Assembly (NCBI RefSeq): GCF_021491375.1
Contig: NZ_JAKEVY010000003.1
Coordinates: 310,001-374,000 of the forward strand
Length of the DNA stretch: 64,000 nt
From: Flavihumibacter fluminis
GTDB lineage: Bacteria > Bacteroidota > Bacteroidia > Chitinophagales > Chitinophagaceae
Direction: 5' to 3'
Made by a program: the position numbers and the translations under genes. Below the pieces are notes generated by a model. The model worked only from the letters and a program-made list of their open reading frames with translations, was not told where the DNA came from and ran no database searches. Below are positions 1 through 64,000 of this stretch, one piece after another; within the stretch, counting starts at the first letter, position 1; the number at the start of each line of letters is the position of its first letter.

Positions 1-106
1 GGATCTGTTTGGTTCGGTCTGTTCCAAACAGATTTTTAATCCCGAGATAACGCAGGTATTTTTTGGTAGGCTTGGTGATGGCGGTTTCAATGGTCTTGCG
101 TATCAT
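1..106 (-). CDS. N-terminal fragment of an unidentified protein (runs off the window)
   Basis: An ATG at 106 opens a minus-strand frame that stays open to base 1, giving 35 residues beginning MIRKTIETAITKP. The piece is rich in Lys, Arg and Thr and has no signal peptide. It lies just downstream of the hairpin terminator of the next minus-strand gene, so it would have its own promoter in the short 107-130 gap or be read through. The fragment is too short to assign a family. The call rests on the open frame, natural-looking codon use and the gap that would otherwise be unexplained. Confidence 0.4.
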   Translation of the reverse strand, partial: MIRKTIETAITKPTKKYLRYLGIKNLFGTDRTKQI

Positions 107-125
107 GAAACAACGAATTCAAAGT

Positions 126-157
126 AAAAAAAAGCGACCCGCCATGCGAGCCGCTTT
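126..157 (-). terminator. Rho-independent terminator of the 182-844 lipoprotein gene
   Basis: On the minus strand, 24 bases after the stop codon, AAAGCGGCTCGC and GCGGGTCGCTTT form a 12-bp stem (two G-T wobbles) around a 3-base loop. A run of T follows directly (130 down to 126). Stem, loop and T tract all fit an intrinsic terminator. Confidence 0.85.
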
Positions 158-181
158 AAAAATACAATATATCGTGCGTTA

Positions 182-844
182 TCAGTTTACATCTTTGCAG
201 GTGCATTCGTCACAACAGCCGGTGCTGTAGGTCATATTGTAATACCAGCGACCCTGGGTTCTGATAGGCCCGTCTGCAAGGCAGTTCCCACCCCATGCAG
301 TTTCGCCTTTCTTTTTAGCAATTGCGTCTACATGAACATATACATACAGACCCTTGCCACTGCAATCCAATTTACCAGAGGTTTTGATAGAGGAGAAAGG
401 AATAGTTACGGTATACCAGGTATAAGAAGGATCCACTTTTAACTTATATGGAAACTGGCCAGGGATCGGAGTTCCTTTATTGGTTTGAGGAAGATCCACC
501 AGGTTGTCACCAACCCAGATTTTCACGTTTTCAGATACATCCTGAAATCCTTCCAGAGAATTGATAATTACATACAGATTGTTTTCGTCATTTCCGATAA
601 CCACTTTTCCGGTATTGATGGTTTGTCCGGCCCACAGACAAAAATCCCGGGTTTTACAGAAGGTAATTGCACTGGCCGAATTGGAAGCAGTTCCAACCAC
701 ACCTTCCATACTAGAAAAAGAATTTGCTCTTTCCGTTCCATTATCCGGCTCAGCGGATTTCTGACAGGAACTAATAAAGAATACAGATGCCGTTACGGCG
801 AAAAGGGCAATAGTGCCGCGCATGAAAGCAGGAAATAGTCGCAT
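182..844 (-). CDS. Orphan exported lipoprotein with a cysteine-rich C-terminus
   Basis: A 220-residue protein starting MRLFPAFMRG, with a hydrophobic segment at about residues 10-26 ending in a lipobox (FFISSC), so it is probably a lipoprotein exported across the inner membrane. The mature part is beta-rich and carries several cysteines. It ends with a compact cluster (GCCDECTCKDVN) of a kind that can form disulfides or bind metal. I do not recognise a named domain. The gene stands alone, with a strong terminator downstream and a 239-bp gap upstream that must hold its promoter. A second Met at residue 8 is a possible alternative start. Function unknown. Confidence 0.8.
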   Translation of the reverse strand: MRLFPAFMRGTIALFAVTASVFFISSCQKSAEPDNGTERANSFSSMEGVVGTASNSASAITFCKTRDFCLWAGQTINTGKVVIGNDENNLYVIINSLEGFQDVSENVKIWVGDNLVDLPQTNKGTPIPGQFPYKLKVDPSYTWYTVTIPFSSIKTSGKLDCSGKGLYVYVHVDAIAKKKGETAWGGNCLADGPIRTQGRWYYNMTYSTGCCDECTCKDVN

Positions 845-1083
845 AACATTTGATGTTTAGAGTGTTTAATAGAATAGCTCTCAAGGCTATTGGAAGGGTA
901 GGTATTCAACGGATAGCGACTGTCTCAGGATGCCAAACTCAAATTAGGGTTTCCCTACTGGGGTTACTGGGTAAAATAAACCTGATCGCTAAGCAAATAC
1001 AAATTCTTAATATGTCCTAGTAATTTGATAAACTTTCGATAGAATGTAACAGGATCAAGTAATTTTACGTTTCTGAATTCGCA
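845..1083. other. Divergent intergenic region
   Basis: This gap separates the minus-strand lipoprotein gene from the plus-strand LysE gene, so it must hold two promoters. It contains a 6-bp inverted repeat, AATAGC (873-878) and GCTATT (886-891), in the leader of the lipoprotein gene. No open frame of note and no recognisable operator were seen. Confidence 0.5.
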
Positions 1084-1722
1084 ATGATTGACGCACTGAT
1101 TAAAGGATTGGCACTGGGGAGCATTCTGGCATTATCCGTCGGACCTGTCATTTTTACCATTATCAAACAAAGTTTGAACAATGGCAGAGAGGGCGGGTTC
1201 AGTTTTGTGGCGGGGGTTTGGCTCAGTGATATCCTGTTGATCGTTATCAGTAATGCGTTTTCAGAGTGGGTGAAGGCCCTGCTCCAGTACAAGCAGGCAA
1301 TAGGCTATATAGGCAGTGTATTCCTGATTGGGATGGGGCTTTTTTATCTTTTTCTTAAAAAAGTACAACTGGCTCAGCAGGCAAATGGGGAGGAGCAACG
1401 TTTTCGTAAAAGAGACATGGCCAGGATTTTCACTTCTGGATTTTTAATCAACAGCCTCAATCCGAGTGTGCTGCTTTTCTGGCTGATCAATGCTACTACT
1501 TTTGCGCTGACGCATTCCTTCCGCGATCGTGTTTTGATCTTTACTGTGTGCATGTTATTCAATATGCTGGCAGATGCGTTGAAAGTACTACTGGCTGGGA
1601 AACTTCGTAAAAAATTGACCCTCCACAACCTTTCCCTCGTAAATAAAATTTCGGGTGTAATATTGGTGGGATTTGGTGTTGCATTGTTATGGGGCATCGC
1701 ATTTCACCTGGAGACTGTCTGA
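1084..1722 (+). CDS. LysE/RhtB family amino-acid exporter
   Basis: A 212-residue polytopic membrane protein with about six hydrophobic segments. The N-terminal motif (GLALGSILALSVGPVIFTII) is the classic LysE signature with its conserved GP in the first membrane span, and a second half follows after a basic loop (about residues 95-115). Members export amino acids or related small metabolites, driven by the proton gradient. Substrate cannot be told from sequence. The ATG at 1084 is the natural start. The gene ends 15 bases before the next gene on the same strand, so the two may be co-transcribed. Confidence 0.9.
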   Translation: MIDALIKGLALGSILALSVGPVIFTIIKQSLNNGREGGFSFVAGVWLSDILLIVISNAFSEWVKALLQYKQAIGYIGSVFLIGMGLFYLFLKKVQLAQQANGEEQRFRKRDMARIFTSGFLINSLNPSVLLFWLINATTFALTHSFRDRVLIFTVCMLFNMLADALKVLLAGKLRKKLTLHNLSLVNKISGVILVGFGVALLWGIAFHLETV

Positions 1723-1737
1723 ACCTAAATTGATTCC

Positions 1738-2301
1738 ATGCGCGGTTTATTTATTTTGTTAGCAGTTTTGGCTGCTTCTTATTCCGGCTTCAGCCAGATG
1801 AGCGATTTCATTTCGCTCAAAAGAACCAATAACCGCCATGTAGCCAGTTACTTCAAAGGAAGCAGGATTGAATTACAGCATGTCAATGGCCAGGTTATCA
1901 GTGGCCCGATTGAAGATGTAAGAAATGACTCTGTCTTCGTAAGGCAGTGGCATATTGTTAGTTATATCACTCAACTGGGTACTTCCAAAGTGGATACACT
2001 TGGTTCCATGGTTTATGGATTTCATTACCAGGAAATCTTTCGGATTTTTCATGATAAAAGACAAAGCTGGGGTTTTGTCAGAAATGGAGCCATTTTTATG
2101 ATTGGCGGAGTTGGTTATATAGTATTGAATGTCTTAAATGGCTGGTATCGAAAAGAACCAATTGGAGATGCAGATAACCTGAAATCCCTTGCTATTGCCG
2201 GTGGAGTTGCCGGCGGCGGTTTTTTATTGAATCGCCTGCATCGGTACCGCGAAAAAAATGGCAAAAAGTATAAGATCAATTATGTAAAGATGACAAACTG
2301 A
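1738..2301 (+). CDS. Exported or membrane protein of unknown function
   Basis: A 187-residue protein with a signal peptide (residues 1-19, ending GFSQ). It then has a predicted beta-rich region of about 90 residues containing a repeated 'G-x-I-x-D-V-R-x-D-S-V-F-V' style segment, and two hydrophobic stretches near residues 117-133 and 153-168. A basic tail closes it (HRYREKNGKKYKINYVKMTN). Similar small proteins occur widely in Bacteroidota without a known role. It lies 15 bases after the LysE gene and before mtgA, on the same strand. Confidence 0.75.
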   Translation: MRGLFILLAVLAASYSGFSQMSDFISLKRTNNRHVASYFKGSRIELQHVNGQVISGPIEDVRNDSVFVRQWHIVSYITQLGTSKVDTLGSMVYGFHYQEIFRIFHDKRQSWGFVRNGAIFMIGGVGYIVLNVLNGWYRKEPIGDADNLKSLAIAGGVAGGGFLLNRLHRYREKNGKKYKINYVKMTN

Positions 2302-2353
2302 GCAGCCATCTCATTTTCCCTATATTGCAGCCGCAACAATTTTTGGATCTTTC

Positions 2354-3067
2354 GTGAAGACAAAAGGATTAATCCCCCGCATAGGCCGATTTCTTAAAAA
2401 ATTACTGCTCATCCTGGTGATTGGGCAATTCCTCTATATCCTCCTGCTGAAATGGATCAATCCTCCCATTACTGTTACACAACTTTCCAACTGGGTGAGT
2501 GGCTACGGACTAAAAAGGGATTATGTAGATTTTGAGGAAATGTCTTACTATGCAAAACTGGCGGTTATTTCATCCGAAGACCAGTTGTTTGCCGACCATT
2601 CTGGCTTTGATTGGAAAAGCATCGAAAAGGCGATGAAGTACAATGAGAAAAAACCCAACCGGGTTCGTGGAGCCAGTACCATCAGTCAGCAGGTTGCAAA
2701 AAATGTATTTCTATGGCAGGGCCGATCCTGGATCCGGAAAGGACTGGAAACCTATTTTACCTTTATGATTGAATTGATCTGGGGTAAAAAGCGAATCCTG
2801 GAAATGTATCTTAATGTGAGTGAAATGGGCCCCGGCATCTTTGGAATTGAAGCAGCATCACAGGCCTATTTCAAAAAACCCGCTTCCAAACTGAATAAAT
2901 CGGAAGCAGCGCGAATAGCGGCCTGCTTGCCAAGCCCCAAAAAATACAAAGTGCAGCCCGCCAGTAAATATGTAGCAGGCAGGGGCTGGATCATCCAGCG
3001 TCAGATGAGTAATCTGGCAGGCGATGAAGAAATCAAAGCAATTATCGGCACCAATTCCAAAAATTAA
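2354..3067 (+). CDS. mtgA: Monofunctional peptidoglycan glycosyltransferase
   Basis: A GT51 enzyme that polymerises lipid II into glycan strands at the outer face of the inner membrane. It is 237 residues long, normal for MtgA. One membrane anchor (about residues 17-33) is followed by the GT51 motifs: EDQLFADHSGFDW with the catalytic Glu75, GASTISQQVAKN (106-117), and the downstream KKRILEMYLN motif. There is no transpeptidase domain. The start is GTG at 2354, since no ATG lies in frame before the membrane anchor. It ends exactly where the convergent GT39 gene ends (3067/3068). Confidence 0.93.
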   Translation: MKTKGLIPRIGRFLKKLLLILVIGQFLYILLLKWINPPITVTQLSNWVSGYGLKRDYVDFEEMSYYAKLAVISSEDQLFADHSGFDWKSIEKAMKYNEKKPNRVRGASTISQQVAKNVFLWQGRSWIRKGLETYFTFMIELIWGKKRILEMYLNVSEMGPGIFGIEAASQAYFKKPASKLNKSEAARIAACLPSPKKYKVQPASKYVAGRGWIIQRQMSNLAGDEEIKAIIGTNSKN

Positions 3068-4753
3068 TCAGTTGACCTCTATTACTATAGCCGGACTATT
3101 CTGAGAATACAGATTGGGCAAGGAAGTTGCAATCCCCAATTTCATGATATACTCACCCGGCTGCAGTGAAATATTCTCTGTGCTGGTCAATGTCAGCGTA
3201 TTTTCCTGAATTGGCGAGGCTGTGAGTGTTAAACGCTGTACCATAGATTTACCCACAAATAGGTCAGCTACCAATTGATTGGGTTGGCCTGAATTCTTCA
3301 GCAATTGCTTCAACTCATTTATGGAGTGTTTATCTACTTGAACAGATAGTTGTACTGGTTGCCCTTTTTTAAAACCATCAGATTTGTCCGACAGGCTTAA
3401 TCTGATATGGGAAAAGGATTGGAGTTTGTCAATGACCAGCGCAGGGGTGATTCCTCTTGGTGTTGGAATTTCAAATGAGTTATCAATTGTTCCCAGGTCT
3501 TTGTCTACTACCAGTACTTTTCTGCTCTGCCATTCTTTTTCAATGGGCCAGAAATTGTAATTGTTCCTGCGGTAATAGGTGGTATTGATAGCAAAACTGG
3601 TATCTCCTGAATAAAACCAGTATTTGGAAGGACGCTGATAACTGTTCAGGAATACCACCGGCAGGCCATTTGATTTCTCTTTGATGGCTTTGACCCATTC
3701 CCGGTTTCCATGCATTTCATCCTTGAATATGCGGGTAAGACCAGAAATATCTGTCAGCATGTATACCCTTACCAGTACCACTAATACCAGTGAAGGTACC
3801 AGCAGTTTGAAGATCCACTTGCGCTGGGATAGGTTTTCGGTTATCCATGCATGTGAAAGTATAATAACGGGAATCAGTGCCGGAACCGTCCAGTTGGCTT
3901 CCACCCTGCCTTTAAGTGTGCTGATCAGAAAGAAGCCATAAAATCCCCACATACTCCACTGAAGAGCACGTGCCAGCAGGTCAGTTGTTTTATACCTGTT
4001 GGCTGCTCTTAATAACAGGAATCCGATTAAGGGTCCCGCCAGCAGAATCTGGCCGGCCACATATTCCAGTGTGAAGGCAAATTCAAAAGCAGGTGCGTTT
4101 CTTTCTTTGAGGTGATAAGACACGGAAGGGAAATCATGCTGGTATTGCCAGTATAAATGCGGAAAGAAAAGCAGCACACCAGCAAGTACGGCTACCCAGG
4201 CCCGTGCGTTCAGTACAAGTTTCCAATTGCTGAACAAGGTAAATAATATGATAAGTATTCCGTGGTATTTACTGTAAAGCATACCAGCCATCACGATTCC
4301 AAGGAGCAGTCCCTGTAACCAGCTGTTCTGATTTAAGAAACGTTTGTATTGCCAGAAAAACAGCGTGGTAAAAAATGTAAGTGGAATATCCGGTACGGCA
4401 AGAATGCCTCCAATTTGAAGAACACCCATGGAGGCGGTCAGTGCATAAAACAGGAGATCATCTTTTTTGATCAGCAGCTGGTGTACCAGCCAGAGCGTGG
4501 CGGTATTCATGAGTGCCATCATCAGGCGAACACCTAGTTCATTTGGAAAAATCAGGTAGCCCAGTTTTATCAGCACCGCGATCATGGGTGGATGATCAAA
4601 ATACCCCCAGGCAGGATATTGGCTGTAAACCCAATAATAGGCTTCATCATGCAACAGCTCGGTGCCGTAGGACTGAACCAGGTTGATGATCAACCAGCCG
4701 ATATAAAACCAGGCAGCCGGCCGACTGCGAATGGAAGAAGTCAATACGTTCAT
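3068..4753 (-). CDS. GT39-type membrane glycosyltransferase (ArnT/PMT family)
   Basis: A polytopic membrane protein of 561 residues. The N-terminal periplasmic motif (DEAYYWVYSQ, then GYFDHPPMI) is the signature of the PMT_2/ArnT fold, whose members use a polyprenyl-phosphate sugar as donor. About ten hydrophobic segments fill residues 10-340, and a soluble C-terminal domain follows. The acceptor (protein, lipid A or another glycan) cannot be deduced. I start at the ATG at 4753; an upstream TTG at 4774 would add seven residues. It lies 33 bases after the NadR-like gene on the same strand and may be the last gene of that operon. Confidence 0.85.
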   Translation of the reverse strand: MNVLTSSIRSRPAAWFYIGWLIINLVQSYGTELLHDEAYYWVYSQYPAWGYFDHPPMIAVLIKLGYLIFPNELGVRLMMALMNTATLWLVHQLLIKKDDLLFYALTASMGVLQIGGILAVPDIPLTFFTTLFFWQYKRFLNQNSWLQGLLLGIVMAGMLYSKYHGILIILFTLFSNWKLVLNARAWVAVLAGVLLFFPHLYWQYQHDFPSVSYHLKERNAPAFEFAFTLEYVAGQILLAGPLIGFLLLRAANRYKTTDLLARALQWSMWGFYGFFLISTLKGRVEANWTVPALIPVIILSHAWITENLSQRKWIFKLLVPSLVLVVLVRVYMLTDISGLTRIFKDEMHGNREWVKAIKEKSNGLPVVFLNSYQRPSKYWFYSGDTSFAINTTYYRRNNYNFWPIEKEWQSRKVLVVDKDLGTIDNSFEIPTPRGITPALVIDKLQSFSHIRLSLSDKSDGFKKGQPVQLSVQVDKHSINELKQLLKNSGQPNQLVADLFVGKSMVQRLTLTASPIQENTLTLTSTENISLQPGEYIMKLGIATSLPNLYSQNSPAIVIEVN

Positions 4754-4786
4754 GCTGCATGCTTTCAACCACAAAAATAGGGGAGC

Positions 4787-5344
4787 TTAGCCGGCAAGCA
4801 AGTTATCTATTATGCGGATTGCCGTATTTGTGCGGTCTTTTCCAAGTCCGGATACTATGGACCAACCGGTAGATTGCCTTTGCAGTATGTCATAATAATG
4901 CTGAAATAATTTATTCCGGCGTTCCAGATCGGGATATTCACGAAGTTTATCATAGGTCCAGGGCAGGTCTGTCTGCATTAACAGGTAATGATCATATTTC
5001 CGCCTTACCACTTCATTCAGGATAAAAGGATCACATTTTTCAAAAACAAACTCCGACCAAACCTGCATCACCATCATATCTGTATCTACAAACAGGATGG
5101 ATGGCTGATTACCAGAGGCTTCCTGCAGCGCCTGGCTTGTTTGTTCTTCCAGTTCCAGCTGTCCCTTGGCGATGGTGACCAGATCTTCATAGGTATAGGG
5201 ACGATTCAGCTCAGCCAGGAATTCTCGAGCATATTCCGGTACCCAGGCGGTTGGGAAATCATTGGCATAATGCTGTGAGAGTTCCTGTGAGAGGGTGCTT
5301 TTTCCTGTTGACTCAGGGCCCACTATCACAATTTTCTTCATCAT
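4787..5344 (-). CDS. NadR-like nicotinamide riboside kinase (AAA domain only)
   Basis: A 185-residue P-loop kinase with Walker A GPESTGKS (residues 9-16) and the NadR-type segment PEYAREFL. This matches the C-terminal ribosylnicotinamide kinase domain of NadR. The NMN adenylyltransferase domain and the helix-turn-helix of enterobacterial NadR are absent. Expected reaction: ATP-dependent phosphorylation of nicotinamide riboside to NMN. Its start overlaps the pnuC stop (TAATG), which signals translational coupling. That linkage to the riboside transporter makes NAD salvage the best reading. Confidence 0.88.
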   Translation of the reverse strand: MMKKIVIVGPESTGKSTLSQELSQHYANDFPTAWVPEYAREFLAELNRPYTYEDLVTIAKGQLELEEQTSQALQEASGNQPSILFVDTDMMVMQVWSEFVFEKCDPFILNEVVRRKYDHYLLMQTDLPWTYDKLREYPDLERRNKLFQHYYDILQRQSTGWSIVSGLGKDRTNTAIRIIDNLLAG

Positions 5345-5973
5345 TAGGTCGGCAATTTACTGCTTTGACTTTTACGTTTCCAAGATTGGAGTCCGGAAAT
5401 GGCCATCAGGGTAAGAATCACAAACTGAAAGCCTGTGAATACATATCCCTTTGAAAAGTAGAGAGGCACGGATGTAATATCTGTAATGATCCACCAGTAC
5501 CAGCTTTCCACTTTTTTCCTCGCCATCAGCCACATACCTGTGTAGGCACTGGCGCTGGCAAAGGCATCCGCCCAGGGAATAGCTTCCGGGGCGAATTCTT
5601 TTTTCAACCAGGTCAGACTAACGTAAAGAACTGCATAGAAGAACAGAAAAAACAGGATCTGGTTCAGCCAGTCGCGCCGATTGGACCGCGTAATGCTAAG
5701 TTCCGGCCGGTGATCCGGTGTTTTTTTTGCCCATAACCACCAGCCATATATGCTCATGATGGTATAGTAAAGGTTAACGCTTGCCTCACCATATAAATGT
5801 CCTTTGACGCTCAGGTAGATAAAAATGGTGGTGCTGATCAGGCCAATCGGGTACAGTAGAATATTTTCATTCCGGCTGTAAAACACACTTGCAATACCGG
5901 TAATGACGGCAATGAATTCAAGTGCGGATGTTTGCATCAGACCAGTCAGGAATTGCTCCCAGATTGTTTCCAT
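5344..5973 (-). CDS. pnuC: PnuC-type nicotinamide riboside transporter
   Basis: A 209-residue membrane protein with about seven hydrophobic segments, matching PnuC in length and pattern. Recognisable motifs include GLISTTIFIYLSVKGHLYGEA, YGWWLW and the late WYWWIITDI segment that lines the substrate path. PnuC proteins take up vitamins by facilitated diffusion and trap them by phosphorylation. Here the next gene is a NadR-like kinase with an overlapping start, so nicotinamide riboside is the likely substrate rather than thiamine. Only 46 bp separate its start from the divergent gene at 6020, so both promoters are packed into that gap. Confidence 0.92.
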   Translation of the reverse strand: METIWEQFLTGLMQTSALEFIAVITGIASVFYSRNENILLYPIGLISTTIFIYLSVKGHLYGEASVNLYYTIMSIYGWWLWAKKTPDHRPELSITRSNRRDWLNQILFFLFFYAVLYVSLTWLKKEFAPEAIPWADAFASASAYTGMWLMARKKVESWYWWIITDITSVPLYFSKGYVFTGFQFVILTLMAISGLQSWKRKSQSSKLPT

Positions 5974-6019
5974 CCCTTAAAAATGCGTCAGAATTTTTAG
6001 ATTGCCGGAAATTGTTTGC

Positions 6020-7150
6020 ATGAAAATAGCTGTTTTAGGGGCTGGTATGGTTGGCAGAACGATCGCGGTAGACCTATCTGATCGCCACGAAGTTTATTCA
6101 TTCGACAGGGATGAGGCAGCCCTGCAACTGCTTCATCGCAAAGCACCTGCTGTAAATACGCAGGTTGCGGATCTCACCAACTTTGCGGCGTATTCTTCCT
6201 TGCTTGAAGAGGTGGATCTGGTGGTAACTGCTGTACCCGGGTTTATGGGTTTTCGTGTACTCGAAGCCGTTATAAACGCTGGGAAATCGGTGGTTGATAT
6301 TTCCTTTTTCCCGGAAGATGCGCTTCAGCTCGATGTGCTTGCAAAATCAAAGGGAGTTACTGTCGTTACAGATTGCGGTGTTGCTCCGGGTATGGGAAAC
6401 CTGATCCTTGGCCGGTACAATGAAGAGATGAAGGTGAACCGGTTTGAGTGTTATGTGGGCGGACTGCCACAAATCCGCAAAAAACCATTTGAATACAAGG
6501 CGCCGTTTTCGCCGGTGGATGTGATTGAAGAGTATACGCGTCCGGCCCGCCAGATGGAAAATGGCCGCATTGTTACCAAACCAGCGCTTTCGGACAGAAG
6601 CCTGATGGATTTTGAGGGTATAGGAACCCTGGAAGCTTTTAATACGGATGGGCTGCGTTCTCTCCTCTTTACCATGGCACATATTCCGGATCTGAAGGAG
6701 CAGACACTTCGTTATCCCGGGCATATAGACTTAATTCAGGCTTTACAGCTGGCAGGGTTTTTTAGTGAGGAAAAGATGGAGATCAATGGGCACCAGGTAC
6801 GTCCGCTTGATTTTAGCTCCGCGCTCTTATTCCGGCAATGGAAATTAGGAGAGGAAGAGGCAGAGTTTACCGTGATGCGGGTGATTGTGGAAGGGGAAAA
6901 GGAAAACCGGCCGATGCGGGTGGAATACAACCTGTTGGATCAGTATGATCCCGTAACGAAAACCTCCTCCATGTCGCGCACAACCGGCTATACCTGCACA
7001 GCTGTTGCGGAACTGGTTGCAACGGGGCAGTTCACAGAAAAGGGAGTGTTTCCACCTGAGTGGGTTGGGCGCCACCCTGTTTGTTTTGAATTTATTCTAC
7101 GATACCTAACCAATAGGGGTGTAAATTGGAAAGCCATTATCAACCATTAA
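6020..7150 (+). CDS. Saccharopine dehydrogenase family oxidoreductase
   Basis: A 376-residue cytosolic NAD(P)-dependent enzyme. It opens with a Rossmann fold, MKIAVLGAGMVG, in which G7-x-G9-x-x-G12 binds the dinucleotide. A catalytic-type segment (DCGVAPGMGN) follows near residue 125, then the Saccharop_dh_C domain. Length and architecture match bacterial LYS9-like or L-lysine dehydrogenase-like proteins. The exact substrate is unknown. The ATG at 6020 is chosen because the Rossmann strand begins there; an upstream TTG at 6002 would add six residues that do not fit the fold. An OsmC gene follows 10 bases later. Confidence 0.88.
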   Translation: MKIAVLGAGMVGRTIAVDLSDRHEVYSFDRDEAALQLLHRKAPAVNTQVADLTNFAAYSSLLEEVDLVVTAVPGFMGFRVLEAVINAGKSVVDISFFPEDALQLDVLAKSKGVTVVTDCGVAPGMGNLILGRYNEEMKVNRFECYVGGLPQIRKKPFEYKAPFSPVDVIEEYTRPARQMENGRIVTKPALSDRSLMDFEGIGTLEAFNTDGLRSLLFTMAHIPDLKEQTLRYPGHIDLIQALQLAGFFSEEKMEINGHQVRPLDFSSALLFRQWKLGEEEAEFTVMRVIVEGEKENRPMRVEYNLLDQYDPVTKTSSMSRTTGYTCTAVAELVATGQFTEKGVFPPEWVGRHPVCFEFILRYLTNRGVNWKAIINH

Positions 7151-7160
7151 AACAATTACT

Positions 7161-7571
7161 ATGATTCGTAAAGCAACTGCCGTTTGGAACGGTTCCGGAA
7201 AAGAAGGAAAAGGACATCTCACCACCCAGAGTGGCGTGTTAAGTGAAACGCAATATTCATTTGGATCCCGCTTTGAAAGCGGTATTGGTACTAACCCGGA
7301 AGAACTGGTAGCCGCGGCACATTCAGGCTGTTTTACCATGAAACTGAGTTTTGTGCTGGGTGAAGCAGGCTTTACCCCCACCTCCCTTGAAACAAGCTGT
7401 GCCATAACTTTTGAGAATGGTGCTGTTACCAAATCGCATCTGACCGTGAAAGGGGTGGTTCCAGGAATCAGTGCAGAACAATTTCAGGCTTGTGTGAAAG
7501 ATGCGGAGCAAAATTGCCCGATCAGCAAATTGTTGAATACTTCCATCAGTTCTGAAGCAACACTTGGATAG
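7161..7571 (+). CDS. osmC: OsmC-type organic hydroperoxide reductase
   Basis: A 136-residue protein of the OsmC/Ohr family, which reduces organic hydroperoxides with a pair of cysteines. Both are visible: Cys57 in AAAHSGCFTM and Cys119 in EQNCPISKLL. The N-terminal WNGSGKEGKGHLTT segment is typical of the OsmC subgroup rather than Ohr. It follows the dehydrogenase gene by 10 bases. Its 3' end overlaps the convergent NRAMP-like gene by 26 bases. Confidence 0.93.
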   Translation: MIRKATAVWNGSGKEGKGHLTTQSGVLSETQYSFGSRFESGIGTNPEELVAAAHSGCFTMKLSFVLGEAGFTPTSLETSCAITFENGAVTKSHLTVKGVVPGISAEQFQACVKDAEQNCPISKLLNTSISSEATLG

Positions 7572-8712
7572 TTGTCCAGGTTAGCAAAGCAGCTATCAAC
7601 CATCCCACAATTTGTAAGCTCCTGGGGTGTTGGTAGCTGCTTTTTTTATTTCCAACAGCTACTAATAAAATAACCAGTGATACCGGAAGGATGATGCCAT
7701 TTATCAGTCCCGCCGCCAATAATAACTGCACTGGCTTTCCCCAGAAGAGAAAAAAAATGGCGGAACTTATTATAAATACTTGTATCCCTTTTTCAGGATG
7801 TTTGTCCAGCCAGGGTAAGTAGCTTCTTGCAAAGGAGATTGAAGTATAAGCTGATCCGAGTACAGATGTTACAGCAGCACACCACATAACGATGCCGAAT
7901 AACCGAAATCCGGTTTCTCCTGCGGCCTGTCTGAATACCTCTGCGGATGGGTTTCCCGATGCAGACAGCAAGCCCCTGCTTGCTACACCCAATGCAGCAA
8001 GAAACAAGAGATAGCGCATTATCGAGGCTGTCAAAATTCCGGTAATGGCTGATCTCCTTACCGACTTCAGCGTGATCTCTTCTGTTTTTGAGGCTTCCAG
8101 TATTCGGTGCGCCCCTGCAAAACAGATATATCCTCCAACGGTTCCTCCCACGATGGTTAGCAATGCTTTGTAATCAAACCGGGTGGGCAGTATAGTTTGA
8201 ATTGCCAGTTCTCCTAGTGGCGGAGCTGATGATACTGCAACATATCCGGTTAATATGATCATACTTATGCCCATCCATTTTACAGCCTGATCCATAAATG
8301 GCAGGGCACGCTGTCTGCTCATCATCAGCAGCAGGATTAATCCTACGGTGATGGCTGCACTTATTCGGTTAGGGATCCCTGTTACCGTTTCTAATCCCAG
8401 TCCCGCTCCTGCAATATTCCCGATATTAAAAGCAAATCCGCCCATTACGATCAGCAGTGCCAGCACTTTCCCTAATCCAGGTAATAATGTATCCGCCACC
8501 TGGTTGGCAGTTTGCCGACGGGCAAAGAGGATCTGCCAGACATTGAGCTGAACACCTATATCCAGCAGGATGGATACCAGAATGATGCAACTGAAGGAAG
8601 CAAGTAACTCCTGTGTGAATACGGTGGTTTGGGTAAGAAAACCCGGACCGATAGCTGAAGTTGCCATCAGGAAAGCTGCTGCCCAGAAGCCGGATGAAGT
8701 TTTATTCTTCAT
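7546..8712 (-). CDS. NRAMP-related transporter of the 5-oxoproline operon (YcsG-like)
   Basis: A 388-residue membrane protein with about eleven hydrophobic segments. It has an NRAMP-like first span (MATSAIGPGFLTQTTVFT) and the GGFAFNIGNIAGAGLGLE motif. Bacillus YcsG, encoded next to ycsF (pxpA), is the closest named relative I recognise, and here the gene overlaps pxpA by 4 bases (ATGA). A role in taking up 5-oxoproline or a related acid is inferred from the operon, not shown by the sequence. Metal transport, as in classical NRAMPs, is the alternative. Confidence 0.87.
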   Translation of the reverse strand: MKNKTSSGFWAAAFLMATSAIGPGFLTQTTVFTQELLASFSCIILVSILLDIGVQLNVWQILFARRQTANQVADTLLPGLGKVLALLIVMGGFAFNIGNIAGAGLGLETVTGIPNRISAAITVGLILLLMMSRQRALPFMDQAVKWMGISMIILTGYVAVSSAPPLGELAIQTILPTRFDYKALLTIVGGTVGGYICFAGAHRILEASKTEEITLKSVRRSAITGILTASIMRYLLFLAALGVASRGLLSASGNPSAEVFRQAAGETGFRLFGIVMWCAAVTSVLGSAYTSISFARSYLPWLDKHPEKGIQVFIISSAIFFLFWGKPVQLLLAAGLINGIILPVSLVILLVAVGNKKSSYQHPRSLQIVGWLIAALLTWTTIQVLLQN

Positions 8713-9428
8713 GCAGGATTGGACAGTTGCAGGAATTCATAAATGCTTTTCGCCAGTTCAACCGCGGTCGAACCATCACCATGGATGCACAGTGTATCTG
8801 CTTTCAGGGAAATCCAGTTTTCTTCGGTTGTTCGTACCCGTTGATTCAGGAGAATCTCTTTCACCTGTTGAAGCACTTCTTCCTTATTTTGAAGTACCGC
8901 GTTTGCTAACTGCCTGGAGGCCAATTCTCCGGATGCTGTATAACGCCGATCAGCAAACGCTTCTTCTTTCACTGTAAGACCAGCTTTTTTACCCAGTTTT
9001 GCCAGCACACTATTGCTAAGTGCGTACAATTGAAGGGTAGGATTGAAACTTTTTATAGCTGTAATAATGGCTGCTGCTACCATTGGATCTTTAGCTGCCT
9101 GATTGTAAAGGGCACCATGAGGTTTGACATGTTTCATGGGGTAATTGTGTTGCCTGCAAAGTGCATCAAAGGCGCCCAATTGATAGAGTATCAATGAAAC
9201 TATTTCGGCTGCAGGCAGCTGTTGCTCCGTTCTTCCAAAGTTTGCCCGATCATTCCAGGATGGGTGGGCTCCGACCTGAACCCCCAGCTTTTTGGCTAAC
9301 GCAATGGTATTTGAAATTTCAACCGGGGATCCGGCATGCAGTCCGCAGGATATATTCGCAGCATGTATAAACGGAAGTATGGATGCTTCTGTTCCTGTGC
9401 CTTCCCCGAGATCGCAGTTGAGTTCCAT
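8709..9428 (-). CDS. pxpA: 5-oxoprolinase subunit A (LamB/YcsF family)
   Basis: A 239-residue protein with the family signature MELNCDLGEG at its start, AANISCGLHAG, GAHPSWNDR and HVKPHGALYN. PxpA works with PxpB and PxpC in the ATP-dependent cleavage of 5-oxoproline (pyroglutamate) to glutamate, a damage product of glutamine and glutamate. All three subunits are encoded together here. The start ATG is 11 bases after pxpC, and the stop overlaps the transporter start. Confidence 0.95.
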   Translation of the reverse strand: MELNCDLGEGTGTEASILPFIHAANISCGLHAGSPVEISNTIALAKKLGVQVGAHPSWNDRANFGRTEQQLPAAEIVSLILYQLGAFDALCRQHNYPMKHVKPHGALYNQAAKDPMVAAAIITAIKSFNPTLQLYALSNSVLAKLGKKAGLTVKEEAFADRRYTASGELASRQLANAVLQNKEEVLQQVKEILLNQRVRTTEENWISLKADTLCIHGDGSTAVELAKSIYEFLQLSNPA

Positions 9429-9439
9429 CCGGTATTTGT

Positions 9440-10411
9440 TTAGGAGAAATAAAGATAATAGTCGCGTTTGAGCTGGAGCAATTGCTTTTCCCTTTCGAAT
9501 AACAGGGTTTCTGCATCCGAAAGCGAAATTTTTTTGAAATGGATGGTAGTTCCCGGAGCTTTTTGGGCTGCCAGGTGAAGATCCACTGCTGTAACCTGCC
9601 CAATCCTTGGATAGCCACCGGTGGTCTGCGCATCCGCCATGAGTAATAATATTTGTCCATCCGGACTAACCTGCATTGTTCCAGGCAGTACAGGTTGGGA
9701 TAGCAGCTCCCCGGATCGTTCGCGTTCCAGTTGGGGTCCCTGAAGCCTAAACCCCATTCGGTTGGATGCGACCCCCAACTGGAAACCAGTACGCTCCAGC
9801 AAAAGCCCGGAGTTTTCTGTGAACCAGTTATACTCTGGTCCCGGAAAAAAGCGTATATCCTGCTGAGCATAATTGGGGGTGATTGCCGGACTAAGACGTA
9901 CCTGGCCACTTAGCTTTGATAAATAGTTGATGATATGTTGGCCATCTTCCTCTGGGAAATGGGAAACAGGAAGATGATCACCAGGTTGAAGCGCTTTACC
10001 ATTCAGACCGCCAATTTTTGATGGCAAATGGGTAGCCCGGCTATCAAACTGCAGTTTTGTACGAATGCCACCATGAACAGATAGATAAGTAAATCCCACT
10101 TCGCGGGGAAAGAGCTGGAGAAATTCACCTTCTTTTACCAGGAAGGGTTGCCAGAAGGCAACTGGTCTCCCACTGACAAATCCTTCATAGCCCTTACCGG
10201 TTAGGGCTACCAGGCTGGTGCGGCCAAAACTGGCGGAAAAAGCACCATTACTTATTTCCAGGCAGGCAGCCGAGTCCTCATTTCCGACTAACAGGTTGCC
10301 TATACGCGATGCAAGAGAATCCATGCATCCACTGGTGGGAATACCCTGGTTTCGGTGACCGAATCGCCCCTGGTCCTGAATGGTGGAGATGCCGGTTTTA
10401 AGGATTCTCAT
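9440..10411 (-). CDS. pxpC: 5-oxoprolinase subunit C (biotin-dependent carboxylase-like family)
   Basis: A 323-residue protein with the PxpC/KipA signatures TGISTIQDQGRFGHRNQGIPTSGCMD at the start, LEISNGAF, and a late GYPRIGQVTAVDLHLAAQ segment. It belongs to the same fold as the urea amidolyase AHS2 domain. It forms the catalytic complex with PxpB, whose gene overlaps it by 14 bases upstream. The ATG at 10411 starts directly at the conserved MRILKTG segment. Confidence 0.94.
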   Translation of the reverse strand: MRILKTGISTIQDQGRFGHRNQGIPTSGCMDSLASRIGNLLVGNEDSAACLEISNGAFSASFGRTSLVALTGKGYEGFVSGRPVAFWQPFLVKEGEFLQLFPREVGFTYLSVHGGIRTKLQFDSRATHLPSKIGGLNGKALQPGDHLPVSHFPEEDGQHIINYLSKLSGQVRLSPAITPNYAQQDIRFFPGPEYNWFTENSGLLLERTGFQLGVASNRMGFRLQGPQLERERSGELLSQPVLPGTMQVSPDGQILLLMADAQTTGGYPRIGQVTAVDLHLAAQKAPGTTIHFKKISLSDAETLLFEREKQLLQLKRDYYLYFS

Positions 10412-11129
10412 GCTGGTTCAGGTATTTAAAGGTATTGGAATCAATAGGAGTAAATCGTACGCTGTCACCTGGTTTGAACAGGCAGCTATGCTGATCGGAA
10501 GGATTGAAAACGGAGAGAGGGGTACGACCAATGATTTGCCATCCCCCCGGGGAAGTATTGGGATAAATCCCTGTCTGTTGCCCCGCGATCCCTACTGAAC
10601 CTGCTGGCACCTGCAGCGCTGGAGTGGCTTTTCGCGGCATGGCAAGTGAGTCGGGGAGCAGCCCCATGTAGGCAAATCCCGGATTAAAACCAATCATGAA
10701 TACGTACCATTCCTTCGAGCAATGAGCTTCGATGATGGATTCCGGATTGGTTTGGTGGTAACTTGCAACAGCCTGAAGATCAGGCGCCATAATGTCCTCA
10801 TAACAAACCGGGATGAGGTGGCGGGTCGCATCCGGAAGGGGAGTTTTGTTATCCCCTGAATTTGTGGTAAGCCTTTTTCGAATCTCTTCATGAACAAAGG
10901 CCAGCGGGGAGCGCTGGCCTTCAGAAAAAAGTCGAGCCGGGTTAAAAAAAACCGTTAGGCTGTTATATGTTATGGAAGTATCCAGGAATCCGCAGAACTG
11001 ATTCTGGTGGAAAACCTGTTGCAGTTGAAGCAGTTCCTGGTGGGCTGGTATAGAAATCTCCCTGCCATATTCAATGGTAATGGCTGACTCAGCAATCGGA
11101 TAAATATGGAAGGAGTCTTCCTGTGCCAA
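10398..11129 (-). CDS. pxpB: 5-oxoprolinase subunit B (AHS1 family), TTG start
   Basis: A 243-residue protein of the PxpB/KipI (AHS1) family with the signatures YPIAESAITIEYG, PVCYEDIMAPDL, FMIGFNPGFAYMGLLP and PAGSVGIAGQQTGIYP. The start appears to be TTG at 11129, which places the conserved YPIAESA strand at residues 10-16 as in relatives; no ATG or GTG lies in frame before it. The gene begins 10 bases after the nfu stop, so it is probably transcribed with nfu. A weak start could keep oxoprolinase low relative to Nfu. Confidence 0.92.
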   Translation of the reverse strand: MAQEDSFHIYPIAESAITIEYGREISIPAHQELLQLQQVFHQNQFCGFLDTSITYNSLTVFFNPARLFSEGQRSPLAFVHEEIRKRLTTNSGDNKTPLPDATRHLIPVCYEDIMAPDLQAVASYHQTNPESIIEAHCSKEWYVFMIGFNPGFAYMGLLPDSLAMPRKATPALQVPAGSVGIAGQQTGIYPNTSPGGWQIIGRTPLSVFNPSDQHSCLFKPGDSVRFTPIDSNTFKYLNQHENP

Positions 11130-11139
11130 AATGCCTGTT

Positions 11140-11736
11140 TTATTCTGCTTCTGCCACTACCTCTTTTACTTCGGGGATCATACGTTTCATCATGCCCTCA
11201 ATACCTGCTTTCAGGGTGATCATGCTGCTGGGACAGCCACTGCAGGAACCCTGCATCATCAGGTTCACCACACCATCATGGTAGCTTTTGAACTGGATAG
11301 CACCACCATCCATTTCAACTGCTGGTTTCACATAGTTTTCGAGCAATTCTTTGATACGCTTCACTACATCGTCGTCATCCGCACTTACTTCATTGCTTCC
11401 CTGGGGCTTCAATGCAGCAATTTCTTCCTCATTCACAACCACTTTGCCTTCTTCGAGGTAATCTTTCAGGAATTGGCGGATGGAAGGAATTACATCACTC
11501 CATTCAGTCTCCGGAGTTTTGGTAAGGGTTACAAAATTGCTGGCGATAAAAACGCTTTTTATAAATGGAAAGCCGAAAAGTTCCATGGCCAGCGGAGAAG
11601 CTTTGGCACTCTCCATATCCGGCAGATCAATGCTACGACCTGGATACAGAAGTTTATTGGCTACAAACTTCATAGTTTCCGGGTTCGGAGTCATTTCTGT
11701 ATAAATGCTGATAACAGGATTTCCAGTCTTGATCAT
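11140..11736 (-). CDS. nfu: NifU/Nfu-type Fe-S cluster carrier
   Basis: A 198-residue protein with two domains. An N-terminal Nfu_N domain (ISIYTEMTPNPETMKFV, about residues 10-95) precedes the C-terminal NifU domain (about 120-190), which has the cluster-binding CxxC motif in QGSCSGCPSSMITLKAGIE. Such proteins carry [4Fe-4S] clusters to target enzymes. Acidic and Asp-rich linker residues (SADDDDVV) separate the domains. It is the first gene of a minus-strand run leading into the 5-oxoprolinase genes; no functional link between the two is obvious. Confidence 0.93.
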   Translation of the reverse strand: MIKTGNPVISIYTEMTPNPETMKFVANKLLYPGRSIDLPDMESAKASPLAMELFGFPFIKSVFIASNFVTLTKTPETEWSDVIPSIRQFLKDYLEEGKVVVNEEEIAALKPQGSNEVSADDDDVVKRIKELLENYVKPAVEMDGGAIQFKSYHDGVVNLMMQGSCSGCPSSMITLKAGIEGMMKRMIPEVKEVVAEAE

Positions 11737-11820
11737 AATTCAACACGTTTAACTGCAAAAATAACAAATGCCAGCCGGGTATGTTTGTGAATTTAGGAAA
11801 ACTTATGAAGGAAGGCAGAC

Positions 11821-12213
11821 TTAGTGATTACAGTCGCTGGTATGGCAATGGTTCGCCCTGCGGCAAAGCTGATAATTCCGGAAATGGGCATAAACGATGG
11901 CGATCACTGCCGGAACCAGGAACCAAAGCTGCCATTCATGCCAGAGTTGTTTAGCCAGGAGCAGCAGAATTCCGATTCCGAAGAGGATATAGGGACTTGT
12001 TTTATGATGATGTCTTTTGTATCCATGCCAGAGCGCATTTGCTCCGATAATGAACGCGACGAGTATCATAAAATACTCAAATGCTTCATTATCAATGATA
12101 TTAGTTCCAAAAATGGGAAGACTTGTGAGAATTAAGGGCAACACTGCACAGTGAATGGCACAGGCTATGGAGGTTGCTATACCCAGGGCGTCCCAGTTAA
12201 TCTTAAATGACAT
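11821..12213 (-). CDS. MerC-domain membrane protein
   Basis: A 130-residue membrane protein with four hydrophobic segments. The first carries the MerC-type Cys pair region (ATSIACAIHCAVLPLIL), and the C-terminal tail is a metal-ligand cluster (CHTSDCNH, preceded by a further His and Cys). MerC proteins move mercury. In Bacteroidota such genes usually sit beside Fur/Zur-type regulators and probably carry another metal. It is divergent from SCO1-fur, with a palindrome lying inside its own promoter. The -7 box is so close to the ATG that the mRNA may be almost leaderless. Confidence 0.85.
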   Translation of the reverse strand: MSFKINWDALGIATSIACAIHCAVLPLILTSLPIFGTNIIDNEAFEYFMILVAFIIGANALWHGYKRHHHKTSPYILFGIGILLLLAKQLWHEWQLWFLVPAVIAIVYAHFRNYQLCRRANHCHTSDCNH

Positions 12214-12220
12214 CGGACAG

Positions 12221-12250
12221 CAAAAGTAAACAGATGCAACTTTGTTGCAA
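12221..12250 (-). promoter_or_regulatory. Bacteroidota-type promoter of the merC-like gene
   Basis: On the minus strand TTG (12250-12248), exactly 19 bases, then TACTTTTG (12228-12221) match the phylum consensus TTG-N19-TAnnTTTG. The predicted transcription start falls within a few bases of the ATG at 12213. Confidence 0.7.
12235..12249. promoter_or_regulatory. Palindromic operator in the merC/SCO1 divergent region
   Basis: TGCAACTTTGTTGCA is a perfect 6-3-6 inverted repeat lying between the -33 and -7 boxes of the merC promoter, where a bound repressor would block polymerase. A Fur-family gene lies 775 bases away in the divergent operon. That this protein binds here is inference. Confidence 0.65.
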
Positions 12251-12364
12251 AATAATTTTTACCTTGCTCCATTCACCAAGGCCTCAATCTATGCTACCGG
12301 TCGGAGTTTATCCGCCAGAGGCGTATGGCAGCGGTCGGGTAAAGAAATTCGTAAATTTGTGGTT

Positions 12365-13012
12365 ATGAGTAAGAAGTCGATTTTTTTCCTGGTGTTTTTT
12401 GCCGTGCTCTTTGTAGGATTTGTGTTTGCCATGAGTAAGTTGCTACCAGGATTCGGGGAGGTAAAAATGCCGGTACTGAGTTATGTTCAACCCTTCCGGT
12501 TCAGTGATCAGTATGGAAATTCCTTCAACCAGGAGAAGGTTCAGGGTAAGGTTTATGTAGCAGAATACTTTTTCACAACCTGCCCGGGTATTTGTCCGAA
12601 GATGAATAACAACATGAAAAAAGTATTCGAGACATATAAGAACAATCCTGATTTCATGATCTTATCGCATTCCGTGGATCCTGCAACTGATACGGTAGCA
12701 AGGATGCGGGTGTATGCAGACTCTATGGGAGTCAACAATGCCAACTGGTTTTTCCTGACCGGCCCGAAAGACAGTTTATACCTCGCAGCACGTGTAAGTT
12801 ATTTACTCGATGATCCAAAAAACAACAATGAATATATCGAGGACCAGTTCATCCATACCCAGTTTTTCGCATTGGTAGACCGTGCAGGCAGAGTGCGTCG
12901 CATTTATGATGGTCTGAAAAAAGAGGAAGTGGATCAGATGATCAAGGACATACCTGTTTTATTGGAGGAGTCTCAAACGGACGCCTCTCGCTTACCAAAG
13001 ACAACTTTCTAA
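12365..13012 (+). CDS. SCO1/SenC family copper-binding thioredoxin-fold protein
   Basis: A 215-residue protein with an N-terminal membrane anchor (residues 5-24) and a thioredoxin-like SCO1 domain. The copper ligands are present: Cys73 and Cys77 in TTCPGICPKM, and His164 in QFIHTQFF. SCO1 proteins deliver copper to the CuA centre of cytochrome oxidase or act in thiol redox control. The ATG at 12365 is used; upstream in-frame codons back to 12242 form a leader rich in Arg and Ser that does not fit a signal peptide. It is followed 11 bases later by a Fur-family gene, so the two are likely co-transcribed. Confidence 0.9.
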   Translation: MSKKSIFFLVFFAVLFVGFVFAMSKLLPGFGEVKMPVLSYVQPFRFSDQYGNSFNQEKVQGKVYVAEYFFTTCPGICPKMNNNMKKVFETYKNNPDFMILSHSVDPATDTVARMRVYADSMGVNNANWFFLTGPKDSLYLAARVSYLLDDPKNNNEYIEDQFIHTQFFALVDRAGRVRRIYDGLKKEEVDQMIKDIPVLLEESQTDASRLPKTTF

Positions 13013-13023
13013 TTACGTACACT

Positions 13024-13446
13024 ATGCAGGAAGCCGTACAGGATATTTTGAAAAAAAATCAGTTGAGCATCACCGGTAGTCGGGTTAAGATTCTCGAATT
13101 GTTCCTGGAACAACAGGGCGCTCTTGCTCATGGAGATATCGAACGCAGAACCGGTGAGAAGTTTGATCGTGTTACAGTTTACCGGACACTGCAGGTATTT
13201 CTGAATAAGGGTATTATTCATTCAATTCCGACATCAGACAATAGTGTGTTGTATGCATTGTGCAAAGATGATTGTGGAGAAGGACATCACCACGATAACC
13301 ATGTTCACTTCGTATGCGATACTTGTGGAACTACCATGTGCCTGGATGATGTAACGGTACCGGCTATACGATTACCTAAGGGATTTAAGTTTAGTGAGAT
13401 TCAGGTTGTGGTAAATGGAAGATGCAAAGACTGCAATCAGGATTAG
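13024..13446 (+). CDS. Fur-family metal-responsive repressor
   Basis: A 140-residue regulator with an N-terminal winged helix (about residues 5-80, with DRVTVYRTLQVF as recognition region) and a C-terminal metal-binding dimer domain. Two CxxC pairs, Cys98/Cys101 and Cys134/Cys137, form the structural zinc site. A His-rich stretch (GHHHDNHVH, 87-95) supplies sensory ligands. Neighbours (SCO1, MerC) point to zinc or copper handling rather than iron, so Zur is the best guess. The palindrome at 12235-12249 is its likely target. Confidence 0.88.
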   Translation: MQEAVQDILKKNQLSITGSRVKILELFLEQQGALAHGDIERRTGEKFDRVTVYRTLQVFLNKGIIHSIPTSDNSVLYALCKDDCGEGHHHDNHVHFVCDTCGTTMCLDDVTVPAIRLPKGFKFSEIQVVVNGRCKDCNQD

Positions 13447-13455
13447 TTCAAAAAT

Positions 13456-13485
13456 AAAGCCCCGATGTAGACACACCGGGACTTT
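13456..13485 (+). terminator. Hairpin after the fur gene
   Basis: AAAGCCCCG and CGGGACTTT pair with one mismatch around a 12-base loop, ten bases after the fur stop codon, and a short TTTT follows. It is a plausible but not strong intrinsic terminator. Confidence 0.5.
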
Positions 13486-13596
13486 TGGTTAAGGCTCTGA
13501 TTAGTAGCTATTTTAAGAATCTGTTCGGATTCGTTATTTCTTTCTAAGTGTTTTCTTGTACAAATATATTGTTATAAATCATTCTTTTCAAATTTT

Positions 13597-13622
13597 ACCC
13601 ATACCCTAATGTGGGTATTTTT
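13597..13622 (+). terminator. Second hairpin with a T tract
   Basis: TACCCA (13597-13602) pairs with TGGGTA (13612-13617), or alternatively ATACCC with GGGTAT one step over, and is followed by a run of T on the plus strand. It lies just before the convergent M3 peptidase stop and probably backs up the first hairpin. Confidence 0.5.
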
Positions 13623-13632
13623 TGTGGCCTGT

Positions 13633-15348
13633 TTAAAGTTTTAACATTTCTGAGGCTACAAAGTCCATCAATGTTTTAACACGGGTGGGTCCCAGGTCAA
13701 ACGGTATGCCGGCAGCCTGATACAATTCAGGCAGCGTACGGGTTCCTCCGAGGGCCAGGGCCCGGCTATAATTGTCAAGAGCTTCTTCCTTGTTCTCCTT
13801 AAACTGCATCCACATGCCAATCGCACCAAGCTGTGCAATTCCATATTCAATATAGTAGAAAGGAACTTCGAATAAATGTAGCTGGCGTTGCCAACCATAT
13901 TTCCTGAATTCCTCCAACCCGCTTAGATCCAGTACACCAGTTGAAAACTCATCATTTATCTCCATCCACTTTGCAGCACGCTCTTCCACACTGTGTTGCG
14001 GGTTTTCATAAACCCAATGCTGGAACTTATCGATGATAGCAATCCAGGGAAAAATCGTAATTACTCTTTCCAGCTGGTGCTCTTTTGCTCGTTTTAGTTC
14101 GTTTTCATCGTTAAAAAAACTATGCCAGTAGTCCATACTGAACAATTCCATACTCATACTTGCCACTTCGGCAATTTCCATCGGGTATTCCTTAAATGAT
14201 GAAAGCCGCAGTGGGTGGGCAAGGAAACTATGAATTGCATGTCCGCCTTCATGCACCATGGTGGTTACATCATGCATTTGTCCGGCTGCATTCATAAAAA
14301 TAAAGGGCGCACCACTTTCTGCAAGTGGACAATTATACCCACCTGGAGCTTTCCCTTTTCTGCTTTCGAGGTCCAAATGCCCCATCTTTTTCATGGTAAT
14401 CAGGCATTCAGCAAACAAGGGGCGAAGCTGATGAAAACAGGTGATGGTTTTTTCCAGCAACTCTTCGCCTGTTTTGAATGGATGCAGTGGTTCAATGCCG
14501 GCCGGTTCTGCTTCGGTATCCCAGGGGCGAAGGGTATCCAATCCCAGTTTTTGCTTTTTCTTATTGTAGATTCCAGCAACGAGCGGAACTACATGCTGTT
14601 TTACAGCATCATGGAAAGCGAAACAATCCTCTTTGGTATAATCAAAGCGGCCCATTTCCACGAATTTGTAGTCGCGGTAATTGGCGAACCCGGCATTAAT
14701 TGCTACCTGGTGACGTTTCTGAACCAAACCCGTGAACAATTCATTTAACTGGTTGCGATCCTGGTAACGGCGTTCCTGGATACTCCTGTAAACCGCTTCC
14801 CGCTTGGTTCTGTCGGGATGCTCCAGAAATTTAGAGGCTTGCTGCAGGGTATATTCCTTGCCATCAACTGTAACGCTCATCTTACCGGAAATGACTCCAT
14901 ATTGTTGGGCCATCACCGACAAATCAGCCTGTAGCGGAATATTTTCTTCCCGGTAAAGGTCAATTGATTTCTTAACTGAACGCAGGTAAGTAAAATACTC
15001 TTTCTGATCGAGTGCTTTAGTATATTCATTACTGATCAGCTTTCGGTTCAGCTGATCGGCATAGGGCTGAATTTTCGGCTGAATCTCCATCACAAAAAAA
15101 GTGAAAGCCTCTTCCAGCTCCTTATTTTCCGTATCACAGGTCATCCGGATCTGTCTCCAGCAGGCGTCTTCACTAACCGCGGCTTCCAGCTCACTGCTGT
15201 CTGCCAGCCATTTTTCCAGTTCATCCAATGAAAGAAGAGGCCGGTCAAGCAGATCTTTAAAATAAGGCTCCAGCGTTTCCCAGCTGGTAACCGTAAAGTC
15301 AGCCGGCAGAAAATGTCTGGGAGTTTTCTGAATATTGGCGATCGACAT
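13633..15348 (-). CDS. M3 family oligoendopeptidase
   Basis: A cytosolic zinc peptidase of 571 residues in the PepF/M3B group, which degrades short peptides. The zinc motif HEGGHAIH lies near residue 365, with the third ligand Glu in the following MEIAEVASMSMELF helix. Length is normal for PepF-like enzymes, with no signal peptide. I start at the ATG at 15348 (MSIANIQK); a TTG six bases upstream is possible. It lies 10 bases after the DUF5606 gene and is probably co-transcribed with it. Confidence 0.93.
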   Translation of the reverse strand: MSIANIQKTPRHFLPADFTVTSWETLEPYFKDLLDRPLLSLDELEKWLADSSELEAAVSEDACWRQIRMTCDTENKELEEAFTFFVMEIQPKIQPYADQLNRKLISNEYTKALDQKEYFTYLRSVKKSIDLYREENIPLQADLSVMAQQYGVISGKMSVTVDGKEYTLQQASKFLEHPDRTKREAVYRSIQERRYQDRNQLNELFTGLVQKRHQVAINAGFANYRDYKFVEMGRFDYTKEDCFAFHDAVKQHVVPLVAGIYNKKKQKLGLDTLRPWDTEAEPAGIEPLHPFKTGEELLEKTITCFHQLRPLFAECLITMKKMGHLDLESRKGKAPGGYNCPLAESGAPFIFMNAAGQMHDVTTMVHEGGHAIHSFLAHPLRLSSFKEYPMEIAEVASMSMELFSMDYWHSFFNDENELKRAKEHQLERVITIFPWIAIIDKFQHWVYENPQHSVEERAAKWMEINDEFSTGVLDLSGLEEFRKYGWQRQLHLFEVPFYYIEYGIAQLGAIGMWMQFKENKEEALDNYSRALALGGTRTLPELYQAAGIPFDLGPTRVKTLMDFVASEMLKL

Positions 15349-15358
15349 ACTCAATGAA

Positions 15359-15970
15359 TTATTCTTCTGATTTTTTCTTGCGGGCAGTTTTCTTAGGCTT
15401 TTCCTCAGTTGCTTCGGAATCAGCTGCCTCTTCGGCTGCTTTTTTAGGCGCTGCTTTTTTCTTAGCCTTTGGTTTTTCAGTCGCTGTATCCTCCTCTGTA
15501 GCGGCAGCTTCTTTCTTTACTGCTTTTTTGGCTTTTGCCGGAGCCTCTTCTTCCACTACCGTTTCTTCTTCTTCCGGAGCTGTGGCTTCTGACAGTTTGA
15601 ACTCTATGTTGTTTCTGTCGATGATCTCAAACCATTTCACCATTTTCTTCATATCGCTGGCGTAAACCCTTTCGAAATCCATATCGGGATAGGTAGTTTC
15701 AAAATAGGCCTTCAATCCATTACCGTCTTTTACGTCCGGAAGCTTTGTTCCGCTGGATTTCATGGATTTGAATATTTCAACCAGGTTGACATTGTCTCGT
15801 TTTGTATAAATCTCTATACTCTCCAGGTGAGAGAAGTTATGCTTGCGGGAAGACACGAACTTGGTGGATTGATCCTCCAGGGAACGTACAATCGCTCCGT
15901 CCGTTTTACTGGCTACTAATTCAAACAATCCGGGTAATCCGGTTACGGCAATGATTCTGTTGTATTCCAT
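15359..15970 (-). CDS. DUF5606 protein with a Lys/Ala/Glu-rich tail
   Basis: A 203-residue protein. Residues 1-135 form the DUF5606 domain (MEYNRIIAVTGLPGLFELVASKTDGAIVR at the start), a family found in Bacteroidota with no known function. Residues 140-203 are low-complexity, built of Lys, Ala, Glu and Pro and ending in a run of basic residues (KKTARKKKSEE), reminiscent of histone H1-like tails. The ATG at 15970 is chosen because the domain begins there; the frame stays open upstream into the regulator gene but is not plausible. Located between the LytTR regulator and the M3 peptidase gene. Confidence 0.85.
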   Translation of the reverse strand: MEYNRIIAVTGLPGLFELVASKTDGAIVRSLEDQSTKFVSSRKHNFSHLESIEIYTKRDNVNLVEIFKSMKSSGTKLPDVKDGNGLKAYFETTYPDMDFERVYASDMKKMVKWFEIIDRNNIEFKLSEATAPEEEETVVEEEAPAKAKKAVKKEAAATEEDTATEKPKAKKKAAPKKAAEEAADSEATEEKPKKTARKKKSEE

Positions 15971-16031
15971 ATCTTCAAAATTGTAAGGGAGATGCAAGAT
16001 AAAACAATTTTGCCACCCAACCGGTGAAGGC

Positions 16032-16781
16032 TCAGGCATCCAGCCAGTCCTTAAACGCGGCTGTCTGATCGGCACTGATGATGATTTCCTCCGGTGCCTG
16101 AGGAAATAATTCAACCTGCAATTTTCCTTTACCCACTGTTTTCAGCTTTTTTATGGCATTTATATGGGCAAGATATTGTCTGTTCAGTCGGAAAAACTGT
16201 GCGGGATTCAATTCTTTCTCAATATCAGAAAGGGATTTGTCCAGCAAATAACGCTGACCGCCTGTATCCACCAGGCAAATCATTTTATGGGCAGCATAAA
16301 AAAATGCGATTTCTTCGGTTTTCAGTGTGATATAATCTGCACCTCGTTTAATCAACCACCTTTTTTTATAACCCTCAGGGTTTTTATGATACCGCTGTAG
16401 TTGCTCCAGCGAATGGGAAAAATGCAATTTTAATTGCTCGTATTTCTGAATCGAAGCAGCCAGCTTTTCCTTTGAAACCGGTTTCAGCAGGTAATCAATA
16501 CTGTTATACTCAAATGCTTTCTGCCAATATTCGTCGTAAGCAGTACAGAAAATTACCGGGCAATCAAGCCGGATCTCATCAAAAATCTGGAAGGATTGTC
16601 CGTCTGTCAACTCAATGTCCATAAAAATAAGGTCCGGCTGCTCATGTGTTTTCAGCCATTGAATGGACTCCTTTACTGTTGCCAGTAAGGCGATTGGCTG
16701 AAGGTCTGATCTAATTTCTGCCAGTGCTTCGATCAGTCGTTCTGCCGCAGGCGTTTCATCTTCAATCAGTAAAATTTTCAT
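16032..16781 (-). CDS. LytTR-family response regulator
   Basis: A 249-residue two-component regulator. The receiver domain (1-120) has the acidic pair (IEDE) and the phosphorylation site Asp55 in LIFMDIEL, plus the conserved Lys in YLLKPVS. The C-terminal LytTR DNA-binding domain covers about 145-249 (ADYITLKTEEIAFFYAAHK, then FFRLNRQYLAHINAI). The kinase gene lies directly upstream, its TGA ending one base before this ATG, so the two are translationally linked. Confidence 0.94.
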   Translation of the reverse strand: MKILLIEDETPAAERLIEALAEIRSDLQPIALLATVKESIQWLKTHEQPDLIFMDIELTDGQSFQIFDEIRLDCPVIFCTAYDEYWQKAFEYNSIDYLLKPVSKEKLAASIQKYEQLKLHFSHSLEQLQRYHKNPEGYKKRWLIKRGADYITLKTEEIAFFYAAHKMICLVDTGGQRYLLDKSLSDIEKELNPAQFFRLNRQYLAHINAIKKLKTVGKGKLQVELFPQAPEEIIISADQTAAFKDWLDA

Positions 16782-16782
16782 A

Positions 16783-17883
16783 TCATCGAAGGGTTAGCAA
16801 GGGTAAGCGGACAGAAAAATGAGTATTGTTTTTTTCAATTGAAACCGGTCTGGAGGTAATCAGCCTGAACCTTTCAAGCAGGTTATTCAATCCAATACCA
16901 TTGGATTGCCGAACTTTTTTTTCGCGTACTTCATTGGTAATGTGCAATTCACCACCTGATTCCTGAATTTTAATCAGCAGCGGTTGTGACTTGGAAAACT
17001 CATTGTGTTTGATCGCATTCTCAATCAGGATCTGAAGTGAAATAGGCGGCAATACAAATTGATCAATACTTGATGCGGGTATGTTTTTATTAACCAGGAT
17101 ACAATCGTCGAACCGGATTTTCAGCAATGCGATATAGTTATCCATAAAGTCCAGTTCTTCCTGTAATAAAACAAGGTCGCGCGACTTGTTTTGTAAGATA
17201 TATCGGTATACATCCGCCAGGGTGTCATTAAAAACCTGGGCTTTGCGGGGATCCGAGCTGATGAGGTGACTCAATGTGTTGAGTGAATTAAACATGAAAT
17301 GCGGATCGATCTGGTTCTTGAGGGCCTGCAGTTCAGCTTCTGCCCGGGCTCTTTCCAATGTAGCATTTCTTAGCATTTCTGATTCAGACTCCTTGACCAG
17401 GAATACGGTTTCATATACATGTACTATAAAGATTACTGATATCAGAATGATGAGGCTGTTGTTCCAGATAGTATTCCAGTTGATTTCTCCCTGAAGAAAA
17501 AGATGATACCAGCCAACCAGCAGCAATACAGTAGCGGGTATTGTAAAAAAAGGAATCACCAATAGAAGAGCAAGGATTTTCTTTACCGGCTGGTTAAACC
17601 AGTTGAAATACGAACGTAGTGTGAAAAGCAGAAACCTGTTGCCTTCCCAGATGATAAATGCAATTCCGATAGTGTAGAGATAACTTAACTTGATCTGCAG
17701 GAGACTGAATTGATGATGCGGCACCAGCGATGTAACCAATGGAATCACTATTCCGCAAAAAGGAATCAGGATCACACGGAATCCCACATCGTTGATCCTG
17801 CTTTCTTTTTCAGGAAGCTTTGTCGGAAAAAAATCGGCTTTGGTCGCCCTCGCTTCCGGGTTCATACTGGTTGTCTTGGTCAT
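16783..17883 (-). CDS. LytS/YehU-type membrane histidine kinase
   Basis: A 366-residue sensor kinase with four hydrophobic segments (about residues 35-160) and then a coiled linker. The His_kinase domain has the phospho-acceptor His195 in NQIDPHFMFNSLNTL, an N-box (LIENAIKHNEF) and a G-box (GIGLNNLLERF). The membrane part has no extracellular sensor loop of note, so the signal is unknown. It pairs with the adjacent LytTR regulator. The start is placed at the ATG at 17883, 40 bp from the divergent gene; the ATG at 17865 is an alternative. Longer upstream frames overlap the divergent gene and are not credible. Confidence 0.9.
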   Translation of the reverse strand: MTKTTSMNPEARATKADFFPTKLPEKESRINDVGFRVILIPFCGIVIPLVTSLVPHHQFSLLQIKLSYLYTIGIAFIIWEGNRFLLFTLRSYFNWFNQPVKKILALLLVIPFFTIPATVLLLVGWYHLFLQGEINWNTIWNNSLIILISVIFIVHVYETVFLVKESESEMLRNATLERARAEAELQALKNQIDPHFMFNSLNTLSHLISSDPRKAQVFNDTLADVYRYILQNKSRDLVLLQEELDFMDNYIALLKIRFDDCILVNKNIPASSIDQFVLPPISLQILIENAIKHNEFSKSQPLLIKIQESGGELHITNEVREKKVRQSNGIGLNNLLERFRLITSRPVSIEKNNTHFSVRLPLLTLR

Positions 17884-17923
17884 TGTGAAATTAGACAATA
17901 GTTTAGGAATCAAAACAGCTAAT

Positions 17924-18337
17924 ATGGACATGAGCAACATCAATTGGCTGGCCGTTCTGGTAGCCGGTCTCTCTGCCTTTGTAATAGGCGGGATATGGTA
18001 TTCGCCCGGATTATTTGGCAATGCCTGGATGAAAGAATCTGCCTTAACCGAAGAACAGATCCGCGCAGGAAACAAAGGAAAAATCTTTGGATTCACCGCC
18101 CTCTTTTCCCTGATTATGGCTGCCAATCTGGGGATGTTCCTGATAGACAGCGCCGAAATAAAAACAGATCTGACATGGGGCGCAACTGCCGGATTTTTAG
18201 CCGGGATCTGGACCTTCTGTGCGATTGCGATTCATAGCTTATTCGAATTGAAATCCTGGCGATATATCCTGATCAATGGTGGATATTCCATTGTTTCCCT
18301 TACGCTTATGGGAGCCATAATTGGCCTCTGGCGATAA
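17924..18337 (+). CDS. DUF1761 small membrane protein
   Basis: A 137-residue protein with four hydrophobic segments. The opening NINWLAVLVAGLSAFVIGGIWYSPGLFGNAWMKE is the DUF1761 signature (conserved WYSP and FG-x-x-W). Function is unknown in the family. The start at 17924 (or a second Met two codons on) leaves only 40 bp to the divergent kinase gene. It leads a run of five plus-strand genes with short gaps. Confidence 0.85.
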   Translation: MDMSNINWLAVLVAGLSAFVIGGIWYSPGLFGNAWMKESALTEEQIRAGNKGKIFGFTALFSLIMAANLGMFLIDSAEIKTDLTWGATAGFLAGIWTFCAIAIHSLFELKSWRYILINGGYSIVSLTLMGAIIGLWR

Positions 18338-18348
18338 AACCCAAACAT

Positions 18349-18729
18349 ATGACACATTCAATCAGCTGGTTCGAGATCCCTACAATAGATCTTGCCCGTG
18401 CTCAAAAATTTTACGAAACCATACTCGGACTGGAACTGATTCCTATGGACATGCCGGGTATTCAAATGAGGATGTTCCCGGTTCCGGATCATACTTTTAT
18501 AAGCGGAGCACTCACCTATGCCCCGGATTTTTATGAACCTCAGGCCAACGGAACTCTGGTTTATCTGAATGCCAACCCGGATGTACAGCATGTACTGGAC
18601 AGGGTGGAAGCTGCAGGCGGAAAAATCATTGTCCCAAAAACCGAAATAAGTCCGGAAATTGGCTTTATGGCTGTTATTCATGACACCGAAGGCAATCGGG
18701 TGGCCTTTCATTCGGTTCCGGCTGGATAA
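18349..18729 (+). CDS. VOC-superfamily (glyoxalase-like) protein
   Basis: A 126-residue protein of the vicinal oxygen chelate fold: FEIPTIDLARAQKFYETILGLEL at the start and IHDTEGNRVAFHS at the end are the two halves of a single-domain VOC unit. Possible metal ligands include the Glu in the first strand and those near the C-terminus, but the substrate is not evident. Eleven bases after the DUF1761 gene, ten bases before the SRPBCC gene. Confidence 0.9.
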   Translation: MTHSISWFEIPTIDLARAQKFYETILGLELIPMDMPGIQMRMFPVPDHTFISGALTYAPDFYEPQANGTLVYLNANPDVQHVLDRVEAAGGKIIVPKTEISPEIGFMAVIHDTEGNRVAFHSVPAG

Positions 18730-18739
18730 AATTTTTACT

Positions 18740-19240
18740 ATGTCAAACCGTGACTGGAGCAAATTCACCGTACGGATAAATATACGTGCACGGAGAAGTG
18801 ATTTGTATGATGCCTGGACAACCAAAGCGGGAATGGAATACTGGTTTCTTCGCAGTTGTGAGTTTGTGGATGCCAAAGGATATATCCTGGATGAGGAGGA
18901 AACCATCCGTGCGGGATGTACCTATACCTTTTTTTGGCATGGATATACTGACGAGGTGTTTGAAAAAGGTGAAATCCTGGAAGCCAATGGTCAGGATCGA
19001 ATTGTTTTCCGGTTTGGGAAAGCCGGCATTTGTACTGTTCGCATTTTAATGGCGGGAGATGAGCAGATAGTTGAAATCGAGCAGGCAGAAATACCAACAG
19101 ATGAACATTCGCAATTTCAATATCATGTTGGATGTAAGACTGGCTGGACCTTTTACCTGACCAATTTGAAAAGCCTGTTTGAAGGCGGCATTGATTTAAG
19201 GAACCGGGACATCAATCTTCAGGACATGCTGAATTCTTAA
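18740..19240 (+). CDS. SRPBCC/AHSA1-like protein
   Basis: A 166-residue protein of the START/Bet v1-like fold. Typical features are VRINIRARRSDLYDAWTTKAGMEYWF at the start and the late GWTFYLTNLKSLFEGG segment. Such proteins have a hydrophobic ligand pocket, and related AHSA1 proteins act as chaperone partners or hydrolases; no specific role is visible here. The ATG at 18740 fits the fold; upstream codons overlap the VOC gene and are not part of it. Same-strand neighbours suggest co-transcription. Confidence 0.88.
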   Translation: MSNRDWSKFTVRINIRARRSDLYDAWTTKAGMEYWFLRSCEFVDAKGYILDEEETIRAGCTYTFFWHGYTDEVFEKGEILEANGQDRIVFRFGKAGICTVRILMAGDEQIVEIEQAEIPTDEHSQFQYHVGCKTGWTFYLTNLKSLFEGGIDLRNRDINLQDMLNS

Positions 19241-19261
19241 TTGATAGACAGATATACTTGT

Positions 19262-19717
19262 ATGAATTTGCATTCTATACTGCTACTTACTTTCTTTTTC
19301 AAACTGGATGCCGATCCTTTTGATCAATTAAAACAACTGGAAGGTTGTTGGCAAAGAACCGGCACATCGGTACCGGAATTCGAGGAATGGAAAATCCGGG
19401 ATTCGTTTTCCATGGTCGGACGGATGTATAAAGTAAAAGAAGGGGATACCATGGTTTCTGAAGAAATACTTCTCATTAAAAAACAACAACAGGTTTTTTA
19501 TCAGGCAAAAACATTTAATCAACCGGAGCAGGAGCGTGTCAGTTTTCGGTTGACTGGTTATCAAAACGGATCCTACGTTTTTGAAAATCCCAAACATGAT
19601 TATCCACGAAGAATTGTCTATAGTTTTAAAGGATTGGACTCGTTACATGCATGGATTGATGCAGGAGATAGCAAGGCATCCACCCGTGTCGACTTTCATT
19701 TTAAAAGAGTGAAATAA
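19262..19717 (+). CDS. DUF6265 family exported protein
   Basis: A 151-residue protein with a short hydrophobic N-terminus (MNLHSILLLTFFFKLDA) that could be a signal peptide. A lipocalin-like beta domain follows: LEGCWQRTG at the start, a central EEILLIKK strand, and FENPKHDYPRRIVYSF near the end, the hallmark of DUF6265. Function is unknown. The ATG at 19262 is preferred over a TTG at 19241 because it sits at the hydrophobic leader. Confidence 0.82.
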   Translation: MNLHSILLLTFFFKLDADPFDQLKQLEGCWQRTGTSVPEFEEWKIRDSFSMVGRMYKVKEGDTMVSEEILLIKKQQQVFYQAKTFNQPEQERVSFRLTGYQNGSYVFENPKHDYPRRIVYSFKGLDSLHAWIDAGDSKASTRVDFHFKRVK

Positions 19718-19740
19718 GACATAAGCCAAAACAGGTTCAT

Positions 19741-20673
19741 ATGAAAATTTTAGTGTTATTGTTTCTTTGCTCCTTGTCCTGGATTTCAGCTGCGTCCCAG
19801 GATTTCAGCATCGCTTACAATGTATATGATACAGTTCAAAAAGATTATGAGATTTATATAATGGATGCTGATGGTGGCAATAAAAAGAACCTTAGCAACC
19901 GGAAGGCAGTTGACTGGACTTACCACGCAGATGGACAAACGATTTATTTTATCAGCGACAGGGATACCTGTAGCCGGTGTTTTTTCCTATACAAAATGAA
20001 TCCGGATGGATCTGGATTGAAGAAAATAAGTGACCTGCAATTGGAAGATTCCTGGATGGATAATTTCGGAAATACCATGCTTGTTAGTGCCAAAAAGGGC
20101 ACTGCTATTCGTTTCCAACTGGCAACTATTGACCTTATATCCGGTTCCTTTAGATGGTTGACAAATGATACCGCGTCCTATTTTAACGATCCGGTTTTTA
20201 TTGAAAACGGACGCCGTATCGCATACAGATTTCGTCAGCATCGCAGGAACCAGCAGGAAATCATAGAAATCTGGATCATGCAACGGGACGGAACAAACCG
20301 TCAACAGTTGACAAGATATCCCTCTTCGGATACAACAGCTAAGTGGTATAGTTATCATGCCGGAGCGCCCCGTTGGAACGCAAAAGAACAGTTTATCAGT
20401 TATCAATCATTCCGCAAAGGTCAGTATCAGCTATATGCTATTACACCCGATGGAAAAAAACAATGGCAACTAACTAATGGCGGACAGAATGCAGGTTGGC
20501 ATGACTGGACTACCGACGGTAACTGGCTTGTAGCAGATATAACGGATAGTAGTAACCGGAGATATGACATTGGAATTAAACCGGTTAACGAAACGACTTT
20601 CAAAACTCTCACAGGAATCAAAGACTGGAAAACCAACCTTTCTCCTGTTATTGTTGAAATACGAAAACCCTGA
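19741..20673 (+). CDS. Exported TolB-like beta-propeller protein
   Basis: A 310-residue protein with a signal peptide (residues 1-19, ISAASQ). Repeated PD40/WD40-like blades follow, each with a 'D-x-D-G-x-N' turn (IYIMDADGGNKKNL, YKMNPDGSGLKKI, IWIMQRDGTNRQQL, YAITPDGKKQWQL). These match the C-terminal propeller of TolB and related periplasmic binding domains. No enzymatic residues are visible. It ends the five-gene plus-strand run and is convergent with pfkB. Confidence 0.88.
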   Translation: MKILVLLFLCSLSWISAASQDFSIAYNVYDTVQKDYEIYIMDADGGNKKNLSNRKAVDWTYHADGQTIYFISDRDTCSRCFFLYKMNPDGSGLKKISDLQLEDSWMDNFGNTMLVSAKKGTAIRFQLATIDLISGSFRWLTNDTASYFNDPVFIENGRRIAYRFRQHRRNQQEIIEIWIMQRDGTNRQQLTRYPSSDTTAKWYSYHAGAPRWNAKEQFISYQSFRKGQYQLYAITPDGKKQWQLTNGGQNAGWHDWTTDGNWLVADITDSSNRRYDIGIKPVNETTFKTLTGIKDWKTNLSPVIVEIRKP

Positions 20674-20686
20674 TACAGGGCTGACG

Positions 20687-21613
20687 CTACTGTTTACAAA
20701 GCCAATCAAACAGTCGTTCCACCTCTGCAGGTTGAAACAATTGAGTTCCCGGATTCATGGTGGCAGCTGTTCCGCATGCCACTCCATAACGAATGATATC
20801 AGCGGCTTCAGCATTTTTCCAGATTTGGTAACACATTCCGGCAACCATGGAATCACCGGCGCCAACTGTGCTCTGTTTTTTTACTGTGGGAGCCGGTACA
20901 CGAATCACCTGTTCTTTGTTCACCAATATCGCACCCTGCGCACCCAATGAAACTGCTACCATCCTGCAGGATCCGCTTTTCAGCAGGCTTTGGGCTGCAT
21001 CCACCACCTGGTCGGTTTCCAATGCCGGAACTCCGGACAATTGACTCAATTCATTCAGGTTGGGCTTTACCAGGTAAACACCAGCGGCCACCGCAAGTTC
21101 CAGAGGTTTGCCGGAACAATCGATTATAGGTTTGGCTCCCAGTTGATTGGCAAGTGTTACCAGTCGCGCGTAGAAATTATCATTGAATCCGGGAGGCAGA
21201 CTGCCGCTTCCTACAATAATTTCCGGTGCAACCGGCAGGTTTTTTATTGCATTCAGGATGTCTTCTTCGATTTCCGCCTGAAGTGTTGGTCCCGGTAATA
21301 CAAATCGAAACTGGTTATTACTTTGCTCTTCTAGTACCACGATATTCTCCCGGGTTTCTCCTGGTATCTGTATGGTATGGTAAGAAATCCTTTCTTCCTG
21401 AAGGCAGGCTTCTAGCTGCTTTCCATTGAAACCACCACTGGTAATCAATGCCATATTAGGCGCTCCTAATCGCTGGAGGCCTTTGCTTACATTGATCCCT
21501 CCGCCTCCTGCTTCCACCACCATATCACTGCACCTGAGTTTTTTTTCAGGAATCAACTGGGTTGTTCGCGTGCTTTTGTCAACTGCCGGATTGGGGGTTA
21601 CAGTAAGGATCAT
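20687..21613 (-). CDS. pfkB: PfkB-family phosphofructokinase
   Basis: A 308-residue ribokinase-fold sugar-phosphate kinase that closely follows the layout of E. coli Pfk-2. It has TVTPNPAVDKS at the start, EAGGGGINVSKGLQRLG for substrate binding, GSGSLPPG mid-way, and STVGAGDSMVAGM with the catalytic Asp. Expected reaction: ATP-dependent phosphorylation of fructose 6-phosphate. Fructose 1-phosphate or tagatose 6-phosphate remain possible in this subfamily. Its start lies 5 bases after the DsbA-family gene. Confidence 0.92.
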   Translation of the reverse strand: MILTVTPNPAVDKSTRTTQLIPEKKLRCSDMVVEAGGGGINVSKGLQRLGAPNMALITSGGFNGKQLEACLQEERISYHTIQIPGETRENIVVLEEQSNNQFRFVLPGPTLQAEIEEDILNAIKNLPVAPEIIVGSGSLPPGFNDNFYARLVTLANQLGAKPIIDCSGKPLELAVAAGVYLVKPNLNELSQLSGVPALETDQVVDAAQSLLKSGSCRMVAVSLGAQGAILVNKEQVIRVPAPTVKKQSTVGAGDSMVAGMCYQIWKNAEAADIIRYGVACGTAATMNPGTQLFQPAEVERLFDWLCKQ

Positions 21614-21618
21614 GGCAC

Positions 21619-22272
21619 TTAATTTTTATTCAGGTCAGCCAATACGGCTTCGATTCGTTGAATAAAACTTGCTTCATCGGTATACCCGCGGGCCAGCATA
21701 AAGAATTTGCTTTCGCTGACCTGCATCAGTACACAGGGATACCCGGTAACCTGTAACTGTTTACAAAGCTGAAACTCATAATAGGCTTTCTCCTTGTATT
21801 CTTCGGAACCCAGCTTTTGGTAGAAATCATCCGCGTCAATGTTATATTTCTCCAAAAGATGGCGGTAGGCCTCATTATCACAAAGATCCCTACCTTCAAA
21901 ATGCAATGCATACTGTAAATCGGAAGCGAATTCAACCTGTTGATCCGGATAGAGTTCCTTGAAAATGCACAGCGCAATGGCCGGCTTTTCCGAATTCGGA
22001 TACCAATCACTCAAGTCTGGGTTAAAAATATGCCAGAGATAGTCCTGTCCAAACCGGATGCCGGTTAATTCTTCCACTGACTTGTAAGCATCGGCAATAT
22101 ATCCGGCCATAACGCCAATATGCCTGGGCTGATCAGGCAGGATCATACCACCGGACAATACTTCGAATCCAACCCGGTCGGAATAGAGTTCATGAATTTT
22201 TTTGATAACCGGACTAAAACCGTAGCACCATCCGCAATAAGCATCATAGCAATAATAAAGTACAGGGGTCAT
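21619..22272 (-). CDS. DsbA-family thioredoxin-fold protein
   Basis: A 217-residue protein with a CGWC redox motif at residues 13-16 (YDAYCGWCYGFS) and an inserted helical domain, as in the FrnE/DsbA-like cytosolic group. There is no signal peptide, so a cytosolic oxidoreductase or glutathione-linked isomerase role is likely. It precedes pfkB with 5 bases between them. Confidence 0.9.
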   Translation of the reverse strand: MTPVLYYCYDAYCGWCYGFSPVIKKIHELYSDRVGFEVLSGGMILPDQPRHIGVMAGYIADAYKSVEELTGIRFGQDYLWHIFNPDLSDWYPNSEKPAIALCIFKELYPDQQVEFASDLQYALHFEGRDLCDNEAYRHLLEKYNIDADDFYQKLGSEEYKEKAYYEFQLCKQLQVTGYPCVLMQVSESKFFMLARGYTDEASFIQRIEAVLADLNKN

Positions 22273-22381
22273 GCTGCAAATTACCTGCTTTCAGCGGGAC
22301 TTTCACTGACTATTAATGAGATCTTAACAACCGAACTGATTGTACCTGGGTTATTGTTTAACTTACACTAAAGCCGATTTT

Positions 22382-23902
22382 ATGGAAAATGCAACAATTG
22401 AAGTAAGGAATTTAACAATGGCGGATTACCAGGAATTGAAAGAATCCATGATTGAGGCCTATGCCAGCATGGGCGGACAATACTGGGGGGAGGAATCCCT
22501 GTCCAAGCTTATTAAGAAATTTCCGGAAGGTCAGATCTGTGTAACATTGGATGGTCGTGTGGTGGGATGTGCCCTAACCCTGATTGTTAATTTCAACCGG
22601 TTTGGGGACACACATTCCTACCGCCAGGTTACGGGTAATTACACGTTTGACACACATGATCCGCAAGGGGATGTTCTTTATGGAATCGAGATGTTTATCC
22701 ATCCTGAGTTTCGTGGCTTGCGACTGGCGCGGCGTTTATATGAAGCACGTAAAGTGTTGTGTGAAAACCTGAACCTGCGAGCCATTGTTGCGGGTGGCAG
22801 AATTCCGGGATATGGCAAGGTTGCGGAAGAAATGACGCCTCGCGAATACCTGGAAAAAGTCAAGCGCCGGGAATTGCACGATAGCACGCTAAGTTTTCAG
22901 TTGGCTAATGATTTCCAGATTAAAAAAGTGATGCAGCATTACCTGCCCGAGGACAGGGAATCCCGCGGTTATGCAACCCTGTTAGTATGGTACAATGTAT
23001 ATTATGAACCAAACCGAAATGCACTGAACCTGCGTAAGGATTTTGTCCGTATTGGATTGGTGCAATGGCAAATGCGGCAATATGGGACATTAAAGGATAT
23101 GATGGATCAGGTTGAATATTTTGTGGATGCCGTGAGTGATTACAATTCTGATTTCTGCCTGTTACCCGAACTGTTCAATGCTCCCCTGATGGAGCAGTTT
23201 AACCATCTGCCGGGGCATGCGGCGATTCGCGAACTGGCTGCATTAACGCCTGATATCGTAGATGCGCTTTCCAAACTGGCCATTTCTTATAATGTGAATA
23301 TCATTGGTGGTTCCATGCCTTCCATCCGGGATGGAGAACTATACAATACATCTTATTTCCTGCATCGGAATGGCCGTATTGACTTTTATGATAAAATCCA
23401 TCCAACACCTTCGGAAGAATATGAATGGGCCATAAAAGGCGGAGATAAGATTCAGGTAATTGAGACGGATGCTGGTAAGGTTGGTGTGTTGATCTGTTAT
23501 GATGTAGAGTTTCCGGAGTTATCAAGACTGTTAGCTGATCAGGGTATGCAGATTTTATTTGTTCCTTTTTTAACGGATACTCAAAATGCGTATAACCGGG
23601 TACGTTATTGTGCGGCGGCGCGGGCAATCGAAAATGAATGTTTTGTAGCCATTGCCGGAACAGTGGGTAATCTGCCTAAAGTGCATAATATGGATTTGCA
23701 GTTTGCCCAATCAGCTGTATTGACCCCTTCTGATTTTGCATTTCCGGTGAATGGAATTAAAGCGGAAGCTACTCCCAATACAGAGATGATCATTGTTTCG
23801 GATGTAGACCTGACCTTGTTATCAGAATTGCATGAATATGGAAGTGTGACTACCCTGAAGGACCGTCGCCACGATCTCTACGAGCTGAAATTACTCAAGT
23901 AG
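22382..23902 (+). CDS. GNAT acetyltransferase fused to a carbon-nitrogen hydrolase
   Basis: A 506-residue two-domain cytosolic enzyme. Residues 1-200 form a GNAT acetyltransferase (IEMFIHPEFRGLRLARRLY, where RGLRLARRL binds acetyl-CoA). Residues 218-506 form a nitrilase-superfamily amidohydrolase with the catalytic triad Glu263 (LLPELF), Lys338 (YDKIHP) and Cys372 (LICYDVEFPE). The same fusion is known in Bacillus YhcX and many Bacteroidota; its substrates are not established. The ATG at 22382 starts the GNAT fold; a longer frame exists but adds an unlikely leader. Transcribed divergently from the DsbA-family gene. Confidence 0.93.
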   Translation: MENATIEVRNLTMADYQELKESMIEAYASMGGQYWGEESLSKLIKKFPEGQICVTLDGRVVGCALTLIVNFNRFGDTHSYRQVTGNYTFDTHDPQGDVLYGIEMFIHPEFRGLRLARRLYEARKVLCENLNLRAIVAGGRIPGYGKVAEEMTPREYLEKVKRRELHDSTLSFQLANDFQIKKVMQHYLPEDRESRGYATLLVWYNVYYEPNRNALNLRKDFVRIGLVQWQMRQYGTLKDMMDQVEYFVDAVSDYNSDFCLLPELFNAPLMEQFNHLPGHAAIRELAALTPDIVDALSKLAISYNVNIIGGSMPSIRDGELYNTSYFLHRNGRIDFYDKIHPTPSEEYEWAIKGGDKIQVIETDAGKVGVLICYDVEFPELSRLLADQGMQILFVPFLTDTQNAYNRVRYCAAARAIENECFVAIAGTVGNLPKVHNMDLQFAQSAVLTPSDFAFPVNGIKAEATPNTEMIIVSDVDLTLLSELHEYGSVTTLKDRRHDLYELKLLK

Positions 23903-23910
23903 TTTACACA

Positions 23911-24513
23911 TTACTTGTATTTCCAGTTGCGGTTTTTGCCATCTGCGATCCATTCTACTGCCTGGTTGATTCGTTTTTGTCGGGTGGCATCGGTTTTTGC
24001 TTCCGTGATCCATTCAATGTATTCTTTCCGGTGACTGTAGCTGAATTTATCAAAGACCTCCCAGGCGCGGTGGTTTTTCCGGAGTGCCTGTTCGAATTCC
24101 GGAGGAAGCATACATTCCTTTTGGGCAGATGTTGTTTTGCGGGGAAGTTTAATTCCCTGTTCGTTGAGCAGCATGGCCTCCTGAAGTAGCGTGGTGAAGC
24201 GAACAGGAAGATCGTCGATCGATTTGATAGGTCCGAGATGTCCCATAGACGTTTCTTCCCTGGCATTTTGCAACAAAGCGGTATCCTTCATCAGGGCTGC
24301 CTTCCAGAAGGTGAATGCGCAATGGTTCTTAAAACCTGCGAAACTGCAAAGAACTTCGTTTTTGTATTCAAAATGTGGCATGCCCCATTTAATGGTTTCT
24401 TTGACATCCGGGCAAGTCCTGTGAATTTGCTCCCTTAAATGCAGCAGGATAGGCTGAGCAAAAGGCTGTGCCTTTGCAATGTATTCATCAATGCGGGAGT
24501 CCAACTGCGGCAT
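23911..24513 (-). CDS. YdeI/OmpD-associated family protein (DUF1801 plus YdeI C-terminal region)
   Basis: A 200-residue cytosolic protein. The first half is a DUF1801 domain (CPDVKETIKWGMPHFEY, FKNHCAFTFWKA). The second half is the OmdA/YdeI region (LPPEFEQALRKNHRAWEVFDKFSYSHRKEYIEWITEAK, then QKRINQAVEWIADGKNRNWKYK). Function is unclear in the family. It lies 83 bp downstream of polA on the same strand, separated by two small hairpins. Confidence 0.9.
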   Translation of the reverse strand: MPQLDSRIDEYIAKAQPFAQPILLHLREQIHRTCPDVKETIKWGMPHFEYKNEVLCSFAGFKNHCAFTFWKAALMKDTALLQNAREETSMGHLGPIKSIDDLPVRFTTLLQEAMLLNEQGIKLPRKTTSAQKECMLPPEFEQALRKNHRAWEVFDKFSYSHRKEYIEWITEAKTDATRQKRINQAVEWIADGKNRNWKYK

Positions 24514-24552
24514 ATCCTAATTTACGCAAATTCTCCCGATTCCAGGCATCCT

Positions 24553-24590
24553 GTTGGCGCCAACCAACGGGAGACTGTCTGACCCAGTCT
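24553..24590. repeat. Two adjacent small palindromes between polA and the YdeI-like gene
   Basis: GTTGGCGCCAAC (24553-24564) is a perfect 12-bp palindrome. AGACTG (24572-24577) and CAGTCT (24585-24590) form a second stem with a 7-base loop. Neither is followed by a T run on the polA strand, so termination is uncertain. Confidence 0.4.
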
Positions 24591-24596
24591 AAGCAA

Positions 24597-27428
24597 TTAA
24601 TGTGCTTCGAGCCAGTTGGTTCCCTGGCCAACTTCAGCGATTACCGGAACCTCATTTGGGAGCGGCAGGGCTGATTGCATACACTCCAGGATCAGGGGTT
24701 TTAGCTGATCCACTTCATCCTTTCGTGCATCAAAAACCAATTCATCGTGCACCTGCAGGATCATTTTGCTTTTGAGTCCGGCTTTTTTTATGGCAGCATG
24801 CAGAGATGTCATGGCAAGTTTGATCATATCAGCAGCAGATCCCTGGATGGGGGAGTTGATGGCGTTGCGTTCTGCAAATCCGCGGACGGTAAAATTAGAT
24901 GAATTGATATCACGCAACCAGCGTTTTCGTCCCATCAGGGTTTGAACATAGCCATGTTCTTTGGCGAAATTGACTGTTTCGTCCATGTATCGGGTGATAC
25001 CACTGAACTCCTTTTTATAGTTATCTATTATTTCTTTTGCTTCTGTTCTGGAGATTCCAAGGTTATCCGCCAGGCCGAATGCGCCTTGGCCATAAATTAT
25101 ACCGAAATTGACACTCTTCGCTTTACGGCGCATGTCTTTTGTAACATCCGCCTCATCGATACCGTAAACCTTGGCAGCCGTTGCAGTATGAATATCTTTT
25201 CCCTGGCGGAAGGCTTCACACATATTCGGGTCACCGCTGATGGCTGCAACAATACGTAATTCGATTTGGGAATAATCGGCTGAAAGCAAGATATGCTCGT
25301 TGTTTCTGGGGATGAATGCCTTTCTGATTTCCTTACCTCTTTCTGTCCGGATGGGAATATTCTGCAGGTTTGGATTGTTGCTGGACAATCGTCCAGTAAC
25401 AGCCACTGCCTGTGCATAGGAGGTGTGAACCCTGCCTGTTTTACGGTTGATCATCAGTGGAAGGGCATCCACATAGGTTGATTTGAGTTTGGTTAACTCG
25501 CGAAAGGCCAGGATATCATCCACAATGGGGTTTTGCATCGCGAGTTTGGCCAGCACATCTTCGCCGGTAGCATATTGTCCGGTTTTTGTTTTTTTGGCTT
25601 TGGGGTCCAGTTTCAGTTTTTCAAACAGCACTTCCCCTAATTGTTTGGGGGAAGCCAGGTTAAAGCGGACACCTGCCGCTGCGTAAACTCTTTCCTCAGC
25701 TGCTTTTGCTTCTCTTTCCAGCTCTTTTGAGTAGTCGTTTAAAAACTCTGTATCTACTTTAATCCCTTCATATTCCATATCAGTCAAAACCTTAACGAGG
25801 GGGTTTTCCACTTTTTCGAATACCGATTTCACTTCGAGGGATTCCAGTAGGGGAACGAATTTCTGTTTTAACTGCAGGGTGATATCTGCATCCTCGGCTG
25901 CATATTCCTTGATTTTCTCCAGCTCAACATCCCTCATATTTCCCTGGTTCTTGCCTTTTTTACCGATCAGCTCTTCAATAGGAACCGTTTCATAACCCAG
26001 GTATTTGGCACTTAGCAGGTCCATACCACGCTTTCCTTCCGGTTCGATGACATAGTGCGCCAGCATGGTGTCAAATAGCTTACCGCTGAGTTCGTAACCA
26101 TACCATTTCAGGATAAGTAAATCGTATTTGATGTTTTGGCCCACCCATGTTTTGGCCAGATCCCTGAAAAGAGGATTGAACTGGTTCAGAATACTTTTTG
26201 TTTTGACCTGGTCAGACGGACAGGGAACGTAATAACCGGTATGAGGCTTAACTGAAAATGAGAGGCCTACCAGTTCGGCGTCGTTTGCGTCCAGGCTGGT
26301 TGTTTCGGTATCAAAGCAGATTTCTGGTTCTGCGGATAATAATTTAATCAAGGCCTCAATAGCATCGGAACCTTCCACCAGTTCATATTGATGAGGGGTA
26401 TTTTGGATGTTTTTTTCAACAAAATGGCTGGAATTGCTGTCAGAATCATCTGATTTTTCAGAATTTATCTTACCTGCGCCATTATTTGGCGTAGCAAATG
26501 CATTGCCAAATAAATCAGTTTGAACAGATTGGTTTGCCTGTGTAACAACTTGTATATCTTCACCAAGAATGCGTTTGGCAACTGTTTTAAATTCCAATTC
26601 AGTGAAGATTTCTTTCAGCGCTTCCCGGTTCCAGTCTTTCAACCGGAAGTCTTCTTCATGAAATTCAACCGGGACATTGGTGATAATGGTTGCCAGTTTT
26701 TTCGAAAGGATGGCGGATTCTTTTCCGTTCCGCACTTTTTCACCCAAAGCACCTTTTATTGAATCTGCGTTGGCCAGAATGTTTTCAAGTGTACCATATT
26801 CATTTAACAGCTTGGAAGCGGTTTTTTCACCAACACCTGCAATACCTGGTATATTATCAACTGCGTCACCCATCAATCCAAGCATGTCAATTACCTGGTC
26901 AACGGAACGGATATTCCATTTTGAACATACTTCTTCAGGACCTAAAATCTCAATATCTCCACCCTGGTAGCCTGGTTTGTATATTTTGATTTTTTCAGAA
27001 ACCAACTGACCATAATCTTTATCGGGTGTTACCATGAATACTTCATAGCCAGCAGCAGCCGCCTGTTTGGATAGTGTGCCTACCACATCATCTGCTTCAT
27101 AACCATCAAGCTCTACAACGGGGATATTAAAACCTCGAATAATTCGCTTGATATCAGGAATGGCAAGAAGCAGGTCCTCAGGAGCTTCCTGGCGATTGGC
27201 CTTATAGTCGGTGAAATCAGTATGACGTTCAGTAGGGGCCTGGGTATCAAAACATACCGCCAAATGAGTGGGGTGCCGGTTATTTATAAGTTCCAGTAAA
27301 GCATTGGTAAAACCGAATTGAGCATTGGTGTTTTTACCCTGGCTGGTGATACGCGGACTGCGGATGAGTGCATAATAGGCTCTGAAAATAAGGGCCATCG
27401 CATCGAGCAGAAAAAGTCTTTTGTCCAT
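24597..27428 (-). CDS. polA: DNA polymerase I
   Basis: A 943-residue polymerase with all three activities. The 5'-nuclease domain spans about 1-290. The 3'-5' exonuclease domain (about 345-540) keeps its acidic residues, in CFDTETTSLD (near residue 371), GQNIKYDLL and the Tyr/Asp motif YAAEDADI, so proofreading should be active. The polymerase domain (560-943) has motif A (SADYSQIELRI), motif B (RRKAKSVNFGIIYGQGA) and motif C (QVHDELVF). A Ser/Asp/Asn-rich linker lies at about 310-350. It repairs gaps and removes Okazaki primers. Confidence 0.97.
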   Translation of the reverse strand: MDKRLFLLDAMALIFRAYYALIRSPRITSQGKNTNAQFGFTNALLELINNRHPTHLAVCFDTQAPTERHTDFTDYKANRQEAPEDLLLAIPDIKRIIRGFNIPVVELDGYEADDVVGTLSKQAAAAGYEVFMVTPDKDYGQLVSEKIKIYKPGYQGGDIEILGPEEVCSKWNIRSVDQVIDMLGLMGDAVDNIPGIAGVGEKTASKLLNEYGTLENILANADSIKGALGEKVRNGKESAILSKKLATIITNVPVEFHEEDFRLKDWNREALKEIFTELEFKTVAKRILGEDIQVVTQANQSVQTDLFGNAFATPNNGAGKINSEKSDDSDSNSSHFVEKNIQNTPHQYELVEGSDAIEALIKLLSAEPEICFDTETTSLDANDAELVGLSFSVKPHTGYYVPCPSDQVKTKSILNQFNPLFRDLAKTWVGQNIKYDLLILKWYGYELSGKLFDTMLAHYVIEPEGKRGMDLLSAKYLGYETVPIEELIGKKGKNQGNMRDVELEKIKEYAAEDADITLQLKQKFVPLLESLEVKSVFEKVENPLVKVLTDMEYEGIKVDTEFLNDYSKELEREAKAAEERVYAAAGVRFNLASPKQLGEVLFEKLKLDPKAKKTKTGQYATGEDVLAKLAMQNPIVDDILAFRELTKLKSTYVDALPLMINRKTGRVHTSYAQAVAVTGRLSSNNPNLQNIPIRTERGKEIRKAFIPRNNEHILLSADYSQIELRIVAAISGDPNMCEAFRQGKDIHTATAAKVYGIDEADVTKDMRRKAKSVNFGIIYGQGAFGLADNLGISRTEAKEIIDNYKKEFSGITRYMDETVNFAKEHGYVQTLMGRKRWLRDINSSNFTVRGFAERNAINSPIQGSAADMIKLAMTSLHAAIKKAGLKSKMILQVHDELVFDARKDEVDQLKPLILECMQSALPLPNEVPVIAEVGQGTNWLEAH

Positions 27429-27483
27429 ATAACAAAGATAGGGTTATGAAAAAGAGCAGCGCCGCAAGGGAAAACATTGCCAC

Positions 27484-28704
27484 TCAGCGTAAGAGGGAAA
27501 GTTTTTGCAGGAGATCGGCCAGGGATATCAGGGAACAATTAATGGTGGCAAGACTATCGGAAGGCAAATCTGTAGATCCACGCTCTTCGTTGTGATTTAC
27601 CTGTACTATGTAGTTTTTTCTTGTGGGCAGATCCGACAAACAATTTTTTAGTGCCCTGTTAATCACGGGAATACTGCCCGTTTGAATCAAAACAGCAATA
27701 GCTGGCTTTTCGCTGCCAGCTGAAAATTTTTCTTTTTTAGTTATAACAAGTTGAATTTCAGCGGCATGTTGGGTGCGGTAGTAATACATCTGGTATTTAT
27801 CTGGAAGGATTTTGGCAATTTCCTCGATAACATATCCTTCCCAGGAGCCGGCCTGACAGGTGGACTTACTCAATGCACGTAATGATTGGATACCCAATAA
27901 ATGGTGCAGGATTCCTGCATCCCGGATATAAATCTTAGGTGCTTTTGCCAAACGCTTTTTGTTTTCTCCTGGTAATGCTGGAAGCAACCGAATAAAAAAT
28001 GAGGCTTCCAGAAATTGTATATACCTCAGCACCGTTGGACCTGATATACCCATTGCTCTGGCAAGCACCTGAAAATTTAAAATACTTCCGTTCAGTTGAG
28101 CAATCAGTTCAAGACATCTTCTTATTTTGTTTCTATCAAGCTGATGTCCGACTAAAGGAACCGAATCAGCGGAAACAATTTGGTCAAGAATCCGTTCTGC
28201 ACGATTTCCCATCACCCGATTAGAAGGGGCAGACAAAAAACCTGGAAAACCACCTTTCAGCCAATGCTGCCAAATAACTTCTGATTTGTTGAACTTAAGC
28301 GAAAGTAGTGAGCCAGGAAAAACCTCCTGGAGAATAAATTTTTTTGGAACCTGGAAAAATCTGAAAACCGTCTGAAATCTAAAATCTGTTGATAAAATGA
28401 ATTTTGGTTGATTTTTGAATCTGGATGTAAATTTTTTTATATCCACCAAAATTGACGGCATACAATCAATGGCTTCAATAAAAATCAATTCTTTGCTGTG
28501 AGCAGAAAAAAATAAATCCGGATGAATGATTCTGCGCCGATCCATTGATTTTGATAAATCCAGGATCAAAATCTTCTTGCGCAACTGTTTTGCGATTTGC
28601 TCCGCCAAAACTCTTTTACCAACTAAAACGGGTCCATGCAGGACTAAAATTTGATTTTGTCTGAAAATCCGGCTAACTGCCAGGTTTAAAGTTGCCTTAC
28701 CCAC
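27484..28704 (-). CDS. Degenerate AAA/DUF4143-type ATP-binding protein
   Basis: A 406-residue protein with the layout of the bacterial AAA_14 plus DUF4143 family: an N-terminal P-loop domain, a winged-helix region (MGISGPTVLRYIQFLEASFFIRLLPA) and a C-terminal nuclease-like domain. The key sites are altered. Walker A reads GPVLVGKR (24-31), with Arg in place of Ser/Thr. Walker B reads ELIFIEAID instead of LIFIDEIQ. The C-terminal 'EVD' motif has become AEIQLVI. ATPase and nuclease activity are therefore doubtful. The start is GTG at 28704, two codons after an in-frame stop. It lies upstream of polA, in the same direction, after an AT-rich region. Confidence 0.78.
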   Translation of the reverse strand: MGKATLNLAVSRIFRQNQILVLHGPVLVGKRVLAEQIAKQLRKKILILDLSKSMDRRRIIHPDLFFSAHSKELIFIEAIDCMPSILVDIKKFTSRFKNQPKFILSTDFRFQTVFRFFQVPKKFILQEVFPGSLLSLKFNKSEVIWQHWLKGGFPGFLSAPSNRVMGNRAERILDQIVSADSVPLVGHQLDRNKIRRCLELIAQLNGSILNFQVLARAMGISGPTVLRYIQFLEASFFIRLLPALPGENKKRLAKAPKIYIRDAGILHHLLGIQSLRALSKSTCQAGSWEGYVIEEIAKILPDKYQMYYYRTQHAAEIQLVITKKEKFSAGSEKPAIAVLIQTGSIPVINRALKNCLSDLPTRKNYIVQVNHNEERGSTDLPSDSLATINCSLISLADLLQKLSLLR

Positions 28705-28715
28705 GGTTTAGGAGA

Positions 28716-28767
28716 AATTTAATTGAGTAAATTTAATATATTATATTAATATACCTCAAATTAAATT
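28716..28767. repeat. Imperfect inverted repeat around an AT-rich core
   Basis: AATTTAATTGAG (28716-28727) and CTCAAATTAAATT (28755-28767) are reverse complements apart from one inserted base, separated by 27 bases of A and T that include TATATTAATATA. It begins 11 bases upstream of the DUF4143-type start codon and is a candidate operator or unwinding site. Confidence 0.5.
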
Positions 28768-29065
28768 CTGTAATAATTTCCTTTTTAATTTCTATTTAGG
28801 GCTAATCATAAACCGTGATTTAGACAAAAAAACCTTCTATTTAAGGTCTGAATCAGATCGTTTCGACAGCATCAAAAACTGTGGAAAAAAATTACATTAG
28901 AACCCAATCGAAATAATTTTTTCTACGCAATAAATAATCTTTTGAAATAATAATTTCAATTCTTTAATTCTGTTTATCAATAATCATTCCACGCAGCTGA
29001 AATGCAGATCTGTAAAGTATTTCGGGAGACTTATAGTAGGCATTAACATTTTAATGGGATAATTC

Positions 29066-29080
29066 TGGCACAATGATTGG
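29066..29080 (+). promoter_or_regulatory. Sigma-54-like -24/-12 motif (tentative)
   Basis: TGGCAC, five bases, then TTGG resembles the sigma-54 consensus TGGCAC-N5-TTGC except for the last base. It would start transcription near 29092, 42 bases before the ATG of the small secreted protein. Confidence 0.35.
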
Positions 29081-29133
29081 ATTTACTTATCTGTTATCAA
29101 ACAATTCATTTATCCAATTTAAAAATCAGTAGT

Positions 29134-29451
29134 ATGAAAAAGTTACAAATGACCGCAATGGCACTGGGAATCGCAACAGTAAGCCTGTTTTCTTTTAAAG
29201 ATGTCAATACAGCAACTGTGAAAGGTACCGTAAGTCCTGCCGAAGGCGCTACCCAGGCTTGGGCTTTATCCACATCTGACACAGTAAAAGCACCTGTTGC
29301 AAACGGAACTTTTGAGCTTAAAAACCTCAAAGCAGGTACTTATCAGATTGTAATTGAGGCTGTTGCCCCTTATAAGAATACGGCCAAGGATGGTGTTGAA
29401 GTTGCGGAAGGTGCTACTGTTGATGTCGGCGAAATCAAGCTGAATCAATAA
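29134..29451 (+). CDS. Small secreted protein with a carboxypeptidase-regulatory-like fold
   Basis: A 105-residue protein with a signal peptide (MKKLQMTAMALGIATVSLFSF). A single beta-sandwich domain follows: VKGTVSPAEGATQAWALSTSD, then GTFELKNLKAGTYQIVIEAVAPYKN and GVEVAEGATVDVGEIKL. This is the CarboxypepD_reg/SdrD-B-like fold, usually fused to other domains but here alone. It could act as a small periplasmic or surface binding protein. A strong terminator follows. Confidence 0.85.
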   Translation: MKKLQMTAMALGIATVSLFSFKDVNTATVKGTVSPAEGATQAWALSTSDTVKAPVANGTFELKNLKAGTYQIVIEAVAPYKNTAKDGVEVAEGATVDVGEIKLNQ

Positions 29452-29495
29452 GCCAAATTCGTGCTCATTGAGTACGGATGTGCTACCTTGAGTAT

Positions 29496-29528
29496 AACCG
29501 GTTTCGCTATGGCGAGCCGGTTTTTTTT
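29496..29528 (+). terminator. Rho-independent terminator of the small secreted protein gene
   Basis: AACCGG-T-TTCGC pairs with GCGAGCCGGTT (one bulged base, one wobble) around a 4-base loop, followed by eight T (29521-29528). A clear intrinsic terminator. Confidence 0.88.
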
Positions 29529-29617
29529 ATGACAAACGTTTGCGTCAATTGGTCTGGAAACAAGGGGTTTTACAATTATTGAGGGTATCTTTCTTTTCTC
29601 AACTAATGGGAATTTTT

Positions 29618-31366
29618 ATGAACCTCCTAATCTCCTTGCGATCACTAACTATCAGCAGTTTATTCCTACTGTTTCTGGCAGGCTGCTCACCACGCGGTGA
29701 GGCTGGATTTTTTTCTTCTGATATCCGGCTGGTAGAGTCAGTTCCAGGTCCCTGGGATTCCACAAACAACCCAATTCTGAAGAATGGTCAGGTTATACTT
29801 GCTTCGACTTTGTTTTCAGAAAAACTGCTGAAACCAACATATCGGTTAAATGCATGGAAAGGGGAACGTGTGCATGTACAGGTAGTAATGAAATCAAAGG
29901 TCGGAAAGGAAAAGAATAGATTTTCACTGGAAGTTTCTCCATTAGTGAATGAAAATGGGGATGAGATTACTGCATCCAATATATCAGTTCGACAGATAAC
30001 GTTTGTATTAACAGATGAATATCGTAGCGGATGCGGATACCGTCCGGACTCTTCAGCTTTTTATACTTCAACTGTAACTGATCCCCTTATTCCGATTACT
30101 GAACCTGTTCTATCAGCAGACAGTCTGGCCTATTTCTGGATTAGCATTCAAGTACCACAAGATGCACAACCTGGTATTTACCAGGCTGCTGTAAATACCA
30201 GCAATAATGTAAAACTGGATCTTGAATTGACTGTCAATACGAGGACCTTACCACCACCATCTGACTGGACCTTTGATCTTGATCTTTGGCAACATCCGGC
30301 AGCCATTGCCCGTGTTCACAATGTTCCTTTGTGGTCTTCAGCGCACTATGAAAAGATGCGGCCTTATTATGAACAACTGGCAGCAGCCGGACAAAAAAAT
30401 ATCACAACATCCATTGTACACGAGCCATGGGGGCATCAGACTTTTGATGATTTTCCTTCATTGATCAGATGGATAAAAAAAACCGACGGGGGCTGGTCTT
30501 ATGATTTTTCCAGATTTGATGAATATGTAGAATTTGTAATGAACTGCGGTATAAACAAACGGATTAATTGTTATTCCATGATTCCCTGGAAAATGATGGT
30601 TCGTTATTATGATGAGTCAACGCAGCGGGATACCAGTATTGCAACTGAAATAAACACCCCTGCTTACGTTGCAACCTGGAAACCTATGCTGGAAGCTTTT
30701 ACCAATCATCTGAAGCAAAAAAACTGGTTTGACATTACTTCCATTGCCATGGATGAACGCCCTATGCCTGCTATGAAAACAGCCATTGCTCTTTTAAAAT
30801 CGATTGATGCTTCATGGAAAATTGCGTTGGCTGGGGATTATCATCCGGAAATCGAAAGGGAAATTTTCGATTATTGTGTTGCTTCAAGATGGAGCCTGGA
30901 CAGTACAATTTTGCATCGCAGAATAGATGAAAAACGGCCATCTACTTTTTATACCTGTTGCACCGAAGCATTTCCGAATGGTTTTACTTTCTCGCCCCCG
31001 GCCGAACATGTATTCCTGGGATGGTTTGCACAGGCTAAGGGCTTCACTGGATATTTACGATGGGCTTATAATAGCTGGACCAGAGATCCTTTTCTCGACA
31101 GTCGATATACCGCCTGGCCCGCTGGTGATACTTACCAGATTTATCCGGGGCCTTCAAGCAGTATCCGATTTGAAAAACTGGTTGAAGGCATTCAGGATTT
31201 TGAAAAAATCAGGATACTAAAGGAGGAATGGTCGAAGTCTAACCAGCAGGAAAAACTTATTCAGCTTAAACAGTTGCTTAACAAAATTGAAATAGCGAAG
31301 CTGGAAAAGCAATCTGCACAATCCCTTATCGGAGAAAGTAAAATGCGATTATTGGAATTGCAATAA
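29618..31366 (+). CDS. GH123-like (DUF6067/DUF4091) lipoprotein glycoside hydrolase
   Basis: A 582-residue lipoprotein with the lipobox LFLAGC near residue 23. A beta-sandwich N-domain (WKGERVHVQVVM) precedes a TIM-barrel catalytic region and a DUF4091 C-terminal segment (GFTGYLRWAYNSW, DTYQIYPG, RFEKLVEGIQDFEKIRIL). In the barrel, Asp379-Glu380 (ITSIAMDERPMP) match the adjacent Asp-Glu pair that GH123 N-acetylgalactosaminidases use for substrate-assisted catalysis. The sugar specificity remains inferred. The start is uncertain between ATG at 29606 and ATG at 29618; I use the latter because the signal peptide starts there. Confidence 0.85.
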   Translation: MNLLISLRSLTISSLFLLFLAGCSPRGEAGFFSSDIRLVESVPGPWDSTNNPILKNGQVILASTLFSEKLLKPTYRLNAWKGERVHVQVVMKSKVGKEKNRFSLEVSPLVNENGDEITASNISVRQITFVLTDEYRSGCGYRPDSSAFYTSTVTDPLIPITEPVLSADSLAYFWISIQVPQDAQPGIYQAAVNTSNNVKLDLELTVNTRTLPPPSDWTFDLDLWQHPAAIARVHNVPLWSSAHYEKMRPYYEQLAAAGQKNITTSIVHEPWGHQTFDDFPSLIRWIKKTDGGWSYDFSRFDEYVEFVMNCGINKRINCYSMIPWKMMVRYYDESTQRDTSIATEINTPAYVATWKPMLEAFTNHLKQKNWFDITSIAMDERPMPAMKTAIALLKSIDASWKIALAGDYHPEIEREIFDYCVASRWSLDSTILHRRIDEKRPSTFYTCCTEAFPNGFTFSPPAEHVFLGWFAQAKGFTGYLRWAYNSWTRDPFLDSRYTAWPAGDTYQIYPGPSSSIRFEKLVEGIQDFEKIRILKEEWSKSNQQEKLIQLKQLLNKIEIAKLEKQSAQSLIGESKMRLLELQ

Positions 31367-31376
31367 ACAAAATAAT

Positions 31377-32387
31377 ATGGCAAAGATATATTCACGCAGG
31401 AGCTTCCTGGAGAACAGTATGCTGGCTGGTTTTGCTCTTTCGATACCAACAGCTGCAATGGCTGCTGTAAAAAGCCTGGGAACTACAACAAGCATTGGCC
31501 TGATTGCTGATTTACACCAGGATATCATGCATGATGGAGCACAACGGCTGTATTCTTTTCTGCACTCTATGAAAAAAGAGAAACCGGATGCGTTATTTCA
31601 GCTAGGCGATTTTGCTTATCCGGCTGACAAAAATAAAGGAGTTATTGAAGCCTATAGAAATGCACATTCTAAAGCATATCATGTGATCGGGAACCATGAT
31701 ACTGATAATGGGCATACCATTGAAGAATGTATCAAAGTGTGGGGTATGCCACACCGTTATTATGCAGTAACTTTGAATGGAATCTTATTCCTGGTTCTTG
31801 ATGGAAATGATAAAGGCTCTCCCTCCTATCAGGGCGGATATCCGTCTTTTATTAATGCAGAACAAACGAGCTGGCTGCAACAACAATTAAATGCAGCAAA
31901 TCAGCCGGTTATAATTCTATCACATCAGCCACTGGGAGGCGTAATGGCAATTGATAATGCTATTGAAGTTCAGGGCATAATAAACCAGCACAAAGAAAAA
32001 GTACTGCTCTGTATAAATGGGCATACTCATTTGGATGCAGTTTATCTCGTGGATGATATACCCTATGTACATATTAATTCAGCCTCTTATTTCTGGGTAG
32101 GCGGTAATTTTAAACATGAGAGTTACGATACTGATGTCCACCTGCAATATCCCTGGATTGCCAGCACCTGTCCTTACGAATCAGCGCTTTACACTACACT
32201 TACTATCCATCCTGATAAAGGTCAGATAAGGATTGCAGGGAGGAAGAGCCGTTGGAAAGGCCCTTCCCCTGCAATGTTGGGCTATACACCTTCGTATAGC
32301 CTGGAAACATCTTCCTCTATTGCACCCGTTATTTCGAAACGATCCTTAAAAAAATTAAAAGGAATCAACCGGGTTCACCACGGATAG
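31377..32387 (+). CDS. Exported metallophosphoesterase with a twin-arginine-like signal
   Basis: A 336-residue calcineurin-like phosphoesterase. The N-terminus SRRSFLENSMLAGFALSIPTAAMA looks like a twin-arginine signal, suggesting export in folded, metal-loaded form. Metal-binding motifs appear in order: DLHQD, GDF, GNHD, SHQP and GHTH. The substrate is unknown. It begins 10 bases after the GH123-like gene and is probably in its operon. Its 3' end overlaps the convergent Gre-like gene by 33 bases. Confidence 0.9.
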   Translation: MAKIYSRRSFLENSMLAGFALSIPTAAMAAVKSLGTTTSIGLIADLHQDIMHDGAQRLYSFLHSMKKEKPDALFQLGDFAYPADKNKGVIEAYRNAHSKAYHVIGNHDTDNGHTIEECIKVWGMPHRYYAVTLNGILFLVLDGNDKGSPSYQGGYPSFINAEQTSWLQQQLNAANQPVIILSHQPLGGVMAIDNAIEVQGIINQHKEKVLLCINGHTHLDAVYLVDDIPYVHINSASYFWVGGNFKHESYDTDVHLQYPWIASTCPYESALYTTLTIHPDKGQIRIAGRKSRWKGPSPAMLGYTPSYSLETSSSIAPVISKRSLKKLKGINRVHHG

Positions 32388-32786
32388 AATAAAATAGTAA
32401 CGGTTCCCTTTGGGAGTTGACCAGATGAGTTCGTCTCCGGATTGCATACCCCACAATGCAGCCCCCATTGGACGAAACACATTATCACTATGTATAGCAG
32501 TTGCACCCGATTCCGGTAAGTTTAACCGATAACTAATATTCTGTTTCGCCACCTGATCGCGCAATAAGATGGTAGATTGAATTCGTGCAACACCATTGGG
32601 AAAATTGATTCCATCTAAAACGGTAGCAGCTTGAATTTTTTTCTTTAATGTTTCAATTTCAGGCCATTGCGGATGATGTGACATCAAATATTCAATCAAG
32701 ACCACATCATCTTTTAAGAGAACAATTGGAAGTGGATGCAATAAAGGGGTCCTTCCGTTGGTTGACGGCTTAACAGCTTGTTTCAT
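32355..32786 (-). CDS. GreA/GreB-Rnk family transcription factor
   Basis: A 143-residue protein. The C-terminal half is the FKBP-like domain that docks on the RNA polymerase secondary channel (NVFRPMGAALWGMQSGDELIWSTPKGNRYYFIL). The N-terminal part is a shortened helical arm and lacks the acidic tip (Asp and Glu) that GreA needs for transcript cleavage, so it looks closer to Rnk or other non-cleaving paralogues. Encoded 15 bases after a 53-residue membrane protein on the same strand. Confidence 0.85.
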   Translation of the reverse strand: MKQAVKPSTNGRTPLLHPLPIVLLKDDVVLIEYLMSHHPQWPEIETLKKKIQAATVLDGINFPNGVARIQSTILLRDQVAKQNISYRLNLPESGATAIHSDNVFRPMGAALWGMQSGDELIWSTPKGNRYYFILSVVNPVDSF

Positions 32787-32801
32787 ATGTATTGTTTTAA
32801 G

Positions 32802-32963
32802 TTATTCGTATTGTTCGAGACTCAATTCTTCGAACTGTTTGAGCATATTGATTTTTCTCTTCCAGTACGAGGCTTTGCGAACCAGTTGAGTTGCGTCGAG
32901 GTGGTGATATAGCACCACCAGGCCAATTGCCAAAACGGCAAAGGCCAGGTATTCCCATTGCAT
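32802..32963 (-). CDS. 53-residue membrane protein
   Basis: An ATG at 32963 opens a complete 54-codon frame ending in TAA. The protein begins MQWEYLAFAV, continues through one hydrophobic helix (about residues 5-19), then HHLDATQLVRKASYWKRKIN and an acidic end (EELSLEQYE). A single membrane span with a basic cytoplasmic part is a natural small-protein design. The gene lies 15 bases upstream of the Gre-like gene, so the two are probably one operon. No named family recognised. Confidence 0.6.
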   Translation of the reverse strand: MQWEYLAFAVLAIGLVVLYHHLDATQLVRKASYWKRKINMLKQFEELSLEQYE

Positions 32964-33021
32964 TCTATTTGTTTTTAAAGGAAAGAAAACGGATCACAAA
33001 AGATCCTGTCAAAGGATAAAT

Positions 33022-33047
33022 CCCCGACTAGCAGTCGCCAATCGGGG
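33022..33047. other. Isolated hairpin in the 32964-33251 gap
   Basis: TCCCCGA and TCGGGGT flank a 12-base loop that itself contains a small GACT/AGTC pairing. A modest T run follows on neither strand. It sits upstream of both divergent genes (the 53-residue protein and GH95), so it is more likely a leader structure than a terminator. Confidence 0.35.
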
Positions 33048-33251
33048 TATTTGTATTAAAGTCCTTGAACGTTGAGAAGTAATAAATCATTCCCTGCGAA
33101 TATAGGCTTGTAAAATGGCATCAATCCCTAGTGATTTGTTAAGAAGCCTTTTTGGATTTTTCTGTATCGGTGAAGATTCAGGACGAAAAAGGCGAAAATT
33201 TCCAAATCAAATAATAAGGGTACAAATATCTTTAAGGTCAATTGTTTCCAT

Positions 33252-35744
33252 ATGTTTAAATTTTTCCCTGTCTTAGCCTTCGCTATCCTGGTGGCATCAC
33301 CCTTTGCTGGCTTCACTCAAACGGTAGCTACTACTTCAACCGCCCATAACATTCGATTTGACCAGCCTGCGAAAAACTTTACAGAAAGTGCTCCGCTAGG
33401 CAATGGTCGTATGGGACTAATGCAATTTGGAAACCCAAACAGGGAGCGATTGGTACTGAATGAAATATCCATGTGGTCTGGTGGCCCGCAGGATGCAGAC
33501 CGGGAAAACGCACACCAATACCTCAAAACCATTCAGGAGCACTTAAAGGCAGGTAGGAATAAAGAAGCCCAGGCATTGTTAATGAAAGAGTTTATTGCAA
33601 AAGGTCCGGGCTCCGGATCCGGAAGTGGCGCCAATCAAAAGTATGGCGCTTATCAGATATTGGGCGACCTTCTACTAACCTGGAAAGACACGACAAAACC
33701 AGTTACTGCTTATAGTCGCGAACTTGATCTTACAACTGCAGTTGCACGTACCCGTTATACCCGCGATAGCGCAACTATTACCGAAGTATGCTGGGCTGAT
33801 TTTACAAATGATATTCTCTGGGTAAGAATTCATAGTTCAAAACCCGGTGCGATAAACCTTTCGCTGGATTTAACCAGAAAAGAGAATGCTATATCCAGGG
33901 TATCAGGAAGTATGCTGTTAATGGAAGGACAATTGCCTAGTGGAAAAGATAAGGGATTGCGATTCGCTGCAGTGGTGCAACCTGAAATCATTGGTGGTTC
34001 AATACGGCAAACAACTATGGGAAATCGCCCAGTATTGAGTGTTGAAAATGCAGATGAACTGATTATCAAAATCTCAGCAGCTACTGATTATGATTATGCG
34101 AAGTTTGGAATTACAGGAACAGATCCATTACCAGCTGCTCTGTCTTATCTGAAAACAAATCTCAACTATAATTCAGCACTTGAAAAAAACAGAGCTGTTT
34201 ATTCCGGTTATTATCAACGCAACCAATGGTCCATGCCGGAAAATCCGGAAGTATTGCATTTAAGTACTCAACAACGACTCGAACGTTATGCAGCAGCTTC
34301 ACATGAGCCAAAACAGGGTGTTCGGCTTCAGCGGGTAGATCCAACCCTGCCAGTGCTGTATTATAATTTTGGGCGTTATCTGTTGATTTCCTCCTCCAGA
34401 CCTGGATCACTTCCTGCGAATTTGCAGGGTTTATGGGCAGAGGAATACCAAACACCCTGGAATGGAGATTACCATCTTAATATCAATATCCAGATGAATT
34501 ACTGGCTGGCTGAGACAACCAACCTTGCGGATCTGGCAGATCCACTGTTTCGTTTCACAAAAGCACTGGTTCCGAATGGTCAGAAAACAGCAAAAGCCTA
34601 TTACAATGCCAATGGCTGGACAGCACATGTAATTTCAAATCCCTGGTTATATACATCACCTGGAGAAGGAGCTTCATGGGGATCTACTCTTACTGGCGGA
34701 GCCTGGCTTTGTGAACATATCTGGGAACATTTTCGATTCACCAGGGATACCTCCTTTTTACGTGAATACTATCCTGTTTTGAAAGGAGCGGCTCAATTCC
34801 TTCAATCTATTTTAATTGAATCACCAAGGCACGGGTACCTGGTAACAGCTCCATCCAATTCACCGGAACATGCTTATATAATGCCAAATGGATTTACAGG
34901 TTATACGGTAATGGGGCCTACCATGGATATGCAGATTACCCGTGAATTATTCAATGCCTGTGTTCAATCAGCAGCGATATTGAAGACTGATGAAGGGTTT
35001 AGAAAAGAACTGGAAGCCCTGATACCCCGACTGGCACCCAATAAAGTTGGAGCAGCCGGTGACCTGAATGAATGGCTGGATGATTGGAAAGATGGTGAGC
35101 CGAAGCATCGTCATATTTCACATCTTTATGGTCTCCATCCCTTTGATGAAATCACTCCCTGGGCAACGCCCGAACTGGCTGCTGCTTCCGGTAAAACACT
35201 GGAACAGCGGGGCGATGATGGAACCGGCTGGAGTAAGGCCTGGAAGATTGCCTTTTGGGCGCGACTCGGAGATGGTGATCATGCCAATCAATTGGTGAGG
35301 GGGTTATTGAGTCCGGCAACCAGCCTGGGTACCAATATGACGAGCGGAGGTGGAGTCTATGCCAATCTGTTTTGCGCCCATCCACCCTTTCAGATTGACG
35401 GAAATTTTGGGGGTACAGCAGGAATGGCTGAAATGCTGCTGCAAAGTCATGGAAAGGAAACTGCCATCCGGTTTTTACCTGCGCTTCCTACCCATCCCGA
35501 TTGGGAAACGGGTACAGTGAAAGGACTAAGCGCCCGGAATGGATTTGAGGTTGATATATCCTGGGAGAAAGGTCGCCTGTTAAGTGCGGAAGTCCTTTCC
35601 AAAATCGGAGGAACCTGTAAAATCTGGCTGCCAAAAGGAAAACGAATCACCAGTGAATCCGGAACAACCCTGGCCTCTTCACAAAACCAGGATCGGATCG
35701 TGGAATTTAAAACTGTCAAAGGCAGGCGGTACCTTGTCAGATAA
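33252..35744 (+). CDS. GH95 family alpha-L-fucosidase (or galactosidase)
   Basis: An 830-residue exported enzyme with a signal peptide (residues 1-22, GFTQ). The GH95 layout is complete. The N-terminal beta domain starts with [18 protein letters not shown] and [16 protein letters not shown]. The (alpha/alpha)6 domain has the paired Asn motif [12 protein letters not shown] used to activate water, and the late [14 protein letters not shown] and [16 protein letters not shown] motifs follow. GH95 enzymes remove terminal alpha-1,2-L-fucose, or L-galactose in some members. No SusC/SusD pair lies next to it. Confidence 0.94.
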
Positions 35745-35798
35745 GTACCAGCTCGAAGGAGAATGTCGTAAATTAGCGCCGCAAGCAAACCAATCGAC

Positions 35799-38729
35799 AT
35801 GATCCAAGAACTGCAGCAACTGGGCCGACAATTAGAAGGTGAGTTGTATTATGATGCTGCGATGCGTACCCTGTATGCGACGGATGCTTCTGCTTACCGT
35901 GAAATGCCACTGGCGGTGGCTATCCCAAAGCATGAGCAGGATATCAAAACATTGATCGCATTTGCGAGAAAACATAAAACATCCCTTATTCCAAGGACAG
36001 CAGGAACCTCTCTTGCTGGCCAGGTGGTGGGATCAGGTATCGTGGTGGATGTATCCCGTACGTTTACTAAGATCCTGGAATTAAATAAGGAAGAAGGATG
36101 GGTTCGGGTTCAACCTGGTGTAATCAGGGATGAGTTAAACCTGTTCCTTAAGCCGCATGGCCTGTTTTTTGGTCCGGAAACCAGTACTGCCAACCGGGCG
36201 ATGATCGGAGGTATGGTAGGCAATAACTCCTGTGGTTCCAATTCTGTAGTTTATCGCAGTACAAGGGAGCATTTACTGGAAGTAAAAGCTATCCTGAGTG
36301 ATGGATCAGAAGCTGAGTTCAAAGCGCTCAACCTGGATGAATTTCATGCCAAATGCGAAGGCGATAATTTGGAGAACCAGATTTACAGAAGAGTTCGCAG
36401 TTTATTGAGTGATTATAACAACCAGGAAGAAATCCGCAGAGAGTTTCCCAAAAAGACGGTAGAACGAAGAAATACAGGCTATGCAGTAGATCTGTTACTG
36501 GATACAGCCCCTTTTACTGCCGGTCAGCCGGATTTTAATTTCTGCTCACTGATTGCCGGTTCAGAAGGAACCCTGGCCTTTCTGACAGAAATCAAGCTCA
36601 ACGTAGTACCACTTCCTCCCAGGGAAATTGGGTTGCTTTGTGTTCATTTTAATACGATTGATGAATCCCTGCGAGCCAACCTGATTGCATTGAAGTATCG
36701 TCCGAGTGCAAGTGAACTGATTGATCATTATATACTGGAATGTACCAAGCAGAACCGCGAACAAATGCAGAATCGCTTTTTCGTGCAGGGTGATCCGGGT
36801 GCGATCCTGGTGGTGGAGTTTGCCAGGAATTCAAAAGAAGAAATTGAAACCGATGCAGCCGCCTGTGAAGCTGAAATGCGTGCTGCAGGATTAGGTTATC
36901 ATTTTCCCTTATTGTTTGGTGCAGATACAAAAAAAATCTGGACGCTTCGCAAAGCAGGGCTGGGACTGCTTTCCAATCTGCCGGGTGATGAAAAAGCGGT
37001 GCCCGTTATTGAGGATACAGCAGTGGATGTAGAAGATCTGCCGGCCTTCATCAGGGAGTTCAATGAAATTCTTACAAAGCATGGACTGTACTCTGTGCAT
37101 TATGCACATGCAGGCTCAGGTGAATTGCATTTAAGACCTATTCTAAATCTCAAGACAGCAGAAGGCAACCGAATGTTCCGGGTGATTGCAGAAGAGATTG
37201 CAACCCTGGTAAAAAAATACAAGGGTTCCTTAAGTGGAGAACATGGTGATGGACGATTGAGAGGAGAGTTTATCAAACAGATGGTAGGGGAGAAGAATTA
37301 CCAGCTGCTGAAAGAAATCAAAAAAGTTTGGGATCCGGAGAATATTTTCAATCCAAATAAGATTGTGGATACGCCACCGATGGATACCATGTTGCGGTAT
37401 ACACCCGGACAAAAAACACCTGCTTTTAAAACTGTTTTCAGGTATCATAACCAGGATGTATTACAGCACGCGGAGCAATGTAATGGATCAGGAGATTGTC
37501 GTAAAACACATTTGAGTGGAGGAACGATGTGTCCATCGTATATGGCTACCCGAAATGAAAAAGATACCACAAGGGCGAGGGCAAATATCCTTCGTGAGTT
37601 TCTGACCCATTCAGATAAAGCCAATCGGTTTGATCATGAAGAGATCAAGGAAGTGATGGATCTCTGTTTGAGCTGTAAGGCCTGTAAAAGTGAATGTCCC
37701 TCGAATGTCGATATGGCAAAGCTGAAGGCGGAATTCCTGCAGCAATATTATGACAGCAATGGAGTGCCATTGAGAAGCAGGCTGATCGCGAATTTTACGT
37801 TGTCGGCAAAGCTGGGATCCATTGCACCCGGACTGTATAATTTTGCCATGACCAATAAGGTAGTGAGTAAGTGGGTAAAGAATTTTGCCGGTTTCGCTCT
37901 GGAGCGATCCATGCCAACGCTTGCCGACACTACACTTAAAAGCTGGTTTAAGACACACAAAAAATCAGAGGCACATACGCCTGAGACGGGCACTCACCAG
38001 AGGCGGGTATACCTTTTCTGTGATGAGTTCACCAATTACAATGATGTGGAGATCGGCAAGAAGGCAATTCTTTTATTAGAGCGACTTGGATATGAAGTAA
38101 TCATCCCGGAACATGAGGAAAGTGGAAGAAGCTGGATGTCGAAAGGACTGATCCGGCATGCGAAGGGAATTGCAAACCGGAACATTGCCAGGTTACGGCC
38201 AATAATCAGTGATGAAACTCCTCTGATTGGAATTGAACCAAGTGCCATCCTGACCTTCCGCGATGAATATATTGATCTTGCGGAGGATGATTTGCTGGAT
38301 GATGCAAAGGCATTGGCACAACATGTTTACATGATTGATGAGTTTTTGGCGAAGGAAATCAGTATGGCAAGAATTTCACCTGAAGTATTTACTAAGGAAA
38401 AGAAGCAGGTAAAGCTGCACGGTCATTGTCAGCAGAAAGCAATTTCATCCGTTGGTTCATCTGTTCAATTATTATCCCTTCCTGAAAATTATACAGTGGA
38501 AACCATTCCTTCGGGTTGTTGTGGAATGGCGGGCTCCTTTGGATATGAGAAAGAGCATTATGAAATTTCAATGAAGGTGGGTGAACTGGTTTTGTTGCCA
38601 TCCGTACGAGCAGCTTCAGAAGAAACCATCATAGCAGCGCCCGGCACTTCCTGCAGGCACCAGATCAAGGATGGTACAGGTCGCAAGGCAAAACATCCGG
38701 TAGAAGTGTTGTATGAGGCGTTGGTGTAG
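35799..38729 (+). CDS. FAD-linked oxidase with Fe-S and CCG domains (YdiJ/D-lactate or D-2-hydroxyglutarate dehydrogenase type)
   Basis: A 976-residue fusion enzyme. Residues about 30-230 form the FAD-binding domain (IPRTAGTSLAGQVVGSGIVVD) and 240-540 the oxidase C-domain (HYAHAGSGELHLRPIL, GEHGDGRLRGEF). Two Fe-S cysteine clusters follow near 565-580 and 622-635 (LCLSCKACKSECPSN). The last third is a CCG-type domain with HGHCQQKA and GCCGMAGSFGYE. It resembles E. coli YdiJ and D-lactate dehydrogenase fusions. It oxidises a D-2-hydroxy acid and passes electrons to the chain; the substrate is not certain. Confidence 0.9.
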   Translation: MIQELQQLGRQLEGELYYDAAMRTLYATDASAYREMPLAVAIPKHEQDIKTLIAFARKHKTSLIPRTAGTSLAGQVVGSGIVVDVSRTFTKILELNKEEGWVRVQPGVIRDELNLFLKPHGLFFGPETSTANRAMIGGMVGNNSCGSNSVVYRSTREHLLEVKAILSDGSEAEFKALNLDEFHAKCEGDNLENQIYRRVRSLLSDYNNQEEIRREFPKKTVERRNTGYAVDLLLDTAPFTAGQPDFNFCSLIAGSEGTLAFLTEIKLNVVPLPPREIGLLCVHFNTIDESLRANLIALKYRPSASELIDHYILECTKQNREQMQNRFFVQGDPGAILVVEFARNSKEEIETDAAACEAEMRAAGLGYHFPLLFGADTKKIWTLRKAGLGLLSNLPGDEKAVPVIEDTAVDVEDLPAFIREFNEILTKHGLYSVHYAHAGSGELHLRPILNLKTAEGNRMFRVIAEEIATLVKKYKGSLSGEHGDGRLRGEFIKQMVGEKNYQLLKEIKKVWDPENIFNPNKIVDTPPMDTMLRYTPGQKTPAFKTVFRYHNQDVLQHAEQCNGSGDCRKTHLSGGTMCPSYMATRNEKDTTRARANILREFLTHSDKANRFDHEEIKEVMDLCLSCKACKSECPSNVDMAKLKAEFLQQYYDSNGVPLRSRLIANFTLSAKLGSIAPGLYNFAMTNKVVSKWVKNFAGFALERSMPTLADTTLKSWFKTHKKSEAHTPETGTHQRRVYLFCDEFTNYNDVEIGKKAILLLERLGYEVIIPEHEESGRSWMSKGLIRHAKGIANRNIARLRPIISDETPLIGIEPSAILTFRDEYIDLAEDDLLDDAKALAQHVYMIDEFLAKEISMARISPEVFTKEKKQVKLHGHCQQKAISSVGSSVQLLSLPENYTVETIPSGCCGMAGSFGYEKEHYEISMKVGELVLLPSVRAASEETIIAAPGTSCRHQIKDGTGRKAKHPVEVLYEALV

Positions 38730-38733
38730 TTAA

Positions 38734-40026
38734 TCACTCAAACTCCAACACATAGGTTGAGAAATATTTCCCCAGATCTGAATATTTAAAAAACAAGCGG
38801 GCTTTTTTTCCGAGGCGCAAACTGGTGCGTTTGGTTTTTATGTCTTCTTCCGAGTTCATGGGTTGGAGAGAAGGATACCAGAGTACATGTCCGGGCTTCT
38901 CCAATAGTTTTTGAGGGGCGGACCATTGCTGGGAATTATCACCCTTACCAAGGTCTTTGTTTTTGTTGAAAGAGATATAGAGTTCATCACCAATCCAGGA
39001 CTGCCCTTCTACTTTACCCATCAGCATAACCCAGCAGTTCAGGTATTCATTCCAGGAGACGGAGGGTCCCCAATGAAAACCACCGGTTGGAGAAGAAGCG
39101 GGTCCGCCACCTGCGTTTTGAGGAATCTGCAGAGACGCAACTGGTTTTCCGGTTCCATCCCAGGCTGCAGTAAATCCGTTGCCACCCCATCGTTGCGCTT
39201 TGCCCTGTGGTTGATCCAAATCGGAAATAGCAATCCTTGCTACACTGATACATTGTCCGCTCCATTCTTTGGTTGGATCGTAACTGGCAGAGTCATAACG
39301 TTCAGGGTAACCATACTCACCATAAAACAAATAGATCGAATCACCTACTGCAACTGCAGAAGGATCACCCACGCCACCGGCAAAAGTTTTAGAAGTATTA
39401 TGTGGTTTGAGAATCATGCGGGCTTGTTTATCTTCTATAAAAAGGCCGCGGTTTTCCCAGTTCCAGCCACCGTCTGTTGATTTCATAATTCCAATTCGGC
39501 AAACTGCTGCAGGTGTGATACGTTCAGTTAATCCCAGTGGCCATTTCTGATCAATATAACCCTCACCAGTAACCGAATCATAAGGGAGTGTTTCGGGATA
39601 GTTTTCGTTATGGTAAATAGCATAGAGAGTTTTTCCGGATGGATCTTTGGTATCCTGGTAAACGGTTTCAAACCAGACAGCACCATGTAATCCGGGTTGA
39701 CCAACAGGTGCATTGACTGGCAGTGTGGGTGCTATATAAGCGCTGGCCGGATTGCTGAAGGCTTCATCTGCATTACTTCCACTAGAAAACTTTAGATCGT
39801 GTGCAGCACCCCAAACAGGATCTTCACCATATTTTCCGGGGAAGATCCGGAAGGTATCACCGATCCAGGCTTCCGCCATGTTGCAGTCAACAAAATTGTT
39901 GAAATGAAAAGTGTCGGTTTCGATGAGTTTGAAACTGATAGGAGAATCGGTTTTTGTTGTTGTGTTTGTGCAGGAAATGATAAACAACAGGAATGCGAAT
40001 CCAGCAATTAAAATTGATTTTGGCAT
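38734..40026 (-). CDS. Beta-propeller lipoprotein, possibly carbohydrate-active
   Basis: A 430-residue lipoprotein with lipobox LLFIISC (Cys19). The mature part has the periodic 'GDS-x-Y-L-F-Y' and 'S-T-D-G-G-x-x-W' segments of sialidase-like or five-bladed propellers (MKSTDGGWNWENRG, GDPSAVAVGDSIYLFYGEYG, GFHWGPSVSWNEYLNCWVM). This pattern is common to GH32, GH43, GH93 and GH117-like enzymes. I cannot place catalytic acids with confidence. Convergent with the dehydrogenase gene, four bases apart. Confidence 0.75.
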   Translation of the reverse strand: MPKSILIAGFAFLLFIISCTNTTTKTDSPISFKLIETDTFHFNNFVDCNMAEAWIGDTFRIFPGKYGEDPVWGAAHDLKFSSGSNADEAFSNPASAYIAPTLPVNAPVGQPGLHGAVWFETVYQDTKDPSGKTLYAIYHNENYPETLPYDSVTGEGYIDQKWPLGLTERITPAAVCRIGIMKSTDGGWNWENRGLFIEDKQARMILKPHNTSKTFAGGVGDPSAVAVGDSIYLFYGEYGYPERYDSASYDPTKEWSGQCISVARIAISDLDQPQGKAQRWGGNGFTAAWDGTGKPVASLQIPQNAGGGPASSPTGGFHWGPSVSWNEYLNCWVMLMGKVEGQSWIGDELYISFNKNKDLGKGDNSQQWSAPQKLLEKPGHVLWYPSLQPMNSEEDIKTKRTSLRLGKKARLFFKYSDLGKYFSTYVLEFE

Positions 40027-40248
40027 ATAGCAAATGGTATGACTCTATTAATATACAACTATTCATTTGTCGAATGAAGATTCTTCTAGAGACTCGCTGT
40101 TATACCATTGAAATTATTTTTTATCGCACCCTTGCAGGTAAGGCATCTCACAAAAAAATTAGGTGTTGCTGAAAATCCATTAGGGCTTTTTTAGTATTTT
40201 CATTGTAATCTAGACTGCTATAGAGCTGTGACTGCTGCTACAACAACC

Positions 40249-40767
40249 ATGTATATTAATCCTGGTAGAGAACTGGAATTGGAGTTCGGAAGAATTTTCA
40301 ATGAACATAACCAGTCCGTTTACCAACTGGCTTTAAAGGTCACAAAGTCGGGGCCCCAGGCTTGCGATATTATGCAGGATGTGTTTATAAAACTCTGGGA
40401 AACTCGCGATCAGTGGGAAGAAATCCGCAACATGGAGGCCTGGTTACACAGAGTAACACGTAACCGCCTGATTGATTTTTTAAGAAAAGTAGCAGCGGAT
40501 CAACGCTTACAGGATAAACTCTGGAAGCGTGTTCAGGATGAGCAACCCTCTGCTGAAGCAGCACTGGATGCAAAAGAATCAGCCACTATATTGCAGCAGA
40601 TCATAAATGAGCTACCACCTCAGCGCAAACTTGTGTATCTAATGAGTCGGGAGCAGGGACTTAATTACAACGAAATTGCTGAGGAATTGTCCGTTTCAAA
40701 GCATACAGTTAAGAACCAATTATCACTTGCTTTACGTTTTCTTCAAAAAAAGTTGTCCCTCGAATAG
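40249..40767 (+). CDS. ECF-type RNA polymerase sigma factor
   Basis: A 172-residue sigma-70 family factor of the Bacteroidota FecI-like group. Region 2 (about 12-80) includes CDIMQDVFIKLWETRDQWEEIRNMEAWLHRVTRNRLID. Region 4 (about 115-168) includes LPPQRKLVYLMSREQGLNYNEIAEELSVSKHTVKNQL. The ATG at 40249 is preferred; a GTG at 40228 would add seven residues. It is followed 53 bases later by its FecR anti-sigma partner and then the STN-containing SusC, the standard cell-surface signalling set. Confidence 0.94.
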   Translation: MYINPGRELELEFGRIFNEHNQSVYQLALKVTKSGPQACDIMQDVFIKLWETRDQWEEIRNMEAWLHRVTRNRLIDFLRKVAADQRLQDKLWKRVQDEQPSAEAALDAKESATILQQIINELPPQRKLVYLMSREQGLNYNEIAEELSVSKHTVKNQLSLALRFLQKKLSLE

Positions 40768-40820
40768 GAACATCTTAACTCCACTTCGTCATCTTATCAG
40801 ATGGCATTAACATCATCCCA

Positions 40821-41762
40821 ATGAATCAAAGGTTTAAACACCTGTTCAGGAAATACCTGGATAACAGTTGTAGCAGGGAGGAATTCAACGAGCTTTTCGC
40901 CTATATGGAACAAGAGGGAAACCAGGATTCCATGGAAGCCGTATTGAAATCCCTGACACAGGAGCAGGAACCGGAAAGGTCTGTGCGCCGAAAATGGTTA
41001 TTGCCGGCAATTGCCGCAGCCGCCTCTATTATGGTAGTAGTTGCAGCATTCAGCTGGTGGCAGACTCAAAATAGCAACCCCGCAAAAGGGTTGGTTATGA
41101 ATGGTATTGAACAGTCAGGAACAGTTCTTTCAAAGTCAACAGAAAAATCGGAATACAAATACATTTTGTTACCCGACAGTACACAGGTTTGGTTAAATGC
41201 CGACAGTAAACTGGATTTTCCGGAGCTATTTGACAGCAAAAAACGAGTTGTTTATTTAACCGGAGAAGCTTATTTCGATGTACGGCATGCTGATAAAATA
41301 CCCTTTATCATTCATACAGGGAAAGTGAGTACTGAAGTATTGGGAACAGCCTTTAATATTAAGGCCTATCCGGATATGGAGAAAATAACGGTATCTGTGA
41401 AAAGAGGCAAAGTGAAGGTAAACTATGTAGATCGTGAGGTAGCTGTCTTAACGAAAGGAAAAGAGGTCGTGATCGCGCAGCAAAGCCAGCAGGTGAAAGA
41501 AAAGCCGGTAAAGGAAGAGCAAACTGCAGGTTGGCAGGAAGGAAACCTGGTTTATGATGACTATTCAGTAGGTGATATCCTGGCTGATCTGGAGAGAGTT
41601 TATAATGTAAAGATCCAGGTTGGGTCATCCGAGTTGAAAGCTATTCGGGTTACAACCAATCTGAAAAGGCAATATGGAGTTGAAAATGCATTGGAGATAC
41701 TGGGTCGCCTTACCGGGACTGAAATAGCAATTGACAATGGTATTTATATTATGAAAAAATAA
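40821..41762 (+). CDS. FecR-family anti-sigma factor with DUF4974
   Basis: A 313-residue inner-membrane protein. The cytoplasmic N-terminus (1-57) would bind the sigma factor. One membrane span follows (58-80), then a periplasmic FecR domain (YILLPDSTQVWLNADSKLDFPE, YLTGEAYFDVRH) and a C-terminal DUF4974 domain (about 245-312) that contacts the STN domain of the receptor. It transmits ligand binding at the SusC receptor to the sigma factor. Encoded between the two. Confidence 0.95.
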   Translation: MNQRFKHLFRKYLDNSCSREEFNELFAYMEQEGNQDSMEAVLKSLTQEQEPERSVRRKWLLPAIAAAASIMVVVAAFSWWQTQNSNPAKGLVMNGIEQSGTVLSKSTEKSEYKYILLPDSTQVWLNADSKLDFPELFDSKKRVVYLTGEAYFDVRHADKIPFIIHTGKVSTEVLGTAFNIKAYPDMEKITVSVKRGKVKVNYVDREVAVLTKGKEVVIAQQSQQVKEKPVKEEQTAGWQEGNLVYDDYSVGDILADLERVYNVKIQVGSSELKAIRVTTNLKRQYGVENALEILGRLTGTEIAIDNGIYIMKK

Positions 41763-41795
41763 TGACAACCACATGAGTAGTAGCTAAAAACAAAA

Positions 41796-41826
41796 AGACC
41801 GCTACAGGAGCAAGCTGTCGCGGTCT
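41796..41826 (+). other. Stem-loop between fecR and susC
   Basis: AGACCGC (41796-41802) pairs with GCGGTCT (41820-41826), and inside it ACAG pairs with CTGT after a single mismatch. No T run follows, so it is not a standard terminator. It could act as an attenuator or an mRNA processing or stability element that sets receptor level apart from sigma and anti-sigma level. Confidence 0.5.
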
Positions 41827-41866
41827 GGCTTAAAACTGTTTGAGAAAATTTAAACCAATCAAAACT

Positions 41867-44800
41867 ATGAGTTTTAATTCAAAAACGCATAGGTGGAGGG
41901 CGTTTGACCTTAACCTAATGCCGTTCCTGCATCAAGTATTCAGCAGCAGGAAAATTCAAGTACTAGTTATGAGAGCATTGACCCTGGCAATCTTATTGAC
42001 TATCAATGGTGTATTGATGGCCGAAATTTCCTCGGGGCAGGATCTGAGTAAAATCCGGATTTCCATTGACCTGAAGAATGTGCCGATGAAAGCAGCCCTG
42101 AAGAAGATAGAAGGCTCAACCGACCTTTCTTTCTCTTTCCGGACAGCCGACCTTTCAAGTCTGCGCAATGTCAGTTATGCAGCTGAAAACATCCCTGTTG
42201 ACAAGTTATTGGATGCCCTGTTTGAAAATACGGGTCTGAAATACGAGGTTATCAACTCTAATATCATCATTCGAAAGGTAGCTACTCCGGAAGCACCGGC
42301 ACCAGTACCTTCCGAGATCGCTTTTGAAGGTGGTATCCGCGGTAGGGTTGTAAATACAAAAGGAGAACCGGTTCCCAATGCATCTATCCTTGTAACGGGG
42401 GTTAACCAGGGTACAGCAGCGGACCAGGAAGGACGTTTCTCCTTATCCGGACTGAAAGCCGGAACCTATACTGTTGTTGTTACAGCAGTTGGATATGGCA
42501 AACAGGAAAGAACTGTAAGCGTAACAGATGACAATATTGCTACCATTACTATTGAACTTTCTGAAGATAATGCCGACATGGCCGAAGTTACTGTAACAGC
42601 CCTGGGTATCCGAAGAGAAAAAAGAGAACTAGGTTATTCTGCACAGGAGGTTAAGGGAGATGCCCTCACTGCCAGTCGTCAGCCGAATATTGTAAATGCT
42701 TTACAAGGGCAGGCGGCAGGATTGCAGATCAATTCCGGAGGTGGTGCACCCGGACAGGGATCCAAGATCATTCTTCGTGGTTTGAACTCACTGGATCCGA
42801 ATCGTGATTTTCAGCCCTTGTTTATCATTGATGGAATACCGGTAGACAATACTACTGATGTATCAGATGGAAGCTCTTTATACGGAATCAGTAACCGTGC
42901 TGCGGATATCAATCCCGATGATATTGAAAGCATCAATATCCTGAAAGGAGGTGCTGCAACTGCATTGTATGGTTTGAGAGCATCAACGGGTGCTATTATC
43001 ATTACTACCAAATCAGGTAAAGCAGGTAAACTGAGAGGAAGTGTTACCTCCACTTACGGAGTGGATGAGATCAATATGTATCCTGAAACACAAACCAAGT
43101 ATACACAGGGCTGGCAGGGTGTGTATGACCCCAGCAGCTTCTGGCCAACTACAGGTCCTACAATTGAAGAGGCAAAGGCAATTGATCCAACCCATCCGGA
43201 CAAGATCTTTAATAATTTTAAACACGGATACAAAACCGGAAACTCCTTCCGCAATTCTCTGAATATTTCCGGAGGATCAGAACGTGCCATCTTTACCGGC
43301 ACTTTTTCCCAGTTCAACCAGGAAGGAATCATGCCGTTCACGGATTACAAAAATATATCCGCTAAAGTGGGTGGTGAATTCAAACTTTCCGAAAAGGTAA
43401 AATTTGGAAGCAGCGTGAACTATGTTAAATCCGGTGGGCGCAGGGGAAATGCAGATCGTTACAATGAAAACCTGACTTACTTTTCTCCTCGCTGGGATAT
43501 CTGGGATTATATCAATGAAAACGGAACTCAAAATACCATTGTAGGTTCCGGAAATGATAACCCCATTTATGTATTGAGAGGTGTAGACTACAGAGACAAT
43601 GTGGATCGTATTATCACCAACTCACATTTCACTTATTCCCCTGCAAAATGGCTGGATATCAATTATCGCTTTGGTGCAGATATCTACAGTGATTCGAGGA
43701 CTTCAAAATCTCCTGGCCCAATGGGGTTGCCGGATGAAATTTATCCCGCCAGTGATTTTGGCTTTGGAAATATTTCCGAATACACAGCAAGAAATACCAT
43801 TCTGAACTCAACCTTAATGTTGAATTTCAAGAATAAAATCGGTCAGCATTTACAGTCGTCGTTGAAAGTTGGACATGATCTGTTTGCAACCAAAAGAACC
43901 ACTGTATATGCCAATGGTGATACCCTGGTAGTTCCCAATTTTTATAACCTTAACAATGCTAAACGTGTAACCGGTTCCAATTCATTAAGAGAATATCGGA
44001 TTATTGGTCTGTTTGCAGACTGGACATTAAGCTGGAAGAACTACCTGTATATGACGCTGACTTACAGAAATGACTTTACTTCAACCTTGTCGAAGGATAA
44101 TCGTTCCTTCAGCTATCCGTCAGCCAGTTTGAGTTATATCTTCTCTGAGACATTCAATCTGCCGGATTGGTTCACCTTTGGTAAGGCGAGAGTATCTGTT
44201 GCTAAAATTGGTAAGGATGCAGTTCCTTATGCAACCAGCTCCGGATTCAATCTTGGTTCACCCCTTAACAACAATGTGATTCCATTCTTCCTTTCTACTC
44301 AGACAGGAGATCCCAATCTTCGTCCCGAGTTTACTACTTCCTATGAGGGAGGCCTGGAGTTGAAGTTTCTGCAAAACCGGTTGGGTATTGATTTCACGTA
44401 TTACAACAACACCAGTAAGGATTTGATTATCCCGGTAAAAGTGCCGGTAACCAGTGGATATGATCAGATTTATTTGAATAGTGGCAGTATCCGTAACAAG
44501 GGTGTTGAAATCAGTTTATCCGGAACACCTGTTCAGACAAGAAATTTCTCCTGGGATGCACGTGTGAATTTCACCTCCAACAAGAACACGGTATTGTCAA
44601 TTTATCCGGGACTTACGGAGATTGCAATTGCCAGCCAGTTTGGATACCTGAGTTCTTCGGTTACTCAAAAATATATTCCTGGATATCCGGTTGGAGCTCT
44701 GTTTGGAAGAACCTATCAGCGTTATTATGGTGATAAAACAGAAAACCCGGCCATCCTGGAAAAAGATTTACCAATTGTTATTGGCGCAAATGGATTCCCT

Positions 44801-45400
44801 GTTTTAAACCCGGCATCCAAACAACAATATCTTGGTAATTCTCAGCCCAGATGGATTGGAAGTTTTGGAAGTACTTTACGGTATAAAGGCCTGAGTTTAT
44901 CCTTCCTCTTTGATACACAACAAGGAGTTTACCGTTACAACCAGCTGGCTAATTTCCTTGCTGCTTTCCTTACTCATAAAGGATCTGAGAACCGGAATGA
45001 TATTATCGTGTTTGACGGAGTACTGGCAGATGGAAGTCCAAATACCAAACCCGTATGGTTAGGACAGGGAGTCGGTCCGGATGGTGTGAATTATGGCAAT
45101 GGTTACTACCGGAATATTTACCGTGGTGCATCTGAAACATTTGTAGAAGATGCTTCCTGGGTACGACTTCGTAACCTAAGCCTGGGTTATTCCATTCCGT
45201 CTGATATTGTTACTAAATCAGGCTTCCTGACTGGTGCGACAGTAACTTTTACCGGGAACAATCTTTGGATTAAAACCAAGTGGAGTGGATTTGATCCTGA
45301 AGCAAGTTCAACCAGTTCCGGAAGTGTAGCAGATGGTTTCTCCGGATTTACCTATCCCGCTACCCGGAGTTATCTTGTTTCACTCAATCTTAATTTCTAA
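41867..45400 (+). CDS. SusC/RagA-type TonB-dependent receptor with STN signalling domain
   Basis: An 1177-residue outer-membrane transporter. A basic leader (1-32) precedes the signal segment (35-52). The STN domain follows (about 64-137, IRISIDLKNVPMKAALKKIE), then a carboxypeptidase-regulatory domain (155-235), plug (NIVNALQGQAAGLQI, KGGAATALYGLRASTGAIIIT) and a 22-strand barrel ending in SLNLNF. The STN domain makes it a signal transducer for the FecR/sigma pair as well as an importer. The start could be a TTG at 41840; the ATG at 41867 is preferred. Confidence 0.95.
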   Translation: MSFNSKTHRWRAFDLNLMPFLHQVFSSRKIQVLVMRALTLAILLTINGVLMAEISSGQDLSKIRISIDLKNVPMKAALKKIEGSTDLSFSFRTADLSSLRNVSYAAENIPVDKLLDALFENTGLKYEVINSNIIIRKVATPEAPAPVPSEIAFEGGIRGRVVNTKGEPVPNASILVTGVNQGTAADQEGRFSLSGLKAGTYTVVVTAVGYGKQERTVSVTDDNIATITIELSEDNADMAEVTVTALGIRREKRELGYSAQEVKGDALTASRQPNIVNALQGQAAGLQINSGGGAPGQGSKIILRGLNSLDPNRDFQPLFIIDGIPVDNTTDVSDGSSLYGISNRAADINPDDIESINILKGGAATALYGLRASTGAIIITTKSGKAGKLRGSVTSTYGVDEINMYPETQTKYTQGWQGVYDPSSFWPTTGPTIEEAKAIDPTHPDKIFNNFKHGYKTGNSFRNSLNISGGSERAIFTGTFSQFNQEGIMPFTDYKNISAKVGGEFKLSEKVKFGSSVNYVKSGGRRGNADRYNENLTYFSPRWDIWDYINENGTQNTIVGSGNDNPIYVLRGVDYRDNVDRIITNSHFTYSPAKWLDINYRFGADIYSDSRTSKSPGPMGLPDEIYPASDFGFGNISEYTARNTILNSTLMLNFKNKIGQHLQSSLKVGHDLFATKRTTVYANGDTLVVPNFYNLNNAKRVTGSNSLREYRIIGLFADWTLSWKNYLYMTLTYRNDFTSTLSKDNRSFSYPSASLSYIFSETFNLPDWFTFGKARVSVAKIGKDAVPYATSSGFNLGSPLNNNVIPFFLSTQTGDPNLRPEFTTSYEGGLELKFLQNRLGIDFTYYNNTSKDLIIPVKVPVTSGYDQIYLNSGSIRNKGVEISLSGTPVQTRNFSWDARVNFTSNKNTVLSIYPGLTEIAIASQFGYLSSSVTQKYIPGYPVGALFGRTYQRYYGDKTENPAILEKDLPIVIGANGFPVLNPASKQQYLGNSQPRWIGSFGSTLRYKGLSLSFLFDTQQGVYRYNQLANFLAAFLTHKGSENRNDIIVFDGVLADGSPNTKPVWLGQGVGPDGVNYGNGYYRNIYRGASETFVEDASWVRLRNLSLGYSIPSDIVTKSGFLTGATVTFTGNNLWIKTKWSGFDPEASSTSSGSVADGFSGFTYPATRSYLVSLNLNF

Positions 45401-45411
45401 AACAGGTAACC

Positions 45412-46824
45412 ATGAAACGATTCCATCAATTATTATATACAGGCCTTCTTTTTATTGGATTAACCGGGTGTAGTAAATACCTGGATAAACTGGACAACCC
45501 AAACCTGGTTACAGATCCTCCATTGAATGGCTTGCTTGCACAGAATACTTATAATACCGGATACAATGTATACCGGATGGGATATACTGCTTCTTACTTT
45601 ATGCAGTACCAGGCTTCCAGTGCCAAAGGAAGTGATACGGATATATACAATGAAGTAGATTATTCCACTTCCTGGACTGCCATCTATTCAACCATGATGA
45701 ACCTTCAGCAAATGCTGAACAAGGCGGTCCAGGATAATGCCTATCATCATGTGGGAGTTGGGAAGATCATGATGGCGTATAATCTCAATATGCTAATCAA
45801 TGCATTTGGTGATGTTCCTTACAGTGAAGCATTGAAAGGAGGCGAATTATTGATTCCCAAATTCGATGACCAGGCAGCACTGCATGCTACCTCTATGAAC
45901 CTGCTGGATGAAGGCATTACAGAATTACAAAAAACTGGTGCCAGTCTGAACCTGGATGCAGCCAGTGATGTGATCCATGGTGGTAATGTAGAGGCCTGGA
46001 TTAAAACAGCGCATGCATTAAAGGCAAGGTTCATGAACCAGCTTACGCGAAAGGCTTCCTACAATGCGGGCAATGTTCTTACTGAACTGAATAGTGCGTA
46101 TGCGTCTAACACAGATGATGCCATGATGACAGTATTCCGTGGTCGCAGTCCCTGGAACCAGGTGGCGTACAACAATACCGTATTGCTATTGGATGGCTGG
46201 TTAAGTGAGCAGTTTGTAGATGCTTTGGATGGTACCACTTTTGGTGTAGAGGATCCGCGTTTACCACTGATTGCAACCTTAACCCAATTTGGTGATTACC
46301 GGGGAACGCCTAATGGAGCAGGCCGTATAGGTACAGGTACGGATGATGAGGAATCCTATCTTTCTGTAAATGGTTATTATTCCAGGGGCAATGCACCCTT
46401 GGCTTTGGTAACCTATGCTGAAATGAAGTTCATTGAAGCGGAAGCGGCATTCAGGGCGGATGACAAACCCAGGGCTTATGCAGCCTACCTGGCCGGTATT
46501 GCTGCTCACATGAATAAAATGGGTGTATCGGCAGCAGACAGAGATGCCTATTTAAGTGAATCCTCAGTGAGTGTGGGTGAAGCTAATATTACGCTGGAAC
46601 TTATCGCCAAAGAGAAATATGTTGCCATGTTCCTGCATCCGGAATCCTGGGTGGATGGCCGTCGGTTTGATTATAATTACAAGGATTTTGAATTGCCGGA
46701 AGGTGCAGTACTCAATACGTTTATTCGCCGACTCGCTTACCCCAATGTGGAGTTCAGCAGAAATGGAGCAAATGTGCCTGATATAAGCGGACTGGATGAA
46801 CGCCTGGCATTTGACAAACCATAA
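45412..46824 (+). CDS. SusD/RagB-like outer-membrane lipoprotein
   Basis: A 470-residue lipoprotein with lipobox LTGC (Cys20), followed by SKYLDKLDNPNLVTDPP as in the SusD-like_2 group. It is mainly helical with TPR-like repeats (MMAYNLNMLINAFGDVPYSEALKG, AWIKTAHALKARFMNQL, KFIEAEAAFRADDKPRAYAAY). It forms the lid over the SusC barrel and captures the ligand. Eleven bases after susC. This SusD subgroup is often tied to peptide or non-starch substrates, which fits the peptidase gene that follows. Confidence 0.94.
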   Translation: MKRFHQLLYTGLLFIGLTGCSKYLDKLDNPNLVTDPPLNGLLAQNTYNTGYNVYRMGYTASYFMQYQASSAKGSDTDIYNEVDYSTSWTAIYSTMMNLQQMLNKAVQDNAYHHVGVGKIMMAYNLNMLINAFGDVPYSEALKGGELLIPKFDDQAALHATSMNLLDEGITELQKTGASLNLDAASDVIHGGNVEAWIKTAHALKARFMNQLTRKASYNAGNVLTELNSAYASNTDDAMMTVFRGRSPWNQVAYNNTVLLLDGWLSEQFVDALDGTTFGVEDPRLPLIATLTQFGDYRGTPNGAGRIGTGTDDEESYLSVNGYYSRGNAPLALVTYAEMKFIEAEAAFRADDKPRAYAAYLAGIAAHMNKMGVSAADRDAYLSESSVSVGEANITLELIAKEKYVAMFLHPESWVDGRRFDYNYKDFELPEGAVLNTFIRRLAYPNVEFSRNGANVPDISGLDERLAFDKP

Positions 46825-46831
46825 TTGAGTA

Positions 46832-48928
46832 ATGAGAATAAAAGGCCTGATAGTAATCGGGTTCCTGGTTGGGTCGCTGACTGGATTTGCACAGGACTTT
46901 ACTATGGAATCAGTTACTTCCTATCCGTTTCCTTCTGAACTTTCTGCTTCAGCAGCAGGTTCCAGAATTGCAGTGGCATTGAATGAGCAGGGGAAGAGGA
47001 ATATCTATGTAGCAGAAGGGCCGGAATTTGAATTGAAAAAAAGAACAGCCTTTGATCTGGATGAGGGTATGGAGCTAAGTTCTATCCGCCTCTCTGCAGA
47101 CGGCAAATGGATTGTTTTTGTTCGCGGAGGTGATTATGGAGCCTTCGATGAAACGATACCAAGGAATCCTTCCTCATCACCTGCATCCCCAAAGGTGCAG
47201 GTGATGAGTCTTCCTTTTGAAGGCGGACAACCAACTGTACTGGATGAAGGAACAGAGCCGGTAATTGATCCATCAGGCCGGTTTGTGTTGTATGAGAAAA
47301 ATGGAGCATTGTGGGAAAGTCCCATCGACGGGAGTGCTAAACCCGTTCGAAAATTCTTTACTAAAGGTTCGGTTAGCCAATACAGTTATGAGCCTGGTGG
47401 GAAGCGTATTTTGTTTGTAGCAAATCGCCGCACTCATTCTTTTATCGGCATTTATACAGATTCCATTCAACCCATTCAATGGATTGCACCAGCAGTTGCC
47501 AGGGATGTATCACCAAGGTGGTCACCGGATGGTAAACAAGTTGTATTTATCAGACGTACTGCTAGGGGTGGGCGTCCTGATTCCATAACGGTTCGGCGGC
47601 ACCAGGCATGGTCTATCATGGTGGCTGATCCGGCAACAGGAAAAGCAACTAAAATCTGGACAGCTCCAGGTACACTGCGAGGTTCTTATCCTGGCACCCA
47701 GGGCGGGACTAACCTGCATTGGGCTGATCAGGATCGAATTGTTTTTGTTTCCTTCATGGATGGATGGCCACATCTCTATTCAATTCCCGTCAAAGGAGGA
47801 GAGCCCCTGCTGCTCACCAAGGGGAATTATATGCTGGAACATATACGCCTGAGCCCTGATCGTAAATGGTTGGTGGCGGCTGCTAATACAGGACCTGAAA
47901 AAGATGACCTGCATCGCAGGCACCTGGTTAAGATTCCGGTAGATAAACCAGCTGTTGAAGTATTAACTCCGGGTAAAGGAATTGAAGCCTTACCTGTAAT
48001 CACCGGAGATCAGCAACATATCGCTTTTATCAGTGCAACAGTCCAACGGCCAGGGGTAGTTGCAGTTATGCCATTTACTGGTGGAAAAGCAAATCTTGTC
48101 GGTGCTTCCAAAATACCATCCGGATTTCCTGTTTCCAAATTGGTAGAACCAAAATCGGTGAGTTTCAGGGCTTCCGATGGTGTACTGGTGTATGGACAAT
48201 TATTCGAACCTCCTGGAAATAAAGAGGCAAAAAAACCAGCTGTGGTTTTTATACATGGAGGTCCGCAGCGGCAAATGTTATTAGGTTGGCATTATGGAGA
48301 TTATTACTCGAATACCTATGCATTGAATCAATACCTGGCAAGCCAGGGTTTTGTAGTGCTATCTGTAAATTACCGGTTAGGCATCGGGTATGGATATGAG
48401 TTTCAGTATCCACCTAACTGGGGGAGTTATGGAGCGTCGGAATACCTGGATGTGAAAGCCGCTGGTGACTGGCTGGCAAAGCAATCCTTTGTGGATCCGG
48501 CGCGCATCGGCACCTATGGTGGATCTTATGGAGGTTACCTGGTTGCTTTGGCATTGGGCAGAGATTCCAAACTTTTTAAAGCAGGTGTTGATATTCATGG
48601 TGTTCATACCAACCGGGAGAACTATCCTTCACTTGATGGAGAACAGGCTCCCGATGCTGCTTATGCGAAAAAAATCATCTGGCAGTCTTCACCTGTTTCC
48701 TGGGTTAAACAATGGACTTCACCTGTTTTGTTTATTCATGGTGATGATGATGGAAATGTTCCTTTTTTTGAAACTGCGGACCTGGTTCGGCGCTTTGAGC
48801 AGACAGGTAAATCATATGAAAGCCTGGTAATTCCGGATGAAACCCACCACTGGATGCGCTATCATAATCAACTCATAGTGAACAATGCGGTGGCTGAATT
48901 TCTATCGCGACAACTATTGAAAAAATAA
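46832..48928 (+). CDS. Exported S9-family prolyl oligopeptidase-like peptidase
   Basis: A 698-residue exported peptidase with a signal peptide (residues 1-20, TGFAQ). An N-terminal TolB-like propeller (about 30-400) gates an alpha/beta-hydrolase domain (450-698). The catalytic triad is visible: Ser565 in GTYGGSYGGYL, Asp640 in HGDDDGNVPF, and His672 or His673 in DETHHW. Such enzymes remove di- or oligopeptides in the periplasm or at the surface. It begins 7 bases after the SusD gene, so it should share its regulation. Confidence 0.94.
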   Translation: MRIKGLIVIGFLVGSLTGFAQDFTMESVTSYPFPSELSASAAGSRIAVALNEQGKRNIYVAEGPEFELKKRTAFDLDEGMELSSIRLSADGKWIVFVRGGDYGAFDETIPRNPSSSPASPKVQVMSLPFEGGQPTVLDEGTEPVIDPSGRFVLYEKNGALWESPIDGSAKPVRKFFTKGSVSQYSYEPGGKRILFVANRRTHSFIGIYTDSIQPIQWIAPAVARDVSPRWSPDGKQVVFIRRTARGGRPDSITVRRHQAWSIMVADPATGKATKIWTAPGTLRGSYPGTQGGTNLHWADQDRIVFVSFMDGWPHLYSIPVKGGEPLLLTKGNYMLEHIRLSPDRKWLVAAANTGPEKDDLHRRHLVKIPVDKPAVEVLTPGKGIEALPVITGDQQHIAFISATVQRPGVVAVMPFTGGKANLVGASKIPSGFPVSKLVEPKSVSFRASDGVLVYGQLFEPPGNKEAKKPAVVFIHGGPQRQMLLGWHYGDYYSNTYALNQYLASQGFVVLSVNYRLGIGYGYEFQYPPNWGSYGASEYLDVKAAGDWLAKQSFVDPARIGTYGGSYGGYLVALALGRDSKLFKAGVDIHGVHTNRENYPSLDGEQAPDAAYAKKIIWQSSPVSWVKQWTSPVLFIHGDDDGNVPFFETADLVRRFEQTGKSYESLVIPDETHHWMRYHNQLIVNNAVAEFLSRQLLKK

Positions 48929-48950
48929 GGTTCAACTGAAAACTCATTTT

Positions 48951-51359
48951 ATGAAAAATGGCCGGAGAATGCTCCTACTACTGGCAGGTATCTGTTATGC
49001 CTCCCTGTTTTCATATAGCCAGAAAAAACAACCAGCCTTACCCCCCGGAATCGATGCGTATATAAACAAGGTCATCAGTTCCCTGAACGTGCCGGGAGTG
49101 GGTGTTGCTATTGTAAAGGATGGAAAAGTTGTGCTTTCAAAAGGCTATGGTGTAAAACGGATGGGCACCAGTGACAAGGTAGATGATCAGACCCTTTTTT
49201 TAATTGCCTCCAACAGTAAAGCCTTTACAGCTACTTCATTAGGGTTACTGGTGGAGGATGGAAAAATTCGTTGGGATGATAAAGTGGTGCAGCATCTTCC
49301 CTGGTTTAAAATGAGTGATCCGTATGTAACACAAAATCTGACTGTACGTGATTTACTGGTGCATCACAGCGGATTGCAGGCCTATGCGGGGGATATCATG
49401 TTGTTCCCGCCTGCCACCTACAGCAGGAAAGAGATCCTTCAAAAACTTCCACAACTTCCTCTTCGCTATGATTTCAGAACTACCTATGCCTATGATAATA
49501 TCCTGTATGTGGCTGCTGGTGAACTAGTATCGACTGTAGCCGGGATGCCCTGGGAAGAATTTGTGCAGGAACGCATTTTCAAAAAGGTGGGTATGAAGGA
49601 AAGTATTGCACGGTATACTGACCTGAAAAAGAAAGCTAATTTTTCGTTTGGACATGCCCGTTCCTATAATGATATCCGGGTGGTTGAAACTTTCCGGGAA
49701 ACAAATATCGGAGATGCAGGAAATGCCGCTGGTGGAATTGTATCCAACGCAAGCGATATGGCGAACTGGCTGATAACACAGCTGGATTCAGGAAGAACGC
49801 CGCTTAAGGAGCGTGTACTGACACCAGCAGCAACCGCTGATCTCTGGAAGATCATCCGGCCCATGCCTATTAGTAGAGTGGACTCACTGATTGCACCTTC
49901 TCAATCTGATTTCTGGGGCTATGCTTCGGGATTTCGCTCCTACAATTATGGAAAATATAAAGTAATCGGACATGGCGGGGCGTTGTCCGGATTTGTATCA
50001 CAAATCGCGATGGTGCCGGACTTAAAACTTGGCGTAGTGGTATTAACCAACCAGGCTTCTACAGCGGCCTACTGGTCAATCATCTATCATGTGTTGGATT
50101 ATTATATGGGCAATCCAACATTTGACTGGTTAGGTGGGTATAAGCGTATTCAGGATTCTGCAGTAGCACGTGCGCTTGCAAGGAAGAAGGACCTTAGTAT
50201 TGCCAGGGCGCAGGGGGATAAACCATCCCTGCCTTTAAAGGCATATGCCGGCAGTTTTATGGAACCCTTATTGGGTCGTGCAACCATTCAATCAGAAGGC
50301 GATTCATTGGTATTACGGTTTGATAACATGGAGCATTATGTAGCAGATCTGCGCTATTTCCAATACAATAATTTTATTGCCAGCTTCAGAAATATGGGTG
50401 TTCCAACGGAAGCCTATGTTTCTTATGGATTGAAGGCGGATGGTACAATTGATCGGGTACGCATCGAAGTTAGAGATCCGGCATCACGCCTTGATTTTGA
50501 AGAGATGGAATTGAAACCGATTAAAGAGAAAAAAATGGATATCGTTAAACTGGATAAGTCATTGCGGGCGGAAATGGCCAAATATCCCCAGGCCTCCTTT
50601 GGTATTGCCTTCAAGGACCTGGGCACAGGACAAACATTTTTTATCAATGAGAAGGAAAATTTTCATGCAGCAAGTACCATGAAAACGCCTGTACTGATGG
50701 AAGCCTACAAGCAGGCTGCAGCCGGTAAATTTTCACTTCATGATAAAATAAAAGTGAGCAATCATTTTAAGAGTATTGTGGATGGGTCTGTGTTTAGTGT
50801 GAGTCCGGCGGATGACAGTGAATTTGAATTGTATCAGCTGATTGGTAAAGAACTCCCGATTTCGGATATCCTTCACCGTATGATTACCAAAAGCAGTAAC
50901 CTGGCAACCAATATTATGATTGACCTGGTTGGTGCCAAAAATGTGATGGCCACCATGAAAGAAGTAGGCGCGCATGATATCCAGGTACTAAGAGGAGTTG
51001 AAGATCAGAAAGCGTTTGATGCAGGAAGGAATAATACTACTACTGCCTATGACCTCATGCTGATTTTTGAACAGTTGGGAAATGGAAGTTTTGTTAGTAA
51101 GATGGCATGTGCCGATATGATCCGGGTGCTTCAGGATCAGTATTACAAAGATGCTATACCGGCTAAGTTGCCGGCTGATGTAAAGACTGCCACTAAGAGT
51201 GGTTCCATCACCAAAATAGCACATGATTCCGGCATTGTGTATTTGCCGGATGGTCGGAAATACGTGGTGGTATTGTTATCTCGTGGATTTGAAGAACATT
51301 CCGATGCCACCGGAGTTTTGGCAGAATTGTCTAAGATGATTTATGATGCGGTGAAATGA
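48951..51359 (+). CDS. Tandem serine hydrolase: class C-like beta-lactamase domain fused to a class A-like domain
   Basis: An 802-residue exported protein (signal peptide 1-23). Residues 30-390 are a class C/penicillin-binding type domain with Ser87-x-x-Lys90 (ASNSKAFT), Tyr181-x-Asn183 (YDN) and HGG (341-343). A DUF3471-like beta domain follows (425-520). Residues 530-802 are a class A-type domain with Ser575-x-x-Lys578 (STMK), SSN (648-650) where SDN is usual, a candidate Glu684, and KSG (749-751). Both active sites look intact. Possible roles are D-peptide or peptidoglycan-fragment hydrolysis, or beta-lactam breakdown. It lies 22 bases after the S9 peptidase gene. Confidence 0.9.
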   Translation: MKNGRRMLLLLAGICYASLFSYSQKKQPALPPGIDAYINKVISSLNVPGVGVAIVKDGKVVLSKGYGVKRMGTSDKVDDQTLFLIASNSKAFTATSLGLLVEDGKIRWDDKVVQHLPWFKMSDPYVTQNLTVRDLLVHHSGLQAYAGDIMLFPPATYSRKEILQKLPQLPLRYDFRTTYAYDNILYVAAGELVSTVAGMPWEEFVQERIFKKVGMKESIARYTDLKKKANFSFGHARSYNDIRVVETFRETNIGDAGNAAGGIVSNASDMANWLITQLDSGRTPLKERVLTPAATADLWKIIRPMPISRVDSLIAPSQSDFWGYASGFRSYNYGKYKVIGHGGALSGFVSQIAMVPDLKLGVVVLTNQASTAAYWSIIYHVLDYYMGNPTFDWLGGYKRIQDSAVARALARKKDLSIARAQGDKPSLPLKAYAGSFMEPLLGRATIQSEGDSLVLRFDNMEHYVADLRYFQYNNFIASFRNMGVPTEAYVSYGLKADGTIDRVRIEVRDPASRLDFEEMELKPIKEKKMDIVKLDKSLRAEMAKYPQASFGIAFKDLGTGQTFFINEKENFHAASTMKTPVLMEAYKQAAAGKFSLHDKIKVSNHFKSIVDGSVFSVSPADDSEFELYQLIGKELPISDILHRMITKSSNLATNIMIDLVGAKNVMATMKEVGAHDIQVLRGVEDQKAFDAGRNNTTTAYDLMLIFEQLGNGSFVSKMACADMIRVLQDQYYKDAIPAKLPADVKTATKSGSITKIAHDSGIVYLPDGRKYVVVLLSRGFEEHSDATGVLAELSKMIYDAVK

Positions 51360-51387
51360 AAAAAGTGGCCCGTTGCCGAGCCACTTT
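51359..51387 (-). terminator. Terminator of katG, also serving the convergent island
   Basis: AAAGTGGC and GCCACTTT form an 8-bp stem with a 10-base loop. On the minus strand the stem is followed by six T, giving katG an intrinsic terminator. On the plus strand the T run is short, but the hairpin starts right after the stop codon of the beta-lactamase fusion and may serve both. Confidence 0.8.
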
Positions 51388-51410
51388 ACATGTGTATATC
51401 TGAGCCTTAA

Positions 51411-53666
<2,256 letters not shown>

Positions 53667-53737
53667 TTAGACGTTCGGTTTACTGCGAAATTATCGATGA
53701 TTTCTTCAACAATTTTATTTATTTATTAAATCATAAG

Positions 53738-53752
53738 ATAGATAAAATCTAT
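53738..53752. promoter_or_regulatory. OxyR-like palindrome between katG and the 53780 gene
   Basis: ATAGATAAAATCTAT matches the OxyR half-operator pattern ATAGnTnnnAnCTAT at every fixed position. Only one unit was seen, with no second copy 7 bp away. It lies 90 bases upstream of the katG start and 28 bases upstream of the divergent gene. Confidence 0.55.
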
Positions 53753-53779
53753 ATTGCGAATCCTTATTAAAACTTACTT

Positions 53780-54409
53780 ATGAAAAAGATGGGAACTATT
53801 GCCTTATTGTTTTTAATGATGACATCCTTTCATTCCGGATCAGGGGATTTTGTAGGGATGATTAAAATGAAACACAAGTACAAAAATCTGGAGGGTAAGG
53901 ATATTACATCCCTTCTGGCACCTTATCTGGGCAGAGAATGGGAGTACTATATTGATGATAAAAACTATAAATCGGTGAATGAATCCGGTAATTGGGTTCA
54001 GCTCTATACTGGAGCAGACAATCTGTATTATTCATTCACCAAAGAAAAGAGTGCATCAAAATTTGATGCAGGATCAACGAGCTCTTCCAAATTTGAAGTG
54101 ACCTATTTAGACAGGAAGGAAAAGGTGGCAGGCTATTTATGTGATATAATGAAAGTGGAAACAGATAACCAGACTACCATTTATTACTACAGCAAGGAAG
54201 TCAGGACGAATCCGGAGAATTTTGCCAATCATAATTATGGTAACTGGAATCAGTATCTGAAAGCTGCCGAAGGGGGTATTACGCTCAAATTTGAATTAAC
54301 GGATCACAAAAACAAGTTTATCTGGATTGCCACCGCCACAGCCGTAAAGCCGCTTGCCTTGACAGCAACTGATTTTGAATTTCCGGTGGGTTATACAATA
54401 GCAGAATAA
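53780..54409 (+). CDS. Exported protein of unknown function
   Basis: A 209-residue protein with a signal peptide (about residues 1-22, ending HSGSG). The mature part is beta-rich with many Tyr and Lys: KFEVTYLDRKEKVAGYLCDIMKVE, TTIYYYSKEVRTNPENF and a final TATDFEFPVGYTIAE. The 'K-V-A-G-Y-x-C-x' segment followed by a Tyr-rich strand resembles DUF4412-like or GLPGLI-like periplasmic families, but I do not assign it firmly. It shares an intergenic region with katG, including the OxyR-like box. Confidence 0.75.
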   Translation: MKKMGTIALLFLMMTSFHSGSGDFVGMIKMKHKYKNLEGKDITSLLAPYLGREWEYYIDDKNYKSVNESGNWVQLYTGADNLYYSFTKEKSASKFDAGSTSSSKFEVTYLDRKEKVAGYLCDIMKVETDNQTTIYYYSKEVRTNPENFANHNYGNWNQYLKAAEGGITLKFELTDHKNKFIWIATATAVKPLALTATDFEFPVGYTIAE

Positions 54410-54410
54410 A

Positions 54411-54434
54411 CCCTACCCGCCGCAACGGGTAGGG
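54411..54434. terminator. Hairpin between convergent genes
   Basis: CCCTACCCG (54411-54419) and CGGGTAGGG (54426-54434) form a perfect 9-bp stem with a 6-base loop, one base after the stop of the plus-strand gene and 15 bases from the stop of the minus-strand lipoprotein gene. The T content after it is modest (TTTATT on the minus strand). Probably a bidirectional terminator. Confidence 0.65.
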
Positions 54435-54448
54435 AGGTAGGGAACTGT

Positions 54449-55699
54449 TTATTTTATCCGTTTAACCCGGAAAGTTCCTTCAATGGCTTCAGTTCCAATT
54501 TGACGTCCGCTTAAACCAGAACGTAAGCCGGATGGACTTACTGTAAAACGCCCGGTTACCAGGGTGCCAACAGGCCCCCAATTGTCGATAGTGATGTTTC
54601 CTCCACTATTTACTATTTCCCCAATGTTATTTTCAACAAAAGCTACATAATATTTGGAAAGCAGTTGATTGGTGATGGTCATAGCTACACTACCACCTTC
54701 GTAATTCCAACTATGGGTTCCGGAGGTTCCGTTCCAGATGATAGTGAGTACATCTTCTTCATCTTCTCCTGCCAATCCGGATTGATTACCTATTGTAGCA
54801 CCAACATGGCCTGGAATCGTACGCCATTCACCATTTCCATATCGGTAGCGGATACCTTCACCGAGTATTTTGATGTTTGACAATAGCAGGAGTTGATGTG
54901 CCTTTGATTTAAGTTCTACCACAACAGTTGCACTGGTTTCAGCTGCAGCAGTTGCCGGTGCGGTGTAATTGCCTTTATTACCGGAGCCAGACAATTTACC
55001 CGGACCGGTCAGTTGCCATTTTTTAATCAGGCTGGCTGGCACCGGTGTGCCTTCACCTAAAGGCAGCGTTGAATTATCCGAACTTACCAGTGGGGCAAGC
55101 AGGTCATCAGAATAAGGATGAAAGTTTAGTACCGATAAGGACAACTCTTCAGAAGTATTGAGTTCAGCTGAAGACGGCGTAAGTTTTAACCAGGTCACCA
55201 GGACCCAGTCGCTGAAATGGGTAGTAGGTGTTTGAATCATTTTATTCACTTTGTCCAGGTTGTGTGGTCTGACCATATGCCAGATACCATCATCAGATTG
55301 ATAAGCAATTGACAAAACATCTTCAGAAGCAATAGAGTCTACTAATTCTTCATAGTTAAACTCAAGCGTTACAGGTTTGGCAAAAGTCAGGTCATGTGGA
55401 AATAACCGGTATCCTCCCCCCACGCCTGCATCTGCTGTGTTAGTAATTGGTTGAACCTGAAAATTTATTGTTTCAGAAACTGCTCCAGCCGGAATAATCA
55501 CTTTTAATTTCCCATCCGCTGACGTGAATTCACCACCCTGAGCACCGATTTGAAAACTTTGCAGGGCGCCGGTTGGATCTCCTTCCGGTCGGCTAACGGG
55601 AGATGGACCTTCATAAGGTATTTCACCATTTTTTTCTTTTTTGCAACTGGAAAATAATACAAGCAGGAGACAACTGGCAAAGAGGAAAATTTTGTTCAT
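54449..55699 (-). CDS. Lipoprotein with a ZU5-like domain
   Basis: A 416-residue lipoprotein with lipobox LFSSC (Cys19). Residues about 50-170 form a ZU5-like beta domain (GAQGGEFTSADGKLKVIIPAGAVSE, FAKPVTLEFNYEE, SIAYQSDDGIWHMV). An Ig-like middle and a C-terminal beta domain follow (WNGTSGTHSWNYEGGSVAMTITNQ). It looks like a surface or periplasmic binding protein, with no catalytic motif. It stands alone, divergent from the ABC permease gene. Confidence 0.82.
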   Translation of the reverse strand: MNKIFLFASCLLLVLFSSCKKEKNGEIPYEGPSPVSRPEGDPTGALQSFQIGAQGGEFTSADGKLKVIIPAGAVSETINFQVQPITNTADAGVGGGYRLFPHDLTFAKPVTLEFNYEELVDSIASEDVLSIAYQSDDGIWHMVRPHNLDKVNKMIQTPTTHFSDWVLVTWLKLTPSSAELNTSEELSLSVLNFHPYSDDLLAPLVSSDNSTLPLGEGTPVPASLIKKWQLTGPGKLSGSGNKGNYTAPATAAAETSATVVVELKSKAHQLLLLSNIKILGEGIRYRYGNGEWRTIPGHVGATIGNQSGLAGEDEEDVLTIIWNGTSGTHSWNYEGGSVAMTITNQLLSKYYVAFVENNIGEIVNSGGNITIDNWGPVGTLVTGRFTVSPSGLRSGLSGRQIGTEAIEGTFRVKRIK

Positions 55700-55894
55700 G
55701 ATAAGGTTGTTTCGGGGCGCAACATAATCCAGTATTCAATTATTAAAATGTTAAGAGCAGCCTGCTGTACTTTTCCAATGATCGTTAGTGAAAATTCACT
55801 TTAAAAGGTATCCTCTAGAAAATTTTAGTCCATCAACAGGGACCATCCAAAGAACCAGGTGCAGCGTAAGAAACAGGCGAAACCGGACAGAAAG

Positions 55895-55910
55895 TGTTCG
55901 AAATCGAACA
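55895..55910. promoter_or_regulatory. Perfect palindrome, candidate activator site
   Basis: TGTTCGAAATCGAACA is a perfect inverted repeat of 7-bp arms around two bases. Its centre is about 87 bases upstream of the predicted transcription start of the permease gene, the distance typical for a sigma-54 enhancer-binding protein. Confidence 0.6.
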
Positions 55911-55963
55911 ATGCATCCCTGGATGAAAGAAATAATTAATTGAAAATCAACTTCATAATGGAT

Positions 55964-55979
55964 TGGCACATCCCTTGGT
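55964..55979 (+). promoter_or_regulatory. Sigma-54-like promoter of the ABC permease gene
   Basis: TGGCAC, ATCCC, TTGGT has the -24 GG and -12 G at the sigma-54 spacing; the usual TTGC reads TTGG. The predicted start near 55990 gives a 14-base leader before the ATG at 56004. Confidence 0.5.
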
Positions 55980-56003
55980 GGCAAAACAGTACAACTCATA
56001 GGT

Positions 56004-58394
56004 ATGCTCAGAAATTACTGGCGGATTGCCGTGCGAAATCTTTTAAAGCACAAAGGGTTTTCAATTATCAATCTAACCGGACTAACGGTTGCGTTCACCT
56101 GCTGTTTGCTGATGTTCATGTATATCCGGCATGAACTTAGCTTCGACCGTTTCCAGGAAAAGGGAAACCGTATTGTTCGGGTCATCATGGAATACGGTTT
56201 TGGAGAGTCTGAAAAAGTTGCCGGAAATTATACCAGTACCAAAGTGATGCCTGCGTTTAAACGAAATTTTCCTGAAGTGGAAGAAGGTGTTCGCATGTAT
56301 CCTGGAAGCGGATTACTTAAGATAGGAGATCAATTGTATGAAGATCCTGAATTCCTTTTTGCCGACTCTACCTTTTTTCATGTGTTTCCCTCCTTCAGGC
56401 TGCAGGCAGGTTCACCAGATAAAGTATTGGGCGCACCCAATCAACTGGTGATGACTGCATCTGCTGCTAAAAAATACTTTCCTCACCAAAATGCTGTGGG
56501 ACAAACCATTTTGGTGGGCACCCAACAAACACCCTTTATCGTAACAGGTATAACAGATGATTGTCCGTCCAACTCCCAGATCCGGTTTTCAATGGTAGGT
56601 TCTTTTTCTTCTCTTGGACCTGCTCAGGAGGAAACTTACTGGAACGCGAATTACCAGACCTATTTGTTATTAAAAGAAAATACCTCCCTTCCCAATCTGC
56701 AGGCTAAAATCAGGCCTTTCATGGAGAAGGAAATGAATGATCCATCGATCTGGCTTACCTATTACCTGGAACCTTTGTTTGATGTTCATCTGCATTCTCC
56801 CCACAATGCGTATGTAGCGAATACTGATATCCGTTATATCTATATTGCAAGCGGGATGGCAATTCTGATATTGCTGATTGCCTGCTTTACCTACATCAAT
56901 ATGAGTACAGCAAGGTCCCTTGAAAGAGCACGTGAAGTTGGAATCCGCAAAGTTACAGGAGCAACCCGCCAGCAGGTTTTCAGTCAGTTTATTGGAGAGT
57001 CGCTGGTGCTATCAGTACTAGCTCTTTTAATCAGTTTTGCTGCTACTGCCTTGCTTTTGCCTCTCTTTAATGAACTGGTGAATCGGTCACTTAATATGAT
57101 GGATCTGATACATCCGATGTTGCTTTTTTCTGCTCTTGGTATGGTGATTTTCATTGCTGTATTGGCTGGCTCCTATCCGGCACTGGTAGTATCAGGTTTC
57201 CAACCCATCAAAGTGCTGAAAGGAAATTTCAGAAACAGCGACAATGGAAACTGGGTCAGACAATCATTAACTGTTTTTCAGTTTACTATATCGGCATTCC
57301 TTTTAATAGGAAGTTTTGCCATGTACAAACAGGTAAAATTTATTCATGAAAAATCACTTGGATTCAACCGGGATCATGTGGTGGTTGTAAAGTCTGATTA
57401 CAAGGTGAGTGAGAAAATGGATCTGCTTAAGAATCAGCTTAAAGCGAATCCCCAAATCAAAAACACTTCGTTAAGCTATAATGCTCCTATTTCTATTGTA
57501 GGCGGATATGGTATGCGCAGCGCAATCATGCCTGAAAACAGTTCACTTAATGTCTATGCCAATCCAATTGATGAGGAATATTTGCGGACAAATGAAATTC
57601 AGTTAATCGCCGGTGAAGACATCAATCGACAGGATGTGCTGGATGCTTCTCATCCGGAAAATGAAAAGAACTATTTTCATTTTATTCTGAATGAATCTGC
57701 AGCGAAGCAGTTAGGATGGAGCCCACAGGAAGCCATTGGTAAAAAAATGTTCCTGGATGAATCAAGGCCAGGTATTGTAAAAGGCGTAGTCAAAGATTTT
57801 CATTTCAGTTCCATGCATTCTCCTATTCAGGGCCTGGTGCTTTTTCCTTCTAATTATGGTAATAATCTGCTGGTGAAAGTATCCGGGAAACAATTACCTG
57901 AAACAATTGCTTTCATGGAGAAAACCTGGAAAGAGCTGGTGAAACATCGTCCATTCAGTTACAGCTTTATGGATGAGGATTATAACAGAATGTATCAAGC
58001 AGAACAACAAACCGTAAAAGTCATTGGACTCTTTACAGGGGTAGCAATATTGCTGGCTTGTGTGGGCCTGTTGGGTTTATCTGCATTCTCTGTACAACAA
58101 AGAACCAAGGAAATAGGAGTGCGAAAAGTATTGGGAGCATCAGTACAGGGAATTGTCTGGATGCTGGCAACTTATTTCCTACGACTGGTACTCGTGGCAT
58201 CCTTAATAGCACTGCCAATTGGATGGTTTGCAACCAACAAATGGCTGGAAGATTTTAGTTACAGGACCAACCTGGATCTAACCGTATTTATTTGGCCGGT
58301 AGTGGGATTAAGCTTACTCGCATTAATTGCTATAAGTGTTCAAACCATCAGGGCGGCAGTTTTGAACCCGGTAAAAAGTTTGCGTTCGGAATAA
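56004..58394 (+). CDS. Lone MacB/FtsX-type ABC transporter permease
   Basis: A 796-residue protein of the large Bacteroidota permease group. The first membrane span (KHKGFSIINLTGLTVAFTCCLLMFMYI) is followed by a MacB periplasmic core, then three FtsX spans (about 275-430, with RSLEREREV-like segment SLERAREVGIRKVTGATRQQV). A second periplasmic core and a second FtsX set close it (QQRTKEIGVRKVLGASVQGIV). No ATP-binding subunit lies next to it, so the ATPase must be encoded elsewhere. Related permeases act in macrolide or peptide efflux and in envelope stress. Confidence 0.92.
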   Translation: MLRNYWRIAVRNLLKHKGFSIINLTGLTVAFTCCLLMFMYIRHELSFDRFQEKGNRIVRVIMEYGFGESEKVAGNYTSTKVMPAFKRNFPEVEEGVRMYPGSGLLKIGDQLYEDPEFLFADSTFFHVFPSFRLQAGSPDKVLGAPNQLVMTASAAKKYFPHQNAVGQTILVGTQQTPFIVTGITDDCPSNSQIRFSMVGSFSSLGPAQEETYWNANYQTYLLLKENTSLPNLQAKIRPFMEKEMNDPSIWLTYYLEPLFDVHLHSPHNAYVANTDIRYIYIASGMAILILLIACFTYINMSTARSLERAREVGIRKVTGATRQQVFSQFIGESLVLSVLALLISFAATALLLPLFNELVNRSLNMMDLIHPMLLFSALGMVIFIAVLAGSYPALVVSGFQPIKVLKGNFRNSDNGNWVRQSLTVFQFTISAFLLIGSFAMYKQVKFIHEKSLGFNRDHVVVVKSDYKVSEKMDLLKNQLKANPQIKNTSLSYNAPISIVGGYGMRSAIMPENSSLNVYANPIDEEYLRTNEIQLIAGEDINRQDVLDASHPENEKNYFHFILNESAAKQLGWSPQEAIGKKMFLDESRPGIVKGVVKDFHFSSMHSPIQGLVLFPSNYGNNLLVKVSGKQLPETIAFMEKTWKELVKHRPFSYSFMDEDYNRMYQAEQQTVKVIGLFTGVAILLACVGLLGLSAFSVQQRTKEIGVRKVLGASVQGIVWMLATYFLRLVLVASLIALPIGWFATNKWLEDFSYRTNLDLTVFIWPVVGLSLLALIAISVQTIRAAVLNPVKSLRSE

Positions 58395-58431
58395 TTTGAG
58401 TTGAATTACGGCTTCAGTATCTTAGGCTGAT

Positions 58432-59832
58432 ATGGGACAGATCAGCCTGAAAGAAAAGATCGGCTATGGATTCGGCGATATGGCTTCCTCCATGTTCTGG
58501 AAACTATTTGGAATCTATCTCCTGTTTTTTTATACCGATGTAATGGGTTTACCTGCAGCAGCAGTGGGTACCTTATTACTGATAACACGGATTTGGGACA
58601 CCCTGCTTGATCCGGTAATAGGTATGATTGCAGACCGAACTCAATCCCGCTGGGGAAACTTTCGCCCTTACCTGTTATACCTGGCTGTTCCCTTCGGGAT
58701 CATGGGAATCGTCACGTTCACAGTGCCTAATCTTGGATCACAGCAGCAGCTGCTGATCTATGTGTATGGAACCTATTCCCTGATGATGCTGGTTTATTCC
58801 TTCATCAATGTGCCCTATGCTGCCTTACTGGGTGTCATCTCTGAAGACCCGAAGGAAAGAAATATCCTCGCTTCCTTTAGAATGGGTTTTGCTTTTGCCG
58901 GTAGCTTTGTTGCACTTGCACTGATAGAACCTTTGATCTCTTACAGGGGAGGAAGTACGCAGCTTGCGATGCCTCAAAATGCAACTGCCTGGCAATGGGC
59001 CGTGGGTGTGATTGCAATACTCTGTGTCATCCTGTTCTTATTTTGTTTTGCCTGGGTAAAAGAAAGAGTTCAACCGATCCGGCCAACATCAAACACTCTT
59101 AAAACGGATCTTCGGGACCTGCTCAGCAACAGACCCTGGGCTATTCTGGTTGTTGCCGGAATAGCTGTCCTGATTTTCAATTCGATCAGAGATGGCGCAG
59201 CGATGTACTATTTCCGCTATTATATTCACGAAAAGGAAGCAGTTCAACTGGGTCCGATTGCCATCAACTTTTCGACCCTCTACCTGGTTATCGGACAGAT
59301 TGCCAATCTGATTGGGGTAATGCTGGCATTCCCTATTGCAAACAAATATGGTAAAAAACGATGCTTCAGTATTGCTATGGGGATCGCATCCATGCTTAGC
59401 ATACTGTTTTTCTGGATGGGGCAGCATGATCTGGTACTGATCTTTTTATTACAATTTATGATCAGCTGCTGTGCCGGTACGGTATTCCCTTTGCTATGGT
59501 CTATGTATGCAGATATTGCAGATTATTCAGAGTGGAAAACCGGCAGGAGAGCAACAGGTCTGATCTTTTCATCTTCTTCTATGTCGCAAAAGATGGGCTG
59601 GACACTGGGTTCAGCTCTTACAGCCTGGTTGCTGGCTGCTTTTGGATTTCAGGCCAACCAGGTGCAGGAGGAATTGGCCCAAACCGGTATACGTTTAATG
59701 CTTAGCTGGCTTCCCGCAATCGGATCTGTAATCGCATTGATTATGATTTATTTTTATCCCCTTACAGATGCGGAAATGCAACGAATTGGAACTATTTTAA
59801 AAGAACAGCGTAGATCAGAAAATGCGAATTGA
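58432..59832 (+). CDS. GPH-family sugar:cation symporter
   Basis: A 466-residue membrane protein with twelve hydrophobic segments. GPH features include KEKIGYGFGDMASSMFW at the start, TRIWDTLLDPVIGMIADRTQSRWGNFRPY after the first spans, and the late YADIADYSEWKTGRRATGLIFSS motif, as in MelB-like symporters. The next gene, overlapping by 11 bases, encodes a 2-epimerase of cellobiose or mannobiose type, so a disaccharide is the likely cargo. Confidence 0.93.
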   Translation: MGQISLKEKIGYGFGDMASSMFWKLFGIYLLFFYTDVMGLPAAAVGTLLLITRIWDTLLDPVIGMIADRTQSRWGNFRPYLLYLAVPFGIMGIVTFTVPNLGSQQQLLIYVYGTYSLMMLVYSFINVPYAALLGVISEDPKERNILASFRMGFAFAGSFVALALIEPLISYRGGSTQLAMPQNATAWQWAVGVIAILCVILFLFCFAWVKERVQPIRPTSNTLKTDLRDLLSNRPWAILVVAGIAVLIFNSIRDGAAMYYFRYYIHEKEAVQLGPIAINFSTLYLVIGQIANLIGVMLAFPIANKYGKKRCFSIAMGIASMLSILFFWMGQHDLVLIFLLQFMISCCAGTVFPLLWSMYADIADYSEWKTGRRATGLIFSSSSMSQKMGWTLGSALTAWLLAAFGFQANQVQEELAQTGIRLMLSWLPAIGSVIALIMIYFYPLTDAEMQRIGTILKEQRRSENAN

Positions 59833-60991
59833 CAGCACTATTCAAGATTGGAAAAACAGTCTTCAAATTGAATTGAATCGAATTCTTCTTTTCTGGAAGC
59901 AGGTAGTTATCGATAAACATACCGGAGCCTGTTTTGGTCGTGTTTCCAATAGTAACCAGGTGTTTGGGGAAGCGGAGAGAGGACTTGTTCAGCAGGCCAG
60001 AGTACTGTGGGCATTTTCGGCCGCCTATGGATTGAATAAAGCAGAGGAGGATAAACAGGTTGCTGACAAGGCCTATGAATATCTGATACATACTTTTGAA
60101 GACAAACAGCATGGCGGATATTTCTGGATCGTGGATCACCAGGGATATCCGCTTGTTACCAAAAAACAGTTATACGGACTAGCATTTGCATTATTCGGAC
60201 TTGCAGAATATGCTGCTGTCATGCAGGTGAAGGAAGCAAAAGAGAAAGCCATCGCCCTTTTTCATATTATAGAGAACTATTTCTCCGACAATACATCCGG
60301 CGGTTATTTAGAAGCCTTATCTCAAAGCTGGGAACCCATTTCGGATATGCGGTTGAGTGAGACAGATCTCAATGCGCCAAAATCAATGAATACTCATCTC
60401 CATTTACTGGAAGCCTATTCCTGTTTTTTTAAAATCTGGCCGGATAAACAGTTAAAATCACAAATAGAACTGCTCCTGCAACTTTTTCAAAAAAAGATAA
60501 TTGATTCAGCTAACGGTAATCTATACCTGTTTTTTGACATCAACTGGAAAGTTGTATCTGCTTCTGTTTCCCATGGGCACGATGTGGAAGCTGCCTGGTT
60601 ATTGTGGGAAGCAGCCTTGCAGCTGGATGATCCGGACTTATTAAAGCAGATCCAAACATCCTCTTTAGGTCTGCTGGAATCTGCTGTTAAAGGATTGGAT
60701 AGTGATGGTGCTCTTTGGGAGGGTACTGAAAAACATTGGTGGCCCCAGGCGGAAGCAATGGTTGGTTTTTATACCGGTTGGCAATTTACCCAGGATCCAT
60801 TATGGCTAACACGGTCCCTAAACTCCTGGAAATTTATCCGGCAAAAACTGGTGGACAAGAAAAACGGCGAATGGTTCTGGGGAATTGATGCTGACGGCAG
60901 GGTACTGAAAAAGGATAAAGCAGGATTCTGGAAATGTCCCTACCATAACAGCCGATCCTGCATTGAACTCATTCGCCGTATTGAAAATTAG
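59822..60991 (+). CDS. Cellobiose/mannobiose 2-epimerase (AGE family)
   Basis: A 389-residue cytosolic (alpha/alpha)6-barrel enzyme. The catalytic His motifs are visible: SHGHDVEAAWLL in the middle and KHWWPQAEAMVGFY towards the end, both typical of cellobiose 2-epimerases. FGRVSNSNQVFGEAERGLVQQARVLW marks the N-terminal substrate region. Expected reaction: C2 epimerisation of a reducing-end glucose or mannose in a beta-linked disaccharide, feeding a phosphorylase or glycosidase. The start overlaps the transporter gene, and the 3' end overlaps the next convergent gene by 4 bases. Confidence 0.9.
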   Translation: MRIDSTIQDWKNSLQIELNRILLFWKQVVIDKHTGACFGRVSNSNQVFGEAERGLVQQARVLWAFSAAYGLNKAEEDKQVADKAYEYLIHTFEDKQHGGYFWIVDHQGYPLVTKKQLYGLAFALFGLAEYAAVMQVKEAKEKAIALFHIIENYFSDNTSGGYLEALSQSWEPISDMRLSETDLNAPKSMNTHLHLLEAYSCFFKIWPDKQLKSQIELLLQLFQKKIIDSANGNLYLFFDINWKVVSASVSHGHDVEAAWLLWEAALQLDDPDLLKQIQTSSLGLLESAVKGLDSDGALWEGTEKHWWPQAEAMVGFYTGWQFTQDPLWLTRSLNSWKFIRQKLVDKKNGEWFWGIDADGRVLKKDKAGFWKCPYHNSRSCIELIRRIEN

Positions 60992-61662
60992 CAATCTGGC
61001 TTGATTACGTTCTCCATTGTTTTGCCATCAAACTTAAACAAGCCAAAGCCGGTTGTTCCAAACCAGAGTTGGCCGGAATTGTCTTCATAAATGAGTTGGA
61101 CAGGAGTTTGAATGGGCTGGTCGTTGGGACTCCTGGGCGAACGAAACATTGGAAGGGTGGTAAAGGCTTCATTTTCAAACTTCGCCAAACCTTTGCGCGT
61201 GCCGGCCCAGAGAATCCCCTTTTTATCAAGATAAAGATTAAGTATCTCATTATCAGGTAATCCATTTGCAGTAGTATAGGATGTCCAACCCTGCTTGTTT
61301 TTTCGGGAGATACCCCCGTTGGTTGCCATCCATACATTCCCCTGGCTATCCTGAAGGATGGTACGAACCGCATTGCCCGCAAGTCCGTCGTTTTTGGTAA
61401 AATAAGTAAAATCAGTTCCATCAAATACGCAAACCCCGTCCTCTCCGGTTGCGATCCAGACTGTCCCGGTTTTATCCTGCAAAACATACTGAATTGATTG
61501 ACTGATCTGAAATTCTTCTGGCCCTGGTTTAAGTTCTTTCTTCATAAAATCAGGACCTGTCCATACTCCGATGCTGGTTGGTGAAGCATCCGCCGGTTGA
61601 GGTAATTCCTGCTGGTCATTGATCAAAAACAACCAGATCAGGGAAATTAAAATCGAGTTCAT
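60988..61662 (-). CDS. Exported two-component-regulator propeller-type protein
   Basis: A 224-residue protein with a hydrophobic N-terminus (MNSILISLIWLFLI) as signal or anchor. About four Reg_prop blades follow, each with 'D-x-x-G-x-x-W-x-A-T' (QDKTGTVWIATGEDGVCVFDG, QDSQGNVWMATNGGISRKN, LDKKGILWAGTRKGLAKFEN, EDNSGQLWFGTTGFGLFKFDG). Such blades normally form the periplasmic sensor of hybrid two-component systems (14 in a full sensor); here only a short free-standing set remains. Its promoter faces that of the membrane regulator gene at 61814. Confidence 0.85.
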   Translation of the reverse strand: MNSILISLIWLFLINDQQELPQPADASPTSIGVWTGPDFMKKELKPGPEEFQISQSIQYVLQDKTGTVWIATGEDGVCVFDGTDFTYFTKNDGLAGNAVRTILQDSQGNVWMATNGGISRKNKQGWTSYTTANGLPDNEILNLYLDKKGILWAGTRKGLAKFENEAFTTLPMFRSPRSPNDQPIQTPVQLIYEDNSGQLWFGTTGFGLFKFDGKTMENVIKPDC

Positions 61663-61724
61663 GGGAAATTGTTTAGTTTGAAAAATTGATTCAGGACCAA
61701 TCTAGCAGGTGATTTTGTCAAATA

Positions 61725-61764
61725 GGGTAAACCAACTGTAAATTGATTGTAAACGACCTGTAAA
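61725..61764 (+). promoter_or_regulatory. Four 11-bp-phased direct repeats upstream of the membrane regulator gene
   Basis: GGGTAAA (61725), CTGTAAA (61736), TTGTAAA (61747) and CTGTAAA (61758) start exactly 11 bases apart. Head-to-tail repeats at about 11 bp are the usual binding pattern of OmpR/PhoB-type winged helices, which is the domain type encoded just downstream. A possible weaker unit, TTGTCAA, lies at 61715, slightly out of phase. Confidence 0.7.
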
Positions 61765-61780
61765 AACCATTTTTTGAAAT

Positions 61781-61809
61781 TTTACAGCATCCTGTAAAAC
61801 ATATATTTG
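61781..61809 (+). promoter_or_regulatory. Further half-sites and -7 box of the membrane regulator gene
   Basis: An inverted copy (TTTACAG, 61781-61787) and a direct copy (CTGTAAA, 61792-61798) of the repeat unit precede TATATTTG (61802-61809), a full match to the -7 box TAnnTTTG. No TTG lies 19 bases upstream of it, which suits an activator-dependent promoter. Transcription would start at or next to the ATG. Confidence 0.55.
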
Positions 61810-61813
61810 ACAT

Positions 61814-62695
61814 ATGAAATGGAAGCTGTATTGGGGGATTGTATTGCTGTTGCCGGTATTGGTACTGGCAGCATTTATGCACCGTGACTCCGCTAATGCT
61901 GAATATAAGAAGGCCCGGGAAGAAATCATTTTACGGAAGGTTTCACACAAATTGTTGCAGGCAGCCGGGGATAGCAGTTCCCGTGTGCCCGAAATCAAGA
62001 AAATTTCGGAAACTGAATACCTGCTTCCCCTGGAAACAGCCATTTCTTTTCATCCCGATTCACTGGTGAATATCATCAATCAGGTAATTCAGCAACATGG
62101 GTTATCCAACCGATACATGGTAAATGTACTGGAACAACCTGCTAATAAAATTGTATTTGGTTATGCAATGATTGGGTCCGAACAGGAGAATATCATACCC
62201 TGCCTGGGTCGGGAACAACCAGTAGGAAAATATTCGGTACTGATTCGATGGGAACCTCATAACAATTCAGGAACGGCTTTCTGGATAGCTGGGATAGTTC
62301 TTGCTGCTGGAATCGGGGCCGGACTGTATTTTAAAAGAGTCCGGCGCATGCCCAAGAAAGAAGAAGGTCAAGTTATACAGGAGGAAATCCTGCCTGGAAG
62401 CCTGTCCATCGGCCATTATCAGTTCCATGCTGAAGCGCAGGAGCTTCACTTTGGAGAAACCATCCTTTCTCTGACAGGGAAAGAAACAAAATTGCTTCAG
62501 ATTTTTGCAGCCTCCCTCAACGAACTCGTAGATCGCAAAAGGCTCCAAAAAGAGGTTTGGGAAGATGAAGGCGTTATAGTTGGCCGGAGTCTTGACATGT
62601 ATATCTCAAAACTTCGAAAGAAATTGGAATTGGACCCTGCAGTTCAGCTAATAAATGTACATGGCAAGGGCTACAAATTGGAAGTACGGGCTTAA
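61814..62695 (+). CDS. Membrane-anchored winged-helix transcription regulator
   Basis: A 293-residue protein. A first membrane span (about 5-21) leads to a periplasmic region of some 130 residues, then a second span (153-173) and a basic cytoplasmic linker. An OmpR-type Trans_reg_C winged helix follows (195-292, with LTGKETKLLQIF, then VGRSLDMYISKLRKKL and VHGKGYKLEV). There is no receiver domain. This is the reverse of ToxR/CadC, whose DNA-binding domain is N-terminal. It should sense a periplasmic signal and bind DNA from the membrane. The upstream repeats suggest autoregulation. It overlaps the convergent phytochrome gene by 4 bases. Confidence 0.88.
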   Translation: MKWKLYWGIVLLLPVLVLAAFMHRDSANAEYKKAREEIILRKVSHKLLQAAGDSSSRVPEIKKISETEYLLPLETAISFHPDSLVNIINQVIQQHGLSNRYMVNVLEQPANKIVFGYAMIGSEQENIIPCLGREQPVGKYSVLIRWEPHNNSGTAFWIAGIVLAAGIGAGLYFKRVRRMPKKEEGQVIQEEILPGSLSIGHYQFHAEAQELHFGETILSLTGKETKLLQIFAASLNELVDRKRLQKEVWEDEGVIVGRSLDMYISKLRKKLELDPAVQLINVHGKGYKLEVRA

Positions 62696-64000
62696 ACCAA
62701 TTCCGGCTGTTCCACTTTTTTCAACCGTATGTAAAAACGGGTGCCTTTATTTTGTTCTGTTTCAAACCACAACTGCCCCTGGTGTTTTTCAATGATGCGT
62801 TTTACAATTGCCAATCCAAGTCCTGTTCCTTCGTAGTTACTGGCTCCTGGCAGTCTGTAAAATAAATTGAAAAGGTTTCCGGTGTGCCTTGGATCCATCC
62901 CGATACCATTGTCTACTACCGTGTAAAGAATAGCATCCTGTTCCGCCGATCCTGTCACCTGAACCAGTGGCTTGTCTGTTTTGGATGAATACTTCAAGGC
63001 ATTGCCCAACAGATTGCTGAACACCTGGCTTATCATGGTGCTGTCGCCATAGATTTCAGGTGTTTCTCCAATCTGAAACTCAGGATGTATATCCTTGTAG
63101 GCATCCAGCAGGTCTTCCCTGATCTGATTCAGCAAGGTTTTCATATCAATCGGCTGTAGGCTGATTTGCTCCCGCCCCAGCTTGGTATAACGAAATACCT
63201 CTTTTATCATCAACTGCATGCGCTCCGCATTTCGTTTAATCTTTTCAGTTAGCAACCTGTTATCCAGGTTTGGATCTTCCTCCAGCAATAGTTCAGCAAA
63301 ATTATAGATGGTGGCAAGTGGTGTTTTCAGATCATGCGATATCGTATAACTGAAACTGTCCAGTTCTTCGTATGCTTTTTTTAATTCATCATTCAGTCGC
63401 TTCAACTGATTGGTTTTTTCCTGAATGAGCAGCAGTATCTCTTCACGTAATTTATAAGCGTTGGATAACTCAGCAGTTGCCCATTTTTCAGATCTTCCCT
63501 TGAGTGACTGAATGAAAATGGCAAAGGAACTGCGTGGTTCAATTCTTGTTTCACCATCGGGATTGAGAACGACTGCCTTCTCGGGGTTTCCTGCCCATTT
63601 AATTTCCTGCTCTAATTCGGGTTTGAACCAGAGTATACAATCCTTCAGATCTGTAGACAATGGTGCGCATAACATTCCGCTAGCCGTTAAAGCTGCTGAG
63701 CCGGCAGCTGGATAAATGGAAGAAAGATGATTGGTTTGAAATACCTGGTTGGTTGGGGCTGTTTGAAGGAATTCAGATAACTCCATGAGAAACTCCTTTC
63801 CAGGTGTTTGACCAACCAATGTAATCTGTCCATCATAGATCAGCGCGGCCCCCTTTGCTCCATTGATGGATAGGAGGTCAAGACTTCCAGTGGATACGCC
63901 TTCTGCAATGGATTCGAATTGACGCATCTGTCTTACCAGTCCTGCCGTATTCTCTCTCCAGTAATGGTGTAATTGTTGTTTTTCTTCCTCCACCTGGTAC
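62692..64000 (-). CDS. Bacteriophytochrome histidine kinase, C-terminal part (runs off the window)
   Basis: The frame is open to the window edge (the first visible GTG at 63993 is probably internal). Visible from the N-side is a PHY domain with CILWFKPELEQEIKWAGNPEK and the PRSSF motif, the hallmarks of the tongue region. A coiled helix (KTNQLKRLNDELKKAYEELDS) follows, then HisKA with YTISHDLKTPLATIY (phospho-His) and a HATPase with SNLLGNALKYS, DNGIGM and GTGLGLAI. The PAS and GAF domains that bind bilin must lie beyond base 64000. Red/far-red light sensing is inferred from the PHY domain. No response regulator is visible in the window part. Confidence 0.88.
   Translation of the reverse strand, partial: YQVEEEKQQLHHYWRENTAGLVRQMRQFESIAEGVSTGSLDLLSINGAKGAALIYDGQITLVGQTPGKEFLMELSEFLQTAPTNQVFQTNHLSSIYPAAGSAALTASGMLCAPLSTDLKDCILWFKPELEQEIKWAGNPEKAVVLNPDGETRIEPRSSFAIFIQSLKGRSEKWATAELSNAYKLREEILLLIQEKTNQLKRLNDELKKAYEELDSFSYTISHDLKTPLATIYNFAELLLEEDPNLDNRLLTEKIKRNAERMQLMIKEVFRYTKLGREQISLQPIDMKTLLNQIREDLLDAYKDIHPEFQIGETPEIYGDSTMISQVFSNLLGNALKYSSKTDKPLVQVTGSAEQDAILYTVVDNGIGMDPRHTGNLFNLFYRLPGASNYEGTGLGLAIVKRIIEKHQGQLWFETEQNKGTRFYIRLKKVEQPELV

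Follow-up and report, generated by a model that had tools for sequence, protein, structure and literature searches.

In ToxR and CadC, the winged-helix (wHTH) domain occupies the N terminus of a protein with a single transmembrane (TM) helix, and the hybrid two-component systems (HTCS) of Bacteroidota use Reg_prop sensors. In PhoB-type class II activation, the bound array ends at the -33/-35 element of the promoter. Transmembrane transcription regulators such as ToxR, CadC and TcpP, which combine a wHTH domain, a TM segment and an extracytoplasmic sensor, are described in PMC10269533 as abundant in Bacteroidota. In the co-component systems VtrA/VtrC, ToxR/ToxS and PsaE/PsaF, as outlined in PMC9214523, the gene for a membrane wHTH regulator adjoins a separate gene for an extracytoplasmic partner; in the VtrA/VtrC type, this partner follows in the same, often overlapping operon and is lipocalin-like, and the regulator bears a conserved near-C-terminal Cys (PMC9214523).

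Here we analyse a window of 64,000 nucleotides (the whole stretch under study) from Flavihumibacter fluminis, in which the genes of a predicted membrane-bound wHTH regulator and of a divergently transcribed exported protein flank a tandem array of short repeats (Table 1). Our main reading, to which we give a probability of roughly 0.75, is that the array is bound by the adjacent regulator and controls both promoters, and that the exported partner is read by the sensor domain of the regulator as an exchangeable component.

Table 1. Features of the regulator-partner locus, in window coordinates
Feature	Position	Strand	Remarks
Divergent exported partner, 224-aa Reg_prop propeller protein ending ...VIKPDC	60988-61662	-	PF07494, E 4e-24
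Proposed divergent-gene -7 box TAGATTGG	61697-61704	-	21 nt beyond distal unit
Imperfect fifth unit TGTCAA	61716-61721	+	10 bp before first unit (chain with at most 1 mismatch per unit; gaps 10, 11, 11, 11)
Core tandem array: GGGTAAA 61725-61731, CTGTAAA 61736-61742, TTGTAAA 61747-61753, CTGTAAA 61758-61764	61725-61764	+	Read directly
Inverted copy TTTTACAG	61780-61787	+	Read directly
Perfect 20-bp inverted repeat TTTTACAG-CATC-CTGTAAAA	61780-61799		Just upstream of the regulator -7 box
Extra direct copy CTGTAAA	61792-61798	+	Read directly
Proposed regulator -7 box TATATTTG	61802-61809	+	4 nt before ATG, 37 nt after proximal unit
Membrane-bound winged-helix regulator, 293 aa	61814-62695	+	TM/sensor/wHTH topology predicted
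Convergent histidine kinase with phytochrome (PHY) domain	62692-63993	-	Related gene at the same place in Flavihumibacter-type loci

The earlier note had reported four half-sites at an exact 11-bp period, placing each of them exactly, together with two more copies, one of them inverted. Direct reading confirmed both statements: the period of the four GTAAA half-sites is exactly 11 bp, and the inverted and the direct extra copy lie as listed in Table 1. Within the window, GTAAA-N5/6-GTAAA occurs four times, three of them at the array, against an expectation of 0.30, and none of 100 shuffles reached four. Across the whole 4.71-Mb genome, the strict three-unit pattern has a single site, which is this array; a relaxed scan (2 mismatches, fixed 11-bp spacing) added one further site (C11:201846), and its reversed control also gave one. 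A broad regulon was therefore rejected for this genome: the strict motif occurs once, and the relaxed motif is at control level. The inverted copy is kept in the nearest relatives (L035-L037) and missing in L006 and L038, which rules it out as part of the core site. Comparison of the sequences places the conserved part of the site at 61725-61764, which we propose as the operator of the regulator, serving both divergent promoters. The 20-bp inverted repeat consists of one inverted and one direct half-site; it recurs, with variations, only in the nearest relatives and could be a separate dimer site.

The regulator has its nearest relatives in Flavihumibacter, at 90-95% protein identity. Its Pfam scan returned PF00486 (Trans_reg_C) alone, corresponding to the C-terminal wHTH domain (E 8.8e-17; 61.4 bits, cut-off 26.2), with no receiver or kinase domain, and in the model the N terminus consists of a TM helix and an extracytoplasmic domain. 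The best NCBIfam models were RprY, PhoB and CpxR, all far below their own cut-offs. A structural model built from 33 sequences (mean pLDDT 83) predicts a long helix at residues 3-50 (a signal anchor continuing outside), strands and one helix at 62-146, a TM helix at 152-177, a low-confidence linker at 179-193 and a cytoplasmic winged helix at 196-291; by this predicted topology, an extracytoplasmic alpha/beta sensor spans residues ~51-150. The 50 Foldseek matches listed for the full model are winged-helix regulators, including SaeR, PhoB, CadC, CpxR, ToxR and OmpR. The sensor modelled by itself reached a pLDDT of 92.6; against the PDB, it had no Foldseek match at E ≤0.001 and no sequence match up to E 1, and a Pfam scan of 32 sensors returned only families matched by one member each (best E 0.00047).

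Four residues stand out: Cys130 (codon 62201-62203), Arg41, Asp53 and Arg133 are invariant in the alignment of all 109 regulators described below. Cysteines near positions 108 and 139 occur together in 82 of these, are both missing in 26 and are mixed in one; because they are present or absent together, they are probably paired in a Cys108-Cys139 disulfide, leaving Cys130 as a free thiol. A paralogue, L002, was considered as a second membrane regulator and ruled out, its sequence being that of a receiver-wHTH protein (with the receiver read by eye).

Relatives were collected from a genome-contig scan (30 loci) and from 98 family genomes (32 matching at E ≤1e-20), 248 order genomes (50 at E ≤1e-25) and, with the sensor alignment as query, 345 phylum genomes (24 at E ≤1e-10). 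The loci fetched from these matches number 129, and 123 of them encode a regulator including the sensor; merging identical proteins left 109 regulators, many of which are close relatives and not independent of one another. An array was called when at least three TGTAAA units, each with at most one mismatch and with total mismatches not exceeding half the number of units, lay within 300 nt upstream. At 10-12 bp spacing, such an array precedes 67 of the 109 distinct orthologues (dinucleotide shuffles 0/2,180). When spacings of 8-13 bp were allowed for the remaining 42, another 23 showed at least three units (base shuffles 0/2,180); in 20 of these, the spacing includes 12+9 bp, either by itself or joined by another 11, while two have 13+9 and one has 13+12+9. 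A tandem TGTAAA array thus lies within 300 nt upstream of 90 of the 109 regulators, 19 being without a three-unit array directly upstream, and many of the array-bearing orthologues stand at 30-50% protein identity.

Conservation of the repeats upstream of orthologues was the test that the earlier note had set in advance for its reading, and with 90 of 109 regulators bearing an array, against 0/2,180 shuffles in each control, the repeats are conserved. Together with the PF00486 domain, this conservation gives strong support to its proposal of tandem OmpR/PhoB-type sites in front of the regulator. The loci with wider, mostly 12+9 spacing are L008-L010, L012-L017, L020-L022, L053, L054, L057, L058, L072-L074, L084-L086 and L091; in 20 of these 23, the array ends 4-17 nt upstream of the called regulator ATG, which implies a different geometry at the regulator's promoter. 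The module, with array and an ...EDGC-tailed propeller, was also found in MAGs labelled Ignavibacteria and Kapabacterium (L056, L059), where either transfer or misbinning may be the cause.

The position of the array relative to the promoters is likewise constrained. PMC9723704 gives TAnnTTTG as the -7 box used by the main sigma factor. In the window, the box before the regulator is perfect and no TTG precedes it at the usual spacing, just as the earlier note had described and as direct reading confirms; at the partner promoter, we propose that the array itself occupies the -33 position. We examined phasing at 63 loci with at least three units (called by a separate array rule), accepting TAnnTTTG-like boxes with at least 5 of 6 matches. 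At 54 of the 63 loci (shuffled mean 3.5 loci, maximum 9), a partner-side box and the distal unit are separated by 19-22 nt (28 hits) or 31-32 nt (29 hits); at 47 loci (shuffled mean 1.9, maximum 6), a regulator-side box and the proximal unit are separated by 26-27 nt (24 hits) or 37 nt (23 hits). On each side, the two preferred offsets are about one 11-bp unit apart. A TAnnTTTG-like box ends 3-5 nt upstream of the regulator ATG at 47 of the 63 loci, and, as a -7-type box so near the start codon makes a leaderless transcript possible, the regulator may be translated from a leaderless mRNA.

Judging by gene order, the link between the array and the divergent gene for the exported protein is at least as tight as that between the array and the regulator. 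Ten of the 19 regulators without a three-unit array directly upstream were examined further out: four have an array before the first gene of the run, one has it reversed (L083, at 96-117 nt), and no array was found further out in the other five (L019, L077, L082, L090, L116). Looser arrays are present in some of the remaining nine. In the four (L106, L107, L115, L126), the regulator stands behind one or more same-strand genes, and the array precedes the first of these at 75, 57, 67 and ~116 nt, respectively (the start in L126 being uncertain), with the same orientation towards that gene as towards divergent partners elsewhere. In the case of L106, six same-strand genes separate the array (L156) from the regulator, encoding proteins of 133, 384 and 155 aa (the last of them ending ...KGGDGC), a member of the 180-aa family described below ending ...RKGGC and two propeller-like proteins, so that two tail proteins occur at one locus.

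Across the 98 family genomes, the strict pattern was found 19 times, in 13 of the genomes, and its reversed control 7 times, in 6 of them. Fifteen of the 19 lie before the regulator and the other four before partner-family genes: one before the gene of a BNR propeller with the tail ...GGGC, close to a contig end that would hide any regulator, and three with no regulator adjacent (L179, L180, L185). Of these three, two precede genes 54-86% identical to the beta-lactamase-like (PF00144) partners of L030, L032, L108 and L129, and the third lies before a YceI-like gene that shares 68-74% identity with the partners of L023, L034, L122 and L127; this arrangement suggests regulation in trans where a genome has more than one target. 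The earlier note had favoured autoregulation of the regulator as the simplest inference and had added that the propeller gene might respond as well. The first proposal is half the picture, in that the array is kept upstream of orthologues and is also tied to the divergent gene; the second gains weight, as the array accompanies the partner gene even where the regulator lies elsewhere, and the distal unit of the array falls at the -33 position.

A divergent ORF starts within 420 nt of 94 of the 109 regulators and none does so in 15; the counts that follow refer to the 84 complete nearest divergent ORFs, the other 10 running off the contig or the fetched stretch. Partner starts are uncertain, since simple rules were used to call the ORFs. 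The 84 partners fall into 15 BLAST clusters, led by Reg_prop (20), a ~180-aa Chitinophaga-type family (16; the scanned member had no Pfam match), BNR (12) and YceI-like proteins (10), with smaller ones including DoxX and beta-lactamase-type (PF00144) proteins. The names Reg_prop, BNR, YceI, DoxX and PF00144 derive from one to three scanned members each plus BLAST linkage, a TonB_C match was weak and under its cut-off, and the remaining clusters are named by length only. Two terminal features recur among the partners. A hydrophobic N terminus is present in 82 of the 84, and 52, from 7 of the 15 clusters and all with an export-like N terminus, end in Cys, with ...KPGC, ...KGGC, ...RGC and ...DGC as common tails; the other 32 lack a terminal Cys, three of them having a Cys inside the last three residues.

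As background, we counted 416 further ORFs with a length of 100 aa or more, taken from the window and from the DNA that yielded the partners; 11 of them end in Cys. Nine of these are further tail proteins at the same loci (eight with an export-like N terminus and one whose called start lacks it), and two are unrelated. Counted blind, 8 of the 160 exported-like background ORFs end in Cys; in our judgement, based on place and sequence, all eight belong to this system.

In 14 of the 16 members of the 180-aa family, no second Cys follows residue 30, which leaves the terminal Cys unpaired within the mature chain. Tails are not uniform within families: in the YceI cluster, 3 of 10 members bear one, with L023 and L127 tailed and their close relatives L034 and L122 tail-less, and the tail is thus easily gained and lost (19 changes on the regulator tree). 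That tree is a quick one, with 36 of 106 inner branches weakly supported. Tail-less genes also include the array-bearing gene of L185, which has no adjacent regulator, and the genes that open the L106 and L107 runs. With 32 of the 84 partners tail-less, close relatives differing in the YceI cluster and the L185 gene without a tail, the tail is not strictly needed. Among the part of the tail-less loci that was checked, some nearest genes (L008, L051) are followed by a tailed second gene. Tail presence showed no clear link to the Cys108/Cys139 pair (tail and pair 39, pair without tail 26, tail without pair 13, neither 6). On the same tree, partner family switches at least 25 times, where 15 labels need a minimum of 14. 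The BNR partner of L084, ending ...SSGC, sits among regulators with mostly 180-aa partners, and tails recur after such exchanges, for example in the BNR partners of L084, L119 and L124.

These observations can be assembled into a working mechanism. Several cytoplasmic winged helices would bind the array head to tail, one per half-site, and the bound regulators would control both flanking promoters: at the partner promoter, the array would end at the -33 position, as in PhoB-type class II activation, and at the regulator's own promoter it would provide autoregulation. Taken separately, this DNA part (binding of the regulator to the array, and regulation from it) is likely on the sequence evidence, and the sign of the regulation is probably activation. 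The sensor domain would then read, outside the membrane, the exported partner produced under the control of the regulator. Contact would most likely be between the C-terminal Cys tail of the partner, where present, and Cys130 of the regulator: an invariant free thiol in one protein and a terminal thiol in the product of the adjacent gene point to a mixed disulfide. We advance this docking tentatively, at somewhat under even odds. Cys130 is equally invariant where the partner is tail-less and must therefore have another or additional role. A fuller form of the proposal, which we regard as more speculative still, is a plug-in sensory system of the Bacteroidota: a single conserved membrane winged-helix receptor would accept unrelated exported sensors, addressed by a Cys tail (typically -xGC-COOH) disulfide-bonded to Cys130, and would sense the occupancy or redox state of this link, setting the expression of the partner and of itself through the TGTAAA array. 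In such a system, the invariant Arg41 and Arg133 would perhaps bind the terminal carboxylate.

Much of this evidence could also be accommodated by a plain one-component, autoregulated membrane regulator, whose array serves both promoters, whose exported neighbour is merely a regulated product, and in which Cys130 alone senses redox, a metal or a small ligand, the Cys tails having another use such as anchoring or retention. The invariance of Cys130, Arg41, Asp53 and Arg133 beside tail-less partners fits this simpler arrangement, as do the 32 of 84 partners that end in another residue and the partner-family genes with an array and no adjacent regulator (L179, L180, L185). Against it stand the terminal Cys in unrelated exported families beside the regulator (7 of 15 clusters), the confinement of all terminal-Cys exported-like background ORFs (8/160, grouped by judgement) to these loci, and the reappearance of tails after partner exchange (for example, the BNR partners of L084, L119 and L124), and we consider it unlikely, if a serious competitor.

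Other alternatives concern the array itself. It could be a repression site, at which bound regulators block both promoters until a signal frees them; the distal units extend over the -33 region of the partner promoter, and protein bound to the 12+9 arrays that end 4-17 nt before the ATG (20/23) would cover the core promoter. Against this, the distance of 19-37 nt between -7 boxes and array at most of the 63 loci and the lack of a consensus -33 before the regulator's box in the window are the geometry expected of activation, which makes repression improbable. Binding of the array by another OmpR-type protein, for example an RprY-like response regulator (G000:C36), with the conservation seen here being incidental, is conceivable in a genome that encodes other wHTH proteins, including a receiver-wHTH protein at 35% identity in the domain; yet 12 of the 13 family genomes with a strict array have the regulator (E ≤1e-20), the thirteenth has a contig end there, and the strict array tracks a regulator found in just 32 of 98 family genomes, leaving this explanation very improbable. 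A chance AT-rich repeat can practically be dismissed, with a three-unit chain in 0/2,180 shuffles and one strict site in 4.71 Mb.

On the preferred reading, a motif of four repeats becomes a testable signalling module found in many Bacteroidota, and the reading of the earlier note holds, widening from autoregulation to a two-gene sensing module. The module supplies an operator of defined geometry, a receptor with an invariant, probably free Cys, and a code-like tail at the C terminus of exported proteins that are otherwise unrelated, and it offers a first functional hint for families such as the ~180-aa Chitinophaga-type proteins. Should the tail dock on Cys130, it would represent a general means of attaching interchangeable sensors to one membrane receptor. 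As strict operators are few and mostly lie beside the receptor's own gene, the module also bears on how membrane-bound regulators reach DNA.

Compared with known systems, the module shares with PhoB, OmpR and CpxR the PF00486 wHTH domain and head-to-tail half-sites about one helical turn apart. The distal end of pho boxes lies at the -33/-35 position, as is proposed for the array here, and the CpxR box, GTAAA-N5-GTAAA, is similar to the GTAAA core of the array. Unlike PhoB, OmpR and CpxR, the regulator is predicted to be membrane-bound and lacks the N-terminal receiver domain by which two-component response regulators are recognised, and its arrays, unlike their boxes, comprise three to five half-sites at the TAnnTTTG promoters of Bacteroidota. 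As in the ToxR/CadC type, a single chain combines wHTH domain, TM helix and extracytoplasmic sensor (by predicted topology), but here the wHTH domain is C-terminal (196-291), behind two TM segments (within 3-50; 152-177), and the sensor lacks a confident PDB match. A Reg_prop propeller beside the regulator recalls HTCS, whereas the propeller here is a separate protein and the regulator has no kinase or receiver domain. A lipocalin-like partner fold is absent from the window, where the partner is a Reg_prop propeller, and BNR and YceI partners occur elsewhere; as YceI is lipocalin-like, this difference applies to the window and not to every locus. Among the matches listed from the open-licence PMC literature, we recognised no description of the regulator-partner pair or of the Cys tail in titles and abstract openings. 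With the co-component systems, the module has in common prominent cysteines and a fast-changing partner next to a membrane wHTH regulator; it differs in that the partner is usually divergent, with the operator between the two genes, belongs to many unrelated families and carries the terminal Cys itself. By analogy, we propose that the two genes encode a co-component-like pair, in which a membrane winged-helix regulator would read an exported partner.
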